From Cystobacter ferrugineus (GTDB taxonomy: Bacteria > Myxococcota > Myxococcia > Myxococcales > Myxococcaceae), in contig NZ_MPIN01000004.1 of the NCBI RefSeq assembly GCF_001887355.1, positions 186,001-250,000 of the forward strand: a stretch of DNA of 64,000 nucleotides, in the 5' to 3' direction. Of the stretch, positions 1-64,000 are shown in pieces (the first letter of the stretch is position 1; every line of letters starts with the position of its first letter). A model generated the notes under the pieces. That model was not told where the DNA came from. It did not search any database and saw only the letters and a list, made by a program, of their open reading frames with translations. The translations under genes were made by a program, and so were the position numbers.

Positions 1-267
1 GAAGGAACGGAGGTCCCCGAAGTCGACTTCTCGCGGTTCGTCGTCGTCGCCGCGTGGATGGGGCAGCAGGCGAATTGCGGCTCGGCGCTCGCGATTCCCA
101 GCGCCCGGGAGAGCGGAACGAGGGTGGAGGTCGAGGTGAGGACCTCCCTCCCAGGGAACTGCGCCGCCGATGACGCGATCTCCTATCCCTTCTGCTTCGC
201 CAGGGTGGAGAAGGTGGCGAAGCCCTATGTCTTCCTGGAGAAGACGGAGACACGCGTCTGCGAGTGA
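1..267 (+). CDS. C-terminal part of a PrcB-like protein (5' end outside window)
   Basis: The frame is open from the first base and stops at 265-267, so this is the last 88 residues of a longer protein. The piece reads DFSRFVVVAAWMGQQANCGS, then a strand-rich stretch and SYPFCFARVEK. This resembles the PrcB C-terminal domain (a beta domain found in protease-associated and myxobacterial lipoproteins), where an acidic-Phe start, a Gly-rich turn and a closing proline-aromatic strand recur. It has four cysteines (residues about 29, 56, 66 and 87 of the visible part), so an exported, disulfide-bonded protein is plausible. The assignment rests on pattern resemblance only; the N-terminus, signal peptide and length are not visible. 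Confidence 0.55.
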   Translation, partial: EGTEVPEVDFSRFVVVAAWMGQQANCGSALAIPSARESGTRVEVEVRTSLPGNCAADDAISYPFCFARVEKVAKPYVFLEKTETRVCE

Positions 268-308
268 AGGCTCTCCTGGGGCGGAACGACACACCTCCAT
301 CATGAAGG

Positions 309-1097
309 TTACCGGTGGTAACGCGATGCGACCTTGCCAGACAGCGTCGCCTTCATGAACTCGACACGAGCCGCCTCCAAGGCGTTCCAGGTCTGCACGT
401 CGGGCATGGACGGCACGGTTACGCCCTCTCCCGCCTCGAGTCCAACGAGTGCGGCGTCCACGAGCTGTTCAGCGGTGAGATAAGCCTCGCTCGGAAAGAC
501 CGAGTCACTCATGCCTTGTGACGAGAAGAACTCGGTGCGGATCGGCCCGGGCATGACGAGCTGAATCTGGATCGGCTTGTCCGCGTACTCCTGCTGCAAT
601 GACCGGGTGAAGTTCAGCACATAGGCCTTCGAGGCGCTGTAGGCGGCGCCACCCGCCGACGGCGAATGCGCCATGACCGAGCCGATGTTCACCAGAACGC
701 CCGCGTTGCGCTTTTGGAAGACCGTCAGCGCCGCATGCGACAGGCGTGTGAGGGCGGTCACGTTCAACTTGATGACGCGCTCGAGCTGCTCGGCGGTCAC
801 CTGGGCGCTTCTGCCCAAACCGCCTGCGCCGGCGTTGTTGACGAGGAAGGTGACATCGCCGGACGCGACGCGCGCCTCGACGTCCGACAGTTCCGAAGGA
901 CGCTCGAGATCCGCGATGACCGTCTCCACGTCTACCCGGTGCGCGCGAGACAATTCCTCCTTGAGGCTGGCGAGGCGGTCAGGCCGACGCGCCACCAGCA
1001 ATAGCGAGTAGCCGCGCGCCGCCAGCCGCGCTGCATAGGTCGCACCAATCCCCGAAGAAGCCCCGGTGACAACCGCCAGTCCTTTTTCCTTGCCCAT
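309..1097 (-). CDS. SDR family NAD(P)-dependent oxidoreductase
   Basis: A classical short-chain dehydrogenase of about 262 residues. The N-terminal Rossmann motif TGASSGIG is at residues 11-18, NNAGAG follows near residue 90, and the catalytic YSASK is near residue 155 with an upstream Ser in the NIGSVMAHS strand. The Pro-Gly stretch (MPGPIRTEFF) is typical of the family. It is a soluble cytoplasmic enzyme that reduces or oxidises a carbonyl/hydroxyl pair; the substrate cannot be told. I place the start at 1097 because GGGGA lies about 9 nt upstream of it; an ATG at 1103 is also possible but sits too close to that site. It lies 92 nt downstream of the tautomerase gene on the same strand, so the two are probably co-transcribed. 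Confidence 0.9.
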   Translation of the reverse strand: MGKEKGLAVVTGASSGIGATYAARLAARGYSLLLVARRPDRLASLKEELSRAHRVDVETVIADLERPSELSDVEARVASGDVTFLVNNAGAGGLGRSAQVTAEQLERVIKLNVTALTRLSHAALTVFQKRNAGVLVNIGSVMAHSPSAGGAAYSASKAYVLNFTRSLQQEYADKPIQIQLVMPGPIRTEFFSSQGMSDSVFPSEAYLTAEQLVDAALVGLEAGEGVTVPSMPDVQTWNALEAARVEFMKATLSGKVASRYHR

Positions 1098-1189
1098 GAT
1101 CATGATTCCCCGCAGTGAGGCGCGGAGAGGACGTCCGTCCCTCCTCTCCGCGTGATTGTTCCTTCACATCAGCAGCTCAGTGACTCGCC

Positions 1190-1618
1190 TCAAACATGGG
1201 TCCTGGGTGAGGGCTTGTTCTCCGCGATCCACCGCTTCTCGTCTTCCGTTCCCGGGCGTGGTGGCCGAAAGCCCTGGATCGTCCAGAGCTCAAAGGGCGT
1301 CTCGTCGACGTGGAACTCCCAATCGAAGCCCCGGTCTTTGATGAAGGGATCAACAGCGGCATCCACCTTGGCGAGGAATCTCGCCCTGGCCTCATCTGAA
1401 TTCAGCGTGCGAGCAATATGATCCGCGTGAATCCTGACGAAATTCTTTGTCGGCTCTCCGCCAATATAAAACGAGTCCGCCGCGATCTCCTGAAAGATCA
1501 CACCGACATAGAATTTCGGCAGTACCGACGAGTAGATCTCCGTGATTCTCTTGGAGAGGGTGTGTTTGTCCTCGCCGGTAAATGCACCCACCGGGTGATA
1601 GATTTTCCACAATGGCAT
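1190..1618 (-). CDS. tautomerase family protein (cis-CaaD / Tautomerase_3-like)
   Basis: A 142-residue protein starting MPLWKIYHPVGAF, so Pro2 would become the N-terminal catalytic proline after Met removal, as in 4-oxalocrotonate tautomerase-type enzymes. The body (KRITEIYSSVLPKFYVGVIF, then DHIARTLNSDEARARF and the C-terminal FELWTIQGFRPP) fits the longer fungal/bacterial Tautomerase_3 group rather than the 60-residue 4-OT type. The frame extends upstream to 1774, but AGGGAG lies 7 nt before the ATG at 1618 and the Pro2 logic selects that start. A perfect palindrome sits 150 bp upstream. It is likely co-transcribed with the SDR; together they could act on an unsaturated keto acid or enol, but the substrate is unknown. 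Confidence 0.85.
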   Translation of the reverse strand: MPLWKIYHPVGAFTGEDKHTLSKRITEIYSSVLPKFYVGVIFQEIAADSFYIGGEPTKNFVRIHADHIARTLNSDEARARFLAKVDAAVDPFIKDRGFDWEFHVDETPFELWTIQGFRPPRPGTEDEKRWIAENKPSPRTHV

Positions 1619-1767
1619 TTCCGTCTCCCTGACATGAAGGCCAACGCGCGGACTTCCATTGACTTGCGCATCGGACGACTGACCGAGCCGAAGCGCGCGA
1701 CCTCTCCGGCCCGGCGCGAGGACCTGAGTGGACCTCGTGCCGGGCAGTTCCACCGCGCCGCGACGCG

Positions 1768-1795
1768 CGCTCATATTATGGACATAATATGAGCG
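1768..1795. promoter_or_regulatory. perfect 28-bp palindrome, probable operator for the tautomerase/SDR operon
   Basis: Two 13-bp arms (CGCTCATATTATG and its exact reverse complement) flank a 2-bp GA centre. It is AT-rich in an otherwise GC-rich region. It lies in the 369-bp gap (1619-1987) between the leftward tautomerase gene and the rightward radical SAM gene; nothing else was recognised in that gap. The size and symmetry suit a dimeric TetR- or MarR-type repressor. No regulator gene is adjacent; the MarR at 23163 has a related sequence at its own start. Confidence 0.6.
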
Positions 1796-1987
1796 TCCGG
1801 CCTCGTGTCAAGCGAAGCGCGGACGGTTGGGGCCCGGTTCCAGCCTCGTTGCCCTTCTCGACGGTCACCACGCCCGCCGAGGCCCGTGAAGCACCCGGGC
1901 GTGCCTGGTCGGTGGGCGAGGGACGGAGTGAGGGTGCCGGAAGGATGCCGCTATACTCACGGCGTTCGAAAGGGTGGGTTTCGTCTC

Positions 1988-3706
1988 ATGCATGGCCGTC
2001 GCGTCCTCTCTCCAGTCCTGCTTCTCGGCGCCGGAACCGGCGAGGCCACCTGTGGGATTCTCTATCTCGCGGGCTACCTGAGACGCGGAGGGATCGAGGC
2101 CTTCGTCCGGCTCCATGACGGGGACGAAACCGAGGACGAGGTGGCCCGCTCGCTCGAAGCGCTGGTGGCCCGCGTGCGCCCCCGGCTCGTCGGCATCAGC
2201 CTCAAATGGTTCCACCACGTCCACCGCGCGCTCCTCCTGGCGCGGACGCTGCGCGAGATCGACCCCCACATCCGGATCGTCGTGGGCGGCAACACCGCGT
2301 CGTACTGGTGGCGGGAGCTGCACGCGTTCGACTGCATCGATCACATCGTCCTGGGCGACGGCGAGCGGCCGCTGCTGGCCCTCTGCCAGGGCGACCCCTC
2401 CCCGCCCAACTGCGTCACCCGGGCTCCGGACGGCACTCCGCGGCGGTTGCCCCTGGAGTACGTGCAAGGCGCCACGAACAGCGAGGACGTCTACTACTCG
2501 CACTTCGATGACATCTTCCTGAGCCACCAGGATCGCCACGCCTTCTCGGGGTGGGTCGCGCCCGGCAAGGGCTGCGGCGAGAACTGCCTCTATTGCGGTG
2601 GGGCTCGCGGCAACCAGAAGGCGGCCTTCGGACGCGCGAAGCCGTTTCTGCGCTCCGAGGAGAGTGTGCGCCGCGACCACCAGGAGATTTCCCACCGGAC
2701 GTGGCAGCTCCGCTATGACTTCGCGGGCAGCTCGGCGGCGTTCCTTCAAGGCACCTGGGCGGGGGTCGATCTCTCACGCCACTCCTGCATGTATTTCCTG
2801 TGGGGGGTGGCCCGGATGGAACTCATCGACGCCCTGGCCCAGACCTTCGAGCACGTCCACATGGTGCTCGACATCGGCTGCTTCTCGGAGCAGCAGCGCC
2901 ACGAGCAGATGCGTCGCGGCCTGCTCAAGCCATGTGCATCGGATCAGCAGCTCCTGGAGATCATCGACGGCTGCCGCCGCCACAAGAACCTGGACATCGA
3001 GGTCTCTGGAATCGCGGGCCTGCCCTTCGCCAGCGCGGCCACGCTCGAGGAGGAAGTGCGCCTGGTGGAGCGGGTGATCCGCCTCGACTGCCTGGTGGGC
3101 TATCAGCGGCTCGAAGCGCAGCCCGGGGCGCTCGCCACCGAGCACCCCGCGCGGTTCGACATGGTGAGCGAGGCGAGAACGTTCACGGAGTTCCTCGAGT
3201 ACTTCGAGCAGCGCGAGCCCGGCGAGGTGTCGGTGCCGATGCTGCGCTTCCGCGACGCGGCGCTCGAGCGGGCGGTGCAGCGCACGTCGGAGCACGTGGA
3301 TGCCCTCGCGAGCAAGCACGAGGAGAAGAAGCAGCGGATCGCGCTCAACGGTCGCACGCGACTGAAGAACACCGCCCCCTCGACGCTTCGGTTCGAGCTC
3401 GGTGATTGGTTGGGAGCTCATCGAGTCCCCGCGAAGGTGGCGCGGGAGCAGGTGACCGTCGTCCGCTCGGTGAACGGAACGGGCCTGGCCTGTGCACCTT
3501 CGCTCAGCCCGCGAAGGTTCGCCGACCCGACGCTGGATCAGGGCGAGGACGGGAGGATCCTCCTGACCACCCTGGCCACCTTCGAGCACCCGACGACAGT
3601 CGCCAGCGCGGTGACGCAGCTCGGGGCGAAGTTGAAGCTCGACCCGTACTCGGCGCGCGAGGTCATCGAGCACCTCGTGAACGGACGCTTCCTGCAGCCG
3701 GCATGA
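1988..3706 (+). CDS. B12-binding-type radical SAM protein with C-terminal PqqD-like region
   Basis: A 572-residue protein. Residues 1-135 look like a B12-binding-type Rossmann domain (VLLLGAGTGEATCGI at the N-terminus, then IVVGGNTASYWW and VLGDGERPLLAL) but without an obvious DxHxxG cobalamin motif. The radical SAM cluster is GCGENCLYC, with cysteines at residues 196, 200 and 203 (CxxxCxxC). The remaining barrel runs to about residue 450. The last 110 residues (HRVPAKVAREQ..., ending REVIEHLVNGRFLQPA) look like a small winged-helix or PqqD-type peptide-binding fold. The frame extends upstream to 1805, but the family start and the AAGGGTGGG site favour the ATG at 1988. Substrate unknown; no RiPP precursor or maturase partner was identified next to it. 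Confidence 0.8.
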   Translation: MHGRRVLSPVLLLGAGTGEATCGILYLAGYLRRGGIEAFVRLHDGDETEDEVARSLEALVARVRPRLVGISLKWFHHVHRALLLARTLREIDPHIRIVVGGNTASYWWRELHAFDCIDHIVLGDGERPLLALCQGDPSPPNCVTRAPDGTPRRLPLEYVQGATNSEDVYYSHFDDIFLSHQDRHAFSGWVAPGKGCGENCLYCGGARGNQKAAFGRAKPFLRSEESVRRDHQEISHRTWQLRYDFAGSSAAFLQGTWAGVDLSRHSCMYFLWGVARMELIDALAQTFEHVHMVLDIGCFSEQQRHEQMRRGLLKPCASDQQLLEIIDGCRRHKNLDIEVSGIAGLPFASAATLEEEVRLVERVIRLDCLVGYQRLEAQPGALATEHPARFDMVSEARTFTEFLEYFEQREPGEVSVPMLRFRDAALERAVQRTSEHVDALASKHEEKKQRIALNGRTRLKNTAPSTLRFELGDWLGAHRVPAKVAREQVTVVRSVNGTGLACAPSLSPRRFADPTLDQGEDGRILLTTLATFEHPTTVASAVTQLGAKLKLDPYSAREVIEHLVNGRFLQPA

Positions 3707-3795
3707 GGTGGAGCCCAGGAGCGACCTCCGGAGGGAGCTCGAGGCAACAACGGGCCGGGGAACACGGACTCTAAGAAAACCCTCAATGTCCTCTC

Positions 3796-5058
3796 ATGCG
3801 AGGGCGGCGCGCGGCCTCTACGGTGCGCGTCATCATGGTTGTCGTCCTCGCCGCGCTCGTGCTGACCGCTTCGCCCCCGGAGGCCACGGCCCTGACCTTC
3901 GCGGAGGCGCTCGCGCTCGCCGGGCGCACCCCAGGCCCCGAGGGCGCCGCTCGCGCCGCCGAGGTCCGCCGCGCCGAGAGCGCCCGGTTGTCTCCCCTCG
4001 TCTTCAACCCGCAACTCACCGTCGAGCCCGGCTACCGGCAACGCTCGGACGAGCGCGGCGCCGACCTGCGCCTGGGCGTGAGCCAGTCCTTCGGACTCTC
4101 CGGCCAGGTGGGCGCCCGGAATACCGCCGTCCACGCCGAGCAGGCAGCGCTCGACGCCGAGGCCCTCGCCGCCCTGCTCACGCGCCGGCTCGCCCTCGCC
4201 GAGGCGTGGCTGCGACTATGGGCCGCCGAGCAGGCCGTCACCCAGGGGCTGCACGAAGTGGAACTGGCCGCGTCCTTCCGCCAGGCCGTGGAGGGAGCCT
4301 CGAAGCTGGGTGCCTCCACGAAGCTGGAGCTGGCCGAGGCGAGCGCGTACCTCGCCGAGGCGCGGCTGTCCGTGCTGGACGCGGAGGGCAAGGTGGCCGA
4401 GCGCCGCGTGGAACTGGCGAAGCTGCTCGGCCGGGAGCCCACCCGTCCCCTCCAGACGCGAGGCTCGCTGCCCGAGGTGGAGCTGCCGCCGGACGAGGCG
4501 CGGCGGCCGCTGGTGGCCCAGGCCGCCGGGCTGCCGGAGGCGATGGCGCGGGTGCTCGGTGCCCGGGTGGAGCGGGCGCGCGCGGCCGAGGCCCATGCCT
4601 CCCGAGGCTCCTGGCTACAAGTGGGAGTCACCGGCATGCGGGAGTACGACGGGGCCACCGGTGGCGCCCTCACGTTGACGCTCACGCCGTCCCTCTTCGA
4701 GCGGGGCGAGCGGGACCGGGGCACGCTGCTGGCCTCGGCCGAGAAGCTCGAGGGCGAGGCGCGTGACGCGGGCCACCGGGCCGCCGCCGAGCTGGCGCTC
4801 TGCTTCCACGACGTGGAGCACTCACGCGAGGTGCGGGAGACACTCCAGGAGCAGTTGCTGCCCGCCACCGAGGAGGCCGCGAGGCTGCGCGAGTTCCTCT
4901 TCCAGTCCGGCGACTCCACCGTCCCCGAGGTGGTGCTGGCGCGCCGTGCGCTGGCCGCCGCCCGCATCCGTCTGGGCCACGCCCGCGCCGAGGAGTCGTG
5001 GGCGCGCGTGAAGGCCCATCTCCTCATCGACGCCCTCTCCGGAGTCCCCACGCCATGA
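3796..5058 (+). CDS. TolC family outer membrane channel of an RND metal efflux system (CzcC-like)
   Basis: A 420-residue protein with a signal peptide (IMVVVLAALVLTASPPEATA) followed by two OEP-type helical repeats rich in Ala/Glu/Arg, as expected for the periplasmic tunnel of a TolC-type channel. VFNPQLTVEPGYRQR near residue 65 and a second strand pair near residue 275 (LQVGVTGMREYDGA) correspond to the two beta-barrel segments. It forms the outer membrane exit duct for the pump encoded downstream. Its TGA overlaps the ATG of the adaptor gene (ATGA), so translation is coupled. No clear ribosome site precedes 3796; a second in-frame ATG lies at 3835. First gene of a five-gene operon. Confidence 0.88.
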   Translation: MRGRRAASTVRVIMVVVLAALVLTASPPEATALTFAEALALAGRTPGPEGAARAAEVRRAESARLSPLVFNPQLTVEPGYRQRSDERGADLRLGVSQSFGLSGQVGARNTAVHAEQAALDAEALAALLTRRLALAEAWLRLWAAEQAVTQGLHEVELAASFRQAVEGASKLGASTKLELAEASAYLAEARLSVLDAEGKVAERRVELAKLLGREPTRPLQTRGSLPEVELPPDEARRPLVAQAAGLPEAMARVLGARVERARAAEAHASRGSWLQVGVTGMREYDGATGGALTLTLTPSLFERGERDRGTLLASAEKLEGEARDAGHRAAAELALCFHDVEHSREVRETLQEQLLPATEEAARLREFLFQSGDSTVPEVVLARRALAAARIRLGHARAEESWARVKAHLLIDALSGVPTP

Positions 5059-6125
5059 GACGCTCCGTGCTCCTCTCCTCCACCGTCCTTCTGGGCTCGG
5101 TGCTCGGTTGTTCCACGCCGCCCGCGCCACCCGCGCCGCCTCCCGCGCAATCCAGCGCGCGCACCGCCTGGGTGCATCCGCGTCCCCCCCGGGGCGTGCC
5201 CCTCACCGAGGCCCCCGCGCAGGTGCTCCCACCGCCCGAGGGCGCCGCGGCGCTCGGCCTTCCCTTCCGGGGGAGTGTCACCCGCATCGGCGTGCGGCCC
5301 GGCCAGAAGGTGCGCAAGGGCGAGGTGCTCGTCGAGGTGCTCATGCCCGAGGTGGTGCGGGCCGCGGGGGACTTCGAGGCCGCCGCGCTGCGCCGCGAGG
5401 CGTACGAGCGCCGCACGGCCCAGTTGAAGGCCCTGCGGGAGCAGGGCATGGCGCGCGTCTTCGAGCTGGCCGAGGCCGAGGCGAGCCTGGCCGAGGCCCG
5501 CGCCGCGCAGTTGAGTGCCCAGGCGTTGTTGAAGGTCGCGGGACTGGAGGGCTCGTCCGCCGCCGGGGTGGCGCAGCGGGGCACGGTGCCGCTGCGCAGT
5601 CCGGTGGACGGCATGGTCACCGCGGTGGACGCGGTGCTGGGCGAGACGCGGGAAGCGGGCTCGGCGCCGCTGGTGCGCATCGCGGGCGAGGGCCCCGCGC
5701 GCCTGGAGGCCCGGCTCTCCCATGCGCTGCCAGAGGAGGCCGCCTTCGAGTTCTCCGCACCGGGGCTCCAGGCGGTACCGGTGCGGCTGGTGGGGCGGGC
5801 GCCCGCGGTGGACGAGAGGGATGGCACCACGGCCGCATGGTTCGAGCCCGAGCAGGCGCGTGCGTTGCCCGCGGGCTTGCAGGGCACGGTGCGGGTGAAG
5901 GCGGACGGGCTGCCCGAGGTGACGGTGGTGCCCGCGCGCGCGCTGGTGATGGAGGGCGGCGAGGTCGCGGTGCTGGTGCGTGAGGGAGACGGACATCGCC
6001 GCCAGCCGGTGAAGGTGGTGGTGCAGTCCGGTGCCGACGCGTTGGTGCACGGGCCGCTCAAGGAGACGGACGCGGTGGCCGCGGATGCCATGCGGCTCCT
6101 CCCGACGGAGGTGGAGGGGTCATGA
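5055..6125 (+). CDS. RND efflux periplasmic adaptor lipoprotein (CzcB-like)
   Basis: A 356-residue membrane fusion protein. The N-terminus ends in a lipobox (LLGSVLGC), so it is anchored by lipid-modified Cys19 and followed by a Pro/Ala linker. A lipoyl-like half motif (FRGSVTRIGVRPGQKVRKGE) leads into a coiled-coil hairpin (EAAALRREAYERRTAQLKAL, then LAEAEASLAEARAAQLSAQA) and returns with LRSPVDGMVTAVDAVLGE, the usual order for HlyD/CusB-type adaptors; beta-barrel and membrane-proximal domains close the protein. It bridges the inner membrane pump and the TolC-type channel. The start codon overlaps the previous stop (ATGA), and its own TGA overlaps the next ATG, so all three pump genes are translationally coupled. 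Confidence 0.9.
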   Translation: MRRSVLLSSTVLLGSVLGCSTPPAPPAPPPAQSSARTAWVHPRPPRGVPLTEAPAQVLPPPEGAAALGLPFRGSVTRIGVRPGQKVRKGEVLVEVLMPEVVRAAGDFEAAALRREAYERRTAQLKALREQGMARVFELAEAEASLAEARAAQLSAQALLKVAGLEGSSAAGVAQRGTVPLRSPVDGMVTAVDAVLGETREAGSAPLVRIAGEGPARLEARLSHALPEEAAFEFSAPGLQAVPVRLVGRAPAVDERDGTTAAWFEPEQARALPAGLQGTVRVKADGLPEVTVVPARALVMEGGEVAVLVREGDGHRRQPVKVVVQSGADALVHGPLKETDAVAADAMRLLPTEVEGS

Positions 6126-9100
6126 TGACGCGGCTGGTGGAGGGCTCGGTGAAGCACCGGGGCTGGACGTTGGGGCTCACGGCGCTGTTCGCCGTGCTGG
6201 CCTCGGTGATGGCGATGCGGCTGGAGTTGGACGCACTGCCGGACATCACCACCAACCAGGTGCTGGTGCTCACCCGCGCCCCGGGTCTGACACCCGAGGA
6301 GGTGGAGCGGCGGGTGACGCGGCCGGTGGAGACGGGGCTCGGCGGCATCCCGGGGCTGGTGGAGCACCGCAGCCTGTCGCGCTATGGCATCTCCTCGGTG
6401 ACGGCCGTCTTCGAGGACGACGTGGATCCGTACCGCGCACGCCAGCTCGTGCAGGAGCGGTTGAATACCATCTCCGGCGAGCTGCCCCCGGGCGTGGACG
6501 CACCGGAGCTGGGGCCCCTGTCGGGAGGACTCGGGGAAATCTTCCACTTCACGCTCAGCTCGCCGGAGCGGACGTCGGCGGAGCTGCTGGAGCTGGCGGA
6601 GCTACGGGTGGCTCCCCTGCTGCGGGGCGTGCCCGGCGTGGTGGAGGTGAACACCTGGGGAGGTCAGCAGCGCACGCTGGAGGTGCACGCGGATCCGGTG
6701 AAGCTGGCGCAGCGCGGGCTGACGCTGGCGGAGCTGCGGCAAGCGTTGGAGGGCGTGTCGGGCAGCGTCCCCGGGGCGAGCCTCGCGGCGGGAGACCGGC
6801 AGGTGCTGGTGCGCGCGGTGGCGCGGCCTCCCGGTCCGAGCGAGCTGGGCGGCGCGGTGGTGCGCGGTCCGGGAGGCCAGACGTTGCGGCTCGCGGACGT
6901 GGCCGAGGTGGTGCCGGGAGCCCTGCCGCGCATCGGCACGGCGACGGCCAACGGCCGGGGCGAGACGGTGTACCTGATGGCGCAGATGCTTCGCGGGGCC
7001 AACGCCCTGGACGTGATGAAGGGCGTACACGAGCGCATGGAGCAGGTGCGCGCGGCACTGCCCGCGGACGTGCGGGTGGACGAGGTGTACGACCGGAGCA
7101 CGCTGGTGCGCGGCACGCTGCGCACGGTGGCGAAGAACCTGCTGGAGGGCGGCCTGCTGGTGGTGGCGGTGCTCTTCCTGCTGCTGGGCAGCTTCCGGGC
7201 GGGACTGGTGGTGGCCTCGGCGATTCCGCTGTCCATGCTGGGCGCGGTGGTGGGCATGGTGCTGTTGAAGATTCCGGGCAACCTGATGAGCCTGGGCGCC
7301 ATCGACTTCGGCCTGCTGGTGGACGGCGCGGTGGTGATGGTGGAGGCCGTCTTCCACCACGTGGGCCACGAGCGCCCGGGCCGCGAGGGGTGGCGCGAGA
7401 AGGTGTCGCACGTGACGGGCTCGGTGGCGCGGCCCGTGTTCTTCTCGGTGCTCATCATCCTGCTGGTGTACGTGCCGGTGCTGGCGCTCAGCGGGGTGGA
7501 CGGGAAGATGTTCCGCCCCATGGCGCTCACGGTGATGCTGGCGCTGGCCACCTCGCTGGTGCTCTCGCTCACCTTCATCCCCGCGGCGGCCAGCCTCGTA
7601 CTGCGCCCCGAGGACGTGCCCGAGCACCCTCCCCTGCTGGTGCGCTTCTTCGACAGGGTCTACCGCCCCGCGCTGGACCGGATGGCGCGCGCTCCCCGCC
7701 GGGTGGCGCTCGTGGCGGGGGTGCTGCTCGCGCTGGGCGTGGGCCTCTTCCTGAACGCGGGCAGCGAGTTCGCCCCGCAGCTCGACGAGGGGGACCTGGT
7801 GGTGCAGACGACGCGCGCGGCGGACATCCGCCTGGAGGCGGCGGCTCGCGACGCGGGGCACCTGGAGGCGGTGCTGCTGAAGCATGTCCCCGAGGTGCGG
7901 CGGGTGGTGTCGCGCGTGGGCAGCCCCGCGGTGGCCACGGACATCATGGGCCTGGAGCAGGCGGACGTCTTCATCCACCTCGCGCCCCGCGAGGCCTGGC
8001 GGCCGGGCCTCACGCGCGAGGCGCTCATCGCGGAGATGGCGGCGGTGCTGGAGGACAAGGCCCCCGGGAGCGGGCCGGCCTTCACGCAGCCCATCCAGAT
8101 GCGCTTCAACGAGCTGCTGGGGGGCTCGGTGACGGACGTGGCGGTGAGCGTGTATGGAGAGGACCTGGGGCAGTTGCGCCGGCTGGCCGAGCAGGTGGCC
8201 GCGGAGGTGGGCCGGGAGGCCGGGGCCGAGGACGTGCGGGTGCTGGCACCGCCGGAGGTGTCACTGTTGGAGGTGGTGCCCCGGCCACTGGACGCGGCGC
8301 GCGTGGGCTTCAGCGTGCGCGAGGTGCTCGAGGCGGTGCAGGCGGTGCGCACGGGCCTGGAGGTGGGGGCCACGTACGACGGGGCGGTGCGCATTCCCCT
8401 CGTGCTGCGGCTGGCGGGGGCGCACGAGGCCTTCTCGCTGGCGGAGCTGCCGCTGCCGGTGGCCTCCGGCGGCACGGTGCCGCTGTCGCGAGTGGCCGAC
8501 GTGAAGCTCGTCTCGGCGCCCAGCCTGGTGAGCAGGCATGAGGGACAGCGCCGGCTGGTGGTGGGCTTCAACGTGCGCGGGGCGGACCTGGGCACGGTGG
8601 TGGAGCGCGCCCGGGCGCGAGTGGGCTCGGCCGTGCGCCTGCCGGAGGGCTACCGGATGGAATGGGGCGGCCAATATGAGACCCTGACGGAGGCGACGCG
8701 GCGGCTCTCGCTCGTCATCCCCGCGGTACTGGTGCTCATCGTGACCGTGCTCTGGCTGACCTTCCAGCGCCTCCGTCCGGCGCTCATCATCTTCACGAAC
8801 GTGCCCTTCGCGTGCGTGGGGGGCGTGGTGGCACTCATGCTGCGCGGCATGCCGGTGTCCATCTCGGCGGCCATCGGCTTCATCGCCCTGTCGGGCATCG
8901 CGGTGCTCAACGGCGTGGTGCTGATGGCGAGGCTGTTGCACCACGAGGCCAGTGGCCTGCCGGTGCGGGAGGCGGTGCTCCAGGCGGCGCGTGAGCGCTC
9001 GCGGCCGGTGCTGATGACGGCGCTGGTGGCGGCGCTGGGCTTCGTGCCGATGATGCTGGCCACCGGGGTGGGCGCCGAGGTGCAGCGTCCCCTGGCCACC

Positions 9101-9235
9101 GTGGTGGTGGGCGGCCTGGTGACGTCCACGCTGCTCACCCTCATCATCCTCCCCTCGCTCTACCCGTGGTTCTCGGGGCAGCGCGCGCGGTCCGCCGAGG
9201 CTCACGCGCCGCTCCTCTCGGAGAAGACCGCATGA
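6122..9235 (+). CDS. heavy-metal-type RND efflux pump, CzcA/CusA family
   Basis: A 1037-residue inner membrane proton-driven pump. The start region (ELDALPDITTNQVLVLTRAP) is the hallmark of the HME subfamily, followed by GGLGEIFHFTL in the porter domain and GGQQRTLEVHADP. Two blocks of transmembrane helices are visible: the first around residues 335-490 and a final cluster from about residue 855. The fourth-helix motif GAIDFGLLVDGAVVMVE is the HME signature; the usual Asn after the Glu is Ala here. Family length is about 1030-1050, so it is full length. It would export a divalent or monovalent metal ion together with the two preceding proteins. Its TGA overlaps the response-regulator ATG. Which metal is exported cannot be read from the sequence. 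Confidence 0.93.
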   Translation: MMTRLVEGSVKHRGWTLGLTALFAVLASVMAMRLELDALPDITTNQVLVLTRAPGLTPEEVERRVTRPVETGLGGIPGLVEHRSLSRYGISSVTAVFEDDVDPYRARQLVQERLNTISGELPPGVDAPELGPLSGGLGEIFHFTLSSPERTSAELLELAELRVAPLLRGVPGVVEVNTWGGQQRTLEVHADPVKLAQRGLTLAELRQALEGVSGSVPGASLAAGDRQVLVRAVARPPGPSELGGAVVRGPGGQTLRLADVAEVVPGALPRIGTATANGRGETVYLMAQMLRGANALDVMKGVHERMEQVRAALPADVRVDEVYDRSTLVRGTLRTVAKNLLEGGLLVVAVLFLLLGSFRAGLVVASAIPLSMLGAVVGMVLLKIPGNLMSLGAIDFGLLVDGAVVMVEAVFHHVGHERPGREGWREKVSHVTGSVARPVFFSVLIILLVYVPVLALSGVDGKMFRPMALTVMLALATSLVLSLTFIPAAASLVLRPEDVPEHPPLLVRFFDRVYRPALDRMARAPRRVALVAGVLLALGVGLFLNAGSEFAPQLDEGDLVVQTTRAADIRLEAAARDAGHLEAVLLKHVPEVRRVVSRVGSPAVATDIMGLEQADVFIHLAPREAWRPGLTREALIAEMAAVLEDKAPGSGPAFTQPIQMRFNELLGGSVTDVAVSVYGEDLGQLRRLAEQVAAEVGREAGAEDVRVLAPPEVSLLEVVPRPLDAARVGFSVREVLEAVQAVRTGLEVGATYDGAVRIPLVLRLAGAHEAFSLAELPLPVASGGTVPLSRVADVKLVSAPSLVSRHEGQRRLVVGFNVRGADLGTVVERARARVGSAVRLPEGYRMEWGGQYETLTEATRRLSLVIPAVLVLIVTVLWLTFQRLRPALIIFTNVPFACVGGVVALMLRGMPVSISAAIGFIALSGIAVLNGVVLMARLLHHEASGLPVREAVLQAARERSRPVLMTALVAALGFVPMMLATGVGAEVQRPLATVVVGGLVTSTLLTLIILPSLYPWFSGQRARSAEAHAPLLSEKTA

Positions 9236-9906
9236 AGCTGCTGCTCGTCGAGGACGAGGAGAAGATGGCCCGGCTGTTGCGGCGGGGCCTGACGGAGGCG
9301 GGACACCAGGTGGACGTGTGCCAGCGGGGCGAGGACGCGCTGGAGCAGGCACGGCGGATCGACTACGACACCGTGCTGCTGGACTGGAGCCTGCCGGACC
9401 TCGACGGGCTGGCGGTGTTGCGGCGCTGGCGGGAGCAGGGCCTGCGCACGCCGGTGTTGATGCTCACCGCGCGGGGCACGGTGGGAGAGAAGGTGCTGGG
9501 GTTGCGCGCGGGCGCGGACGACTACCTGGTGAAGCCCTTCGCCTTCGAGGAGTTGCTGGCACGCCTGGAGGCCCTGTACCGCCGGGGTGACGCTCAAGGC
9601 CTGGCGCGGCAGGTGGGCCCGCTGATGCTGGACTCGCGGCGCAGGGTGCTGCGGCACGGCGAGCGCGAGGAGTCGCTCACCGGGCGCGAGTTCACCCTCT
9701 TCTCCGAGCTGGCCAGTCACGTGGGCGAGGTGCTGGCGCGCTCCACGCTGCTCAGCCACGTGTGGGGGGACAACTTCGATGGGCCGCCGAACATCGTGGA
9801 CGTGTACGTGGGCTACCTGCGCGGGAAGCTGAAGAAGCTGTCCGTGGAGGGGGTGTCCATCCAGTCCGTGCGGGGCGTGGGCTTCCGGTTGGTGGTGGAG
9901 GGGTAG
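9232..9906 (+). CDS. OmpR family response regulator of the RND efflux operon
   Basis: A 224-residue two-domain regulator. The receiver has the acidic pair in LVEDEEKM, the phospho-acceptor Asp51 in TVLLDWSLPDLDG and the conserved Lys in YLVKPF. The winged-helix DNA-binding domain begins near residue 128 (LMLDSRRRVLRHGEREESLT) and ends VRGVGFRLVVEG, the usual OmpR/PhoB closing motif. The start is set by ATGA overlap with the pump gene, which places the regulator inside the same transcript. It is most likely activated by the kinase 4 nt downstream and controls this operon in response to metal. Confidence 0.93.
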   Translation: MKLLLVEDEEKMARLLRRGLTEAGHQVDVCQRGEDALEQARRIDYDTVLLDWSLPDLDGLAVLRRWREQGLRTPVLMLTARGTVGEKVLGLRAGADDYLVKPFAFEELLARLEALYRRGDAQGLARQVGPLMLDSRRRVLRHGEREESLTGREFTLFSELASHVGEVLARSTLLSHVWGDNFDGPPNIVDVYVGYLRGKLKKLSVEGVSIQSVRGVGFRLVVEG

Positions 9907-9910
9907 CGGG

Positions 9911-11290
9911 GTGAAGCTGGCGACGCGGCTGTGGTTGCTGGGCGCGCTGGTGCCCATCGTGGGCCTCCTGCTGGCGATGCTGCTCGCGGAGTCCTTCTTC
10001 GAGACATGGCTGGCGCGCCAGGTGGATCGGGCGCTGCTGTCGCAGGCGGCGGTGGAGTCGGTGAGTCTCTTCGACGGGCCCGGAGGCCGGCCACACCTGC
10101 ACCTGCTGAGTTCTCCGCTGGAGGAGGAGGTGCGCCCCTTCGCGCCGATGGCCGAGCTGTTCGATCCCGAGGGGCGGCTCCTGGTGTCCTATCCCCCCAC
10201 GGTCGAGGGGATCCATGGACCGGCGCCCGCGCGGCAGCCGCCCCAAGCGCCGCCGCGCTTCGAGACGGTACGGGGCGCGGATGGAGCGCGGCTGCGGCAA
10301 CTCACCCTGGGGGTGCAGGCGCCAGCGGGCGGGGTGTACCTGCTGCGGTTGTCGGCGTCGCTGGCGCAGCAGGAGTCGGCGGTGCGGGCCTTCCACGCGG
10401 TGACGCTGGCGGTGGCGGTGTTGCTGGGCCTGGTGCTGTTCTCGCTACAGACATGGCAGGCGCGGTGGCTGGCCGGGCGGTTGAATCGGTTGCGAGCGCT
10501 CATCGGCCGGCTGCGCGAGGGCGCGCTGCCCGAGTCCCCGGGGAGCGGCAAGCGTGGAGACGAGGTGTCCGAGGTGGAGGGCGCGTTGCACGAGGCCTCG
10601 GCGCGGCTCGCCGAGGCGCGCGAGGCCCAGGAGCAGCTCATCGCCCGCGCGGCGCACGAGCTGCGCACGCCGCTGGCGCTGATGCGCACGAGCCTGGACC
10701 TGGCGCTGTGGAAGGAGCGGGATGCCGCCTCGTTGCGCGAGGCGCTGGAGGAGACGCGGCGGGAGGTGGAGCGGCTGAGCGCGCTGGCGGGCAACCTGTT
10801 GGATCTGGCCTCGTTCGGGCGTGGAGGCTGGGAAGTGAGGACGGGGGACCTGCGCGAGGTGGTGGAGGACGCGGCCGCCGCCGCGCGCGCGGAGGCGGAG
10901 GGGCGAGGCGTCTGGGTGGTGGTCGCGGGCCCCGAGCCCGCCCCCTGCGTCTTCCATGCGGCCTCGGTGAGGCAGGCGGTGGACAACCTGCTCGCGAACG
11001 CCCTGCGGTACGCGCCGAAGGGGACGGAGCTGTCCGTACGGTTGGTGCACGAGGGGACCCGGTGGCGGCTGTCGGTCCGGGATCAAGGCCCTGGCATCCC
11101 GGTGGAGCACCGGGAGTCGGTCTTCCTGCCGTTCCATCGCGTGGAACCCAATGGCTCGGGGACGGGGTTGGGGCTGGCGGTGGTGCAGGAGGTGGCGAAA
11201 CGCCACGGTGGCCGGGCCTGGGTGGCGGAGACGACGGGGCCGGGCGCCGAGGTGGTGCTCGAGCTTCCCGAGCAAGGCCCCTCCGCATGA
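9911..11290 (+). CDS. sensor histidine kinase of the RND efflux operon
   Basis: A 459-residue membrane kinase starting with GTG 4 nt after the response regulator. One transmembrane helix is at residues 7-30, a periplasmic sensor of about 130 residues (Pro-rich around 105-115, with several His that might bind metal: PHLHLL) follows, and a second helix spans about 163-180. A HAMP-like linker is followed by the H-box ARAAHELRTPLALM with phospho-acceptor His249, the N-box DNLLANALRYAP, and G-boxes VRDQGPGIP and GSGTGLGLAVV. All key ATP-binding residues are present. Last gene of the five-gene metal-efflux operon; the partner is the preceding regulator. Confidence 0.92.
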   Translation: MKLATRLWLLGALVPIVGLLLAMLLAESFFETWLARQVDRALLSQAAVESVSLFDGPGGRPHLHLLSSPLEEEVRPFAPMAELFDPEGRLLVSYPPTVEGIHGPAPARQPPQAPPRFETVRGADGARLRQLTLGVQAPAGGVYLLRLSASLAQQESAVRAFHAVTLAVAVLLGLVLFSLQTWQARWLAGRLNRLRALIGRLREGALPESPGSGKRGDEVSEVEGALHEASARLAEAREAQEQLIARAAHELRTPLALMRTSLDLALWKERDAASLREALEETRREVERLSALAGNLLDLASFGRGGWEVRTGDLREVVEDAAAAARAEAEGRGVWVVVAGPEPAPCVFHAASVRQAVDNLLANALRYAPKGTELSVRLVHEGTRWRLSVRDQGPGIPVEHRESVFLPFHRVEPNGSGTGLGLAVVQEVAKRHGGRAWVAETTGPGAEVVLELPEQGPSA

Positions 11291-11519
11291 ACAATCAGAT
11301 GCCAGCGGCGGGGAAGCCCAACTGAAGAACGAGCGCGAGCATCAAATGCCCAACCACTTCCCATTCCAGCATTGGGCAAAAAACCTGATCTTCGTAGCTT
11401 CACCGTCTGGCCCGTGACGAGCACGGCCCTCGGCGGTGAGCCCCCCCGGTGGCATCGGTGTATTGGATGGAGTCACCCTTCTTCTCGACGCCCAAGAGGT
11501 CGCCGTCCTGCTTGGCACG

Positions 11520-11901
11520 TCGATCTCGGTGGCGGCAAGCTCCTTCCTGGAGTCGCGCCCGCGGCGATCCAGACGGGCAAGGCCGCGGCACGCAACGTCC
11601 TGGCATCGATCCGGGGCCAGCAGCGACGCCCCTTCCGCTACCTGGACAAGGGCCAGATGGCGACGGTGGGAAAGAGCAAAGCCGTCGCGCAGATTGGCCG
11701 GCTGAAGCTCACCGGCAGGCTCCCTGGCTCACCTGGCTCTTCGTCCACGTGCTCGCGCTCGTCGGCTTCCGCAACCGTGCGTCGGTGTTCGCCGAGTGGG
11801 TGTGGAGCTACCTCTTCGCCCAGCGTGGGGCCCGCCTGATCACGTCGACGCGTTGGCGCCTGCACGCGACACCGACAGACGCGCAGCGGGAACACCCGTA
11901 A
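11520..11901 (+). pseudogene. remnant of an NAD(P)/FAD-dependent NADH dehydrogenase (Ndh-2-like), truncated and frameshifted
   Basis: Two adjoining frames encode consecutive pieces of the C-terminal third of a type II NADH dehydrogenase. The first (from about 11537) reads KLLPGVAPAAIQTGKAAARN and then RPFRYLDKGQMATVGKSKAV, both strongly conserved in the family. It changes frame near 11722, after which the next frame reads LTWLFVHVLALVGFRNRASV and ends YLFAQRGARLITS. One base change in length would restore a single frame. The FAD- and NAD-binding Rossmann regions are missing upstream. The stretch 11300-11520 between the kinase gene and this remnant shows no recognisable gene; a minus-strand fragment there (KQDGDLLGVEKKGDS) may be another scrap. 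Confidence 0.75.
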
Positions 11902-11938
11902 CCGCGTCCAGTTGCCTTGCATCCGTGCCCGCGCCGGG

Positions 11939-11951
11939 TTACTTCCAGTAA
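11939..11951. promoter_or_regulatory. inverted repeat TTACT-TCC-AGTAA upstream of the MarR gene
   Basis: A 13-bp perfect inverted repeat with 5-bp arms and a 3-bp centre, 20 bp before the MarR start codon. The sequence TTCCAGTA followed by a GAA is repeated in the leader of the downstream pirin gene (12471-12482), suggesting one regulator acts at both. Confidence 0.45.
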
Positions 11952-11971
11952 GAACCTTTAGGGGCTGAACG

Positions 11972-12427
11972 ATGCCGACGCACTACAAGGGCAGCGCACG
12001 AGAGACCCGGGCGCTCGACACGTTCGTCAAGCTGACCCGGGCGGTGGAGACGCTGGGGAGCCATCTGCAGCGGCACCTCGCCAGCCTGGGAATGACGCCG
12101 CCCCAGCTCGCGGTGCTGGAAGCCCTGCTGCACCTGGGACCCATGAGCCAGGGGGCGCTGGGCCGCAAGCTGCTGCGCAGCAACCCCAACATGACCGCGG
12201 TGCTCGACAACCTGGAGCGCAACGGGTGGCTCGAGCGCGAGCGCAGCCCGGAGGATCGCCGGGTGGTGGTGGTGCGCCTCACTCCCGAAGGCCGGGGCCT
12301 CATCGAGAAGGTGTTCCCGGCCCACGCCGCTCACATCGCGGCGCTGCTGGGTGCCCTCACCACCGAGGAGCAGGAGCAGCTCGGCGTGCTCTGCAAGAAG
12401 CTGGGGCTCTCCCTGGCCGGGAGCTGA
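11972..12427 (+). CDS. MarR family transcriptional regulator
   Basis: A 151-residue winged-helix protein. Helix-turn-helix residues lie around 45-85 (GMTPPQLAVLEALLHLGPMS then ALGRKLLRSNPNMTAVLDNL), and the wing contains the family-typical DRRVVVVRLTPEG. N- and C-terminal helices would form the dimer interface. It is a cytoplasmic repressor-type regulator; members often sense phenolic or oxidant signals. An inverted repeat immediately upstream suggests autoregulation, and a related sequence before the pirin gene, 88 bp downstream, suggests that gene is a target. The pairing with a pirin (a metal-binding cupin with quercetinase or redox roles) agrees with an oxidant or aromatic response. Confidence 0.9.
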   Translation: MPTHYKGSARETRALDTFVKLTRAVETLGSHLQRHLASLGMTPPQLAVLEALLHLGPMSQGALGRKLLRSNPNMTAVLDNLERNGWLERERSPEDRRVVVVRLTPEGRGLIEKVFPAHAAHIAALLGALTTEEQEQLGVLCKKLGLSLAGS

Positions 12428-12470
12428 GCGGCACGAGGTCCCGCAACGAAGTTCTCGCTCGCGCATTTAA

Positions 12471-12489
12471 TTCCAGTACGAATAATTCG
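12471..12489. promoter_or_regulatory. candidate operator upstream of the pirin gene (TTCCAGTA plus CGAATAATTCG palindrome)
   Basis: TTCCAGTA at 12471-12478 matches the element before the MarR gene, and it runs into the 11-bp palindrome CGAATAATTCG (12479-12489). It lies 26 bp before the pirin start, in an AT-rich leader that also carries the strong ribosome site CGGAGG at 12504-12509. Confidence 0.45.
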
Positions 12490-12514
12490 GGTTTGAACCA
12501 AATCGGAGGCAATC

Positions 12515-13417
12515 ATGTCCAAGAGAGAGAGCACGCGTTCGGTGGTGAAGGTGGTGCAGGCCGTCCAGACGCTGGAGGGCGAGGGCTTCCTGGTACGTCG
12601 GCCGTTCCCCATTCCTGGCTTCACGCAGTTCGACCCGTTCCTCCTGGTGGATGAGCTGGGGCCGGTGGAGCTGCGGCCGGGCGAGGCGAAAGGCGCACCG
12701 GACCATCCCCACCGGGGATTCGAGACGGTGAGCTACATCCTGGCGGGGCGGCATCAGCACCGGGACTCGGCGGGCCACGCGGGAGAGCTTGGACCTGGGG
12801 ATGTGCAGTGGATGACGGCGGGGTCGGGGGTGGTGCACTCGGAGATGCCGGCGTGCGAGTTCGCCGAGAAGGGCGGGCGCATGCATGGCTTCCAGATCTG
12901 GGTGAATCTGCCCCGGCGCGACAAGATGATGGCGCCGCGCTACCAGGAGATTCCGGCCGGACACATCCCGGTGGCCTCGACACCGGATGGCCGGGTCCGG
13001 GTGAAGGTCATCGCGGGTGAGTCACTCGGTGCGCGCGCGGTCATCGACACGCGCACGCCCATCCAATACCTGCACTTCACGCTCGAGCCGGGAGGCCGCA
13101 TCGAGCAGCCGGTGCCGCGGGACCACAACGCCTTCGCCTATGTCTTCGAGGGCGAGGGGACCTTCGGCCCCGAGGCCACGACCGCGGCGGACGGGCAGGC
13201 GGTGCTCTTCGCCAATGACGCGGACTCGGTGGTGCTGGAGAACTCGGGGAAGGCACCACTCCAGCTCCTGCTCCTGTCGGGGGTTCCGCTGCGAGAGCCC
13301 ATGGTGCGCCATGGACCCTTCGTGATGAACACCCAGGCGGAGATCCTCCAGGCGTTCGAGGACTACCAGAGCGGGCTCATGGGCAACATCCCGGACAAGG
13401 TGTCAGACGACTCGTAG
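12515..13417 (+). CDS. pirin family protein
   Basis: A 300-residue bicupin. The N-terminal cupin has the pirin metal ligands in PDHPHRGFETVSYIL (two His) and in SGVVHSEMP (His and Glu), so it should bind one metal, usually iron. A less conserved second cupin covers the C-terminal half (LEPGGRIEQPVPRDHNAFAY). Bacterial pirins act as cytoplasmic quercetin dioxygenases or redox modulators; which applies here cannot be told. The length is normal. The start at 12515 is supported by CGGAGG spaced 5 nt upstream. Its promoter shares a motif with the MarR gene before it, so it is likely that regulator's target. Confidence 0.92.
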   Translation: MSKRESTRSVVKVVQAVQTLEGEGFLVRRPFPIPGFTQFDPFLLVDELGPVELRPGEAKGAPDHPHRGFETVSYILAGRHQHRDSAGHAGELGPGDVQWMTAGSGVVHSEMPACEFAEKGGRMHGFQIWVNLPRRDKMMAPRYQEIPAGHIPVASTPDGRVRVKVIAGESLGARAVIDTRTPIQYLHFTLEPGGRIEQPVPRDHNAFAYVFEGEGTFGPEATTAADGQAVLFANDADSVVLENSGKAPLQLLLLSGVPLREPMVRHGPFVMNTQAEILQAFEDYQSGLMGNIPDKVSDDS

Positions 13418-13502
13418 GGGATGCGGCACCGAAACGAGTTCTTCGGCACCTCCCGCGGCTATCATCCGGGAGTCACCCTCCAGGACCGACGAGGCAACAC
13501 GC

Positions 13503-15119
13503 ATGGAGAAGAGCTGGCTCGAGTATTACCCCCCGGACGTTCCGACCGAGATCGATGGCACGCGCTACTCCTCGCTCGCCCACCTCATGGAGGAGTCGTT
13601 CCGCACGTTCGCCGAGCGCCCGGCGTTCGAGTGCATGGGCCGCTCCATCACCTACCGCGAGCTCGATGCCCTGTCGCGCCAGGTGGCGGCGTGGTTGCAG
13701 GCCCGGGGACTCGGGCGCGGCTCGGCCGTGGCCATCATGATGCCCAACGTGACGCAGTACCCGATCTGTGTCGCCGCCATCCTGCGCGCGGGCTGCACCG
13801 TGGTGAACGTCAACCCGCTCTACACCCCGCGCGAGCTGGAGCACCAGCTCGAGGACAGCGGGGCCGTGGCCCTCTTCCTCCTGGAAACCTTCGTCCCCAC
13901 CCTCCAGAAGATCCTGGAGAACACCGCCTTGAAGCACGTGGTGACGGTCGCCGCGGGCGCGCCGGGCACCACCCCGCCCCTGCCCCATGCGGTCCCGTTC
14001 GAGCGCGTGCTGGCCGAGGGCCAGACGCTGCCGCTCGCCCCCGTCACCGTGTCGCCCGACGACATCGCCTTCCTCCAGTACACGGGGGGCACCACGGGCG
14101 TGGTCAAGGGCGCCATGCTGCTGCACCGCAACCTGGTCGCCAGCATGCTGCAGACCGAGGCCTGGCTCCAGCCCGTCCTGCGCAAGCGCCCGGGCCAGCC
14201 CCTCACCTTCGTCTGCGTGCTGCCGCTCTACCACATCTACGCGCTCAACAATTGCGCGCTGCTGGGCATGCACGTGGGCGCGATGAACATCCTCATCCCC
14301 AACCCTCGGGACCTCACCGGCCTCATCCAGACCCTGGCCCATCGGCCCATCCATGCCCTGCCGGGGGTCAACACCTTCTTCAACACCCTCGTCCACCACC
14401 CCGACCTCGGCAAGCTCGACCTCTCCCAACTGCTGCTCGCCACCTGCGGTGGCGCGGCGGCGCAGCGGGCCGTCGCGGACAAGTGGTTCTCCCTGACCGG
14501 AGTGCCGCTCCTGGAGAGCTACGGCCTGACGGAGGCCTCCCCCGGGGTGACCTGCAACCCGCTCACCAACACGGAATACTCCGGCGGCATCGGTCTGCCC
14601 CTGCCCTCCACCGAGGTCTCCCTGCGCGATGACGAGGGAAAGGAAGTGCCGCTCGGAGAGCCCGGGGAGCTGTGCATCCGCGGCCCCCAGGTGATGGCCG
14701 GTTACTGGAACCGCCCGGACGAGACGGCCAGGGTCATGACGCCCGATGGCTTCCTCAAATCCGGCGACATCGGCGTCAGGGACGAGCGCGGCTTCCTGCG
14801 CATCGTGGACCGCAAGAAGGACATGATCCTCGTGTCTGGCTTCAACGTCTACCCCAACGAGGTCGAGGGCGTGGCCGCCGCGCACCCCGGAGTCCTGGAG
14901 GTGGCGGCCGTGGGCGTGCCCGACACGCACTCGGGCGAGGCGGTGAAGCTCTTCGTGGTGAAGAAGGACCCGGCCCTCACCGAGGCCCAGTTGCTCGACT
15001 TCTGCCGTGAGCAGCTCACCGGCTACAAGCGGCCCAAGACCATCGAGTTCCGCACGGAGCTGCCCAAGAGCAACGTGGGGAAGATCCTCCGCCGGGAGCT
15101 GCGGCCCTCGACGAGCTGA
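13503..15119 (+). CDS. long-chain fatty acid--CoA ligase (AMP-binding)
   Basis: A 538-residue acyl-adenylate-forming enzyme. The P-loop-like motif YTGGTTGVVKGAML is near residue 195, YGLTEASPGVTCNP marks the A5 region near 340, and SGDIGVRDERGFLRIVDRKK holds the conserved Asp and Arg near 420-440. The C-terminal GKILRRELR carries the catalytic Lys. It activates a fatty acid with ATP and transfers it to CoA at the membrane or in the cytosol. Length and motifs match FadD-type ligases. It faces a cytochrome P450 gene in convergent orientation, 67 nt apart; a joint role in fatty acid or lipid oxidation is possible but unproven. Confidence 0.9.
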   Translation: MEKSWLEYYPPDVPTEIDGTRYSSLAHLMEESFRTFAERPAFECMGRSITYRELDALSRQVAAWLQARGLGRGSAVAIMMPNVTQYPICVAAILRAGCTVVNVNPLYTPRELEHQLEDSGAVALFLLETFVPTLQKILENTALKHVVTVAAGAPGTTPPLPHAVPFERVLAEGQTLPLAPVTVSPDDIAFLQYTGGTTGVVKGAMLLHRNLVASMLQTEAWLQPVLRKRPGQPLTFVCVLPLYHIYALNNCALLGMHVGAMNILIPNPRDLTGLIQTLAHRPIHALPGVNTFFNTLVHHPDLGKLDLSQLLLATCGGAAAQRAVADKWFSLTGVPLLESYGLTEASPGVTCNPLTNTEYSGGIGLPLPSTEVSLRDDEGKEVPLGEPGELCIRGPQVMAGYWNRPDETARVMTPDGFLKSGDIGVRDERGFLRIVDRKKDMILVSGFNVYPNEVEGVAAAHPGVLEVAAVGVPDTHSGEAVKLFVVKKDPALTEAQLLDFCREQLTGYKRPKTIEFRTELPKSNVGKILRRELRPSTS

Positions 15120-15186
15120 CACCACCGGCCACACGGACCCCCTCTCCCCCTCCGGACATGGAGCACCTGGGGTTTCCTTCTCCACG

Positions 15187-16446
15187 TCAGCGGTTGATGG
15201 GGCCTGCTCCGCGCGTGCCCCACTCCACCAGGAGTTGGCGGGGCACGCGGTGCACGAGGTTGGGCAGATAGGTGACGGACTCTCCGGGCGCGAGCCGCAG
15301 TCCGGGCAGGCGCTGGAGCAGGCCTTCCAGGGTGAGCTGCGCCTCGAGCCTCCCGAGGGACGCGCCCACGCAGTAGTGGATGCCGTGGCCCAGGCCCAGG
15401 TGCCGCACCGCGTTGGCGCGGTGGATGTCGAAGCGCTCGCCCTGCTCGAAGACGGCCTCGTCGCGGTTGGCCGAGGCGAACAGGAGGAACAGGCGCGCCC
15501 CCTCGGGCAGGGCGGTGCCTCCGAGCTGAACGGGCTCCGTGGTCGTGCGCATCATGCCCACCACGGGCGAGTCGTAGCGCACCGTCTCCTCGATGGCGTT
15601 GCGCACGAGGTAGGTGTCCTTGCGCAGCCCGTCCCATGCGCCGGGGTGGCGCAGCAGGTGGTGGAGCGCGGTGGCGAGCAGGTTGGTGGACGTCTCGTGG
15701 CCGGCGAACACGAGCACGCACGTCAGCGCCACGAGCTCATCGGTGTCCAGGGGCCTGTCTCCCTCGGTGCGCGCCAGGAGCAGGGAGGAGATGAGGTCAT
15801 CGCGGGGCGACTTGCGGCGATCCTCGACGAACTCGCGCAGGTAGCGGCGGAAGTCGGCCACGCCGCGGGCGGCGCGCAGGTGCTGCTCGAGGGGGATGGG
15901 CGTGAAGAAGAGCTTCTCGTCGTCGCACCACTGCTTGATGCGCTCGCGGCTCGAGGCGGGCAGGCCGAGCAGCTCCGTCATGAAGGACATGGCCAGGGGT
16001 GAAATCAGCTGGGAGATGAACTCGGCGCGGGGCTCCTCGTCCCGGAGCCTGTCGAGGTGCTCGCCGACGAGCTGCCGGATGCGCGGCTCGAGCGCGTTCA
16101 CGCGCGCCTGGTTGAAGGCCTTGCCCACCAGGGCGCGCAGGCGCGTATGGGCGGGCGGATCATCTCCGAGCAGGGGGTAGTCGGACGTGTAGCCGGCGGG
16201 CTCGAGGATGGCCATCACCTCGCGAGGCAGCGCCACGGGAGGGCGGAGCGTGTCGCGCGAGCTGTAGTGGCGCGCGTCCTTGAGGACGGTCATCACGTCC
16301 GCGTAGCGGCTGACGAGCCAGAAGTTGAAGGCGGGGGCGAAGGTGACGGGCGCCTCGCGTCGCAGCCGTGCGTAGAAGGGGAACGGATTCTCGAGGAAGT
16401 GGGGCTCGAGGGGAGTGAACCCGAGTCCGAGCTGGGAGGAGATCAT
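15187..16446 (-). CDS. cytochrome P450
   Basis: A 419-residue soluble bacterial P450. The I-helix motif is LVFAGHETSTN (AGHET), the K-helix ExxR is IEETVRYDSPV, and the haem-binding loop is LGLGHGIHYCVGASLGRLEA with the axial Cys in HYCVG. The order and spacing are normal. The frame extends further upstream to 16599, but the ATG at 16446 gives the usual P450 N-terminus (LGLGFTPLEPHFLENPFPFY). No ferredoxin or reductase gene is adjacent, so electrons must come from elsewhere. It is divergently transcribed from the giant kinase with 136 bp between start codons. The substrate is unknown; the ligase gene next to it hints at fatty acids. Confidence 0.93.
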   Translation of the reverse strand: MISSQLGLGFTPLEPHFLENPFPFYARLRREAPVTFAPAFNFWLVSRYADVMTVLKDARHYSSRDTLRPPVALPREVMAILEPAGYTSDYPLLGDDPPAHTRLRALVGKAFNQARVNALEPRIRQLVGEHLDRLRDEEPRAEFISQLISPLAMSFMTELLGLPASSRERIKQWCDDEKLFFTPIPLEQHLRAARGVADFRRYLREFVEDRRKSPRDDLISSLLLARTEGDRPLDTDELVALTCVLVFAGHETSTNLLATALHHLLRHPGAWDGLRKDTYLVRNAIEETVRYDSPVVGMMRTTTEPVQLGGTALPEGARLFLLFASANRDEAVFEQGERFDIHRANAVRHLGLGHGIHYCVGASLGRLEAQLTLEGLLQRLPGLRLAPGESVTYLPNLVHRVPRQLLVEWGTRGAGPINR

Positions 16447-16582
16447 GGCGCATATTGTGTCAGGTTCCGGTGGGTCGGGATGCGCCACGTGTTCTGTCTG
16501 TCCAATCACCTCCCAGGTCGGGTTTGGGAACACTCGTTCCCGGGGATATGCTCCGACGCACTTCATGAGGCACGGCGACAAC

Positions 16583-19500
16583 ATGGAAGATGGCGACACG
16601 TATACGTCTCCCTCGGAATACGTTCCGGGTACGACGCTCCGTCAGGGCCTCACCATCGCCGGCCGCTTCACCGTCGAGAAGCTGGCCGGCCGCGGCGGCA
16701 TGGGCTTCGTCTACCGGGCCATCGACTCGCGCACCGGCCAGCCTGTAGCCCTCAAGCTGCTGCATGCCGTCACTCCGGAGGCCGCCTACCGCTTCAAGCG
16801 TGAGGCCTGTCTGCTCTCCGAGCTGCGCCACCCCGCCATCGTCTCCTACATCGACCACGGCGTCATCGAAGCGGGTCAGCCCTTCCTGGCCATGGAGTGG
16901 CTCGAGGGCGAGGACCTGGCCCGTCGTCTGAGCCGTCAGCCCCTCGGACTCTCCGAGCTCCTGGCCCTGCTGCGCCGTATCACCGAGGCGCTCGCCACCG
17001 CCCACCGCCAGGGCATCGTCCACCGCGACATCAAGCCCTCCAACCTCTTCCTGCGAGGGGGGCGCCCCGAGGACGTGGTGCTGCTGGACTTCGGGCTGGC
17101 CCGCCATGCCGTTCCCACCCTGGTGGCGTTGACGGCCACCAACGCGGTGCTGGGGACTCCGGGCTATATGGCCCCGGAGCAGGCCTCCAGCCAGTCTCAC
17201 ATCACCCCCAGCGCCGACATCTTCTCGCTGGGGTGCGTGCTCTACGAGTGCCTCACCGGCCAGCCCCCCTTCGCCGCGCCCCACTTCGCCGCCGTGCTGG
17301 CCAAGATTCTCATGGCCGAACCGCCGCGTCTTCACACCCTGCGCCCCGGCCTGCCTCCGGGCCTGCAGGTGCTCGTGGACCGAATGTTGGACAAGGACCC
17401 ACAGCGGCGGCTGCCGGATGCCACCACGCTCCTGGAGTCGCTCGCGGCCTTGGACTCCGACCCCACACTGCTGTCGTTGCCCGCCCCGCCCTCGGAGCCA
17501 TCGTCCGTCCGGGCCACGCACGAGCAACAGCTCGTCAGCGTGGAACAGCAGCTCGTGAGCATCCTGCTGGTGTCGCTCCGCCCCCTGGTGACGGGCAAGC
17601 TGGAGGAGGATGAGACCCACGGGCGCTCGCTGCGCGATGCGCTGCGCACGATGCTGGCGCCCTATGGAGGCCGGGTGGAACTGCTGGCGGACGGCTCGCT
17701 GGCGGCCACGCTGGTGCTGGAGCGCGACACCGCCACGGACCAGGCGGCCCTGGCGGGCCGTTGCGCCCTGACCTTCAAGGAACGCTGGCCGGACGCCGGG
17801 GTGGTGCTGGTAACCGGGCTCGGGGTCCTGAACCAGAGCCTGCCGGTGGGCTCCGCCATGGACAGGGCGGGGCAACTGCTGCGCGAGCTGGAGGGGCCGA
17901 GCGCCTCCTCGGCCCTCGTCGTGCTGGACGAGGTGACGGCCGGACTGCTCGGTCCCGGCTTCCAGCTCTCCCGCTCCGCCGCTGGCAGCTACCTGCTGCA
18001 CGGTGAGCAGCTCGGAACCGACGAGTCCCGTCCCCTGCTGGGCAAACCCACCCCCTGCGTGGGCCGCGCCCAGGAACTGGCCCTGCTCGAGTTCACCTTC
18101 ACCTCCTGCATGGAGGAGCCCGCCGCCCGCGCCCTGCTGGTGATGGCTCCGCCGGGCACGGGCAAGTCCCGGCTGCGCCACGAGTTCCTCCGCCGCATCG
18201 AGCGCAGGGTCCCCCAGGCCCTGGTGCTGCTGGGACGCGGCGATCCCATGAGCACCGGAGCCGCCTCCAACCTGCTGGGCCAGGCGCTGCGGCGGCTGTG
18301 TGGCGTCGTGGAGGTGGTCAACCTGGAGGCGCGCCGTACGAGGTTGTACGAGCGAGTGGCCCAGCACCTGCCGCTCGCCGAGGCTCGGGAGACGGCCGAG
18401 TTCCTGGGTGAGCTCTGCGCCATCCCCTTCCCCGAGGAGGAGAGTCCCCGGTTGCGTGCGGCCCGGCAGGACCCACGGCTGATGAACGCCTTGGTGAGCA
18501 AGGCGCTGGTGACCTTCCTCCGGGCCGAGTGCGCCCACGATCCGGTGCTGCTGGTGCTGGAGGACCTGCACTGGAGTGACGCGCTCACCGTGAAGCTGGT
18601 GGACGAGGCACTGCGGGAGCTGGCCGAGCACCCCTTCATGGTGCTGGCCTTGGCGCGACCGGACGTGAAGGAGTTCTTCCCCGGCCTCTGGGCCCGTCGC
18701 GTGCTGGAGATGCCGCTCAGCGGGCTCAGCCCCAAGGCCGGTGCCCAACTGGTGCGCGAGGTGCTGGGAGCGCGGGCGACCGACTCCGTCGTGCGGCGCG
18801 TGGTGGAGCAGTCCGATGGCAATGCCCTCTTCCTGGAAGAGCTCATCCGCATGGAGGTGGAGGGGCGCGGGGAGGCGCCACCGGAGACGGTACTCGCCAT
18901 GCTCCAGGCCCGTCTGATGAGGATGGAGCCAGAAGCCAGACAGGTGCTGCTCGCCGCCAGCTTCTTCGGACGCACGTTCTGGCCAGGGGGCGTGCGGGAG
19001 TTGCTGGGAGGGCAGGTGCCGGACGGCAAGCTGGAGGAGCACCTGCGGCGGTTCGTGCAGCAGGAGATCATCGAGCCCCAGCCCGAGAGCCACTTCCCCT
19101 CCGAGGCCGAGTACCGCTTCCGCCACGCCTTGATGGTGGACGCGGCCTATGGCCTGGTCCCCGGGGCCCATCGGCCCGTGGGCCACCGGCTGGCCGGCGC
19201 CTGGCTGGAGAGCAGGGGCGAGTCCGATGCGATGGTGCTCGCCCACCACTACCAGCTCGGCCAACGGCCGGAGCGCGCCGCCCACTTCCATACCCAGGCC
19301 GCCGAGCAACTCTTCGAGCGCCATGACTTGCAGGGGACGATGAGGTGCGCCGACGCGGCGTTGGCCTGTGGGGTGAGCGGCGAGGTCTTCACCCGCCTGC
19401 GTGCGCTCCAGGCACTGGTGGCCCTCTCGATGGAGCAGTTGCCGAGGGCCCTGGAGCTCGGCACTCCGGTGCTCCCCGCGCTGAAGGCGGGCACCCAACT

Positions 19501-20569
19501 GTGGTGCCGGCTGACCGCGGGTTTGATTCTCGCGAACGGCTTCTCCGGGAACCAGGAGGAGACGGCCCGGCTGGGCGGACTGCTGCTGCGCACCCGGCCG
19601 GGGCCCGAGGCGGTAACGGTCTACGCGGCGGCCCTCTCCCAACTGGGCTCCGCGTCGTTCTGGAACGGCGGCTACCAGCGGGCGGAAGCCATGCTCGAGC
19701 GCATCCAGGAGGTGGGAGCCGACGTCATGGCGCATGACGCCATCACGCGTGGCTGGATGCGGTTGTTGAAGAGCCAGCTCATCCACTTCTTCGAGAACAA
19801 GCCGTGGCAGGCATTCTCGCTCGCGGAGATGGGGACGCGCGACTTCCTCGAGGTGGGCGCGGAGCGCGATGCGTGCATGACGCAAATCATCTCGGGCGAC
19901 TGTCTGACCGAGCTGGGCGATCAGCCCCGCGCCGTGGAGTGTCTCCGCGGGGCCCTGGCCACCGTGCTTCGGACGGAGCAGCACCTCATGGCGTCCCATG
20001 GCCGGTACTTCCTGCTCCATGCGCTCTCCCAAGGCTCCGAGCCGGCACACCAGCAGGAGGCCTGCGCGCTGGCGCACGAGTGGATGGACAGTGAGGACAC
20101 CCCTCCCTTCAGTCGAGGCATGGGGTATGCCATCGTGGCCCAGGCACTGGGGGCGCAGGGGGAGTTCCACGAGGCCGAGGCGTTCGCACGCAAGGCCTGT
20201 GAGCTGCTGTCTCCCTTCCTGGTCTGCCTGCTCTTCGCGCGCGGCGTTCTCAGTTCCATCCTGCTGTCCCAGGAGCGTGCCGAGGAGGCACGGCAGGTCG
20301 CGGAGCTCGGCGTCCAGGAGCTGGAGCGGATGGGCAGCACGGGCGTGTATGCGGTGCCCTTGTACCTGGCGCTGGCCGAAGCCTGCCTTGCCCTGGGCGA
20401 GGTCAGCGCGGGAGAGTCCGCCCTGCGGCGGGCCTCGAGGTATGTGCACGAGCGCGCCTCCGACATTCCCGACGCCACCGCGCGCGAGCGATTCCTGCGC
20501 CAGGTGCCCCACAACGCCCGCACCCTCGAGCTGGCCCGCCAGCGTTGGGGTGACTCCGAACCAGGCTGA
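16583..20569 (+). CDS. serine/threonine kinase fused to AAA-type ATPase and TPR-like region
   Basis: About 1328 residues. An N-terminal Hanks kinase (about 25-290) shows GRGGMGFVY, VALK, IVHRDIKPSN, LDFGLA and GYMAPEQ, so it should be active. Residues about 310-470 contain a weak nucleotide-cyclase-like segment (LVTGLGVLNQSLPVGSAMDR). An AAA/STAND-type ATPase follows, with Walker A in MAPPGTGKSRL near 535 and Walker B in VLLVLEDLHWSD near 660. The C-terminal 400 residues are helical TPR-like repeats. This architecture (PknB kinase, ATPase, TPR) is common in myxobacterial signalling and suggests a large sensor scaffold. I place the start at 16583, just ahead of the kinase domain; an in-frame ATG at 16565 is possible. 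It is soluble, with no transmembrane helix seen. Confidence 0.9.
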   Translation: MEDGDTYTSPSEYVPGTTLRQGLTIAGRFTVEKLAGRGGMGFVYRAIDSRTGQPVALKLLHAVTPEAAYRFKREACLLSELRHPAIVSYIDHGVIEAGQPFLAMEWLEGEDLARRLSRQPLGLSELLALLRRITEALATAHRQGIVHRDIKPSNLFLRGGRPEDVVLLDFGLARHAVPTLVALTATNAVLGTPGYMAPEQASSQSHITPSADIFSLGCVLYECLTGQPPFAAPHFAAVLAKILMAEPPRLHTLRPGLPPGLQVLVDRMLDKDPQRRLPDATTLLESLAALDSDPTLLSLPAPPSEPSSVRATHEQQLVSVEQQLVSILLVSLRPLVTGKLEEDETHGRSLRDALRTMLAPYGGRVELLADGSLAATLVLERDTATDQAALAGRCALTFKERWPDAGVVLVTGLGVLNQSLPVGSAMDRAGQLLRELEGPSASSALVVLDEVTAGLLGPGFQLSRSAAGSYLLHGEQLGTDESRPLLGKPTPCVGRAQELALLEFTFTSCMEEPAARALLVMAPPGTGKSRLRHEFLRRIERRVPQALVLLGRGDPMSTGAASNLLGQALRRLCGVVEVVNLEARRTRLYERVAQHLPLAEARETAEFLGELCAIPFPEEESPRLRAARQDPRLMNALVSKALVTFLRAECAHDPVLLVLEDLHWSDALTVKLVDEALRELAEHPFMVLALARPDVKEFFPGLWARRVLEMPLSGLSPKAGAQLVREVLGARATDSVVRRVVEQSDGNALFLEELIRMEVEGRGEAPPETVLAMLQARLMRMEPEARQVLLAASFFGRTFWPGGVRELLGGQVPDGKLEEHLRRFVQQEIIEPQPESHFPSEAEYRFRHALMVDAAYGLVPGAHRPVGHRLAGAWLESRGESDAMVLAHHYQLGQRPERAAHFHTQAAEQLFERHDLQGTMRCADAALACGVSGEVFTRLRALQALVALSMEQLPRALELGTPVLPALKAGTQLWCRLTAGLILANGFSGNQEETARLGGLLLRTRPGPEAVTVYAAALSQLGSASFWNGGYQRAEAMLERIQEVGADVMAHDAITRGWMRLLKSQLIHFFENKPWQAFSLAEMGTRDFLEVGAERDACMTQIISGDCLTELGDQPRAVECLRGALATVLRTEQHLMASHGRYFLLHALSQGSEPAHQQEACALAHEWMDSEDTPPFSRGMGYAIVAQALGAQGEFHEAEAFARKACELLSPFLVCLLFARGVLSSILLSQERAEEARQVAELGVQELERMGSTGVYAVPLYLALAEACLALGEVSAGESALRRASRYVHERASDIPDATARERFLRQVPHNARTLELARQRWGDSEPG

Positions 20570-20585
20570 GCTCCACGACAAGGGC

Positions 20586-23036
20586 TCACCCGGCCTCATC
20601 GCTCCGAAGGGGCTCGGTCCGCGGGTCGCGCAGCACGGTGAGGACAGGCCGCGACCGAGCCAGCGAAGGGGCGAAGAGGGAGGGCTGCCCGGGATCGGCG
20701 AACACCGCCGCGAAATCCTCGGGGGTCAGCGCTCGCACGAGCCGCGCCGCGAACGTCTCGCGCAGCAGCCGGGCATAGAACTCGCCGTCGTAGTCCCGAG
20801 GATCACCCACGGCACCTTCGTCCGACCCGGGGCTCCGGTCGCTGCCGTCACCGTCCGTCTCCGGGTCGGGCAGCAGGCCCGCACGTCCTCCCGGGGCGCG
20901 ATAGATCCGGACCTGCTCGCCGACAGTCCAGTGGGTTCGCCCGCTCGCGAGCATGGCCTCGTAGGGCAGCTCTCGCCTGCGCCCGCGCGTGGCGAGGTAC
21001 TGCTCGGGCGTCTTCGTCAGCCGGACCTGGGCCGACACCTCGAAGGTGCGGACCTCTCTGCGGCGCAGCGCCATCACCGTCGCGACATAGGCTTCTCTCA
21101 GCCCGGGAATGTCACCCTCCAGGAGACAGCCCAGGGCCCGGCGCAGAAAGCTCTCGCCGAAGGGCTCTGCCCGGCTGGAGCGGAACGCCACCCCGCGCAG
21201 GACGAGGGGCCCCGCATAGGGCTGGAGCACGTAGTTCTTCGGCTCGTGCGAGAGCATCGCGGCGTAGCGTCCCTCGAACTCGAGTTGCACCTTGGGCGGC
21301 AGCAGAGCCGCGACCTCGGAGACCACCCGGCGCTCGTCGGCCTCGCTCCAGTCCTCCGGCACGGCGAAGTACACCCCATCCGTGTCGGCCTCCAGCAGCG
21401 TGACGCCGCGCCGTGCCAGCTCGTCGCACAGCAGCCCCAGCACCTCGCGCCCGCGCCGTGTCACCTCGTTGGCGGCGTGGACATCCGAGAAGCGGGTGAG
21501 GCTTCCCGCTCCCAGATAGCCATAGGCCGAGTTGACGACGATCTTCATGGCCGCGGAGATGGCCTCCTGGCCGTGCCGCTCCGGTGAGCCGGACGCCGCG
21601 GCACGCGCCCGCGCCTTGGCCGCCAGCCGCTGCTCCACCAGCCGGTCGACCAGCGCGAGCAGGACGCCGAGCCGATCACGCCGGGGACCGATCCGGTACT
21701 CGCGCATCAGCGAGGGATACAGGCTGGCGACGTCCGCCTTCACGACGTGCCGTGCCACCCCCGTGGCGAACAGGTGAAGCCCCGCGCCACTGTGGGGCGT
21801 GCCGTCACCAGGTGCGTGGGCGGGCAGCGCGGCCCCCGCTCGGAGGTAGGCGCGCACCAGCAGCGGATCGATCACCCCGGTGGCGGGGCCCGCGTCCGCG
21901 AGGCGCTCGTAGCGGCGCGGTGCCATGCGGGCGAGCGCGAAGGCGGCCCCTCCCAGCATGCGCGCGACGCCCGCGGCCTCCGTCACGTCGTCGCGGGCGT
22001 ACCGCCGCACGCGCTCGGGGGCATGGCGGAAGAACTCGTACACCCGGGCCCCCGGGATGTACTCCCGCTCCGGGCCCGCGAGTCCGAGGTGGCGCGCGAC
22101 GGCCTTGAGCCCATGGCCCGGCAGATCCCGGGCCGCGAAATCGTGCCGCAGGACGGCATCCAGCGTATCGATCAGCTCGCGCCCGGGCACCGTGTGCCGG
22201 ACGCGACGCGCCGCCTCGCTGAAGCGCCCCGGAGTGCCACGTCCGAAGGAAGCACCTCGCGCCGCGGGGCGTTGCCGAAGGCCTGGTGCTCCAGCACGTC
22301 CGAGCGCCAGCGGTACGCCGAGCGCCCGCGCCCGGTGGGCGAGGAAGGGCAGGTCGAAGCCGTGCAGGTTGTGGTTCTCGATCACGTCGGGATCGCGGGC
22401 CTGGACCCGCTCGACCAGTCGGCGGAGGAGGTCCGCCTCGGCCTCGTTGCCCTCACCGTGAATCTCGAGGACCTCCGTTCTGCCCTCGGGGTCTCGCAGA
22501 GCCACGAGGAAGATGCGGTCACGGCTGGGATCGAGCCCGGTGGTCTCGAGATCGAACTGCAGACGGCGCAGCTCGTCGAAGTCGAGCCCACGAAAGTACG
22601 TGCGCCCCGAGGCGATGAGGTACTGCTCCTCGGGAGGCAGAACGAGCGCCGTCTCCGTGCCCAGCTCTCGTGGGTGCCCGAGCGGGCGGCCGAGACGCCG
22701 TGAAGCGCCATGGAGCACGGCTGAGGTCAGGGCTCGCCCATCGTCCGCACGAAGCAGGTAGCGCAGCGCGCCCGGTCCCTCGAGCTCCTGCCACGTCACC
22801 CGGTTGGGCGCGGGCCCCTCGCGTTCGGGAAGAAGCCTCGCGCCAAGGTGCGCCACGTCATCCAGCGAGGAGAGGAGCAGCCAGGGGCGGAAGCGCAGGT
22901 CCTCCCGCACCAGCTCGCCACTGCGGGGGAGCCGGCGCCAGACGAACGCGCGGCCGTCAGGCTCCGCCCAGACCGAGACGATGCCTGGTGTTGGATCCCA
23001 GCCCCAGAGCCATTCGTCCTCCTGTGAAGTGGTCAT
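20586..23036 (-). CDS. family B DNA polymerase (DNA polymerase II-like)
   Basis: An 816-residue polymerase. The 3'-5' exonuclease has FDLETTG (Asp162, Glu164) and NHNLHGFDLPFL near 221-232, with YARDD near 346. The polymerase motifs are DVASLYPS (435-442), KIVVNSAYGYLG (498-509) and EADTDGVYF with the catalytic Asp pair at 551 and 553. All catalytic residues are present, so it should be a proofreading DNA polymerase. Family members in Pol II are about 780-800 residues, so the length is normal. It is convergent with the giant kinase gene (16 nt apart) and divergent from the MarR/VOC pair. A role in lesion bypass or repair is inferred from family; nothing in the sequence shows SOS control. Confidence 0.92.
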   Translation of the reverse strand: MTTSQEDEWLWGWDPTPGIVSVWAEPDGRAFVWRRLPRSGELVREDLRFRPWLLLSSLDDVAHLGARLLPEREGPAPNRVTWQELEGPGALRYLLRADDGRALTSAVLHGASRRLGRPLGHPRELGTETALVLPPEEQYLIASGRTYFRGLDFDELRRLQFDLETTGLDPSRDRIFLVALRDPEGRTEVLEIHGEGNEAEADLLRRLVERVQARDPDVIENHNLHGFDLPFLAHRARALGVPLALGRAGAPGLRQRPAARGASFGRGTPGRFSEAARRVRHTVPGRELIDTLDAVLRHDFAARDLPGHGLKAVARHLGLAGPEREYIPGARVYEFFRHAPERVRRYARDDVTEAAGVARMLGGAAFALARMAPRRYERLADAGPATGVIDPLLVRAYLRAGAALPAHAPGDGTPHSGAGLHLFATGVARHVVKADVASLYPSLMREYRIGPRRDRLGVLLALVDRLVEQRLAAKARARAAASGSPERHGQEAISAAMKIVVNSAYGYLGAGSLTRFSDVHAANEVTRRGREVLGLLCDELARRGVTLLEADTDGVYFAVPEDWSEADERRVVSEVAALLPPKVQLEFEGRYAAMLSHEPKNYVLQPYAGPLVLRGVAFRSSRAEPFGESFLRRALGCLLEGDIPGLREAYVATVMALRRREVRTFEVSAQVRLTKTPEQYLATRGRRRELPYEAMLASGRTHWTVGEQVRIYRAPGGRAGLLPDPETDGDGSDRSPGSDEGAVGDPRDYDGEFYARLLRETFAARLVRALTPEDFAAVFADPGQPSLFAPSLARSRPVLTVLRDPRTEPLRSDEAG

Positions 23037-23145
23037 CGTGATGGCTTCAGTGGAACTCGAAGACGGGAGAGAGCGTGGAGCGACGCTCCCACATCCCTGT
23101 CGACGAAGGAAGGCCCCTCCGCCTGCTCGAGCTGCCGGCCCTCAT

Positions 23146-23161
23146 TGACAAGGCCTTGTCA
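23146..23161. promoter_or_regulatory. palindromic operator TGACAAGGCCTTGTCA at the MarR start
   Basis: A perfect 16-bp palindrome immediately before the first in-frame ATG of the MarR gene (23163). It overlaps a second repeat, TTGTC-ATATG-GACAA (23157-23171). The position over the start region fits autorepression of the MarR/VOC operon. Confidence 0.6.
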
Positions 23162-23162
23162 T

Positions 23163-23645
23163 ATGGACAATATGCTGTCCATGTCGGAACTGACCGAGGA
23201 AGGAGAGGCGTTCACGGAGCTGGTGCTCGAGGTCTTCCGACTCAATGGCCTCGCGCTCGCGGCGGGGGATCGCTTGACCGAGCCCATGGGGCTCAGCAGC
23301 GCCCGGTGGCAGGTGCTGGGGGTGGTGGAGCACGCACCGGCTCCCGTCGCCAACGTCGCTCGACTCATGGGGCTGAGCCGCCAGGGCGTGCAACAGACCG
23401 CCGATGCCCTCGAGAGAGATGGCTTCATCGAGTACCTCGAGAATCCCCACCACCGCCGCGCGAAGCTCATCTCGATGACGGCCAAGGGCCGAGAGGCACT
23501 GCGGCGCGTCGAGGGACGTCATGCGCTCTGGGCGAACCAGCTCGGCGCCGAGATGAACCCGCGGCAGCTCCGCGCTGTCGTGAACGGCTTGAAGCAAGCG
23601 CGGCAGCTTCTCGAGAAGGACGCATCCGCCTCGGACGAGGAATGA
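23163..23645 (+). CDS. MarR family transcriptional regulator
   Basis: About 160 residues. The HTH core is SARWQVLGVVEHAPAPVANV then ARLMGLSRQGVQQTADALER, and the wing has NPHHRRAKLISMTAKGREAL. Start codons at 23163, 23172 and 23181 are all in frame; none has a clear ribosome site, and the first directly abuts a palindromic operator, so the transcript may be leaderless or nearly so. The stop overlaps the next start codon (ATGA), making it co-translated with the VOC protein. The palindromes over its own start suggest it represses this pair. It also shares TATGGACA and a following ATATG with the large palindrome at 1768-1795, a possible second target. Confidence 0.88.
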   Translation: MDNMLSMSELTEEGEAFTELVLEVFRLNGLALAAGDRLTEPMGLSSARWQVLGVVEHAPAPVANVARLMGLSRQGVQQTADALERDGFIEYLENPHHRRAKLISMTAKGREALRRVEGRHALWANQLGAEMNPRQLRAVVNGLKQARQLLEKDASASDEE

Positions 23646-24376
23646 GCCCATTTCAGGAGATACGCGTGACGCCCACGATGACGATTCCCGTGCTTCCCTG
23701 TGTTTCTCTCGACGAGTCGCTGGAGTTCTACCGGCTCCTCGGGTTCCAGCAAACCTACCGGCAGACCACGCCGAATCCGTATGCAGTCGTCGAGCACGAT
23801 GGGGCTCAACTTCACTTCGCTGGCGTGAAGGGGCTGAAGCCCTCGGAGGCGTACACCACGTGCCTGGTGATCGTTCCGGAGGTCGAGCGGCTGCATCAGG
23901 TCTTCGCCGAGGCGCTCCGCTCTGTCTTCGGCAAGCTGCCGGTCTCGGGGCTCCCGCGCATCTCGCGAATGAGGAAGGGACAGAGTCGCTTCACCGTGGT
24001 CGATCCCTCTGGCAACTCCGTCATCTTCATCCGGCGGGATGCGCCAGACGACTACGACGAGGGCCAGAAGTCACAATCCTCATCGCGTCTCGGCAAGGCA
24101 CTGCTCGCCGCGGCGCGGCTGCGTGACTTCAAAGGAGACGATCTCGCCGCCGCGAAGGTCCTCGATGTGGCGCTCGCTCGAAAGGAGCCGGCTCTACCCA
24201 TTGAACGTGCGCGGGCGCTCGCCGCCCGGGCCGAGTTGGCCATCGCGCTCGGGGACGAGGCACGCGCCCGGACCGCGAGGGAGGAGCTTCAGCGGATCCC
24301 GCTCTCCGATGAGGAGCGCGAGCAATTCCGCGAGGAGCTCGAAGCCGCAGACAGCCTGGCAGCTCAAGTTCTTTGA
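23642..24376 (+). CDS. VOC (glyoxalase/bleomycin-resistance-like) family protein with helical C-terminal extension
   Basis: A 244-residue protein. Residues about 10-130 form one VOC domain (IPVLPCVSLDESLEFYRLLG, then YAVVEHDGAQLHFAG and closing FTVVDPSGNSVIFIRR), related to bleomycin-resistance proteins, which bind toxic ligands rather than catalyse. The last 100 residues are a helical, Ala/Arg-rich region resembling TPR repeats, which is unusual for this family. It overlaps the MarR stop codon by ATGA, so the two are a regulator-target pair. The final codons (Gln-Val-Leu-stop) lie inside a copy of the dispersed CTTTGACACC repeat, so the natural end of the protein may have been altered by insertion of that repeat. 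Confidence 0.85.
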   Translation: MSPFQEIRVTPTMTIPVLPCVSLDESLEFYRLLGFQQTYRQTTPNPYAVVEHDGAQLHFAGVKGLKPSEAYTTCLVIVPEVERLHQVFAEALRSVFGKLPVSGLPRISRMRKGQSRFTVVDPSGNSVIFIRRDAPDDYDEGQKSQSSSRLGKALLAAARLRDFKGDDLAAAKVLDVALARKEPALPIERARALAARAELAIALGDEARARTAREELQRIPLSDEEREQFREELEAADSLAAQVL

Positions 24377-24389
24377 CACCCTCTCGGGG
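24361..24389 (+). repeat. solitary copy of the RAYT-associated repeat, embedded in the end of the VOC gene
   Basis: Bases 24362-24388 are identical over 27 nt to 36660-36686 in the array downstream of the transposase; the core is CTTTGACACC followed by CTCTCGGG. It overlaps the 3' end of the VOC gene and supplies that gene's TGA. The rest of the gap (24390-24644) holds no gene; it becomes AT-rich from about 24545, probably the lactonase promoter. Confidence 0.85.
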
Positions 24390-24644
24390 AAAGCCCGCCG
24401 TACGCCCAAGCGCCCCCCTCCTCGCGCAGTGGTAATCGGGACGCCCACGACCTCCGCCCCGAGTGGCGCGAGGTAGGCGCGGAAAGTGGGTGCGCCAGCG
24501 CGTCACGAACATCCGAGGACTCGTTCACGGGGGATATCGGACGACCTGCGTGGGGGACTTTCTCTGACTGGGTTTATCTTCTCGAAAAGCGATGCTCAAG
24601 GAAATAATGGAAAATTGGATTTACCCGTGTTTTCATGCTTTCCC

Positions 24645-25805
24645 ATGAGCGAGATTGATTTGAGCCGTCGTGGATTCCTGCGTCTTTCCAGCATTGGCGT
24701 CATGTCCATGTATCTGGACAAGGGATTCGCCCCGGAGCTGTTCGCAACGCCCACGGAATATTTCATCTACGTGGGCACCTACACTTCGTCGGGCGGAGAG
24801 GGAATCGTCCTGTGCCGTCTGTCCATGGCGACGGGAGCCCTGCAGAAGGTCGCGGTCACCCGGAACGTGTCGGAGCCTTCCTTCCTGGCGATGGACCACA
24901 AGGGCCGCTATCTCTACGCGGTCAATGAATTGGGGTCCTACCAGGGGATGTCCAGTGGGGCCGTGAGTGCCTTCTCCGTGAATCCCACCACCCGGGCGTT
25001 GACCCTCATCAACCAGCAGGCCTCCCTGGGAAGCTCCCCCTGCTTCGTGAGTGTGGATGCGAGTGACAGGTTCGTGATGGTCGCCAACTACGGGGGCGGC
25101 AGCGTCTCCGTCTTCCCCATCCGGAGCGATGGCGGCCTGGGCGCGTCCACCGACAAGGAACAGTTCCTGGGCTCCACCCCGCATGCCCACCAGATCATGA
25201 CGGACGCCTCCAATCAGTACGCGCTGGCCGCGGACCTGGGGACGGACAAGGTCATGCTCTACCGGTTCGACGCGCAGTTGGGCCGCCTGAACGCCAACAC
25301 CCCGGCCTCGTTCTCCACGAGGCCTGGCGCGGGCCCGCGCCACTTCGCGTTCCATCCCAACGGGCGGTTCGTCTTCCTCATCAACGAGCTCAACTCGACC
25401 GTCACCTCGCTCGCCTACGATCCCACGCGAGGCACCCTGACCGAAGTGCAGACGGTGTCGGCGCTTCCCGCCGGGTACACCGGAACGAGCTACTGCGCGG
25501 AGGTTCGCGTCAGTCCGGATGGCCGGTTCCTCTATGGCTCCAACCGGGGCCACGACAGCATCGTCGTCTTCGCCGTGAACGCGGACGGGCGGCTGACACT
25601 CGTGCAGCACGCGTCCACCCAGGGGAGCTGGCCTCGGGATTTCATCCTGGACCCGACGGGGACCTACCTGCTGGTGGCCAACCAGAAGAGCAACAACGTC
25701 GTGTCATTCAAGCGGGACGCCACCACCGGACGGCTGACCGCGCTCAGCCCCGCCTTGTCCCTGACGGCGCCCACCTCCCTGTTGGTGGCGACGTCCCCGG
25801 CCTGA
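24645..25805 (+). CDS. lactonase family protein (6-phosphogluconolactonase-like beta-propeller), Tat-exported
   Basis: A 386-residue seven-bladed propeller of the YbhE/Pgl type. The N-terminus has a twin-arginine motif (SRRGFLRLSS) about 8 residues in, so export through the Tat system to the periplasm is likely. Mature domain landmarks are YVGTYTSSGGEGIVLC, ATGALQKV, GPRHFAFHPNGRFVFLINEL and VSPDGRFLYGSNRGHDSIVV, each a repeated blade strand. Family members hydrolyse lactones such as 6-phosphogluconolactone, but an exported version may act on another lactone or cell-wall sugar. The frame runs further upstream to 24486, but the Tat motif and GC drop at 24545-24640 favour the ATG at 24645. Confidence 0.9.
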   Translation: MSEIDLSRRGFLRLSSIGVMSMYLDKGFAPELFATPTEYFIYVGTYTSSGGEGIVLCRLSMATGALQKVAVTRNVSEPSFLAMDHKGRYLYAVNELGSYQGMSSGAVSAFSVNPTTRALTLINQQASLGSSPCFVSVDASDRFVMVANYGGGSVSVFPIRSDGGLGASTDKEQFLGSTPHAHQIMTDASNQYALAADLGTDKVMLYRFDAQLGRLNANTPASFSTRPGAGPRHFAFHPNGRFVFLINELNSTVTSLAYDPTRGTLTEVQTVSALPAGYTGTSYCAEVRVSPDGRFLYGSNRGHDSIVVFAVNADGRLTLVQHASTQGSWPRDFILDPTGTYLLVANQKSNNVVSFKRDATTGRLTALSPALSLTAPTSLLVATSPA

Positions 25806-25900
25806 CCCATTTCAGATACTCGCTATTTCTCTCCGTCTCGAAAAAGCTCCCTTTCTTTATTGGAAATAGTGGCTCATGAATTCGCGCCACACGTTGGCGC

Positions 25901-26495
25901 ATGAAACAAAATCACACGAAGAACATTCGGAGTCTTCAGTGGGATGATCTCAAGATATTTCTCGCCATCTCGCGAGAGGGCTCTCTGATAGCAGCGGAGC
26001 GGGCCACCGGGCTGACGCAACCCACCATGGGCCGCCGTTCGCGCATGGTGGTGGAACTCAGTACCGATCCCCGTCTCTTGAGTCTCGACCGGCGGGAAAC
26101 CGACCTCGTCTTCTGCTTGAACCGTTTCGAGCAGGCCCATGTGGTGCAGCGGCGGCTCACGCGCGTTCAGCCACCAGGCGGATGTCGTCTGGCTCACGGG
26201 GAGGCTGCCCAAGGCATGCATCATGGGGCGCAGTAGCAGCCGCCACGTGCAGGCGCGGATGTGTTCCGAGGGAGGAGGACTCGCGGTGCTGCCCCTTCAG
26301 GTGGCGGAGACCACTCCCGGCCTGGAGCGGGTGGACCTCGGCGAGCCGCCTCCCGACCGGGAGGTCTGGCTGGGCTACCATCGAGACTTTCAACACCATC
26401 CCCGGCTGCGGGCGCTGATCGACGCCGTCGAGGCCGCCCTCTTGCTCGAGCTTCCCAAGAGCGTGAAAAGGGTTTTTCCGCCCCGGGCGTCGTGA
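25901..26495 (+). pseudogene. LysR family regulator pseudogene, internally deleted and frameshifted
   Basis: The N-terminus is a clear LysR helix-turn-helix (LQWDDLKIFLAISREGSL then AERATGLTQPTMGRR), but the sequence jumps directly to an internal fragment (DRRETDLVFCLNRFEQAHVV), losing the rest of the DNA-binding and linker region. After about 26160 a different frame continues with the family C-terminus: GGGLAVLPLQVAETTPGLER, then REVWLGYHRDFQHHPRLRAL. Thus at least one deletion and one frameshift. It precedes the AhpD-like gene on the same strand and may once have controlled it. Confidence 0.8.
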
Positions 26496-26630
26496 CGCCG
26501 GACCGTCTCACCCGTCCGGACCGCGCTCCTGTCGAAGCGGCTGTAATGCAGGCGGAGCTGGAAACCTTCCTGGGTGTCGCGGCACGACCCGGCCACTTCC
26601 GGCCGCTCCCGCCGCCCCGTGGAGAAGACC

Positions 26631-27179
26631 ATGTCCCGCATTTCCATCCCCACTGCCGACACCGCCCCCGCCGCCACCCGGCCCGTGCTGCAAACCCTTC
26701 AGCGCAAGCTCGGCCGCGTGCCCAACCTCTACGCCACCATCGGCCACTCGCCTGGTGCGCTCCAGTCCATGCTCGCCTGGGAGGAGGCGCTGTCGCGGAG
26801 CCGCACGATCTCCCGGCGCGAACGGGAGCAGCTCAACCTGCACGTCTCCGAGCTCAACGGCTGCGGCTACTGCATCTCGGCCCACTCGGCCATCGGCAAG
26901 TCGCTCGGGCTGAGCGAGCAGGACATCGAGGCGGCGCGCGTGGGCGCCGGCGCCAACGCTCGCGAGAATGCCATCCTCGCCCTGGCACGCCGCGTGGTGC
27001 GCACCGGCGGCCACGGCGCGGGGGGCGAGTTGGTCCGCGCGCGCGAGGCGGGCCTCTCCGAGGCCGAGGTGGTGGACGTCATCGCCGCCGTCTCCCTCAG
27101 GAGCTTCACCAACGCCGTGGCCGTCATCGCCCAGACCGAACTCGACTGGCCCAAGGCCCCCGCCCTTCCGGAGGCTTGA
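26631..27179 (+). CDS. carboxymuconolactone decarboxylase / AhpD-like peroxidase-related protein
   Basis: A 182-residue all-helical protein. The redox motif is LNGCGYCISAHSAIG, i.e. CxxC followed by a His three residues later, which is the AhpD active site arrangement. The N-terminal half (LGRVPNLYATIGHSPGALQS) is typical of the 'peroxidase-related' subgroup. It would reduce peroxides or a partner peroxiredoxin via the CxxC disulfide in the cytoplasm. The frame extends to 26574, but the ATG at 26631 gives the conserved family N-terminus. The LysR gene directly upstream is broken, so regulation of this gene may be altered. Confidence 0.9.
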   Translation: MSRISIPTADTAPAATRPVLQTLQRKLGRVPNLYATIGHSPGALQSMLAWEEALSRSRTISRREREQLNLHVSELNGCGYCISAHSAIGKSLGLSEQDIEAARVGAGANARENAILALARRVVRTGGHGAGGELVRAREAGLSEAEVVDVIAAVSLRSFTNAVAVIAQTELDWPKAPALPEA

Positions 27180-27302
27180 GTCCCACCGCGCGCGCTGAGG
27201 TCTCTTCGAGTTCTACAAACCCCCACGGAGTGCGCTGGGGGTGCAATGGCGCCGGAGGCTGGCCGTAGAAGGGGAAGTCACGATGCTCCAGGAGTTGCCC
27301 GC

Positions 27303-27818
27303 ATGACTTCGCTCATCCATTCCTTCCTCGCGGTCCTCCTGTTCGCCACGCCCTCCCTGGCGGAGGACGGGGGAGAAGCCGCGTTTCACGACTCCACCTG
27401 TTCCATCAGCGTCAAGAAGAGCGACCTGTTCTCCCGGGGCATGACACTGAGAGTGGAGGGGGCGCAGGAGGCGCACGACGCGGTGGCCCTGGATGGGGAC
27501 GTGGTGGTGCGCGCGGGTGCCACGGTGAAGGACGTGGTGGCGATGCGCGGCAACGTGACGGTGGAGGCCGGTGCCCGGGTGCTGGGCAAGGTGGTCGCGC
27601 TCGGCGGGGACGTTCACGTCGCCGAGGGCGCGATCCTCGAAGGGGAAGTATCCGCCCTGGGTGGGCGGGTCCACGCCGCTCCGGGCGCGACGCTGCGCGG
27701 GGAGAAGAACGAGCTGTCCCTCCAGGTCAACGGCAAGGACCCCGTCCAGCTATTCATGGGCCAGCTCTTCTCGGGCAAGGCCTTCGCCAATTGCAAGCTG
27801 CGCGTCACCGAGAAGTGA
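27303..27818 (+). CDS. exported bactofilin-like beta-solenoid protein
   Basis: A 171-residue protein with a signal peptide (LIHSFLAVLLFATPSLA). The mature part is built from short turns of Val-Gly-Asp-Val type (VALDGDVVVRAGATVKDVVA, then MRGNVTVEAGARVLGKVVAL, then GGDVHVAEGAILEGEVSALG), each about 18 residues, the pattern of a parallel beta-solenoid as in bactofilins (DUF342/583-type). Unlike cytoskeletal bactofilins it is exported. The start at 27303 is chosen because it gives a complete signal peptide; the frame is open upstream. Function unknown: a periplasmic polymer or scaffold is a reasonable guess. Confidence 0.75.
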   Translation: MTSLIHSFLAVLLFATPSLAEDGGEAAFHDSTCSISVKKSDLFSRGMTLRVEGAQEAHDAVALDGDVVVRAGATVKDVVAMRGNVTVEAGARVLGKVVALGGDVHVAEGAILEGEVSALGGRVHAAPGATLRGEKNELSLQVNGKDPVQLFMGQLFSGKAFANCKLRVTEK

Positions 27819-27962
27819 CGGAGCGCGGCTCGGACTCCTCTCCTTTCACGGGCACGTAGCACTTGCCCTGATACTCGACCGAACCACGGGGGCGGACTTC
27901 CACTTCCGTGTCTTCCAGACAGGGGGAGCTGCGGTCCGCGCAGCTATCCTGTTCCGCTGGAT

Positions 27963-27975
27963 AAGGGATTCCCTT
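27963..27975. promoter_or_regulatory. inverted repeat AAGGGATTCCCTT upstream of the ABC operon
   Basis: A perfect 13-bp inverted repeat (6-bp arms, 1-bp centre) 128 bp before the ATP-binding gene, within a 284-bp gap (27819-28102) that otherwise shows no gene. It could be an operator; weak evidence. Confidence 0.25.
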
Positions 27976-28102
27976 CCACCCCACGTGAACACGTCCTCCG
28001 TATTGCCAACGGACTTGCTTTTGCCACTGGGTTGCATCTACTCCTCATGTCGGGGCGAGGGAGTGTGGCGGGCTGGCGCGGTTCATTCGGAGTGAGGAGA
28101 GC

Positions 28103-28843
28103 ATGTCCGACGTCGTGAATACCGGTGCGCTCGAGGCGGTCGGGATCGAGCACCGCTATGGCTCGAAGACCGTTCTTCGGGGGCTGAACTTCACCGTGCA
28201 GCCCGGGCAGATCTACGCCCTGCTCGGCGGCAACGGCGCGGGCAAGTCGACGACACTCAGCATCTTCCTGGGACTGGTGCGCCCCACGGCGGGTCAGGCC
28301 CGGGTCTGTGGCCACGACGTGGCGGCCGATCCCCGGGCGGCGCGGTCGCGGCTGGCCTATGTCCCCGAGAACGTGGCCCTCTACGAGCACCTCAGCGCGA
28401 GGGAGAACCTCGATTACTTCCTGACCATCGCGGGAAGCGAGCAGCGGTCACCGTCGGACATCGACGAGGCGCTGGAGGCGGTCGGACTGACGCGTGAGGC
28501 GTGGGGAAAGCGCGTGGGCGGGTTTTCCAAGGGCATGCGCCAGAAGGTGGCGATCGCGCTGGCCATCGCCCGGCGCGTGCCCGTGCTCCTGCTGGACGAG
28601 CCGACCTCCGGCCTGGATCCGCGGGCGACGGGCGACTTCAACCGGCTGCTGGACACGGCCCGCACGCGCGGTGTCGCCACCCTGATGGTGACGCATGATC
28701 TGCTGAGCGCCACCGAGATCGCCGACCGGATCGGCTTCCTGGCCCAGGGCCGGCTCGAGGAGGAGCTGGCCGCCACCGGCCAGGAACGGTTCGATGTCCG
28801 GGCGCTGCATCAGCGCTATGCGCGGGCAGGGGAGGCCGCATGA
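28103..28843 (+). CDS. ABC transporter ATP-binding protein (ABC-2 exporter type)
   Basis: A 246-residue ATPase. Walker A is GGNGAGKST near residue 48, the signature is GGFSKGMRQKVAIAL near 145 (the degenerate FSKGMRQK form common in drug and gliding-type exporters), Walker B is VLLLDEPTSGLDP near 165, and the switch His lies in VTHDL. It powers the two permeases encoded next and starts a three-gene operon: its TGA overlaps the next ATG. The cargo is unknown; the genes resemble exporters of the NatA/GldA class. Confidence 0.92.
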   Translation: MSDVVNTGALEAVGIEHRYGSKTVLRGLNFTVQPGQIYALLGGNGAGKSTTLSIFLGLVRPTAGQARVCGHDVAADPRAARSRLAYVPENVALYEHLSARENLDYFLTIAGSEQRSPSDIDEALEAVGLTREAWGKRVGGFSKGMRQKVAIALAIARRVPVLLLDEPTSGLDPRATGDFNRLLDTARTRGVATLMVTHDLLSATEIADRIGFLAQGRLEEELAATGQERFDVRALHQRYARAGEAA

Positions 28844-30273
28844 ACTTCCCAGGCACGAAGGTCCCGAGAGTCGCCGCCGAGGAGTGGCGGGCCCTGGTGA
28901 GAAACCGGGTGGCGATGATCGCCAGTCTCACGCTCGCGGCCCTGCTGGTGACCTCCGCTCTCCTGGGAGTGGAGCAGCGCAACGCCACGCAGGCGGCGAG
29001 GGCCCGCTACCAGGCCACGGCGGACGAGACGTTCGACGCCCAGCCGGATCGCCATCCGCACCGGATGGTGCACTATGGGCAGTTCGTCTTCCGGCCCCTC
29101 TCGACGCTGGCCTTCATCGATCCGGGGGTGGACGGCTTCACCGGCAACACGGTGTTCCTGGAAGGCCACCGGCAGAACAGCGCCAACTTCAGCGAGGCGC
29201 GGCAATCCTCGCTGCTGCTGCGGTTCGGCCAACTGACACCGGCCTTCGTGCTGCAGACCCTGGCGCCGCTGCTCATCATCTTCCTCGCCTTCGGTGCCGT
29301 CGCGCGGGAGCGCGAACAAGGCACCCTGCGGCTGCTCGTGGCGCAGGGACTGCGCCCGTCCGAGTTCGCCGCGGGCAAGCTGTTGGCCCATGTCGGCGTG
29401 GTGGCCGCGATCGCCGCGCCGGCGCTCCTGGTGCTGGTGGCCGCGGCGCTCGCCGGCCTGGCGCCGCCCGTTCCCAGCCTGCTGATGGCGTCCGGCTACC
29501 TCGTCTATCTGTCCATCTGGGCGGCCACGGCCCTGCTCGTGTCGCTGCTGGTACGGCGCGCCCGGGACTCCCTGCTCGTCCTGGTCGCGGCCTGGATGGG
29601 CGTGGTCATCCTCGCGCCCCGGATCCTTCCCGAACTCGCGGTGGCGCGGCTCCCCACGCCCACGCGCATCGAGACGGACGTGGCCATCCATCATGAGCTC
29701 AAGCAGATCGGCGACAGCCACAATCCGGATGACCCCTACTTCTCCGAGTTCAAGGCGAAGACCCTCGCCCGGTATGGCGTCGAGAAGGTCGAGCAATTGC
29801 CGGTCCAGTGGGCGGGGCTGGTCGGCATGGAAGGAGAGCGCCTGACGAGCGGGCTGTTCGATCGCCACGCGCGCGAAGCCTTCGCCCGCGAGGCCGAGCA
29901 GAACCGGCTCGTGCGCCGCTTCGGGGTCATCAGCCCGCTCATCGCCATGCGCCAGCTTTCCATGAGCCTGGCCGCCACCGACACCGAGAGCCACCAGGAC
30001 TTCCTGGAGCAGGTGGAGCGGCACCGCTACGCCTTCGTCCAGGCGCTGAACCTCCTGCAGGTGACGAAGATCCCGAACCAGAACGCCGGAGCGGATCCCC
30101 GGATCTCCGCCGATCATTGGAAGACGCTGCCGGGCTTCACCTACCGGCCGCCGGACGTGCTCCTGCTCGCGGGCGGCCGGATCCGGGACAACCTCCTGGT
30201 GCTCATGGGCTGGCTGGCGGTCCTGCTCGTCGGTTGCGGCCTCGCCGCCCGGCGTCTGGAGGCGACGCGATGA
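28840..30273 (+). CDS. ABC-2 type permease with large periplasmic domain (DUF3526-like), first subunit
   Basis: A 477-residue membrane protein. The N-terminal helix (RVAMIASLTLAALLVTSALL) is followed by a long periplasmic segment, then about four closely spaced helices (FVLQTLAPLLIIFLAFGAVA through LLVLVAAWMGVVILAPRIL), a second soluble loop of about 170 residues and a final helix near the C-terminus (LLVLMGWLAVLLVGCGLAAR). AREREQGTLRLLVAQGLRPS is the conserved coupling segment of ABC-2 permeases. ATGA overlaps join it to both neighbours. It pairs with the next protein to form the transmembrane part of the exporter. Confidence 0.87.
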   Translation: MNFPGTKVPRVAAEEWRALVRNRVAMIASLTLAALLVTSALLGVEQRNATQAARARYQATADETFDAQPDRHPHRMVHYGQFVFRPLSTLAFIDPGVDGFTGNTVFLEGHRQNSANFSEARQSSLLLRFGQLTPAFVLQTLAPLLIIFLAFGAVAREREQGTLRLLVAQGLRPSEFAAGKLLAHVGVVAAIAAPALLVLVAAALAGLAPPVPSLLMASGYLVYLSIWAATALLVSLLVRRARDSLLVLVAAWMGVVILAPRILPELAVARLPTPTRIETDVAIHHELKQIGDSHNPDDPYFSEFKAKTLARYGVEKVEQLPVQWAGLVGMEGERLTSGLFDRHAREAFAREAEQNRLVRRFGVISPLIAMRQLSMSLAATDTESHQDFLEQVERHRYAFVQALNLLQVTKIPNQNAGADPRISADHWKTLPGFTYRPPDVLLLAGGRIRDNLLVLMGWLAVLLVGCGLAARRLEATR

Positions 30274-31676
30274 ACGCTTGGAAGGCAGAACTCCGATTGT
30301 TGTTCCGGGCGCGGTTGAGCGCGGGCGCGCTCCTGTTGCTCCTTGTCCTGACGGCCCTGTCCGTGGCGGCCGGCCTCGCGGCGACCGCCCGGCAGCAGGC
30401 CGTCATCGCGCGGGTGGAAGCCGCCCAGGGGAGGGATCTGGCCTCGGTGACCCGGGAGTATGGCAAGCCCGATGGAGACGCGGGCTCCGCCGCCTATTAC
30501 ACCTTCCACCTCACCACGGATCCTCCGTCGCCCCTGGCCTTCGCGGCGCTCGGCCAGCGGGACGTGCAGCCCTATGTCCTGCGGGTGCGGCTGCTGGGTC
30601 TGCAATCGCAACTCTACGAGTCCGAGACCTTGAACCCGGAGCTCGCGCTCGCGGGCCCCTTCGACTTCGCCTTCGTGCTGACCTATCTGGTGCCGCTGGT
30701 CCTCATCGCCCTGATGCATGACCTGGTGTCGGGGGAACGGGAGGCGGGCCGGCTCCGGCTCCTGGTCTCCCTCCCGGTCTCCGGGCGTGGGGTGTGGGGG
30801 CGTCGTGGCGTCCTGCGCTATCTGTTGGTCCTGGGCGCCCTGCTCGTGCCGTTCGTGACGGGCGCAGCGATCGCGAGGGCTCCGGTGGTGGCGACCTTCG
30901 CGATCGCCCTGGCGGCGGCGCTCTATGTGGCGTTCTGGTGGGGGCTGGCGCTTTGGGTCGCCGCTCGCGGCTGGAGTTCGGCGGCCAACGGTGCCGCGCT
31001 GATGGCCTGTTGGATCGTGCTGACCCTGCTGGCGCCCGCGCTGGCCAACGCCGTCATCTCCCGCGCCATCCCCGTGGCCAGGGGAGTGGACCTGACCCTG
31101 GCCCAGAGGGAGCGGGTGCACCGCGCCTGGGACATTCCCAAGGAGGAGACCTTCCGTCCCTTCTTCGTCAAGCATCCGGAGTGGCGCGACACGCCGCCGG
31201 TGCTCGGTCGCTTCCACTGGAAGTGGTACTACGCCATGCACGAGGTGGGCGATGAGGGGGTCTCCGCCGAGGTCGCGGACTACCGCCAGAGCATGACGGA
31301 CCGCGAGGTGTGGACCGCCCGGCTCGGCTGGCTCCTCCCGGCGGCAGCCGTCCAGACGCTGCTCCACCGCGCCGCCGACAGCGACCTGCGGGCACATCTG
31401 GCCTACCAGCGGAGCATCGAGGCGTTTCACACCCGGCTTCGGGACTTCTACTACCCGTACCTGTTCCAGGAGCGGCCGTTCCAGAAGGCCGACTTCGAGC
31501 GGCTGCCCCGCTATCAGCCCCGGCCGTCGAGCGCCTCGCTGCCGATCTCGCCGATGATCGGTCTGCTGGTGCTGGCGGCGCTCGTCTCCGGCGCCGCCAT
31601 CAGGGGAGTCCGAGCCCTGTCGTCGTCCGCGGCCCGGGAAGCTACTGGCGCGTCCCCTTGGGGTGTCCGGCCTTGA
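30270..31676 (+). CDS. ABC-2 type permease (DUF3526-like), second subunit
   Basis: A 468-residue paralogue of the preceding permease with the same plan: N-terminal helix (LSAGALLLLLVLTALSVAAG), a periplasmic domain, the coupling motif VSGEREAGRLRLLVSLPVS near residue 150, then clustered helices and a second soluble domain before the last helix (ISPMIGLLVLAALVSGAAIR). The start overlaps the previous stop (ATGA). The 3' end runs 35 bp into the convergent gene 31642-32805, so their coding ends overlap tail to tail. Confidence 0.88.
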   Translation: MNAWKAELRLLFRARLSAGALLLLLVLTALSVAAGLAATARQQAVIARVEAAQGRDLASVTREYGKPDGDAGSAAYYTFHLTTDPPSPLAFAALGQRDVQPYVLRVRLLGLQSQLYESETLNPELALAGPFDFAFVLTYLVPLVLIALMHDLVSGEREAGRLRLLVSLPVSGRGVWGRRGVLRYLLVLGALLVPFVTGAAIARAPVVATFAIALAAALYVAFWWGLALWVAARGWSSAANGAALMACWIVLTLLAPALANAVISRAIPVARGVDLTLAQRERVHRAWDIPKEETFRPFFVKHPEWRDTPPVLGRFHWKWYYAMHEVGDEGVSAEVADYRQSMTDREVWTARLGWLLPAAAVQTLLHRAADSDLRAHLAYQRSIEAFHTRLRDFYYPYLFQERPFQKADFERLPRYQPRPSSASLPISPMIGLLVLAALVSGAAIRGVRALSSSAAREATGASPWGVRP

Positions 31677-32805
31677 CGTCCGAATTCCCGTAGGTCCAGC
31701 TGGCGTTCAGCCCGATGCCCCACCCGGAGGCGCTGTCACTGGTGAGCGGGCAGAAGTTCAGGTAGCCGCCGTAGAACGCCCCCGCGCCCGACTTGTTCGC
31801 GCCCCAGGGGCCGCTACCGCCCGCCGTGTTCGTGCTCTGGATGAGCGTCTGGGTGTATCCGCCGCGGTTGCAGCGCGCGTCGTCGTTGTCGTGCTTGTCA
31901 TTCGAGGTCACGTTGCAACGATAGCCATGGTAGGGCATCTCGCAGGTGAGCGAGGGGTTCACCTCCCGCTTGTAGTCGTACTCGAGGCCCGGGTGGAAGA
32001 AGACGAGGGTGTTGTCCACCGTCCAGCCGTGTGCGTCGTCATCGTTGGTCCGCCGGGCGTACTGCTTGTGGTGCGAGCCCATGCAGCCACTGATTCCACA
32101 GCCGTCCCGGTTGTTGGCGAACTGGGGATGGGCTCCGGTGAAGTCCAGGTTGCTGGCATGCACGGTATAGCCGTCGTCCCGGGCCTTCACATACCAGACA
32201 TAGGCGACGGTCGGAGCGGCCGGATCCACGCGGATCACCACGATGTTTCCCTCGGCGTCCCCACAGTGATCGGACGAGCCGGCGACCTGGTTGCCCCACA
32301 GGTACGAGTGCAGCATCTGGAAGGTCCAGGCCTGGGTGATGCAGTCCGTGGGCATGCCCGAGCAGGAGCTGATCTTCCGCACCTCCATGTCGTAGACCGC
32401 CTTCGGATTGCACAGCCGCCAGCCGCCAAGACAATCATTGGCGCTGAAGTTCTCGTCCCTGGTGACGTAGTACGGATGAAACGCCCGGGCCAACACCTGG
32501 TGCAGGTTGGGGTCGTCGCGGTGGGCGATCAGGTCCACGTTGAACTGGATCTTCCTGGCGTTGTGGTAGGTGCTCGAAACCGAGGAGATGCAGTAGCCGG
32601 CATGGCAGTAGCCGACGTCGTTGTTGCTGCCATCGGCCGTCAATCCCCGGGCCTTGCTCGCCAGCGTGGGAGGAGGAACGCCCACGCCCTGATCCGCGGG
32701 CGGGACGTAGGCCGCGAGCGCGGACGTCCCCGCCAGTGATGACAGCAGCAGGCTCGCGACCCACAGCCCCGTGATCCCCATCTCGCGTTGCGGTGACAGC
32801 CTCAT
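31642..32805 (-). CDS. secreted cysteine-rich protein of unknown function
   Basis: A 387-residue exported protein. A signal peptide (GLWVASLLLSSLAGTSALAA) is followed by YVPPADQGVGVPPP and a soluble domain with many cysteines (YCHAGYCISS, NDCLGGWRLCN, SSCSGMPTDC, DGCGISGCMG), likely disulfide bonded outside the cell. His-rich pieces (GCMGSHHKQYARR and DRDDPNLHQ-type loops) could bind metal. The ATG at 32805 has GGGAGG 7 nt upstream and decides the start. I recognise no named family. The 3' end overlaps the permease gene by 35 bp on the opposite strand. Confidence 0.75.
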   Translation of the reverse strand: MRLSPQREMGITGLWVASLLLSSLAGTSALAAYVPPADQGVGVPPPTLASKARGLTADGSNNDVGYCHAGYCISSVSSTYHNARKIQFNVDLIAHRDDPNLHQVLARAFHPYYVTRDENFSANDCLGGWRLCNPKAVYDMEVRKISSCSGMPTDCITQAWTFQMLHSYLWGNQVAGSSDHCGDAEGNIVVIRVDPAAPTVAYVWYVKARDDGYTVHASNLDFTGAHPQFANNRDGCGISGCMGSHHKQYARRTNDDDAHGWTVDNTLVFFHPGLEYDYKREVNPSLTCEMPYHGYRCNVTSNDKHDNDDARCNRGGYTQTLIQSTNTAGGSGPWGANKSGAGAFYGGYLNFCPLTSDSASGWGIGLNASWTYGNSDVKAGHPKGTRQ

Positions 32806-32908
32806 CGTATGGACCTCCCTGGGAAGCAGGAGCCCACCATAGGACACTGGAGAAGCCGCGCGGCCCTTCGGACGGTTTCGTCCACTCCCACCGAGCCATG
32901 GACGAATT

Positions 32909-33244
32909 CAAGAGGAGGAGGTGCGTGCCTTCATCCAGGCCGTCCAGGAGTACACCGGCGCGCGCAAGGTGGATGTCATCGGCCACTCCATGGGCGTCAC
33001 CCTGGCCCGCAAGGCCATCCAGGGCGGCCCGGGATATGACCCCTACGGCGGCGACCACTTCGACCTCGGCGCTCCGCTCACCGGCCGCGTGGACACCTTC
33101 GTGGGGATCGCCGGGAGCACCGGCCCCATCCCCGGACAGGATGGCCAGAAGGTCTTCTCCTCCTACCCCCATGGCCACATGGGCTCACGCGACCTGAGCG
33201 TGGAGACGCAGCTCGCGATGATCACCGAGCACGAGGTCCGCTGA
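32909..33244 (+). pseudogene. 5'-truncated class 2 lipase (alpha/beta hydrolase) remnant
   Basis: The frame encodes EEEVRAFIQAVQEYTGARKV followed by DVIGHSMGVTLARKAIQGG, the nucleophile elbow GHSMG and helix of extracellular class 2 lipases. The signal peptide and first half of the hydrolase are absent: upstream codons in this frame do not resemble the family. A GTG at 32921 could in principle start a 107-residue peptide, but it lacks most of the fold and the catalytic Asp/His cannot be confirmed. Its 3' end overlaps the cheW remnant on the other strand. Confidence 0.7.
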
Positions 33245-33419
33245 GTCCTCACCCAAGGAAAGCTCGATTCGATCCGCCGAGAGCAGTTGACGGGAGCCCA
33301 GCGCGTCCTCATCGCTCTGGGGCTGAGGCGCATGAACCTGGCTGCTGAGCACATTGTCGATGTCCACCAGCAGGACGAACTTCCGCTCGGACCATGCCCA
33401 TCAGAATGTTCTCGCTCAT
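33185..33419 (-). pseudogene. cheW remnant with internal deletion, behind the chemoreceptor gene
   Basis: On the minus strand, 2 nt after the chemoreceptor stop, an ATG begins MSENILMGM, a CheW-like N-terminus. About 10 codons later the reading changes frame into SERKFVLLVDIDNVLSSQ, the conserved last strand of CheW (KFVLLLDIDRVLS), followed by an acidic tail that ends at 33185. Most of the CheW beta-barrel between these points is missing and the join is out of frame. The order receptor-cheW is normal for a chemotaxis operon, so the adaptor has probably been lost by deletion in place. Confidence 0.72.
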
Positions 33420-33421
33420 GA

Positions 33422-35158
33422 TCACACCTGGAAGCGCTTGAACTCACGGTCCCCGCCCGGGAGCGGGGCCAGGTCGGCGGGAGGGGAAGCCGGAGCCACG
33501 GGACCGTGGGCATTCGCCGCGGCCTTGAGCGCGTGCGCCGTGGACGGAATCTGCCCATGGGGGACTCTCCCCACTACAAGACGGGGCCGCATGCGAGCGC
33601 CGCGCTCGTGGCTGTCCTCCACACGGAAGTAGGACACCAGCTGGGTGAGCACCTCCGCCTGGGCGGAGAGCTCCTCGGCGGTAGTGGCCAGCTCCTCGGA
33701 GGCCGAGGCGTTACGCTGCGTCACCTGGTCCACGTGCTGCATGGCCTTGTTCATCTGGACCACCCCGTCGGCCTGCTCGTTGGAGGCGGCCACCACCTCC
33801 TGCACCAGGTCCGCCGTCTTGCGGATGGAGGGCACCAGTTCCTCCAGTAGATGTCCCGAGCGCGTCGCCACCTTCACACTGCTCGTCGCCAGCTCGCTGA
33901 TCTCCTTCGCCGCCGTCCGGCTGCGCTCGGCCAGCTTGCGCACCTCCGTGGCCACCACCGCGAAGCCCTTGCCGTGCGCTCCCGCCCTCGCCGCTTCGAT
34001 CGCCGCGTTGAGCGCCAGCAGGTTCGTCTGGTAGGCGATCTCCTCGACGATGGAGACCTTCTCCGCGATGGAGGTCATCGCCTCCACCGTCTTCTTCACC
34101 ACCTGGCCACTCTCCTCGGCGTCCCTGGCGCCCTTCACGGCCATCTGTTCCATCTGCCGGCTGTAGTCACGGTTCTGGGTGATGCTGGCCGACATCTGCT
34201 CCAGGCTGGAGGTGGTCTGCTCCACGCTGCTGGCCTGCTCGCCGGTACCTTGAGAGAGGCTCTGCGAGGAAGCCGATACCTGCGTGGCGGCCGCGCTGAG
34301 CGTGGCGGCTCCCATCCGGACCTCCGCCATCGCTTCGGAGAGCTTCCTCACCATTTCCTTCAGGGCGAAGAGGAGGCTCGTCCTGTCGTTCCCCTTCGTC
34401 TCCACGTTCACGGTGAGGTCTCCGTCCGCCACCCTGTGCACCATCTCCGCCGCGTATCCCGGCTCCCCGCCGAGCTGCTCCGCGATCACCACCGTCGTGA
34501 GCAATCCGATCCCTAATGCGATGACGACGACAGCGAAGATGACGCCCATGACGGACCGCCTGAACTCCGCGTATGAACTCGTCGACTGCTCCGAGAACTG
34601 CTCCATCGCCGCGAACTGGTGCGCCTCGAGCTCCTTGATGGCTGCCTCGATCTGGTTCTCGACCGCCCGGACCTCCTTCACGCCCGCATCGACGTGGAGA
34701 TCCTTGCTCGTCGTGAGCATCCCGGGCAGCCGCCCACTCGCCGCGAGCCGCAGGACATCCTGCTGCTCGCTCCGGAGCTGGGTCAGGAGCTGGTCCACCT
34801 CCGCGGCCATGAGCTGCCGGGCCGAATCCGAGCTGGAGATCGTCCGCCGGTATGCCGCGAACGCCTCCTCGAGCTGCTCCCGGCTCTTCTCGAGATCCGC
34901 GGTCCGACTCGAGAGTCGCTCCGTGCCCACGTCCAGCACCACGTTTCGAATGGTGCGAGACATGTGGAGCATGTGCACATCCGCCTCGAGCAGCTTCACG
35001 AGACCGAGCGCGTGGTGCTCGTGTATCTCTTGGAGGCTCTCGTCTGTCTGGGCCATGCCACGCAGGCCCTGCACGCCAACGAAGACGGCAAGCACCGTGA
35101 GCAGCCCGAATCCGAGCGCGAGTTTCGTGACGACCTTCAAGTTGCGGAACCACTTCAC
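33422..35158 (-). CDS. methyl-accepting chemotaxis protein
   Basis: A 578-residue chemoreceptor. Transmembrane helix 1 is near residues 10-30 ([20 protein letters not shown]), then a four-helix-bundle type ligand domain of about 150 residues, helix 2 ([20 protein letters not shown]), a HAMP domain, and a long cytoplasmic coiled coil. The signalling tip is [20 protein letters not shown], which contacts CheA/CheW. I choose the GTG at 35158 because AGGGGA lies 8 nt upstream; the frame is open back to 35221. The adaptor gene that normally follows is reduced to a remnant, so this receptor would depend on a CheW/CheA from elsewhere. Confidence 0.92.
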
Positions 35159-35460
35159 CGTGTTTTCCCCTACGGTTGTCGCATGGGGCCTGGGGGGCAG
35201 CTCGACCAACGCTGTCGGCACCGGCCCGGGGATCCTTCATGGACCCCCCTGCCCAACCTGAATCGAGCATCACATGGGCTCCTCTTGATGGGAACAACGT
35301 CAGGTGCGCGGGTTCCCCCCCCCACACACCGACCACTCCCGGCGCCGTGAGAGCACGGCCCTCGTGAGAGAGGTGCTTGAGCGCCAAACGAAGGGAGAAG
35401 GCAGAGCCCTGAGTGCCTGCCCGGAGGCGACCCAACACGGAGCGTGTTCGTGACCCGCCC
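35159..35460. other. non-coding stretch between chemoreceptor and repeat array
   Basis: About 300 bp upstream of the chemoreceptor start. It must hold that gene's promoter, but no clear -35/-10 pair was recognised. Near its right end is the small inverted repeat AACACG-GAG-CGTGTT (35434-35448), 13 bp before the first repeat unit, which may mark the edge of the repeat-bearing element. No gene seen. Confidence 0.4.
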
Positions 35461-35583
35461 CGCCAGTGGTGTCGCCGCCAGTGGTGTCGCCAGTGGTGTC
35501 AAAGGATTTGAAACCCGCCAGTGGTGTCAAAGGATTTGAAACCCGCCAGTGGTGTCCCCGCCAGTGGTGTCAAAGGATTTGAA
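35461..35583 (+). repeat. upstream repeat array, six units with core CCAGTGGTGTC
   Basis: Six copies of CCAGTGGTGTC occur in about 115 bp; three (starting near 35490, 35518 and 35561) continue into AAAGGATTTGAA. Those units fold: arm GGTGTCAAA, loop GGA, arm TTTGAAACC, with 8 of 9 positions paired. The other three are shortened units. The core GGTGTCAAAG is the reverse complement of the core in the array downstream of the transposase. Confidence 0.88.
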
Positions 35584-35713
35584 CCGAGGGAACCGAACCA
35601 GAACGAGACTCGGCGTGGACGGTTGACGCCACCCCTTCAAGTGCTTTCGCGGACTTGCGAGTTGGCGCGCGCGGTGCATCCAGCCTGGAGGAGCGCACGC
35701 GGGGGGGAAGGGG

Positions 35714-36643
35714 ATGGGCTGGCCGCTGAGGATGTTCCAGGAGGAGGGCTACTACTTCGTCACGTCCAGGTGTTTCCAGGGGCGGCTGTTGTTACGCCCC
35801 AGCGAGGAGGTGAACGAGGTGGTGGGAGGAGTGCTGGCGCGAGCCGTCCAGCAGAGCGCCGGCAGCGTCAAGCTGTACGCCTTCACCTTCGCCTCCAATC
35901 ACTTCCACTTGTTGGTGTGGGCACGAGGGGCCGCGCTCTCAGGCTTCATGCAGTACCTGCGCGCCAACCTCTCCAGGAAGGTGGGCAAGCTGGTGGACTG
36001 GAGTGGAGGCTTCTGGGAGAGGCGCTACTCGGCGGAGCCAGTGCTGGACGATGCGTCGATGGTCGGACGGCTACGCTACGTGCTGGCCCATGGAGTGAAG
36101 GAGGGCCTGGTGGACAGGAGCGCCGAGTGGCCGGGGCTCACGTGCCTGCCGCAGTTGCTGGGGTCGGCGCGACGGTTGTTCCGGTGGTTCAACTGGACGA
36201 AGCGCTGGAGCAAGCGCGGAAGCGAGGACATGGCGGAAGAGGGGCGCTTCGTGCAAGCGTGGGCCGAGCCGGTGGAGTTGGAAATAGCGCCCCTGCCGTG
36301 CTGGAAAGGACTGAAGGAAGAGGAGCGGCGGAGTGCGGTGCGGAGCCTCGTGGAGGAGGTAGAAGCGGAGGCTCGAAGCCGGGGCACGCCCGTATTGGGA
36401 GCGCGAGCCGTGAGGGCGCAGCACCCGCATACCCGGCCCGAGCACCTCAAGAGGAGCCCGCGGCCGTTGGGGCATGCCTCCACGCGGCAGGCGTTGAAGG
36501 AGCTGCGCGAGCAATACCGGGCCTTTGTCGCGGTATTTCGAGAGGCGGCGGCTCGGTGGAGTCGGGGGGACTTCTTGGCGTGCTTTCCGCCATTCTCCTT
36601 CCCGCCGCGTGTCGCGCCAGTTCGTGTTGCTCCAGTTCTTTGA
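35714..36643 (+). CDS. REP-associated-type (Y1/IS200-like) transposase
   Basis: A 309-residue protein of the Y1_Tnp/RAYT superfamily. The HUH-type metal site is SNHFHLLVW (His63, His65). Then FMQYLRANLSRKVGKLVDWS and GGFWERRYSAEPVLDD correspond to the helix and strand carrying the nucleophile region in RAYTs; by eye the canonical Tyr position is Leu and the nearest candidate is Tyr81. A basic C-terminal extension of about 150 residues follows. HUH enzymes nick and join single-stranded DNA at hairpins, so the flanking hairpin repeats are its likely substrate. GGGGAAGGGG just upstream supports the ATG at 35714. Its own stop codon lies in the first downstream repeat unit. A single gene with no accessory protein. 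Confidence 0.85.
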   Translation: MGWPLRMFQEEGYYFVTSRCFQGRLLLRPSEEVNEVVGGVLARAVQQSAGSVKLYAFTFASNHFHLLVWARGAALSGFMQYLRANLSRKVGKLVDWSGGFWERRYSAEPVLDDASMVGRLRYVLAHGVKEGLVDRSAEWPGLTCLPQLLGSARRLFRWFNWTKRWSKRGSEDMAEEGRFVQAWAEPVELEIAPLPCWKGLKEEERRSAVRSLVEEVEAEARSRGTPVLGARAVRAQHPHTRPEHLKRSPRPLGHASTRQALKELREQYRAFVAVFREAAARWSRGDFLACFPPFSFPPRVAPVRVAPVL

Positions 36644-36965
36644 CTCCTTCTCGGGGCTGGCTCAAGTTCTTTGACACCCTCTCGGGACACCCTCTCGGCC
36701 GGACTTGGTTGACACCTTCTCCGAGTTCTTTGACACCTCTCCCGAGGGAGTTCTTTGACACCTTCTCCGGACACCTTCTCCGAGTTCTTTGACACCTCTC
36801 CCGAGACACCTCTCCCGACACCTTCTCCGAGTTCTTTGACACCTCTCCGCCGTTCTTTGACACCTCTCCGCCGCGGGTGGAGTTCTTTGACACCTCTCCG
36901 GAGGTGGAGTTCTTTGACACCTCTCCGAGGAGTTCTTTGACACCTCTCCGGACACCTCTCCGGGC
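36631..36965 (+). repeat. downstream repeat array, about ten units with core TTCTTTGACACC
   Basis: Ten copies of TTCTTTGAC are at about 36634, 36667, 36725, 36750, 36784, 36831, 36853, 36882, 36910 and 36932; the first has ACTCC in place of ACACC and overlaps the transposase stop. A variant (GGTTGACACC) is near 36709, and several half units consist only of GACACCTCTCCG or ACACCTTCTCCG. Full units read GGAG-TTCTTTGACACC-TCTCC, so GGAG/CTCC arms could pair. Spacing is irregular (22-58 bp), unlike CRISPR. Between the array and the esterase start (37016) nothing else was seen except its ribosome site. Confidence 0.9.
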
Positions 36966-37015
36966 TACGCTCACCTGTTCCCAGGAGAGTTCTGGTGGAT
37001 ACCGAGGAGGAAGTC

Positions 37016-37927
37016 ATGAAGACGAGGTGGTTGCTACCCGCGGCCTTGCTGCTGGCCATCACGGGATGCGGTGAGCTCACGGGTGGCGCGGAAGGCGAGG
37101 TCACGTACGCGGAGGTGCCCAGCCCGAGTGAGCCCGGTGGGGTGCATCCGCTGACACTCGACATCGCAGTGCCAGAGGGGCCGGGTCCCTTTCCCGCGAT
37201 CGTCTTCATCCATGGTGGCGGATGGGTCATCGGAGATCTGGACGACTTCGGAGATCGAATCCAGGAAGTGAGCCGGCGGGGCTTCGTCGGGGTGACCCTC
37301 AATTATCGGCTCGCGAACCTCGATGATGGACACGGCAAGGCCCTCCACCCCTGGCCGGCGCAACTGCAGGACGTGCGGTGTGCGCTCCGGTGGCTCGCCG
37401 CGAATGCCGCCACGTACAAAGTGGATACGGCCCGAGTGGGGGTGATCGGCGGGTCCGCTGGCGGGCACCTCGCGATGATGTCGGCGTACGCCCGGAACGA
37501 AGCACGCTTCGAGCCGGACTATTGCCCCTACAGCGAGAACCTCGAGGTGAAGGCCGTGGTGTCCATGTGCGGCGCCGGTGACCCCGCGTCCGTCTATGAG
37601 ACGACGGACTGGTGGATCAAACCCTACGTCACCCGGTTCCTCGCGCTGCCGGATGGAGCGAAGGTGAGGGATGCGCCCGAGGTCTTCGCTGACGTCAGCA
37701 ACCTCACCTACATGGGGCACGGACCCAGGGTGCCACTGCTGATTCTCCAGGGGACGGCGGACACCCTCGTCCTCCCCGAGGTGCAGCGAGCCTTCGCGGT
37801 ATCGGCTCAATTGCTCGGGCAGGAGGTCCACGTCGAGTACCTCGAAGGCGCGGGCCACGACATCGATGCCACCCACCGGACCGAGTCGGATGAGCTCATT
37901 TGGAAGTGGTTCGGGGAGAGGCTATGA
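37016..37927 (+). CDS. alpha/beta hydrolase (esterase) lipoprotein
   Basis: A 303-residue lipoprotein. The lipobox is ALLLAITGC (Cys18). The hydrolase has the oxyanion motif FIHGGGWVIGDL near 70, the nucleophile elbow GGSAGGHLA near 145, the acidic residue in LILQGTADTLVLP and the His in EGAGHDID, i.e. a complete Ser-Asp-His triad in the BD-FAE/hormone-sensitive-lipase style. It should be an esterase of the outer membrane or periplasm acting on acyl or acetyl esters. GAGGAGGAAG spaced 3-4 nt before the ATG at 37016 fixes the start, directly downstream of the repeat array. Its stop overlaps the next gene by ATGA. Confidence 0.9.
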   Translation: MKTRWLLPAALLLAITGCGELTGGAEGEVTYAEVPSPSEPGGVHPLTLDIAVPEGPGPFPAIVFIHGGGWVIGDLDDFGDRIQEVSRRGFVGVTLNYRLANLDDGHGKALHPWPAQLQDVRCALRWLAANAATYKVDTARVGVIGGSAGGHLAMMSAYARNEARFEPDYCPYSENLEVKAVVSMCGAGDPASVYETTDWWIKPYVTRFLALPDGAKVRDAPEVFADVSNLTYMGHGPRVPLLILQGTADTLVLPEVQRAFAVSAQLLGQEVHVEYLEGAGHDIDATHRTESDELIWKWFGERL

Positions 37928-38460
37928 CGATGCGCCACTTCATCTGCATGCTCGTGCTGTTGGGAGCGCCGCGAGTGCTGGCCCAATCAGGGGGTGGGGA
38001 GGCCCACGCTCCAGCCGAGGACGCCTTCGCTCTCAGGCTGGGGCTCAGCGCCCGGCCGCTCATCGGTCTCAGCGGAGTGAGCGCCATCAGGACGCACACG
38101 CTTCGGGACGGGGGTTGGGTCGTCGCGGACGTCGCTCCCTCCTACCGTCTGTCACGACTCTTCGCCGCCGAGCTCGGCCTGTCGGCGATGGTGCCCGTGA
38201 AGGACGCGTGGGGGTTTCCGGACTTCCGGCTCGCGGTGACGCCCGCCGCCCGGCTCGACGCCGGGCCCGTCTACGCGCGCATCGGGGTGCCCCTGATGTT
38301 CGGGGAGGGCTTCAGTCTGGGCGCTCAGGCCGCAGTGGGCGCGACGCTCTTCGATCGCTTCTACGTGGGAGTCATCGGGGAGGCCAACGTCAGAGACCTG
38401 CTGGGGATGGTGGGGCTCGAGCTGGGCGTCCGCTTCGGTGGCCCGAAGCCTCGCATCTAG
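37924..38460 (+). CDS. outer membrane beta-barrel-like protein
   Basis: A 178-residue exported protein. A signal peptide (HFICMLVLLGAPRVLAQ) is followed by alternating hydrophobic strands ending in aromatic or Arg residues: LRLGLSARPLIGLSGV, LFAAELGLSAMVPV, AGPVYARIGVPLMFGEG and a terminal GLELGVRFGGPKPRI. This fits a small eight-stranded barrel, though the final Phe is not C-terminal. The start is set by ATGA overlap with the esterase gene, so the two are expressed together. Role unknown; perhaps a partner or exit pore for the esterase. Confidence 0.75.
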   Translation: MTMRHFICMLVLLGAPRVLAQSGGGEAHAPAEDAFALRLGLSARPLIGLSGVSAIRTHTLRDGGWVVADVAPSYRLSRLFAAELGLSAMVPVKDAWGFPDFRLAVTPAARLDAGPVYARIGVPLMFGEGFSLGAQAAVGATLFDRFYVGVIGEANVRDLLGMVGLELGVRFGGPKPRI

Positions 38461-38680
38461 CTGAAAATGGCGTCTCGAAGCAGACCTTCATGGGGAACGT
38501 AACGTATAGGCGGGATGGGGGGCCTGTTGAGGGACAGAGAGCTGGAGCCAAGGGGTAGAGGAGGGCTGCGGAGGGGTGCCACGCGCGCTGCGCGCCAGGC
38601 CGGTGGAGAGGCGGTGCAGCCCCATCCTCGTTCCCTCATCAACGCGAAGCTCGGCGAGGAGAAGGAGGTGGAGTACGTCG

Positions 38681-38731
38681 TCCGCTTCACTCCATCAGGT
38701 CTTCAAGGCCAACCTGATGGAGTGAAGCGGA
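38681..38731. repeat. perfect hairpin: 20-bp arms, 11-nt loop
   Basis: Arms at 38681-38700 (TCCGCTTCACTCCATCAGGT) and 38712-38731 are exact reverse complements around CTTCAAGGCCA. No T-run follows, so it is not a simple intrinsic terminator. It lies in the 323-bp gap 38461-38783 between the beta-barrel gene and the next small exported protein; nothing else recognisable is in that gap. It might be a bidirectional terminator, a small inverted-repeat element or a folded RNA. Confidence 0.75.
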
Positions 38732-38783
38732 GCCACTCCCAGGGTTTTCGAGGGCTCGGCGACATGTGCTATCCTGGCGTTCC

Positions 38784-39185
38784 ATGAACCCGCGTCGCGC
38801 CTTCGTTTCATTGCTGTTGTCCTTGTGTCTGCTCTCCTTTCGCGCGAGCGCGGCTGGCCACCGCTATGTCTTCAAGAACACCTGTGAGGGCAAACCACTG
38901 GGACATGCGTGCAGTGATCGTTACAGCCAAGACGAGCCAGGGACGTGCGCGGAGAGCAAATGCATGGAGCTAGATGATTTCATCAAGCAGACCCCAGACC
39001 CGAAAGTGTTTGACTGCGTCATCTGTCAGAACCCAGGCCAGCTCGCGCAGAGCCGCGTCCCCCTTGGCGTGAAGGCGCTGGCCCTGGGAGCGCTGGGCGT
39101 GGCGGGTGTCGCTGCGCGCGCCGGGTACCGGCGATGGCGCCGCTCCAAGGATCCAAGCCCCCCACTCGAGGACACGCCGTCCTGA
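38784..39185 (+). CDS. exported protein with C-terminal transmembrane helix, unknown function
   Basis: A 133-residue protein. Signal peptide FVSLLLSLCLLSFRASA; soluble part of about 60 residues with six cysteines (NTCEGKPLGHACSDRY, GTCAESKCMEL, FDCVICQNPG), which suggests a disulfide-rich fold; then a C-terminal helix VKALALGALGVAGVAARAGY followed by a positively charged tail (RRWRRSKD). That layout would anchor it with a cytoplasmic tail. I recognise no family. The ATG at 38784 starts directly before the signal peptide; no strong ribosome site. Confidence 0.68.
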   Translation: MNPRRAFVSLLLSLCLLSFRASAAGHRYVFKNTCEGKPLGHACSDRYSQDEPGTCAESKCMELDDFIKQTPDPKVFDCVICQNPGQLAQSRVPLGVKALALGALGVAGVAARAGYRRWRRSKDPSPPLEDTPS

Positions 39186-39258
39186 GCCCGGTCAGGGGTC
39201 TCCCGCCGAGCGAGCCCCTGAACAGCCCCGAATAGCGCAGAGGAGTAGGACCCGCCGC

Positions 39259-39438
39259 CTACTCCAGCGCGGCGCGCGCGTAGCCGTTCGGGTTCGCCGG
39301 GTACGTCTCCGTCACCCGCCCGGGGTTGTCCACGAAGCGCACCGGCACCATCCCCAGCCCGTTCACCCTCGCTGACTCTTCGGGGCTCGCGAACTCCGCC
39401 CGCCCCTCCCCGTGAGAGGAGGCGATGAGGCTGCGGCT
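39259..39438 (-). pseudogene. purL C-terminal fragment fused in frame to a TetR remnant
   Basis: The last 59 codons of the open frame read IASSHGEGRAEF..., NGLGMVPVRFVDNPGRVTET, YPANPNG. These match the glutaminase domain of formylglycinamidine ribonucleotide synthase (PurL), where SHGEGR holds a catalytic His region and RYVDNFGKVTETYPANPNG is nearly invariant. Only this short piece exists; the ATP-grasp-like body and the Cys nucleophile are missing. It continues directly from a TetR fragment, so the frame is a chimera created by rearrangement. The source purL copy is not in the window. Confidence 0.8.
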
Positions 39439-39949
39439 GCCCGCCGGAATCTCATCCGCTCCCACGGCTCGGCCCAGGCGCGCCTTCAGGCTGTCGAGCG
39501 TAATGGCACGAGCCGATCGCACAAGTTCGCCGAGTTCCGAATGGCCCTCGCTGCCGACCGACGAGAGCGTCACCATGCAACCGTGGGGAATGTCGCCGAG
39601 ACATCCGGTCAGGGCCGCGGCTGAATCCAGAAGCAAGGACATGACCGCTTCGCGGGCCGTGCCAGTGGAAAAGAACCTGGCCCAGACGAGCGTCTCGTAG
39701 TTTTCGCGGTAATGACGCAGCGCCTCGACATAGAGCGCCTCCTTTGAGCCGAAAGCCGCGTACGGGCTGAGCGACCCGACTTCCATCGCCTCCGTAAGGT
39801 CGGCGATGGAAGTCACTTCATAGCCCTTGGACCAGAAACAGGCGGGTAGCCTGCGCCAGAGCGGCCTCTCGGTCGAACGCACGTGGCCGCCCGCGAGGGC
39901 GGGCCGTTGTCGTCTCGTCGGCTCGCGATGTCTGTTCAGATTTCTGCAT
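39438..39949 (-). pseudogene. TetR family regulator, frameshifted and missing its C-terminus
   Basis: Starting at the ATG at 39949 the sequence reads RGRPRAFDREAALAQATRLF, the usual TetR N-terminus, but one extra T in a TTT run (near 39836) shifts the frame. The next frame continues WSKGYEVTSIADLTEAMEVG, then FGSKEALYVEALRHY, i.e. the rest of the helix-turn-helix. The ligand domain runs to about residue 177 and is then replaced by a purL fragment. It is divergent from the oxidoreductase 40110-41129, the usual regulator/target layout, and an operator-like palindrome lies between them, so it was probably that gene's repressor before it broke. Confidence 0.8.
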
Positions 39950-40000
39950 CGGTCGTTACATAAACCCATTGACTCCTCTTGGCAATGCCCCTACTATTTC

Positions 40001-40016
40001 TGTGTCGATCGTCACA
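40001..40016. promoter_or_regulatory. operator-like palindrome TGTGTCGATCGTCACA
   Basis: A 16-bp near-perfect palindrome (one mismatched pair) midway between the divergent TetR remnant and the oxidoreductase gene, 94 bp before the latter's start. It fits a TetR-type operator, now probably without its repressor. Confidence 0.5.
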
Positions 40017-40109
40017 AAATATTGAACGCCGAGTGAGCCAGCCGGCAAAGCACCCCCCTCGCACCTCCATCTGAATATCGGACAACTATAGGCTCTTGAA
40101 GGAAATGAA

Positions 40110-41129
40110 ATGGCAAATACGTCGAACCGCCAGATCGTCATAGCGGCACGCCCGAATGGCAAAGCCCAATTGAGTGATTTCAATATTGTCGAGCAGGCGA
40201 TACCTTCTCCCGGTGACGGCGAAGTGTTGTTTCGCAACCTGCTCATCTCAATGGATCCCTATCAGCGCAGTCTGATGGGTAATGCTTCCAGCGAACTGCC
40301 TCCGATCGATATTGGCCAGCCAATGTCAGGTCCTACCGTCGCAGTCGTTGAACAGAGCAGAAATGCGAACTTCGCCGTTGGCGATCATGTCGTCAGCTGG
40401 TCGGGTTGGCAGGAATATGGGCTTTCCGACGGTTCTGACCTCCAGAAGATCGATCCTGAGGCGGCGCCGCTATCAACCGCGCTCGGGGTGCTGGGTCATA
40501 CTGGCCTGACGGCATGGCTCGGCGTCAGCAAGTTCCTCAATCCGAAGCCCGGCGGCACGTTCGTCGTCACTGCCGCAGCAGGCTCGGTAGGTTCGGTCGC
40601 AGCGCAGATGGCCAAGCTGCGAGGGCATCGCGTTATCGGCATAGCCGGTGGGCCTGAAAAGGTGCGGTACCTGAAGGATGACCTCGGTCTCGACGGCGCT
40701 GTCGACTACAAGGCGACTGGCTTCGCCGAGCAACTTGCCCGCGCATTGCCCGATGGCCTCGATACGCTTTTCGACAACGTTGGTGGGTACATGTTTGAAG
40801 CGTTGATGCCCTACTTCAATCATCACGCGCGGATCGTCATCTGTGGCACTATCGCACAATATGACTTCCCTAATGCTCCTGACGGACCGAACCGCCTTCC
40901 TGAGTTGTTGAAGTCGTTCCTTTACAGGTTCATTGAAATCCGCGGCTTTGCACTGCCAGATCACCTTGGAAGCTATCCGGAATTCCTTGCTGAGGTGGGT
41001 CCTTTGGTATCTCAAGACAAGATAAAGTATAGCGAGGAGTTCGTGGACGGGTTCGAAAACATTCCGGACGCTTTTTTAAGGCTATTTGACGGCCGCAACC
41101 GCGGCAAGCTGATCGCCAGAGTTGGCTGA
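40110..41129 (+). CDS. NADP-dependent oxidoreductase, medium-chain (MDR/YfmJ-like)
   Basis: A 339-residue zinc-independent quinone-oxidoreductase-like enzyme. The GroES-like start is ANTSNRQIVIAARPNGKAQL, and the Rossmann motif is VVTAAAGSVGSVAAQMAKLR near 152-171, followed by GIAGGPEKVRYLKDDLGLDG. This subgroup reduces alkenals or prostaglandin-type enones with NADPH. Its codon use and base composition (many A/T third positions) differ visibly from nearly all neighbours, which suggests transfer from another proteobacterium together with the TetR and an SDR fragment downstream. AAGGAA before the ATG at 40110 supports the start. Confidence 0.92.
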   Translation: MANTSNRQIVIAARPNGKAQLSDFNIVEQAIPSPGDGEVLFRNLLISMDPYQRSLMGNASSELPPIDIGQPMSGPTVAVVEQSRNANFAVGDHVVSWSGWQEYGLSDGSDLQKIDPEAAPLSTALGVLGHTGLTAWLGVSKFLNPKPGGTFVVTAAAGSVGSVAAQMAKLRGHRVIGIAGGPEKVRYLKDDLGLDGAVDYKATGFAEQLARALPDGLDTLFDNVGGYMFEALMPYFNHHARIVICGTIAQYDFPNAPDGPNRLPELLKSFLYRFIEIRGFALPDHLGSYPEFLAEVGPLVSQDKIKYSEEFVDGFENIPDAFLRLFDGRNRGKLIARVG

Positions 41130-41156
41130 GATCACTGACGGTCCGTCACAGACAGG

Positions 41157-41250
41157 ATGAACATGGGTGAGCTGGTTGGTAAACGCGCCCTCGTGACGGG
41201 CGCCTCGCGTGGTATCGGCGCCGGCATTGCGTTGGCGCTCGCGGACAAGG
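41157..41250 (+). pseudogene. N-terminal fragment of an SDR gene
   Basis: MGELVGKRALVTGASRGIGA followed by GIALALADK is the first cofactor-binding strand and helix of a short-chain dehydrogenase, 27 nt after the oxidoreductase stop. After about 41250 the similarity ends and an unrelated tail runs to a stop near 41340. A matching type of SDR C-terminus is found at 43863-44013, so the gene may have been split by the intervening 2.6 kb. Confidence 0.75.
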
Positions 41251-41340
41251 CACCACGCCTGCTGGGGTGGCCCCTGCGCTGCAGCCAGCGGCAGCAGGCC
41301 GCGTGGGCACGCCAACCGTCGCGCTCGATGCCTTCCTGAA

Positions 41341-42888
41341 CTAGCCGGAGCGGCGCTGCTGGACGTCCTCGGGGGTGAGGGGCGCGTCGGCGAGCCCGGC
41401 CTCCTGCCAGCTCGCGCTCCAGGCCTCACGACCGAGCTCCCCGCGGAGGTAGCTCCGCACCAGCGAGGCGGGCTCGAGCCGGAGTTCGCCCCGGGTGAAG
41501 GCGATGGCCTCTCCCGGGTTGTTCGAGGGCGTGAACCCGTGGTCCACCAGCACGGCGCTCAGCACGCGCATGTAGAGCTCGGTTGCCCACTGCTGGAGGA
41601 TGTCCTCGGGAACGTGGGCCGTGTCCTGTCCGGTCACCTTGGCGGCCAGCTCGCGCAGGGCCGGGGTCTCGGTGGGCAGCGTGAGGGGCGTGGTGCCGTG
41701 TGCGAGTCCTCGCTGGGCGTCCAGCAGCGCCGCCTGCCAGTCGGAAACGAACACGCTCGCGCTCTCCGCCCACTCGATGGGGGTGAGCGTCGCCCCTTGC
41801 GTCCACTCCGAGTAGAGCTTCGCCTCCAGCTGCGGCACGTCCGCGAGCAGTTCCACCGCGGGGCGCACGTCCTGGGCCACCCACGGCGCATCGAGCGACT
41901 CGGCATGGCGGATGCGCTCGCGCAGCGGCGGGTGCGTGTCGTACGGGTCCTGCTTGCCCTCGCTGAGCTCCTCCTTCTCCAGCTGCCCCAGCCGCTCGGC
42001 GACGCTCGGAGCGCCGAGGAAGCGGCGGAAGCCCTCGCCCAGTGGCGCGTGGCGCTTGTTCTCGAGCAGCGGCCCCAGCTCGTTCTCGACGAACGCCGAG
42101 AACGCGAGCCCTCCACGGTGCGTCTTCTTCAGCCCCTCCACCAGCGCCGCCGCCCCCTGGGTCCGGACCGCGACCCCGTCCGCGCTGTACTCCTGCGCGC
42201 GGCTGATGGCCTGGGTGATGCGCAGGTAGCCCTTCGCGAACCACTCGAACGGCTTGCCCACCGCCTTGAGGACGAAGGCGACGGTGCCCACCTCTTCCGA
42301 GGCCTCGCCGGCCGCGTAAAGGTTCTGGACGGTGCGGATGATGGCCCCGCGCGTCTTGTAGATCCACGGCCCGAGCTTGGTGTCTCCCCCATGGAAGTGG
42401 CCGAACTCGTGCGCGATGACCGCGCGCAGCTCGCTCACGCCGAGGATGTTCACGAGCCCCAGACCGAGCCCCATCACCCGCTGGCTGCCAATACCCATCC
42501 AGCCACCCCGCTCCGTGACGAACGCGTTCACGTCCGGGACGAGGTACACGTGGGTTGGGGGCTCCTGGCCCGTCATCTCCGCGATGCGGTGAATCTCCTG
42601 GAAGAGCACCGGCTGCTCCTTCGCCGTCAGTTCCGGCCCCGGCGGGGTGAAGCGGTCGATCCGCGGGACGATGGACCAGAGGATGACCAGGCCCCCGAAG
42701 CCCATGGCGCCCGCGACGAGCAGGAGGAGGACGAGGCCGCGGCCGCGCGCGTGCTCGAGGGTGAAGGTTCCCAGCTCGTACGCGCCGTAGACGAGGCCCG
42801 CGGAGGCGGTGAGCGCGAGGCTGAAGAAGAGGACCATCAGGAGGATGGCAACCGCTGCGCGGAAGAGGAGACCGGTGGAGTGGGCCAT
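41341..42888 (-). CDS. M48 family metallopeptidase, membrane-bound
   Basis: A 515-residue protein. Two N-terminal transmembrane helices (about 7-37 and 51-74) precede the peptidase, whose zinc motif is VIAHEFGHFHGG (His160, Glu161, His164); the third ligand is the Glu in RAQEYSADGVAV near 244. The C-terminal third is a soluble domain without recognised motifs. It resembles HtpX/Ste24-like peptidases that degrade misfolded or membrane proteins. The ATG at 42888 is chosen as it directly precedes the first helix. High-GC codon use matches the host. It lies between two SDR fragments. Confidence 0.92.
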   Translation of the reverse strand: MAHSTGLLFRAAVAILLMVLFFSLALTASAGLVYGAYELGTFTLEHARGRGLVLLLLVAGAMGFGGLVILWSIVPRIDRFTPPGPELTAKEQPVLFQEIHRIAEMTGQEPPTHVYLVPDVNAFVTERGGWMGIGSQRVMGLGLGLVNILGVSELRAVIAHEFGHFHGGDTKLGPWIYKTRGAIIRTVQNLYAAGEASEEVGTVAFVLKAVGKPFEWFAKGYLRITQAISRAQEYSADGVAVRTQGAAALVEGLKKTHRGGLAFSAFVENELGPLLENKRHAPLGEGFRRFLGAPSVAERLGQLEKEELSEGKQDPYDTHPPLRERIRHAESLDAPWVAQDVRPAVELLADVPQLEAKLYSEWTQGATLTPIEWAESASVFVSDWQAALLDAQRGLAHGTTPLTLPTETPALRELAAKVTGQDTAHVPEDILQQWATELYMRVLSAVLVDHGFTPSNNPGEAIAFTRGELRLEPASLVRSYLRGELGREAWSASWQEAGLADAPLTPEDVQQRRSG

Positions 42889-42974
42889 GATGGGAGCCAA
42901 TGCTTCCACACCCCGGCGCCGGCAGCCAGTCACCCCCCGGGCCGGGGCGCCTGTTCAGGCCGTTGATCGCTCCG

Positions 42975-43220
42975 CTAAAGGTCGTCCATGAGCGGGAAGT
43001 CAATCAAGAAGACTCCGTGCCTCGCGAGGGTGACATCCATCTCAAGCGTCAGCCGCAGCTGCGGGTACAGAATCGGATCGTCGGGAAACCGTTCTGAGGC
43101 CTCCCGCGCAAGCGCCGGATCTTGCGAGAGCGCCTCGAGCTTGGCGGCGTCGTGTCCCGCCGCAGCGCGAATGGCCTCAATCTTCTCGCAGAACCACACC
43201 GCACTCTCGACGGTCTTCAC
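42975..43220 (-). CDS. small conserved-looking protein of unknown function
   Basis: An 81-residue soluble protein starting with GTG, whose start overlaps the stop of the upstream gene (GTGA, 43217-43220), so it is translated as the second gene of a pair. It is predominantly helical and charged (VWFCEKIEAIRAAAGHDAAK) and ends LARHGVFLIDFPLMDDL. No motif that names it. The tight coupling to the exported protein 43217-43672 suggests a joint role. Confidence 0.6.
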   Translation of the reverse strand: MKTVESAVWFCEKIEAIRAAAGHDAAKLEALSQDPALAREASERFPDDPILYPQLRLTLEMDVTLARHGVFLIDFPLMDDL

Positions 43221-43672
43221 CTCGCACCTCGGAATTGCTTCTCAAATGCGGCGACTCTGTTGCTGTAGAGCATCTCAAGCTTGGAGGCGCGCAAGACTCG
43301 CTGACGACAGCTCAGCAGTTCAGGAGCGCCAGGACTCGGCCGAGCAGCCAGTAACTCGTCAATGTCTGGCGGGGACGCCGGCACAGGCTTCTTGACCGCT
43401 TTCGTCTCATCCGCGGCCCAGATTCCAGGCTCCCTTGTCGGAGGAAGCACTCGCGTGTTCGGCGAGCGGTCGACGGGCGCGATTTGCTCGCCCGGCTGGC
43501 CCACCCTGGGTGCCCCCGCTCCCGCGGGGACGTACCGGGGAACAGACACTGGGATGGACGGAGCTGGAAGTGGAGCTGGCGCCACCGCCTGGGCATGAAC
43601 CGCCGTGGCGACCAGCACGCCGAGCCCCATTACACGGGAGGTCATTCCGAAGACTCCTACTCGAAACGTCAT
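43217..43672 (-). CDS. exported proline-rich protein of unknown function
   Basis: A 151-residue protein with a hydrophobic N-terminus (VMGLGVLVATAVHAQA) typical of a signal peptide, a long Pro/Ala/Val-rich linker (APAPLPAPSIPVSVPRYVPA) and a C-terminal helical part with one Cys pair region (APELLSCRQRVLRASKLEML). An upstream in-frame ATG at 43699 is possible; the one at 43672 gives the cleaner signal peptide. It overlaps the following 81-residue gene by 4 bp. Function unknown; the linker suggests it spans periplasm or peptidoglycan. Confidence 0.6.
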   Translation of the reverse strand: MTFRVGVFGMTSRVMGLGVLVATAVHAQAVAPAPLPAPSIPVSVPRYVPAGAGAPRVGQPGEQIAPVDRSPNTRVLPPTREPGIWAADETKAVKKPVPASPPDIDELLAARPSPGAPELLSCRQRVLRASKLEMLYSNRVAAFEKQFRGAR

Positions 43673-43862
43673 GCCCCGTGCTTCTACCCCCGTTTCCATC
43701 GCCCAGGCAAGGCCACCCCCGGGCGATCTACAAGCGGGGCCAGTCTCCCGAGGCCGAGGCGAATGACTGAGCCAGGCTCAACGTGAAGCGTCGTGCTTCG
43801 TGACCTCCTTCAAGAGGCCCAGCGCCCCTGCCGCGCCCATGCTGAGAGGGCGGCCCGGGCAG

Positions 43863-44013
43863 GCGTGTACCCCTTCACCCTCGACACGGCCTCTATGTAC
43901 GCCATGGGCCGGGTGATACAGCCAGAGGAGGTCGCGGCACTGTGCGTCTTCCTGACCTCGAACGCGGCGGCCACCATCACCGTCGCCGCCTACAACATCG
44001 ACGGCGGCGGAGC
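43863..44013 (+). pseudogene. C-terminal fragment of an SDR gene
   Basis: The frame reads ASMYAMGRVIQPEEVAALCV then FLTSNAAATITVAAYNIDGG, the typical last helix and strand of classical SDRs ('GRxxxPEEVAxxxxFLxSxxAxxITG...xxDGG'). Nothing upstream in this frame supplies the Rossmann half. Together with the N-terminal piece at 41157-41250 it may be one SDR gene interrupted by the M48 segment, though two separate SDR genes cannot be excluded. Confidence 0.7.
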
Positions 44014-44060
44014 AGGGTCGTTCGTTGAGCGGCCCAAGGAGAGCGCTGTACCTTCAGCTG

Positions 44061-45383
44061 ATGAACCTCTCTCCTCGCTCGTGCATCATTCTCGGTTGCT
44101 CACTCCTCCTCGCCGCATGCTCCTCCGCTCCCGACCTCGGGAACGGGACCGAGCCGTCCGATCCACCGCTGCCAGCTCCGCCGAGCGTACCGGCGAAGGA
44201 ATGCTCCATCGAGCTGGCGCGGTGGAACATCTCCAACGACGGCACCCACCCGGACGAGACGACCGACGGAATCAACGCCGCCCTCCAGGCGCTCGTCCAG
44301 GAGGGCTGCGGCCGCGTGAGACTCCCGACTGGCCATTACTCGATCGGAAAGAAGCTCTCGGACGCCTACACTGGAGGCATCGTCCTCCCGAGCCAGATGA
44401 CCCTGGTGATGGACGACGAGACGGTGCTCCAGCTCCGCCCGACGGACACCTGGGCATACTGTGTCATCGACATCTCGCACGCGCACGATGTCGGCGTCTC
44501 CGGTGGGTCGATCATCGGCGACCGTGACGTCCATGACTTCAAGGTCGAGGGGGAAGAGGGCCACTGCATCTGTGTCGAGGACGAGAGCGAGCGCGTCGCG
44601 ATCGACCATGTCCGCTTGAGCAAGGCCATTGGCGATGGCGTGCTGATCGTCGCACAGGGCGCGGAGGGTTCCTCCTGCAAGGACGTCTCGATCACGAACA
44701 GCGAGATCTTCGACAACCGCCGCCAGGGCGTCTCGATTGTCGGTGGGATGCGCGTGCTGATCGAGAACAACGAGATCCACCACATCAACGGAACGGCTCC
44801 GCAGTTCGGGATCGACATCGAGAGCCTGAAGTACAAGAGCCAGGACATCACGATCCGCGGCAACCGGTTCCACCACAACCGCGGTGGCGATTTCGTGAAC
44901 ACCGATGGGCGCGGTGTTCTCCTGGAGCGCAACACCATGCAGGACGGTGATGGGAACCGCTACATCGATGGACCCATCATCTACTGGAGCAACACCGACC
45001 AGATCATCCGCGGCAACCACATCACGATGGCGCAGGGCTCGGCCAACGGGAAGATGGGAATCCTCGAGTACTCCCACAAGTCGCCGCGCACCAATCCCAC
45101 GCGGACCCGGATCGAGGAGAACACGCTCGAGGGCTGCTCCATCGACCTGATGAATGACTCGCTCGTCACGGTCCGGAAGAACACCGTTCACGGTGCCTCC
45201 ATCATCCTCTACGAGGTCGACGGCGTGGAACTCGTGGACAACATCATCGAGAAGGACGGACGTTCCTACTCGTACATGCTCTACAAGAGCACGGGCTCGG
45301 CGTCTGGGAACATCCTGAACGGCACGCCCTATGAGATCTCGATGACGCCCGACGCGCCGTTTTCGAACTGGGACGGGCAGTAG
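44061..45383 (+). CDS. right-handed parallel beta-helix lipoprotein
   Basis: A 440-residue lipoprotein. The lipobox is GCSLLLAAC (Cys20), followed by a Pro/Ser linker. NDGTHPDETTDGINAALQAL near residue 65 is the capping segment shared by pectate-lyase-like 'Pectate_lyase_3' proteins. From about 140 repeated strands of 20-25 residues appear (VSGGSIIGDRDVHDF, ITNSEIFDNRRQGVSIVGGM, VLIENNEIHHINGTA, ITIRGNRFHHNRGGDFVNTD), building the beta-helix. Such proteins bind or cleave polysaccharides, but the catalytic residues are not evident. It sits on the cell surface or in the periplasm. The ATG at 44061 precedes the signal peptide directly. Confidence 0.88.
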   Translation: MNLSPRSCIILGCSLLLAACSSAPDLGNGTEPSDPPLPAPPSVPAKECSIELARWNISNDGTHPDETTDGINAALQALVQEGCGRVRLPTGHYSIGKKLSDAYTGGIVLPSQMTLVMDDETVLQLRPTDTWAYCVIDISHAHDVGVSGGSIIGDRDVHDFKVEGEEGHCICVEDESERVAIDHVRLSKAIGDGVLIVAQGAEGSSCKDVSITNSEIFDNRRQGVSIVGGMRVLIENNEIHHINGTAPQFGIDIESLKYKSQDITIRGNRFHHNRGGDFVNTDGRGVLLERNTMQDGDGNRYIDGPIIYWSNTDQIIRGNHITMAQGSANGKMGILEYSHKSPRTNPTRTRIEENTLEGCSIDLMNDSLVTVRKNTVHGASIILYEVDGVELVDNIIEKDGRSYSYMLYKSTGSASGNILNGTPYEISMTPDAPFSNWDGQ

Positions 45384-45507
45384 GTGGCTGGAGCGCGAGG
45401 AACTCGACCTGATGACCGTGGGGCCGAGAGCTTCCGAGCGCTCCCCAGTGGGTGGTAGGGGAGCGTGTTATAGAGGGCCGCGACCCGCCGCGGGAAGGAG
45501 TTCATCC

Positions 45508-45735
45508 CTGAGTCACCTGTACGATTTGCTCACCGAACTGAACCTGGCTCCCATCCAGCAGCTCGAGTACGTCCGGGAGCCGCGGAGCGTGGAGACCACC
45601 GCGGGGTTTGGACCCGAGGAGCAGCGGTTGCTCACGCGCGCGAAGCCGAGCGGGCTGGAGCTGGCGGTGGTGCCTGGCTGGCAACGCCGCTCGTGCATCT
45701 GGGGCTCCTGGAACTCCGACAGGCAGAGGTCTTAG
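45508..45735 (+). CDS. small LigA/Nif11-like helical protein with a likely CTG start
   Basis: A 75-residue protein. It begins SHLYDLLTELNLAPIQQLEY followed by VREPRSVETTAGFGPEEQRL; the helix pattern 'LYDLLTxLNLNPxxxxxYxxDPxxVxxxAGLxxEEQxLL' recurs in small LigA-like domains that also serve as leader-like peptides. The strong ribosome site GGAAGGAG (45493-45500) is 7 nt before a CTG codon at 45508 and no ATG/GTG/TTG fits, so I propose a CTG start. The TAG stop directly abuts the ATG of the PrsW-like gene, suggesting coupling. Similarity is by pattern memory, so the class is tentative. Confidence 0.5.
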   Translation: MSHLYDLLTELNLAPIQQLEYVREPRSVETTAGFGPEEQRLLTRAKPSGLELAVVPGWQRRSCIWGSWNSDRQRS

Positions 45736-46755
45736 ATGGAACGCATCCTCCTTTGGGGCGCGGCGATCATTCCGAGCCTCGCCGTGCTGGGGTACGTCTA
45801 CTCTCGTGACCAGTTCCCCGAGCCACGCTCGCTGCGGGTGAGGACCTTCGTTCTCGGCTTCTTCCTCTGCGTGCTGGTGAGCCGACTGAGTCAGCTCCTT
45901 TATCCGCTGGGCCCGCAGCTGGCCACGGGGCTGTGGGGCCGCTCCTGGTGGATGGCTCTTCTCTGGGATGCCATCCCCATGGAGGTCTGCAAGTTCCTCC
46001 TGATGTCTTTCTACGTGCGGCGCAAGCCCGCCTTCAACGAGCCACTGGATGGTGTCGTCTACGGCACCACCGCGTCGCTCGGCTTCGCCATGTACAACAA
46101 CATCCTCATCGCGAGGAACAACGACCCGGAGTTCGCCATGCTGCGCATGATTGTCTCGGTCATGGTGGCGGCCGCCAGTGGCATGGTGATGGGGGCCTGC
46201 GTGGGCCGTGCACACTTCACCTCCAATCGGGTCCAGCGCCGCGAGTTCCTGGCCATGGGGTTGGGTGGCGCCGTGCTCCTGCACGTCCTCGTCTGGACGC
46301 TGTTGTTCACCAAGATCGTCTGGAGCACCTGGCTGGCGCTTCCCGTGTGCGTCCTCGGCCTGCTCTGGGGACACAAACTCTTCACGGCCCTGCGCCACGA
46401 ACAGGACCGGCTCTTCCATGTGTTGGAGCACCGGGAGCGGCTGCTCACCGAGGGGGGTTGGGACACGGAGAAGCCGGAGGTTGAATGGGCCGGGGCCCCG
46501 CGCCAGCCCCTGTTCGAGCGCACCACCTGGGCGTGGGTGAAGCTTGGCCTGGGGAGCCTGGGGCTCTGCTTCTGCGGGCTCCTCTGGTGGGCCACGGATG
46601 CCACCTTCCGCGCCAAGCCCGCGCCCCGTGACGTCGGTGACTACATCGCCTTCGTGATCTTCATGCTATTCTTCGACGTTCTGCCCACCTGGCTCTGCTT
46701 CCGGCTGGTCTTATCGGGGTTGCGCGAGCCCCGCGTGGCTTCGCCCATATCGTGA
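45736..46755 (+). CDS. PrsW-like integral membrane protein, possibly catalytically inactive
   Basis: A 339-residue protein with about eight to nine transmembrane helices. The region RSWWMALLWDAIPMEVCKFL aligns with the first PrsW motif (EExxK), here Met-Glu-Val-Cys-Lys, so one of the two glutamates is missing. FNEPLDGVVYGTTASLGFAM is the second motif region, but the following Glu is replaced by Tyr-Asn-Asn, and no His was seen in the third-motif helix (VMVAAASGMVMGACVGRAHF keeps only a shifted His). True PrsW proteases cleave within membranes in stress signalling. This one has the scaffold but probably altered or no catalysis. Coupled to the small protein upstream. Confidence 0.82.
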   Translation: MERILLWGAAIIPSLAVLGYVYSRDQFPEPRSLRVRTFVLGFFLCVLVSRLSQLLYPLGPQLATGLWGRSWWMALLWDAIPMEVCKFLLMSFYVRRKPAFNEPLDGVVYGTTASLGFAMYNNILIARNNDPEFAMLRMIVSVMVAAASGMVMGACVGRAHFTSNRVQRREFLAMGLGGAVLLHVLVWTLLFTKIVWSTWLALPVCVLGLLWGHKLFTALRHEQDRLFHVLEHRERLLTEGGWDTEKPEVEWAGAPRQPLFERTTWAWVKLGLGSLGLCFCGLLWWATDATFRAKPAPRDVGDYIAFVIFMLFFDVLPTWLCFRLVLSGLREPRVASPIS

Positions 46756-46800
46756 GCCGCCGGGCGGGGCCCGGCGGTGCCCAGGGCCAGGCGCAGCACA

Positions 46801-47004
46801 TCAACACGGGGCTGTCCCTCGAGGGCTCGCGTCGGGCGTGCCCTGCCAGGGAAACAGCACGTCGGCCAGGAACTTCCGCGCGCGCGGGTGTTCCGGCCGG
46901 CTGAAGAAATGCTCCGGCGTGGTGCGCGCCAGGACACGGCCCTGGTCCATGAACAGCACGCGGTTGCACACGTCCCGGGCGAAGCCCAGTCTGGCAATTC
47001 GCAT
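46801..47004 (-). pseudogene. remnant of a polar amino-acid ABC transporter ATPase (C-terminus only)
   Basis: The minus frame reads LGFARDVCNRVLFMDQGRVL, then PEHFFSRPEHPRARKFLADV, which is the end of GlnQ/ArtP-type ATPases, directly after the switch-His (THEMxFARDV...). Walker A, signature and Walker B are all missing. The fragment lies between the PrsW-like gene and the double-CXXCG gene; no permease or binding protein is near, so it is a leftover of a larger lost cluster. Confidence 0.75.
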
Positions 47005-47082
47005 TTGGACTCATGTGGCGATTTGGAGTGAACGGCCCTCTCACGTCTTATTATTGTCAGGGCTGAGCCTTGGAGCACATGG

Positions 47083-47262
47083 ATGCCGTATTTCAGAATC
47101 AAGAAAGACACATCATCCTCGGAATACACGGGCAATATTGACGCCGCCCACAAATGGAAGCTGCCGGGTGTCTTTGAGTGTCCCGGCTGCAGAGCCACTT
47201 GGGGTGACAACTCCATCTCCTATCCTTCGGTGGACCTCACGCCTATCGCCTATTCAAGGTAA
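47083..47262 (+). CDS. truncated double-CXXCG motif (SitI6-like immunity) protein
   Basis: A 59-residue frame: MPYFRIKKDTSSSEYTGNID, then AAHKWKLPGVFECPGCRATW and SYPSVDLTPIAYSR before TAA. This is the N-terminus of the double-CXXCG family of Myxococcus/Stigmatella, whose members are about 250 residues with two CXXCG motifs. Only the first cysteine pair (CPGC) remains. As recalled, some members are immunity partners of Sit lipoprotein toxins; no toxin is adjacent. The stop makes it a truncated gene or, if expressed, a short zinc-binding peptide. Base composition is lower in GC than the surroundings. Confidence 0.65.
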   Translation: MPYFRIKKDTSSSEYTGNIDAAHKWKLPGVFECPGCRATWGDNSISYPSVDLTPIAYSR

Positions 47263-47266
47263 GCTC

Positions 47267-47728
47267 ATGCCTGGGGAATCGAGAATAGAAGGATGCCTCG
47301 TTCGGGAATGCGTGGAATGGTGGGAACTCGTCCACGCACTCAGCAAAATCTTCGATCTCAGCGAGAATGACATCGGATTGCTGGATGTTGATGACCTGAA
47401 AAAGCCACGCCCCCCGGTGCTCGTGGAGTGGATCGAACGAGAATCTGGTTTTCGCTTGGATTTGACCTTCTACATCGGCGTGGAGGTGCCCTCGAAGCAG
47501 GCGGGAATGGCGCTCGCCTGTCGTCTGGCCGAGGCATTGGGACAAGAGATCTTGACGAACCCTCCCGAGGATCCCGATGGGGCCATGTCCTCACCCGACT
47601 CGTGGGTCCTGGCCCTTCCCACAGGAGAGATCTACGTCGTCCGTCAAATCAATCCGGAGTCCGATGCCGTCGAAATCGACCGCGCTCCCGAGCGGATGAA
47701 GAGACTCCGTCTCCCCCTGATGAATTGA
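47267..47728 (+). CDS. hypothetical protein next to a double-CXXCG gene (possible immunity-type protein)
   Basis: A 153-residue soluble protein starting 4 nt after the preceding stop. It is acidic with no signal peptide: VRECVEWWELVHALSKIFDL at the start, LVEWIERESGFRLDLTFYIG in the middle, and GEIYVVRQINPESDAVEIDR near the end. The size, acidity and position next to a Sit-type immunity gene make an immunity or toxin-neutralising role a reasonable guess, but no family was recognised. Confidence 0.6.
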   Translation: MPGESRIEGCLVRECVEWWELVHALSKIFDLSENDIGLLDVDDLKKPRPPVLVEWIERESGFRLDLTFYIGVEVPSKQAGMALACRLAEALGQEILTNPPEDPDGAMSSPDSWVLALPTGEIYVVRQINPESDAVEIDRAPERMKRLRLPLMN

Positions 47729-47799
47729 AGCACGGAGCAGACGCGAGCCATGCGCTGGCCCGTCGAGGGCCAGCGGGCTGGATCGTGGGCTCGCCCCCG

Positions 47800-48333
47800 T
47801 TACTTCGCGGGAGCCTTCGACGCATCCTTCGCCGCCGCGTCGGCCTTCTTGCGCAGCGGGCAGGCGGCAATGGCGGCCTTGGGATCGATGGCGTCCTTGC
47901 CCTCGTCCACCTTGAGGATCTTGCGCTCCTCCCCAATCACGAACGTGTAGCGATTGGCCAGATTCATCACCGGCATCTTCACGTCATAGAGGTTGGTGAG
48001 CGTCGCGTCCGGATCCGGCACGAAGGCGAAGGGCGCCTTGAGCGACTCCTTGAACTTCACCAGATCCTGCGCCGCGTCCGTGCTGACGGCGAGCAACTGG
48101 CCGTCGAGCTTCTGCAAGTCCGCGTACCGCTCCGTGTACGCCGCCAGTTCCTTCGTGCAGCCGCCGGTGAAGGCCTTGGGGAAGAAGGCGAGGATGACCG
48201 GACCCGTCTTCACCATCTCCGAAAGAGTGTAGCTCTTGCCGGAGGTGTCCTTCACCGTGAAGTCCGGCGCGACCTCGCCGACCTGGGGGGTGGCTCCCAT
48301 GAGGAAGCCCGCTACGAGCATGGGGTTGAGCAT
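47800..48333 (-). CDS. peroxiredoxin (AhpC/TSA, bacterioferritin-comigratory-type)
   Basis: A 177-residue thiol peroxidase. The active site is [18 protein letters not shown] with the TxxC arrangement; the peroxidatic Cys is thus present. A second Cys near the C-terminus ([10 protein letters not shown]) may resolve it. The N-terminal [17 protein letters not shown] is hydrophobic and could be a weak signal or membrane-associated start, so the location is uncertain. The protein ends in an Ala/Lys-rich tail. The start at 48333 is chosen; the frame continues upstream to 48417 without family resemblance. It would reduce peroxides, in line with the stress theme of the window. Confidence 0.88.
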
Positions 48334-48433
48334 GGCCGGAGGCTTATCACTTCCCGCCCGGGTGTACCCAAGCCCCACCGTGGCGGCCTGTCCACCGGTC
48401 ACCGCGACCGGGAGCACCCCTTACCGCCAGGCT

Positions 48434-49747
48434 TCACTTCTCCCCCATGCGCGCCCAGATGGCGGCGGCGGCCTCCCGCGCCTGCTCGGCCACCACGGAC
48501 GGGTTGACCGACAGGGGCCGGCGCGCCCACACCCGCCACACCCCATCCACCATCACCGACTCCACGTGGCGCGAGCCCAGGCCGAACACCACGTGCCACG
48601 CCAGGTTCTCCGCCGTGAGTGGCGTGGCCGGCAGGTAGTCCATGACGAGCAGGTCCGCCACCGCGCCCTCGCGCATGGCGCCGATCTGCAACCCGAAGGA
48701 CTGAGACGCCAGGCGGTGGCCATTGGCCAGGTAGCGCAGCACGTCGATGGGCTGTCCCGCGTCGCGCGAGCGCAGCCAGGCCGCCTGGGCCTCGGCGAAC
48801 ATGTCCGCGCTCACCCCGTCCGCCCCCAGCGTCGCCCGGTGGCCGAACTTCAGCGCCGGCGCGTAGCCCACCTCGGACTCCATGTTGGAGCGCGGCGTGT
48901 GCACGAGCCACGCCCCCGTGGGCAAGAGCTGCGCGAGCTCCGGCCATGCCAAGTGGCCCACGTGCACCAGCACCGTCTGCGGAGACAGCAGGCCGCCCTC
49001 CACCAGCCGCGCCACCGGAGTGCCGCCGTAGCGCTCCACCGACAGCTTCTCGTCCAGCGGATCCTCCGCCAGGGGCACGTGCAGGCCCACCCCCGTGCTC
49101 TTCACCGCCTCGGTCAGGCCCTCCAGTGCCTCCTTGCCCACGGTGAACAGGGGCGCCGAGCCCACCTGCCCGCGCAGCCGGCCTCGTGCCTTGCGCGCGA
49201 AGGACACCGTCTCATCCAGCCCCTCCTCGCGCCCCAGCGCTCCCCGGCGATCCGACACCGCGTAGGAGAGCACCCCGCGCACGCCCACCTCGTGCAGCCC
49301 GCGGCCCGCGCGCAACAGCGAGCCCTGGACGGCCCGGGGCGAGGAGTGCAGATCGAAGAGCGTGGTGGTGCCGCACTGCAGCGCCTCCAGGCCCCCCGCC
49401 GTCGCGGCCACCTGCACCGCGTCCAGGTCCAGCGCGTCCTCGTAGCGCCAGCGCACCTTGTCCACCAGTTCCTGGTAGCTCTCGAGCTTCGGCCGGGGCA
49501 TGCCTCGCCCCAGGCTCGCGCTCAGCCGCTGGTGCGCGCTCACCAGGCCCGGAAAGACGAGCTTGCCCGAGAGCGCCACCACCTCGTCGTCCAGTGCCGC
49601 CTGGAGATCCGGGCCCCGGGCGACGATGCGCTCGCCTTCGATGCGCAGATCCACGCGCTCGACGTGCGCCGGCTCGAGTTCGACGACGATGCCACCTTTC
49701 AGGAGCGTGCCCAACCCGTCCCTCCAGTCAATCCGCGGCCATTCCAC
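48434..49747 (-). CDS. amidohydrolase family protein with altered metal-binding motif
   Basis: A 437-residue TIM-barrel amidohydrolase similar to SsnA and guanine/cytosine-deaminase-like enzymes. The barrel start is FPGLVSAHQRLSASLGRGMP; family members have HxH here, but the second His is Arg (His-Gln-Arg). Later motifs are VLVHVGHLAWPELAQ, GAWLVHTPRSNMES and ATLGADGVSADMFAEA, which keep the Asp of the GTD motif. The loss of one metal ligand could reduce or change activity. Length and overall pattern are otherwise normal. The substrate is not known. Confidence 0.85.
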   Translation of the reverse strand: MEWPRIDWRDGLGTLLKGGIVVELEPAHVERVDLRIEGERIVARGPDLQAALDDEVVALSGKLVFPGLVSAHQRLSASLGRGMPRPKLESYQELVDKVRWRYEDALDLDAVQVAATAGGLEALQCGTTTLFDLHSSPRAVQGSLLRAGRGLHEVGVRGVLSYAVSDRRGALGREEGLDETVSFARKARGRLRGQVGSAPLFTVGKEALEGLTEAVKSTGVGLHVPLAEDPLDEKLSVERYGGTPVARLVEGGLLSPQTVLVHVGHLAWPELAQLLPTGAWLVHTPRSNMESEVGYAPALKFGHRATLGADGVSADMFAEAQAAWLRSRDAGQPIDVLRYLANGHRLASQSFGLQIGAMREGAVADLLVMDYLPATPLTAENLAWHVVFGLGSRHVESVMVDGVWRVWARRPLSVNPSVVAEQAREAAAAIWARMGEK

Positions 49748-49876
49748 CGGCCCGACGTCCGCGAGCCCGCTCCAGACGCCGATCCGGTGGCCACCCTAGC
49801 ACTGCCCCCGCGCGCGCGTCCCCTCCTACCGCTCTTCCGGGAACCCACCCCTCCGCCTCGAGGCGGAAACCTCCGC

Positions 49877-52800
49877 TCAGGAAGCACGCTCCCCCTCGGT
49901 GCCCGCGAGCAAGAGGCCCAGGAGCTGTTCGGTGGAGAGCGCCGCGGCGCCATCCGCTTCCGACAGGAGGCTGTTGGCCAGGTCGCGCTTCTCCTCGTGC
50001 AAGGCGAGGATCGCCTCCTCGATCGTGCCCTCGGCGATGAGGCGCATCACCGTGACGGGCCGGGTCTGGCCGATGCGGTGGGCCCGATCCGTGGCTTGAT
50101 CCTCGGCCGCCGGGTTCCACCAGGGGTCCAGGTGGAAGACATGGTCCGCCGCGGTGAGGTTGAGGCCCGTGCCGCCGGCCTTCAAAGAGATGAGGAAGAC
50201 GTCTCCCTCGCCCCCCTGGAAGGCCGCCACGCGTGCCTCCCGCTCGGCGGCCGGTGTCGCCCCGTCCAGGTACTGGAAGGACACGCCGCGTGCGTCGAGG
50301 GCCTCGCGCACCAGGGCCAGGTGCTTGACGAACTGGCTGAAGACGAGCGCCCGGCCCCCCTCCGCACGCAGCCCGTCCACCAGCTCCAGCAGGCGCTCCA
50401 GCTTGGAGGACGACACCGGGGAGTCGGCGTCCACCAGGCGCGGGTGGCACGCCGCCAGCCGCAAGCGCGTGAGGGCCGCCAGCACCGCGAAGCGCTTCTC
50501 GGGCCCCTCCGCCCTCTCGATGCGGGCGAGTGCCGCCAGGCGCGTGTCCTCGTACAGCCGGCGCTCCGCCTCGGACAGGGCAATGGGCGCCACCGTCTCC
50601 ACGCGGGCGGGCAGCTCGCGCGCCACCTGCGCCTTGGTGCGCCGCAACAGGAAGGGCCGCACCAGCCGCGCCAGCGCCGCACGCGCCTCGGGATCCTTTT
50701 CCCGCTCGATGGGGGCCGCGAAGCGCTGGCGGAAGGACTCGCGGCTGCCCAGCAGTCCCGGGAAGACGAGCCGGAAGAGGCTCCACAGCTCCGACAGGCG
50801 ATTCTCCACCGGCGTGCCCGAGAGCGCGATGCGGGCCTCGGCCTGGAGCGAGAGCAGCGCCCGGGCCCGGGCCGTGTCGGGATTCTTCACCGCCTGGGCC
50901 TCGTCCAGCACCAGCGTGGCGAAGGACACGGGCGTGAAGCGCTCCAGATCGCGCGTTAGCAGGCCGTAGCTCACCACCACCACGTCCCCCGGGCCCACTC
51001 GGGGCAACAACGCCTCGCGCTCCGCTTCCCGGTAGGCATGCATCTTCAAGGACGGCGTGAAGCGCTCCGCCTCGCGCATCCAGTTGAAGCACACCGAGGT
51101 GGGCGCCACCACCAGCGCGGGGCCCTGGCTCGCGCGGCGCGACAGCAACGCGAGCGTCTGCAACGTCTTGCCCAACCCCATGTCGTCCGCCAGGCACCCT
51201 CCCCCGCCCCACTCCGCCAGCCGTGCCATCCACACGAAGCCCTCGCGCTGGTAGTCGCGCAGCTCGGCCCGGAGCCCGGCGGGCACCGGCACCTCCAGAC
51301 GTCCCGCCTGCCGGATGCGTCCGGCCAGCCGGTGCCAGTCCTGAGGCGCCCGGACGTCGGCGCCCGCCTCGGCCAGCGCATCCAACGCGGGCGCCGCCGC
51401 CGCCCCCACCTCCCAGTGGCCGCGCGAGGCATGCGCCGCGTCCGCCAGTGACTGGAGTTGCCCCCGCAGCTCCTGGGTGATCCGCAGCCACCGGCCCTTG
51501 CCCAGGGGCACGTACCGGTGGCCCCGCCGCAGCGCGTCCAGTAGCACCGCCAGTTCCACCCGCTCGTCCTCGACCTTCACACCGCCCTGCACGCCGAACC
51601 AATCCCGCTCCCGGTGCACCGATACCTTCAACCCCTTCGCATCCGGTGTCCGCACCACGCGCCAGGGACGATCCTCCCATTCCACGTCCCATGCGGGGCG
51701 CCCCGGCTCCTCCAGGCGTTCCAGGAAGCCGAGCGACGCCTCCGCGCCCGTCAGCTCGAAGCGGCCCGGCTCCGTCATCGGCAGGCCCAGCCACTCCATC
51801 GCCGTGGCCACCCGGGCCCGCTCGTCCTCCAGGTTCCGGCGCGTCCACACGCGCTCGCCCTCGCGCGAGCCCCGAACGATGTCGCCCCCCTCTCCCGGCA
51901 CCCGGGGCCGGGCCCCGGACAAGGGCCGCGCGAACCACTGTCCATCCAGGGACTCCGCGCCCGTGGGCCGCAGGCGCAGCAGCAGTCCCGGTTCGGCGGG
52001 CACCTCGCGCCCCTCCAGAGCGGGTGGAAGGGAGAGAGGAAAGGCCGACTCCACCCCCCCGAGGCGCTCCAACAGCTCCGCGCGCCATGCGAGCGGCAGC
52101 CGGCCGCCGTGCTCCACCACGGTGCGCAACACCGCCATCGCCGCGGGCGAGACAGACACCAACACCAGCTCCGGCGGCTCGGGCGCCACGTCGTGCACGA
52201 GCAGCCACGGCATGGGTGAGCGGTCACTCAGCTTCCGCCGGGCCCACTCCAGCACCGCGACGCCCTCCACGCTCGGCTCCACCCACAGCTCGTCCTCTCC
52301 CACCTCCCCCTCATCGACGGTGAAGCCGAGAGGCAAGGAGCGCACCCGCAGCGGTGCATCCCGCCGTGAATCGAGCACCAGGCGGTGGCCGTGCGCGAGC
52401 AGCTTCAAGGCCTGCACCAGCAAGGGGTGGCGCTCGGCCGCGCCGTATTGCCGCTCCATCAACAGGCACAGCTCGAGCGCCTGCTCTTCCTCGGGAGAGG
52501 TGAGCAGCTCACGGGCCTCGGCCGTGTCACGGGACGACACGAGGCTCCCCTTCGACAGGCCTCCCCTCTTCGCGGGCCGGTGCAGCAGGGGCCGCAGCCG
52601 GGGAGAACCGGACTCCGCCCCTTCCAGATGGAAGCTCACCTGAGGGCCCGAAGCCGGACCGGAGCGGACGTCCGACAACATCCGCGCCTTGTCCAGTGCC
52701 TCCAGCAGCTTGCGGCCCGGCTCCACGAAGAGCCGCTCGGCGAGCCGGGCATTCGCCTCCACCCGCCGCGTCTCGCTCAGGGCCTCCAGCACCCGGTCCA

Positions 52801-53767
52801 GCGCGGACACGGCATGAACGCACCGCGCGGGGCTCGTGGGCTCGCAGTGCGAGCACACCACCGCCTCCCCGCCCTCGAGCACCCGCGACAGCTCCACCCT
52901 CACCGCCCGCGAGGCAGGCGCCTCCCCCTCCGTCATGTGCGCATGGCCGGGAGGCAACTCGTACACGAGGAAGGCGGGAGGCTCGCCATGAAGGACGAGG
53001 GTGAGGGAACTCGTGGGCAGATCCCGGGGCACGGCGTGCTCACGGATCCGGGCCCTGAGCCTGAACAGCGCCTGGACCAGGGGAGCGAGGCGCGCGTCCG
53101 TGGGAGCGGGAGGCCCTGGATGGAGGCGCTCGCGCTCCAGCCCCCGACGCACGGACTCGACCTCGGCCTCCACCCGGGCCCAGGCCGCGCGTTCCAGCAC
53201 GTCACTCCGAGCCGACGTCAGGAAGGAGGACCGCAGGGTCCCGTCCAGGAGCGACACCAAGGGGTGATGGGCAATCTGGAACAGGTAGGGGAGCCACTCG
53301 GTCGAGCGAGGGATGAAGGGTTTCACCTCCAGCAGGGGCACGCGCTCCAGGTGAGCGACCTGGTGCTCCGCCAGCCACTCCCTCACTGCCTCTGGAGTCC
53401 GCGGCCGCGACGAGGCGGCTTCGGCGGACATCTCGGGAGACTGGGCCCTGTTCCACACCAGGGCCAGCGCAACCAGATGCTCGCAAAAGCCACTCAGGAG
53501 GTAGCGCTCGCAGGAGCAATCCCCATCCAGCCCCCGCTCATCCACGGAGAGCACGACGTCGTGGAGCGCGCGACCCGGGCCTCGGACATCTCCCTCCAGG
53601 CCCGTGGGCGTCACCGACCACTTCGTCACGCCCCCCGTGTCCGCCAGCTCCTCGCCCCGGGCGTAGACCCGGGCCTCCACGAGTTCCCTCAACCGGGACG
53701 GAGCGAGCCAGGAAGACAGCCGGGAGGGGAAGGACGAAGACGACTTCGCAAGTGGTTGCCGCGACAT
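49877..53767 (-). CDS. SNF2/DEAD-box family helicase with N-terminal SWIM zinc finger
   Basis: A 1296-residue protein. The N-terminal SWIM zinc-finger is GDCSCERYLLSGFCEHLVAL, with its CxCx(n)CxH pattern near residue 90. The C-terminal SNF2 ATPase (from about 830) has DDMGLGKTLQTLALL (motif I), LVLDEAQAVKNP (motif II), IALSGTPVENRLSELWSLFR (III), and GTGLNLTAADHVFHLDPWWN with DRAHRIGQTRPV (V-VI). The central 700 residues are a poorly conserved bacterial extension. It would remodel protein-DNA complexes or RNA polymerase (HepA-type). ATG at 53767 is preferred over TTG at 53776. Confidence 0.92.
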   Translation of the reverse strand: MSRQPLAKSSSSFPSRLSSWLAPSRLRELVEARVYARGEELADTGGVTKWSVTPTGLEGDVRGPGRALHDVVLSVDERGLDGDCSCERYLLSGFCEHLVALALVWNRAQSPEMSAEAASSRPRTPEAVREWLAEHQVAHLERVPLLEVKPFIPRSTEWLPYLFQIAHHPLVSLLDGTLRSSFLTSARSDVLERAAWARVEAEVESVRRGLERERLHPGPPAPTDARLAPLVQALFRLRARIREHAVPRDLPTSSLTLVLHGEPPAFLVYELPPGHAHMTEGEAPASRAVRVELSRVLEGGEAVVCSHCEPTSPARCVHAVSALDRVLEALSETRRVEANARLAERLFVEPGRKLLEALDKARMLSDVRSGPASGPQVSFHLEGAESGSPRLRPLLHRPAKRGGLSKGSLVSSRDTAEARELLTSPEEEQALELCLLMERQYGAAERHPLLVQALKLLAHGHRLVLDSRRDAPLRVRSLPLGFTVDEGEVGEDELWVEPSVEGVAVLEWARRKLSDRSPMPWLLVHDVAPEPPELVLVSVSPAAMAVLRTVVEHGGRLPLAWRAELLERLGGVESAFPLSLPPALEGREVPAEPGLLLRLRPTGAESLDGQWFARPLSGARPRVPGEGGDIVRGSREGERVWTRRNLEDERARVATAMEWLGLPMTEPGRFELTGAEASLGFLERLEEPGRPAWDVEWEDRPWRVVRTPDAKGLKVSVHRERDWFGVQGGVKVEDERVELAVLLDALRRGHRYVPLGKGRWLRITQELRGQLQSLADAAHASRGHWEVGAAAAPALDALAEAGADVRAPQDWHRLAGRIRQAGRLEVPVPAGLRAELRDYQREGFVWMARLAEWGGGGCLADDMGLGKTLQTLALLSRRASQGPALVVAPTSVCFNWMREAERFTPSLKMHAYREAEREALLPRVGPGDVVVVSYGLLTRDLERFTPVSFATLVLDEAQAVKNPDTARARALLSLQAEARIALSGTPVENRLSELWSLFRLVFPGLLGSRESFRQRFAAPIEREKDPEARAALARLVRPFLLRRTKAQVARELPARVETVAPIALSEAERRLYEDTRLAALARIERAEGPEKRFAVLAALTRLRLAACHPRLVDADSPVSSSKLERLLELVDGLRAEGGRALVFSQFVKHLALVREALDARGVSFQYLDGATPAAEREARVAAFQGGEGDVFLISLKAGGTGLNLTAADHVFHLDPWWNPAAEDQATDRAHRIGQTRPVTVMRLIAEGTIEEAILALHEEKRDLANSLLSEADGAAALSTEQLLGLLLAGTEGERAS

Positions 53768-53873
53768 GACTTCCAAGATAACGCCTGGAAGCGCGGCGGA
53801 CCCATTTTCGAGCCCGCCATCATGCCGGGTAGCCAGAAGGGCACCGCGACCGTCTCCATGAGGAGACGGTCAC

Positions 53874-55337
53874 TCAGCCGACGGCGCAGTCCTTGCCACG
53901 CGTGGGCAGCGCGGAGGTGCCCCGGGAGAGGTACGCGTCGACGGAGCGTGCCGTCTCGCGCCCGTCCGCGAACGCCCAGACGATGAGGCTCGCCCCGCGG
54001 CTCGCGTCGCCCGCGCAGAACACCCCCTCCGCCGAGGTGGCGAAGTGGGAGTCCACCTGCACGGTGCCCCGGGGGGTGAGCTTCACGCCCAGTTCCTCGG
54101 ACAGCGTGTGGCTGTCCGGCCCCGTGAAGCCAATGGCGAGCACGAGCATGTCCACCGGGTGGGCCGTCTGCGAGCCGGGAATCTCCACGAGCGCGGGCTT
54201 GCCGTCCGTCCCCGTCGTCAGCTCCACCTTCACCGCGTGCAGGGCCTTGAGCTGGCCGTCCTGCCCCTCCAGGCGCTGGGTGACCAGACCGAACTCGCGC
54301 TGGCCGCCCTCCTCCTGGCTGGACGAGGTGCGGAAGACGAGCGGCCAGCGGGGCCACGGGTTGTTCAGCGCCCGCACCATGGGAGGCGGGGGCGCGTACG
54401 ACACCTGCATCACGTGCGCCGCGCCCTGGCGCAGCGCCGTGCCCAGACAGTCCGAGCCCGTGTCGCCACCCCCGAGGATGATCACCCGCTTGCCGGCCGC
54501 GTTGAACCGGGGCTCGAGCGAGGCGAGGCCCGCCACCACCCGGTTCTGGTGCGTCAGGTAGTCCATGGCCATCACCACGCCGGACAGCTCGCGCCCGGGC
54601 ACGGTGAGATCCTTGCCGCGCTGGGCACCCACGGCCAGCACCAGCGCGTCGTACTGCTCGCGCAGCGCGCGCCAGCCCGGCTCTCGGCCCACGTCCACGC
54701 CACAGCGGAACTCGATGCCCTCCTGCTTCAGGAGCTCGAGCCGCCGGTCGATGACGGACTTCTCCAGCTTGAAGTCGGGAATGCCGTAGCGAAGCATGCC
54801 ACCCGGACGGTCATCCCGCTCGAACACCGTGACGTGGTGTCCCGCCTGGTTGAGCTGCGCCGCCGCCGCGAGCCCCGCGGGACCCGAGCCCACCACCGCC
54901 ACGCGCTTGCCGGTGCGGTGCGCGGGCGGATGGGCCTTCACCCAACCTTCCGCGAAGGCGCGCTCGATGATCTCCTTCTCCATCTGCTCGATGGTCACCG
55001 GATCCTGATCGATGTTGAGCACGCACGCGGCCTCGCAGGGCGCGGGGCACAGGCGGCCGGTGAACTCGGGGAAGTTGTGGGTGCCGCTGAGCGCGAGGAA
55101 GGCCTCCTTCCACTTGCCCCGGTACACCGCGTCGTTGAACTCGGGGATGGGATTGCCCAGCGGACAGCCCTGGTGACAGAAGGGCACACCACAGTCCATA
55201 CAGCGCCCCGCCTGCCGCTTCGCCTCGTCGGCGGGCAGGGGGAGGATGAACTCGCGCCAGTCCTTGATGCGCTCGGACTTCTCCCGCTTCGGCGCGGGCA
55301 CATGCGTCCACTCCTGGAAACCCGTCGTCTTGCCCAT
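53874..55337 (-). CDS. gltD: glutamate synthase [NADPH] small subunit
   Basis: A 487-residue flavoprotein. The N-terminal FeS part has AGRCMDCGVPFCHQGCPLGN and further Cys in CPAPCEAACVL; the FAD motif is VGSGPAGLAAAAQL near residue 150, and the NADPH motif GGGDTGSDCLGTAL near 290, with GVFCAGDASRGASL at the C-terminus. It passes electrons from NADPH to the large subunit, which makes glutamate from glutamine and 2-oxoglutarate. The gene follows gltB directly (4 nt between stop and start), so both are on one transcript. Length and motifs are normal. Confidence 0.97.
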   Translation of the reverse strand: MGKTTGFQEWTHVPAPKREKSERIKDWREFILPLPADEAKRQAGRCMDCGVPFCHQGCPLGNPIPEFNDAVYRGKWKEAFLALSGTHNFPEFTGRLCPAPCEAACVLNIDQDPVTIEQMEKEIIERAFAEGWVKAHPPAHRTGKRVAVVGSGPAGLAAAAQLNQAGHHVTVFERDDRPGGMLRYGIPDFKLEKSVIDRRLELLKQEGIEFRCGVDVGREPGWRALREQYDALVLAVGAQRGKDLTVPGRELSGVVMAMDYLTHQNRVVAGLASLEPRFNAAGKRVIILGGGDTGSDCLGTALRQGAAHVMQVSYAPPPPMVRALNNPWPRWPLVFRTSSSQEEGGQREFGLVTQRLEGQDGQLKALHAVKVELTTGTDGKPALVEIPGSQTAHPVDMLVLAIGFTGPDSHTLSEELGVKLTPRGTVQVDSHFATSAEGVFCAGDASRGASLIVWAFADGRETARSVDAYLSRGTSALPTRGKDCAVG

Positions 55338-55341
55338 GGTC

Positions 55342-59895
<4,554 letters not shown>

Positions 59896-60031
59896 CAGTA
59901 GTGCTCCCCTCGCGGCGGATGGAACCACGCGTGAACCGGCAACTCTAACGCGTTGCTTCCGGCGATGGGAAAAAGAGTCCGCGAGCCAGCGCTTGTAGCA
60001 GGCAGGCGGGCATGGGAGCGTTGCCTTCTCG

Positions 60032-61987
60032 CTAGGAGTGGAGCTGGGAGGCGACCGCCGGGAGCGCGACCAGGGGCTCCCGCGAGGAGGCGCCCGAGGT
60101 GCCCGGGGGCTCGCTGGAGCGGCTGCCCTCTTCCCGGGGGCCGAGCAGGGCGTGCACCGCGGCGAGCAGCTCGGCGCCGTGGTAGGGCCGGGCACACACG
60201 GCGGTGTCCGGCTGGGCCCAGGCGGGCCGGCTCGCTCCGGCCAGGACAATGGGAATGGGCCGGGCACGCGGCAGCTCCGCGAAGGCCGCCAGGAAGATGC
60301 CCAGGTGGGTGGGGGGAACGCTCGAGGACATCAGCACCAGGTCCACGGGCAGCACCGAGGCCCGGCGCAGCGCCTCCACCCCGCCATTGGCGGTGAGCAC
60401 CTCGAAGCCCTCGGCGCACAGCATCCGCTCGGCCGCCGCCTCCTGATTGGGATCCTCGTCGAGCAGCAGCACCCGCCGGGGCAGCCGGCGCACCTCGCCC
60501 ATCGGCATGCGCGGCAGCGACAGGGTGAACGTGGAGCCCTGTCCCTCGGCGCTCGACACGGACAACGCACCGCCGTGCAGCCGCGCGATGGAGTCGCTGA
60601 TGAACAGGCCCAATCCCAGGCCACCGAAGTGGCGGTGCGAGGAGTTGGCCGCCCGGTAGAAGCGCTCGAAGAGCCGGGCTTGATCCGATGCGGGCACGCC
60701 AATGCCCTGGTCCTTCACGTGGATGCGGGCCTGGCCCGCCAACGACTCCACCTCCACGCCGATGAACTCGCCCGCCGGGCTGTACTTGTTCGCGTTCTCC
60801 AGCAGGTTGACGAGCACCTGCTCCAGCCGATCCCGATCCCCGCGCACCCAGAGGTGCTCGCGCGGCACCACCAGGGAGAAGGGACGCGAGAAGGCGTGGC
60901 GGAACTGGTCCACCACCTCCGCCACCAGGTGGCCCATCTCCAGGGGCGCGGGCTGCAGCGACAGCCGGCCCAGCTCCAGCCGCGACACGTCCAGCAGATC
61001 ATTCACCAGCCCCGCCAACCGCTCCACCTGGCGCTTGGACTTGATGACGCTGGAGAGCTCCACCGGCAGGCCCTGCGCGATGCGCCGCTCCATGGAGTAG
61101 AGCGTGAGCTTGAGCGGCGTCAGCGGCGTCTTGAGCTCGTGCGAGGCGATGGACATGAACTCCTCGCGCACCCGCAGGGCCGCCTGGGCCTCGCGCAGCA
61201 GGCGCGCGTTCTGCACGGACACCGCCACCTGTCCGGCCGCGGCGCTCCACAAGTCCAGCTCGCGCAGCGAGAAGGAGCGGCCCTGCTCCTTGTAGAGCAC
61301 CAGCAGCCCCAGGGCGCGCTTCTGGGACAGGAGCGGCACCGCGGCGAAGATGGAGCCGGCCGAGTCCCCCAACCCCCGCTGCACGCCAATCTGGGGCTGC
61401 CGGGTGACGAGCGCCGCCTCGAAGGAATCCGCGTGCTGGTCCAGTGCGTCGTCCGGAGTCTCGCTGCTGGCCAGGTCCGACACCGCCACGCGGCGCGGCG
61501 CCTGCCCATCCTCGACGAGGTACACCTCCGCCCGTCGCACCTGGGCGCAGCGCACCACCGCCAACACCGCCGCCTTGCACACGCTATCCACGTCCAGCGT
61601 CTCGCCCACCTCCCGGGCGATCTCCTGCAGCGCCTGGGAGAAGGCCACGTCGTCGTCGGCGCCCGAGGACTCGAAGAGCAACCAGGCACCCGGGGGCGTC
61701 CCAGGACGGCTCGGCCGCACCTGGATGCGCGTCTGCTTGAGGCCCACGGTGATGACGTGGCCCGAGTGGCTGCGTCCCTCGCGCAGGGCCCGCTCCAGAT
61801 CGTCCCGGCCCCGCCCGGATTCCAGCGCGGAGAGCACGAAGTCTCCCACCTGGAGCACCACCCCCGTCTTGGCGGTGAAGCCCGGCTCCAGCCACTCCAC
61901 TCGCAGATCCGCGCCCAACCGCATCACCCCTTGGGGGACGCACGCGAGCAGATCTGGGAGATCAGAGGGCAGCATGGGGGACAACAT
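60032..61987 (-). CDS. GAF-domain histidine kinase with C-terminal degenerate receiver
   Basis: A 651-residue soluble kinase. Residues about 1-110 form a PAS-like domain, 115-270 a GAF domain (ALQEIAREVGETLDVDSVCK). The H-box is FMSIASHELKTPLTPLKL (His283), the ATP-binding part has LLENANKYSPAG, VKDQGIGVPASDQARLFERF and GGLGLGLFISDSIARLHGG. The last 110 residues are a receiver (VLLLDEDPNQEAAAERMLCA) in which the phospho-acceptor strand reads VDLVLMSSSVPP: Ser replaces the Asp, and the Lys near the end is also not obvious. So the receiver cannot be phosphorylated in the usual way and may be a regulatory pseudo-receiver. Start 61987 or 61975. No partner regulator is adjacent. Confidence 0.9.
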   Translation of the reverse strand: MLSPMLPSDLPDLLACVPQGVMRLGADLRVEWLEPGFTAKTGVVLQVGDFVLSALESGRGRDDLERALREGRSHSGHVITVGLKQTRIQVRPSRPGTPPGAWLLFESSGADDDVAFSQALQEIAREVGETLDVDSVCKAAVLAVVRCAQVRRAEVYLVEDGQAPRRVAVSDLASSETPDDALDQHADSFEAALVTRQPQIGVQRGLGDSAGSIFAAVPLLSQKRALGLLVLYKEQGRSFSLRELDLWSAAAGQVAVSVQNARLLREAQAALRVREEFMSIASHELKTPLTPLKLTLYSMERRIAQGLPVELSSVIKSKRQVERLAGLVNDLLDVSRLELGRLSLQPAPLEMGHLVAEVVDQFRHAFSRPFSLVVPREHLWVRGDRDRLEQVLVNLLENANKYSPAGEFIGVEVESLAGQARIHVKDQGIGVPASDQARLFERFYRAANSSHRHFGGLGLGLFISDSIARLHGGALSVSSAEGQGSTFTLSLPRMPMGEVRRLPRRVLLLDEDPNQEAAAERMLCAEGFEVLTANGGVEALRRASVLPVDLVLMSSSVPPTHLGIFLAAFAELPRARPIPIVLAGASRPAWAQPDTAVCARPYHGAELLAAVHALLGPREEGSRSSEPPGTSGASSREPLVALPAVASQLHS

Positions 61988-62153
61988 GAGGAGTTACGCC
62001 CTGCCCCGCGCGGCGACAAGGTGGCCCGGCTCACTCCTGCCCTTCCAGGTGTCGATCTCGTTGAGGGCCGGACAACCCGACAGCCCAGGAGACAGGAGAG
62101 CGTTCACCATTGGCGACTGGAATCCCCGAGGTGTGTGTTAGACGACATCCGCC

Positions 62154-62573
62154 ATGGCTTCTCAACGTGCCCCGTCCCAACCCACCCAGCCCACCAAGGA
62201 GCTGCAGACCTTCCCCAACCCCGCGCCGGATCGCGACTACGAGATCGCCTTCGACGTGCCGGAGTTCACCTGCCTCTGCCCCCTCACGGGACAGCCGGAC
62301 TTCGCCCGGTTCCGGATCCGCTACGTGCCGGACACACTGTGCGTGGAGCTCAAGAGCCTCAAGCTCTACATGTGGTCCTATCGGAACGAGGGCGCCTTCC
62401 ACGAGAAGGTGACCAACACGATCGCCGACGACATCGTGCGCGCCATCCAGCCGCGCAAGCTCACGGTCGAGGGGGACTTCTTCGTGCGCGGCGGCATCGG
62501 CACGGTGATCACCGTCACCCACGAGAAGCCGGCGCGCGGCGCGAAGAAGAGCGCCCCGGCGCGCCGCAAGTAG
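62154..62573 (+). CDS. queF: preQ1 synthase (NADPH-dependent 7-cyano-7-deazaguanine reductase)
   Basis: A 139-residue enzyme of the short (B. subtilis-type) QueF class. The active site is FTCLCPLTGQPDFARF: Cys42 is the nucleophile that forms the thioimide and Asp49 the proton donor. ELKSLKLYMWSYRNEGAFHE contains the NADPH/substrate-binding residues and the following FFVRGGIGTVITV closes the T-fold. It reduces preQ0 to preQ1 for queuosine in tRNA. The protein has a basic tail (ARGAKKSAPARRK). No preQ1 riboswitch was recognised in the leader. It stands alone, convergent with the gene 62580-62792 (6 nt apart). Confidence 0.97.
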   Translation: MASQRAPSQPTQPTKELQTFPNPAPDRDYEIAFDVPEFTCLCPLTGQPDFARFRIRYVPDTLCVELKSLKLYMWSYRNEGAFHEKVTNTIADDIVRAIQPRKLTVEGDFFVRGGIGTVITVTHEKPARGAKKSAPARRK

Positions 62574-62579
62574 GCCCCG

Positions 62580-62792
62580 TCAGTCGGTCCGCATCTTCGC
62601 TTCCAGCTCCTTCGCGCGCGCGTCCGCCTCCGATTCGATGCGGCTGGCGGCGCCGCGCACGTTGTCGAGCTGCCGCTTGGGCGCGCTACTACCGGAGGCG
62701 GAGGAATCCACCGCCGCCGTGCGCTGAAGGGCGTACCACGCACCGCCCCCGAGCAGGGCGAGACCAAGAACCGCGGTGAGAACCTTTCCCAT
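62580..62792 (-). CDS. small membrane-anchored protein of unknown function
   Basis: A 70-residue protein with an N-terminal transmembrane helix (VLTAVLGLALLGGGAWYALQ), a short Ser-rich linker and a charged C-terminal helix that looks coiled-coil-like (ASRIESEADARAKELEAKMR). It lies 18 nt downstream of the Ser/Thr kinase gene on the same strand, so they are probably co-expressed; it may be a partner or substrate of that kinase, but no family is recognised. Confidence 0.65.
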   Translation of the reverse strand: MGKVLTAVLGLALLGGGAWYALQRTAAVDSSASGSSAPKRQLDNVRGAASRIESEADARAKELEAKMRTD

Positions 62793-62810
62793 GGAGCCGC
62801 TCCGGATGCG

Positions 62811-63959
62811 TCAGCGGACGGAGAGCCGCTGCACGAGGTCCATCCAATAGGATTGGGTGGACAGCAGTCCAGCCCCCACGCCCCCGGCGGCGATGGCGAA
62901 GGCGGCGAGCCAGCGCTTCCACGGCCGCACGGGTGCCGACTCCCGGGCGAGGTTGCCCGCCACGCCCAGCTCCTCCAGGGTGAGGTGGGCCAGCGCCTCG
63001 CTCTCGGTGAGCTTCTCGCGGTGGCGCAGGAAGCCCACGAGGAAGGCCTCGCACGACATGCCCAGGCGGGGCGACAGGAAGGCTTCCAGATCGCGGCGCA
63101 TGGCGGCGGCGTTGGGGTAGCGCTCCTCGGGCTTCACGCGCAGGGCCCGGTGGACGATGTCCGCCAGGGCCTTGGGCACCTGGGGCGCCACCTTGTGCAG
63201 CGGCTTGCAGGCCCCCTCGCGGATGCGGGCGAACACCTCGCCCGCGTTGCGGCCCAGGAAGGGGCGCTGCCCGGCGAGCGACTCGTACATCAGAACCCCG
63301 AGGGAGAACAGGTCCGTGCGTCCGTCGATGGGCGCCCCCGTCACCTGCTCGGGGGACATGTACGAGGGCGTTCCCACCGCCATGCCCTGCGCGGTGAGCG
63401 CCTCCAGGCCCACGTCCTTGGCCACGCCGAAGTCCATCAGCTTCACGTCCCCGGCCTTGGTGAGCATCACGTTGGCGGGCTTCAGATCGCGGTGGATGAT
63501 GCGGCGGAAGTGGGCGTGCTCCAGCGCGTCGGCGATGCGCGCCGCCACCGCGGCTCCCACCTCGGGCGGCAGCGGGCCCTCCTTGATGAGCTCGTGCAGC
63601 GTGGGCCCATCCACGTACTCCATCACCATGAAGAGCACGTCGTTCTTCTCCACCAGATCGTACAGGGTGACGATGTTCTGGTGGCGGAAGGCGGCGAGCG
63701 CGAGCGCCTCGCGGCGGAAGCGCGACACGGACTCCTTGTCCCTCAGCGGGTCCGCGAGCATCTCCTTGATGGCCACCTCGCGCTGCAGCATCTCGTGCAG
63801 CCCTCGGTACACCTGGGCCATGCCGCCACGGCCCAGTTCTCCGAGCACGCGGTAGGCACCTATCTTGCGATGTTTGACGACGGGTTTGTCAGTGGGAGGC
63901 ACGGCCGCGAGGGTAGCGATTCGTCCCGGAGGCGTCGACCCATCCGGAGTCGCACACAC
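62811..63959 (-). CDS. serine/threonine protein kinase with C-terminal membrane anchor
   Basis: A kinase of about 382 residues. Motifs: GELGRGGMAQVYRGL (42-55), VAIKEML with Lys65, IIHRDLKPANVML (about 153), LMDFGVAKD (about 175) and GTPSYMSPEQ; so it should be active. After the kinase domain (to about 300) comes a linker and a hydrophobic helix near the end (WLAAFAIAAGGVGAGLLSTQ) that would anchor it in the membrane with the kinase inside the cell. The frame starts with GTG at 63959; a second GTG at 63902, closer to the kinase domain, is equally possible because neither has a good ribosome site. Downstream is a small membrane protein in the same transcript. Confidence 0.9.
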   Translation of the reverse strand: MCATPDGSTPPGRIATLAAVPPTDKPVVKHRKIGAYRVLGELGRGGMAQVYRGLHEMLQREVAIKEMLADPLRDKESVSRFRREALALAAFRHQNIVTLYDLVEKNDVLFMVMEYVDGPTLHELIKEGPLPPEVGAAVAARIADALEHAHFRRIIHRDLKPANVMLTKAGDVKLMDFGVAKDVGLEALTAQGMAVGTPSYMSPEQVTGAPIDGRTDLFSLGVLMYESLAGQRPFLGRNAGEVFARIREGACKPLHKVAPQVPKALADIVHRALRVKPEERYPNAAAMRRDLEAFLSPRLGMSCEAFLVGFLRHREKLTESEALAHLTLEELGVAGNLARESAPVRPWKRWLAAFAIAAGGVGAGLLSTQSYWMDLVQRLSVR

Positions 63960-64000
63960 CCCCGCGGTAGAAATCGCCGGTCATCACACACGCGCATCCG

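Follow-up and report, generated by a model that had tools for sequence, protein, structure and literature searches.

The window, that is the whole stretch of 64,000 nucleotides that was analysed (G000:C4:186001-250000, from a genome of 12.05 Mb), carries a Y1/HUH transposase gene (35714..36643, + strand, 309 aa) with an array of short repeats on either side. The left end array (35461..35586, + strand) consists of six X-GGTGTC units, X being GCCAGT in this copy, with GGTGTC at positions 35468, 35483, 35495, 35523, 35551 and 35566; three of the six units run on into AAAGGATTTGAA. The innermost left end (GCCAGT-GGTGTC|AAAGGATTTGA) and the leader to the transposase start occupy 35560..35713 (+ strand). 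The TGA stop codon of the gene falls within the right end (GTTCTTTGA), of which the innermost copy is degenerate (AGTTCTTTGACTCCTTCTCGGGG, 36634..36656, − strand), and the right end array that follows (36665..36964, − strand) is made up of nine TTCTTTGACACC units with outer letters CTCTCGG, TTCTCCG or TCTCCG. The initial annotation had described six units upstream and about ten downstream of a gene with an HFH metal motif, the cores of the two unit types being reverse complements, and this description was borne out. There are six exact copies of CCAGTGGTGTC upstream of the gene (span 35463-35571) and nine exact copies of GTTCTTTGACACC plus one degenerate TTCTTTGACTCC (at 36636) downstream of it, where GACACC occurs 15 times in all; the cores are indeed reverse complements, and the protein has an NHFH motif at residues 62-65 and matches Pfam Y1_Tnp (E 2.6e-5). 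Another right end of this family (AGTTCTTTGACACC-CTCTCGG, 24367..24387, − strand) stands alone elsewhere in the window. Homology to the relatives G033 and G032 breaks off at its left side and resumes about 130 bases past this end, with sequence that lies 10–12 kb away in those relatives.

Exact copies of GTTCTTTGACACC number 42 in the 12.05-Mb genome and those of a reversed control none, so that its recurrence is beyond chance; CCAGTGGTGTC occurs exactly nine times, six of them at the window locus (reversed control, one). The same genome gave 24 matches to the window transposase, four of which (including the window copy) cover at least residues 1-301 uninterrupted by a stop, at 79–100% identity, the remainder being truncated or broken pieces. 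Among the 96 family genomes screened, 19 match the transposase at E 0.001 or better; full-length copies are present in G000, G002-G004, G006, G007, G032, G033 and G080, and more distant transposases (44–53% identity) in G046, G081, G082 and G088. Full copies occur several to a genome and at different loci, and two of them (L137 and L138 in G007) are nearly identical, so that the gene itself appears to move. We then counted the motif GGTGTCARASRAYTCG in 29 genomes selected from the 96. The nine with a full-length transposase have 15–159 copies each (G000 57, G032 142, G033 118, G002 63, G003 159, G004 15, G006 37, G007 38, G080 42) as against 0–6 in the other 20 (G005 6, G035 2, G063 1, G073 1), the motif being absent from 16 that include all four genomes with only distant transposases; the reversed motif was not found in any of the 29. 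Short transposase pieces do occur among the 20 (seven matches in G005 and one each in G034, G010, G050, G073 and G087). Confinement of the repeats to this locus, or lack of a link to the transposase in related strains, had been named in advance as grounds for giving up the initial interpretation; end copies lie far from the window locus, and among the 29 genomes the repeats go with the transposase, so neither ground applies. A plasmid search with the transposase gave one weak match (37% identity over 30% of the query) and a phage search gave none. The tree of 42 copies of this transposase family carries a long-branch warning for its distant members.

From comparison of the copies we interpret the window repeats as in-place iterations of terminal inverted repeats, those of a Y1 transposon present in multiple copies. 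The element as we delimit it would be roughly 1.1 kb long, a Y1 (HUH) transposase gene between inverted ends of consensus NGRGAN-GGTGTC-AAAGRACTCGA, and it is found in Archangium and relatives together with hairpin-shaped miniature copies. The 83 distinct outermost ends (283 loci) give the consensus C(-7, 80%) N G(-5, 87%) R G(-3, 83%) A(-2, 84%) N | GGTGTCAAAG(A/G)A(C/T)TCG, in which only the positions outside the pattern that the end search required, GGTGTCAAAG[GA][AT][CT], are informative. The right side is closed by the same end motif, inverted. Conserved GRGA precedes NGGTGTC, with GGAG in some copies, and other copies of the element carry different letters where this one has CCAGT or GGAG, so that the outer letters of the units are copy-specific. 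Two details of the initial annotation are thereby withdrawn: CCAGT before GGTGTC belongs to the left unit in this copy only, and the GGAG before TTCTTTGACACC, taken there for the tetranucleotide of a REP, likewise represents letters of this copy.

The fetched loci contain 37 distinct miniature elements of 39–133 bp, mostly 52–65, which usually pair one end of the AAAGRACTCG type with one of type GGTGTCAGACGATTCG; several of the longer ones hold arrays or are shortened full elements. Many miniature copies have GTAG inside the second end type (GATTCGTAGG), not as a hairpin foot. Folded together with its outer letters, a 52-bp miniature copy gave one hairpin (z -5.58), which none of 200 shuffles equalled. 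Three single ends were also folded: two did no better than shuffles (z -0.23 and +0.60) and the left unit of the window folded weakly (z -2.89, 4 of 200 shuffles as good), which leaves a single-end hairpin as the recognised structure unsupported in this genus. The miniature elements are probably mobilised by the same transposase.

Whether the six outer letters (X) belong to the element or to the host was judged from several loci. By eye, the innermost X is GGGGAA in 14 of 17 recent miniature copies (one of the 14 having GGGGAG as its outer unit), CGGGAA in two and TGGGAA in one; the opposite side reads TCGG in 16 of the 17, and the flanks beyond differ. At L332:18841 two relatives read ...ctgctcatcgccc|agcatt where Archangium lansinium reads ...ctgctcattgccc|GGGGAG-GGTGTC, and since the host sequence of the two relatives lacks X there, X is part of the element at this site. 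L137 and L138 share X = CGAGGT at two loci. On these three grounds (the shared GGGGAA, the absence of X from relatives at L332:18841 and the shared CGAGGT) we rejected host target as the main view of X; against that rejection, L073 and L135 are close protein neighbours in the tree yet have CGGGAT and CGTGAG, and X is thus not fixed for ever. The left boundary is confirmed against two relatives at one site, where the flanks are chimeric: on the right of L332:18841 the match picks up again close to where TCGG ends, though the relatives have that sequence at a different locus. Single contiguous queries and flank comparison among loci yielded no clean empty site for the whole element. Three sites were discarded, L209:13709 (empty in G033 and G032, but itself with just one end and extra DNA, hence no clean insertion), L209:18341 (a replacement) and L147 (synteny with G005 stops before the element).

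In an alignment of 28 family transposases (A1), His63, His65, Tyr122 and Gly127 are invariant (28/28 for Tyr122 and Gly127) and His126 is kept in at least 90%, giving the family the tyrosine motif Y---HG, in which Tyr122 would be the catalytic residue. A structure model made from 28 sequences (mean pLDDT 83.5) was used as query in Foldseek and found the TnpA-REP structure 4er8 as the nearest solved one (E 1.5e-5); 4er8 was also best in VIA-align (Z 14.7, rmsd 2.4, 155 residues aligned, 14% identity), followed by the IS608 and ISDra2 transposases, which are IS200/IS605 enzymes, at Z 9.2 and below. The affinity to TnpA-REP enzymes proposed earlier thus holds at the level of the fold. Residues from about 145 to 300 are modelled as further helices and strands, and a search with the whole protein found no Pfam domain in that part.

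The arrays themselves were analysed at 258 ends kept as independent by their flanks, at loci that were chosen because they hold matches and are not a random sample of genomes; an array was defined as at least one repeat sharing five or six of the outer six letters. By this definition 93 ends bear an array and 165 do not. Taking one innermost junction per array-bearing end, the copied unit stops exactly after GGTGTC in 65 of the 93, 1–6 nt past it in four and nine or more nt past it in 24; when all junctions are counted, nine of the 93 have at least one at 1–6 nt beyond GGTGTC. The two-unit ends (n = 44) divide in the same manner (33 exact, three at 1–6 nt, eight at nine or more). As 24 of the 93 innermost junctions lie deeper in the element, there is a second class of breakpoints. 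If GGTGTC is not required, 96 of the 258 ends repeat their outer 6-mer exactly within 12–45 nt (a shuffled 6-mer recurs at 12 of 258), and the copied pieces stop after exactly 6 nt in 61 cases, after 7 in two, after 15–28 in 14 and before 6 in 19, some of these last being point variants. The usual period of the arrays is 12–15 nt (55/65). They occur at both ends of full copies and at the ends of miniature copies, and also at ends with no intact transposase alongside.

The arrays change frequently and in steps of one unit. One orthologous end has a single unit in the window's own genome and two in G033, the difference being one 15-nt unit, CCGGAGAGCGTGTCT; this is the only such pair found. In Archangium lansinium (G003) 17 near-identical miniature copies are present at different sites (18 entries, two of them representing a single locus), and scoring by eye gave arrays on at least one side in nine of the 17, or eight if L332:14370, with its differing outer letters, is left out. 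Most of the 17 interiors differ by no or few bases (by eye), so that in these recent copies arrays seem to be about as frequent as base changes.

The reading that we prefer, to which we would give a probability of about 0.6, is that nicking by the transposase at GGTGTC|AAAG makes the end arrays through re-extension and resealing. Reading the enzymology from the junctions alone, the enzyme would nick the strand at GGTGTC|AAAG and leave a 3′-OH on GGTGTC and a 5′-phosphotyrosine on AAAG; the 3′ end would slip back by about one half-site and be re-extended to the nick over the last 12–15 nt, and resealing would then add one X-GGTGTC unit. Repetition of this cycle, presumably with the enzyme acting on both ends, would produce arrays with local outer letters and a fixed inner boundary. 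The model predicts what is observed, namely a sharp inner boundary with an outer boundary that is loose by a few letters, outer letters that are local, steps of one unit and confinement of the arrays to element ends. TnpA-REP enzymes, as described in PMC8266576, cut at C|T or C|A with formation of a 5′-tyrosine link, and leave a 3′-OH able to prime synthesis or to rejoin; both junction dinucleotides seen here, C|A and, in L168 (a distant relative), C|T, are among the sites given in that paper. The wider proposition, that a Y1 family adds 12- to 15-nt half-site copies to its own ends by nick-primed, locally templated re-synthesis, we advance tentatively and at somewhat less than even odds. If it were true, enzyme-driven addition of repeats would generate hypervariable element ends and a natural record that maps the cleavage site.

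The main competitor, which we regard as possible but distinctly the less probable, is ordinary replication slippage at a short inverted end, the transposase having merely dispersed the ends and played no part in the growth of the arrays. In its favour, the units are short and homogenised locally, some of the deeper junctions resemble microhomology joints by eye (e.g. CTC|CGAG), and the deeper class as a whole would fit slippage as well as it does a nick. Slippage accords poorly with the distribution of the repeats, however, as GGTGTC is iterated at 152 of 680 occurrences near element ends but at just one of 878 far from them (the sole case being an end of the distant relative L168), and tandem duplications of period 11–17 number 84 in about 42.7 kb near ends as against 17 in about 999 kb elsewhere, a density about 115 times higher. 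The high frequency of arrays in recent miniature copies also speaks against it, as does the sharp junction of Archangium-type single ends that fold little or not at all. On this last point the distant relatives (44–53% identity) give slippage some ground, because several have hairpin-like ends, e.g. GAGGTGTCAAACACCTC, and in both of those that were folded (z -6.15 and -4.45) a real hairpin is present with the junction at its loop. Ten distant loci were viewed by eye: units clearly stop at GGTGTC in L163 and L168 (in L168 before T), this is doubtful in L165, L167 has a similar array ending GGTGC, and no array was seen at the rest. The rule that units stop at GGTGTC is therefore probably not confined to one genus. 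Several of the distant relatives at L161-L169 have ends that are more hairpin-like and REP-like (GAGGTGTCAAACACCTC, AAGGTGTCTGGCACCTT), and the family may bridge termini of the REP and TIR types.

The initial annotation had seen in the locus a myxobacterial REP-like system with its own processing enzyme; in the form weighed here, the units would be REPs and the enzyme a domesticated RAYT. The dispersal of the repeats, their link to the enzyme and the TnpA-REP fold all stand, and all 28 members of A1 match NCBIfam REP_Tyr_transpos (REP-associated transposase) at E 0.01 or better; the miniature copy is, like a REPIN, an inverted pair that folds strongly, and the conserved GRGA before NGGTGTC might act like the foot of a REP. 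What does not stand is the identity of the units, since the end consensus (NGRGANGGTGTC) has no GT[AG]G foot and two of the three single ends form no hairpin beyond that of shuffles. The protein, too, has Y---HG instead of the Y---NP given for class 2 in Quentin 2018 (PMC6006769), the window copy scores 52.2 bits against NCBIfam NF047646, under the curated cut-off of 80, and a gene with several full copies per genome seems to move. We therefore consider a REP/RAYT system in the strict sense very improbable. Compared with RAYT/TnpA-REP and its REPs, REPINs and BIMEs, the element shares the HUH/Y1 fold and the miniature inverted pairs but lacks a unit with a GT[AG]G-footed hairpin, iterates a piece that is half an end (12–15 nt) and has a mobile, multi-copy gene.

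A closer parallel is found in TIRYT/TIRtron (Di Nocera 2013, PMC3733652) and TnpA-Y1 subclass 2.1 (Quentin 2018, PMC6006769), which likewise have a long Y1 protein with a C-terminal extension (one with a helix-turn-helix in subclass 2.1; PMC6006769). The TIRYT gene is flanked by terminal inverted repeats and not by GTAG REPs, and TIR copies are dispersed in the genome, many of them as dimers or clusters (PMC3733652). The ends differ, however, being NGRGAN-GGTGTC here and mostly GGGGWSAS there (PMC3733652), as do the Y---HG motif and the presence of several full copies per genome, and iterated half-ends with a fixed inner junction are not described in the sections of PMC3733652 and PMC6006769 that were consulted. 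IS200/IS605 elements have in common with the present one an HUH single-tyrosine fold, mobility and multiple copies, but they have subterminal hairpins and no TIR where it has inverted ends, about 150 aa where it has 309 and Y---Q where it has Y---HG. MITEs, like the miniature copies, are short and non-autonomous and have both ends of the autonomous element, inverted; here the ends mostly differ in type, one being AAAGRACTCG and the other AGACGATTCG, and the single miniature copy that was folded forms one long hairpin. In its working the element resembles a Y1 transposon bounded by terminal inverted repeats, TIRYT/TIRtron being the nearest such system, and fold and termini together place it nearest to TnpA-REP/TIRYT; because it has neither the expected tyrosine motif nor the majority TIR motif we assign it neither to subclass 2.1 nor to the RAYTs. 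Among the CC-licensed PMC papers listed by our searches there was no report of the element and none of half-end iteration with a fixed inner junction. Amplification near such enzymes is in itself not new, since REPs reiterated in tandem along with pieces of the DNA beside them have been described (PMC3733652).

The least probable explanation of all is that selection maintains the arrays as iterons, which would regulate the transposase or its neighbours as additional binding sites or as parts of promoters (CTTTGACACC contains TTGACA). The occurrence of arrays at both ends of full copies and at miniature ends lends this some colour, but it sits badly with the 165 of 258 ends that do without an array, with unit numbers and outer letters that vary freely between copies and with the arrays at solitary ends that have no adjoining transposase.

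How REP-type repeats spread and are amplified is unsettled, partly because TnpA-REP genes are mostly of low copy number and look domesticated in the accounts of PMC6006769 and PMC8266576. The myxobacteria, including Archangium lansinium, hold a relative of TnpA-REP that has a mobile gene, miniature derivatives and end arrays, and a single junction, C|A (in one relative C|T), is marked by these arrays and is open to a simple cleavage assay. If the enzyme does make the arrays, rapid tandem growth can start from HUH nicks, and this would be relevant to the origin of BIMEs and similar clusters.

It was noticed in passing that the elements may mark rearrangement points in these large genomes. In G033 the counterparts of the left and right flanks of the window copy (35426 and 36979), which match at 95% and 98%, are separated by 1.8 Mb, and in G032, where they match at 95% and 94%, they are on different contigs; there is no element end within 300–400 bases at the matching sites of G033 and G032. 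By this comparison the window copy lies at a breakpoint where one of the lineages has been rearranged. At one of the miniature copies in L329-L333, the host DNA on the left and that on the right correspond to separate loci in relatives. These loci (G003:C1:1495000-1594500, about 100 kb) contain 16 of the 17 near-identical 52-bp copies, or about one in every 6 kb; elsewhere that genome was only sampled. A short repeat, TCGACCTTACCCATTTTT, or its inverse is found at or near several ends (L088, L089 and L152), and a second small repeat family of this kind may share the neighbourhood of the ends; another repeat, GACTCGACTTTCGCCATTTT, lies beside ends in two genomes (the L066 flank and the right flank of L332:2893). 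Some solitary ends adjoin long tandem repeats, whose periods are near 108 and 165 bp (L085/L269 after the end at L085:684; L224 97-1061).
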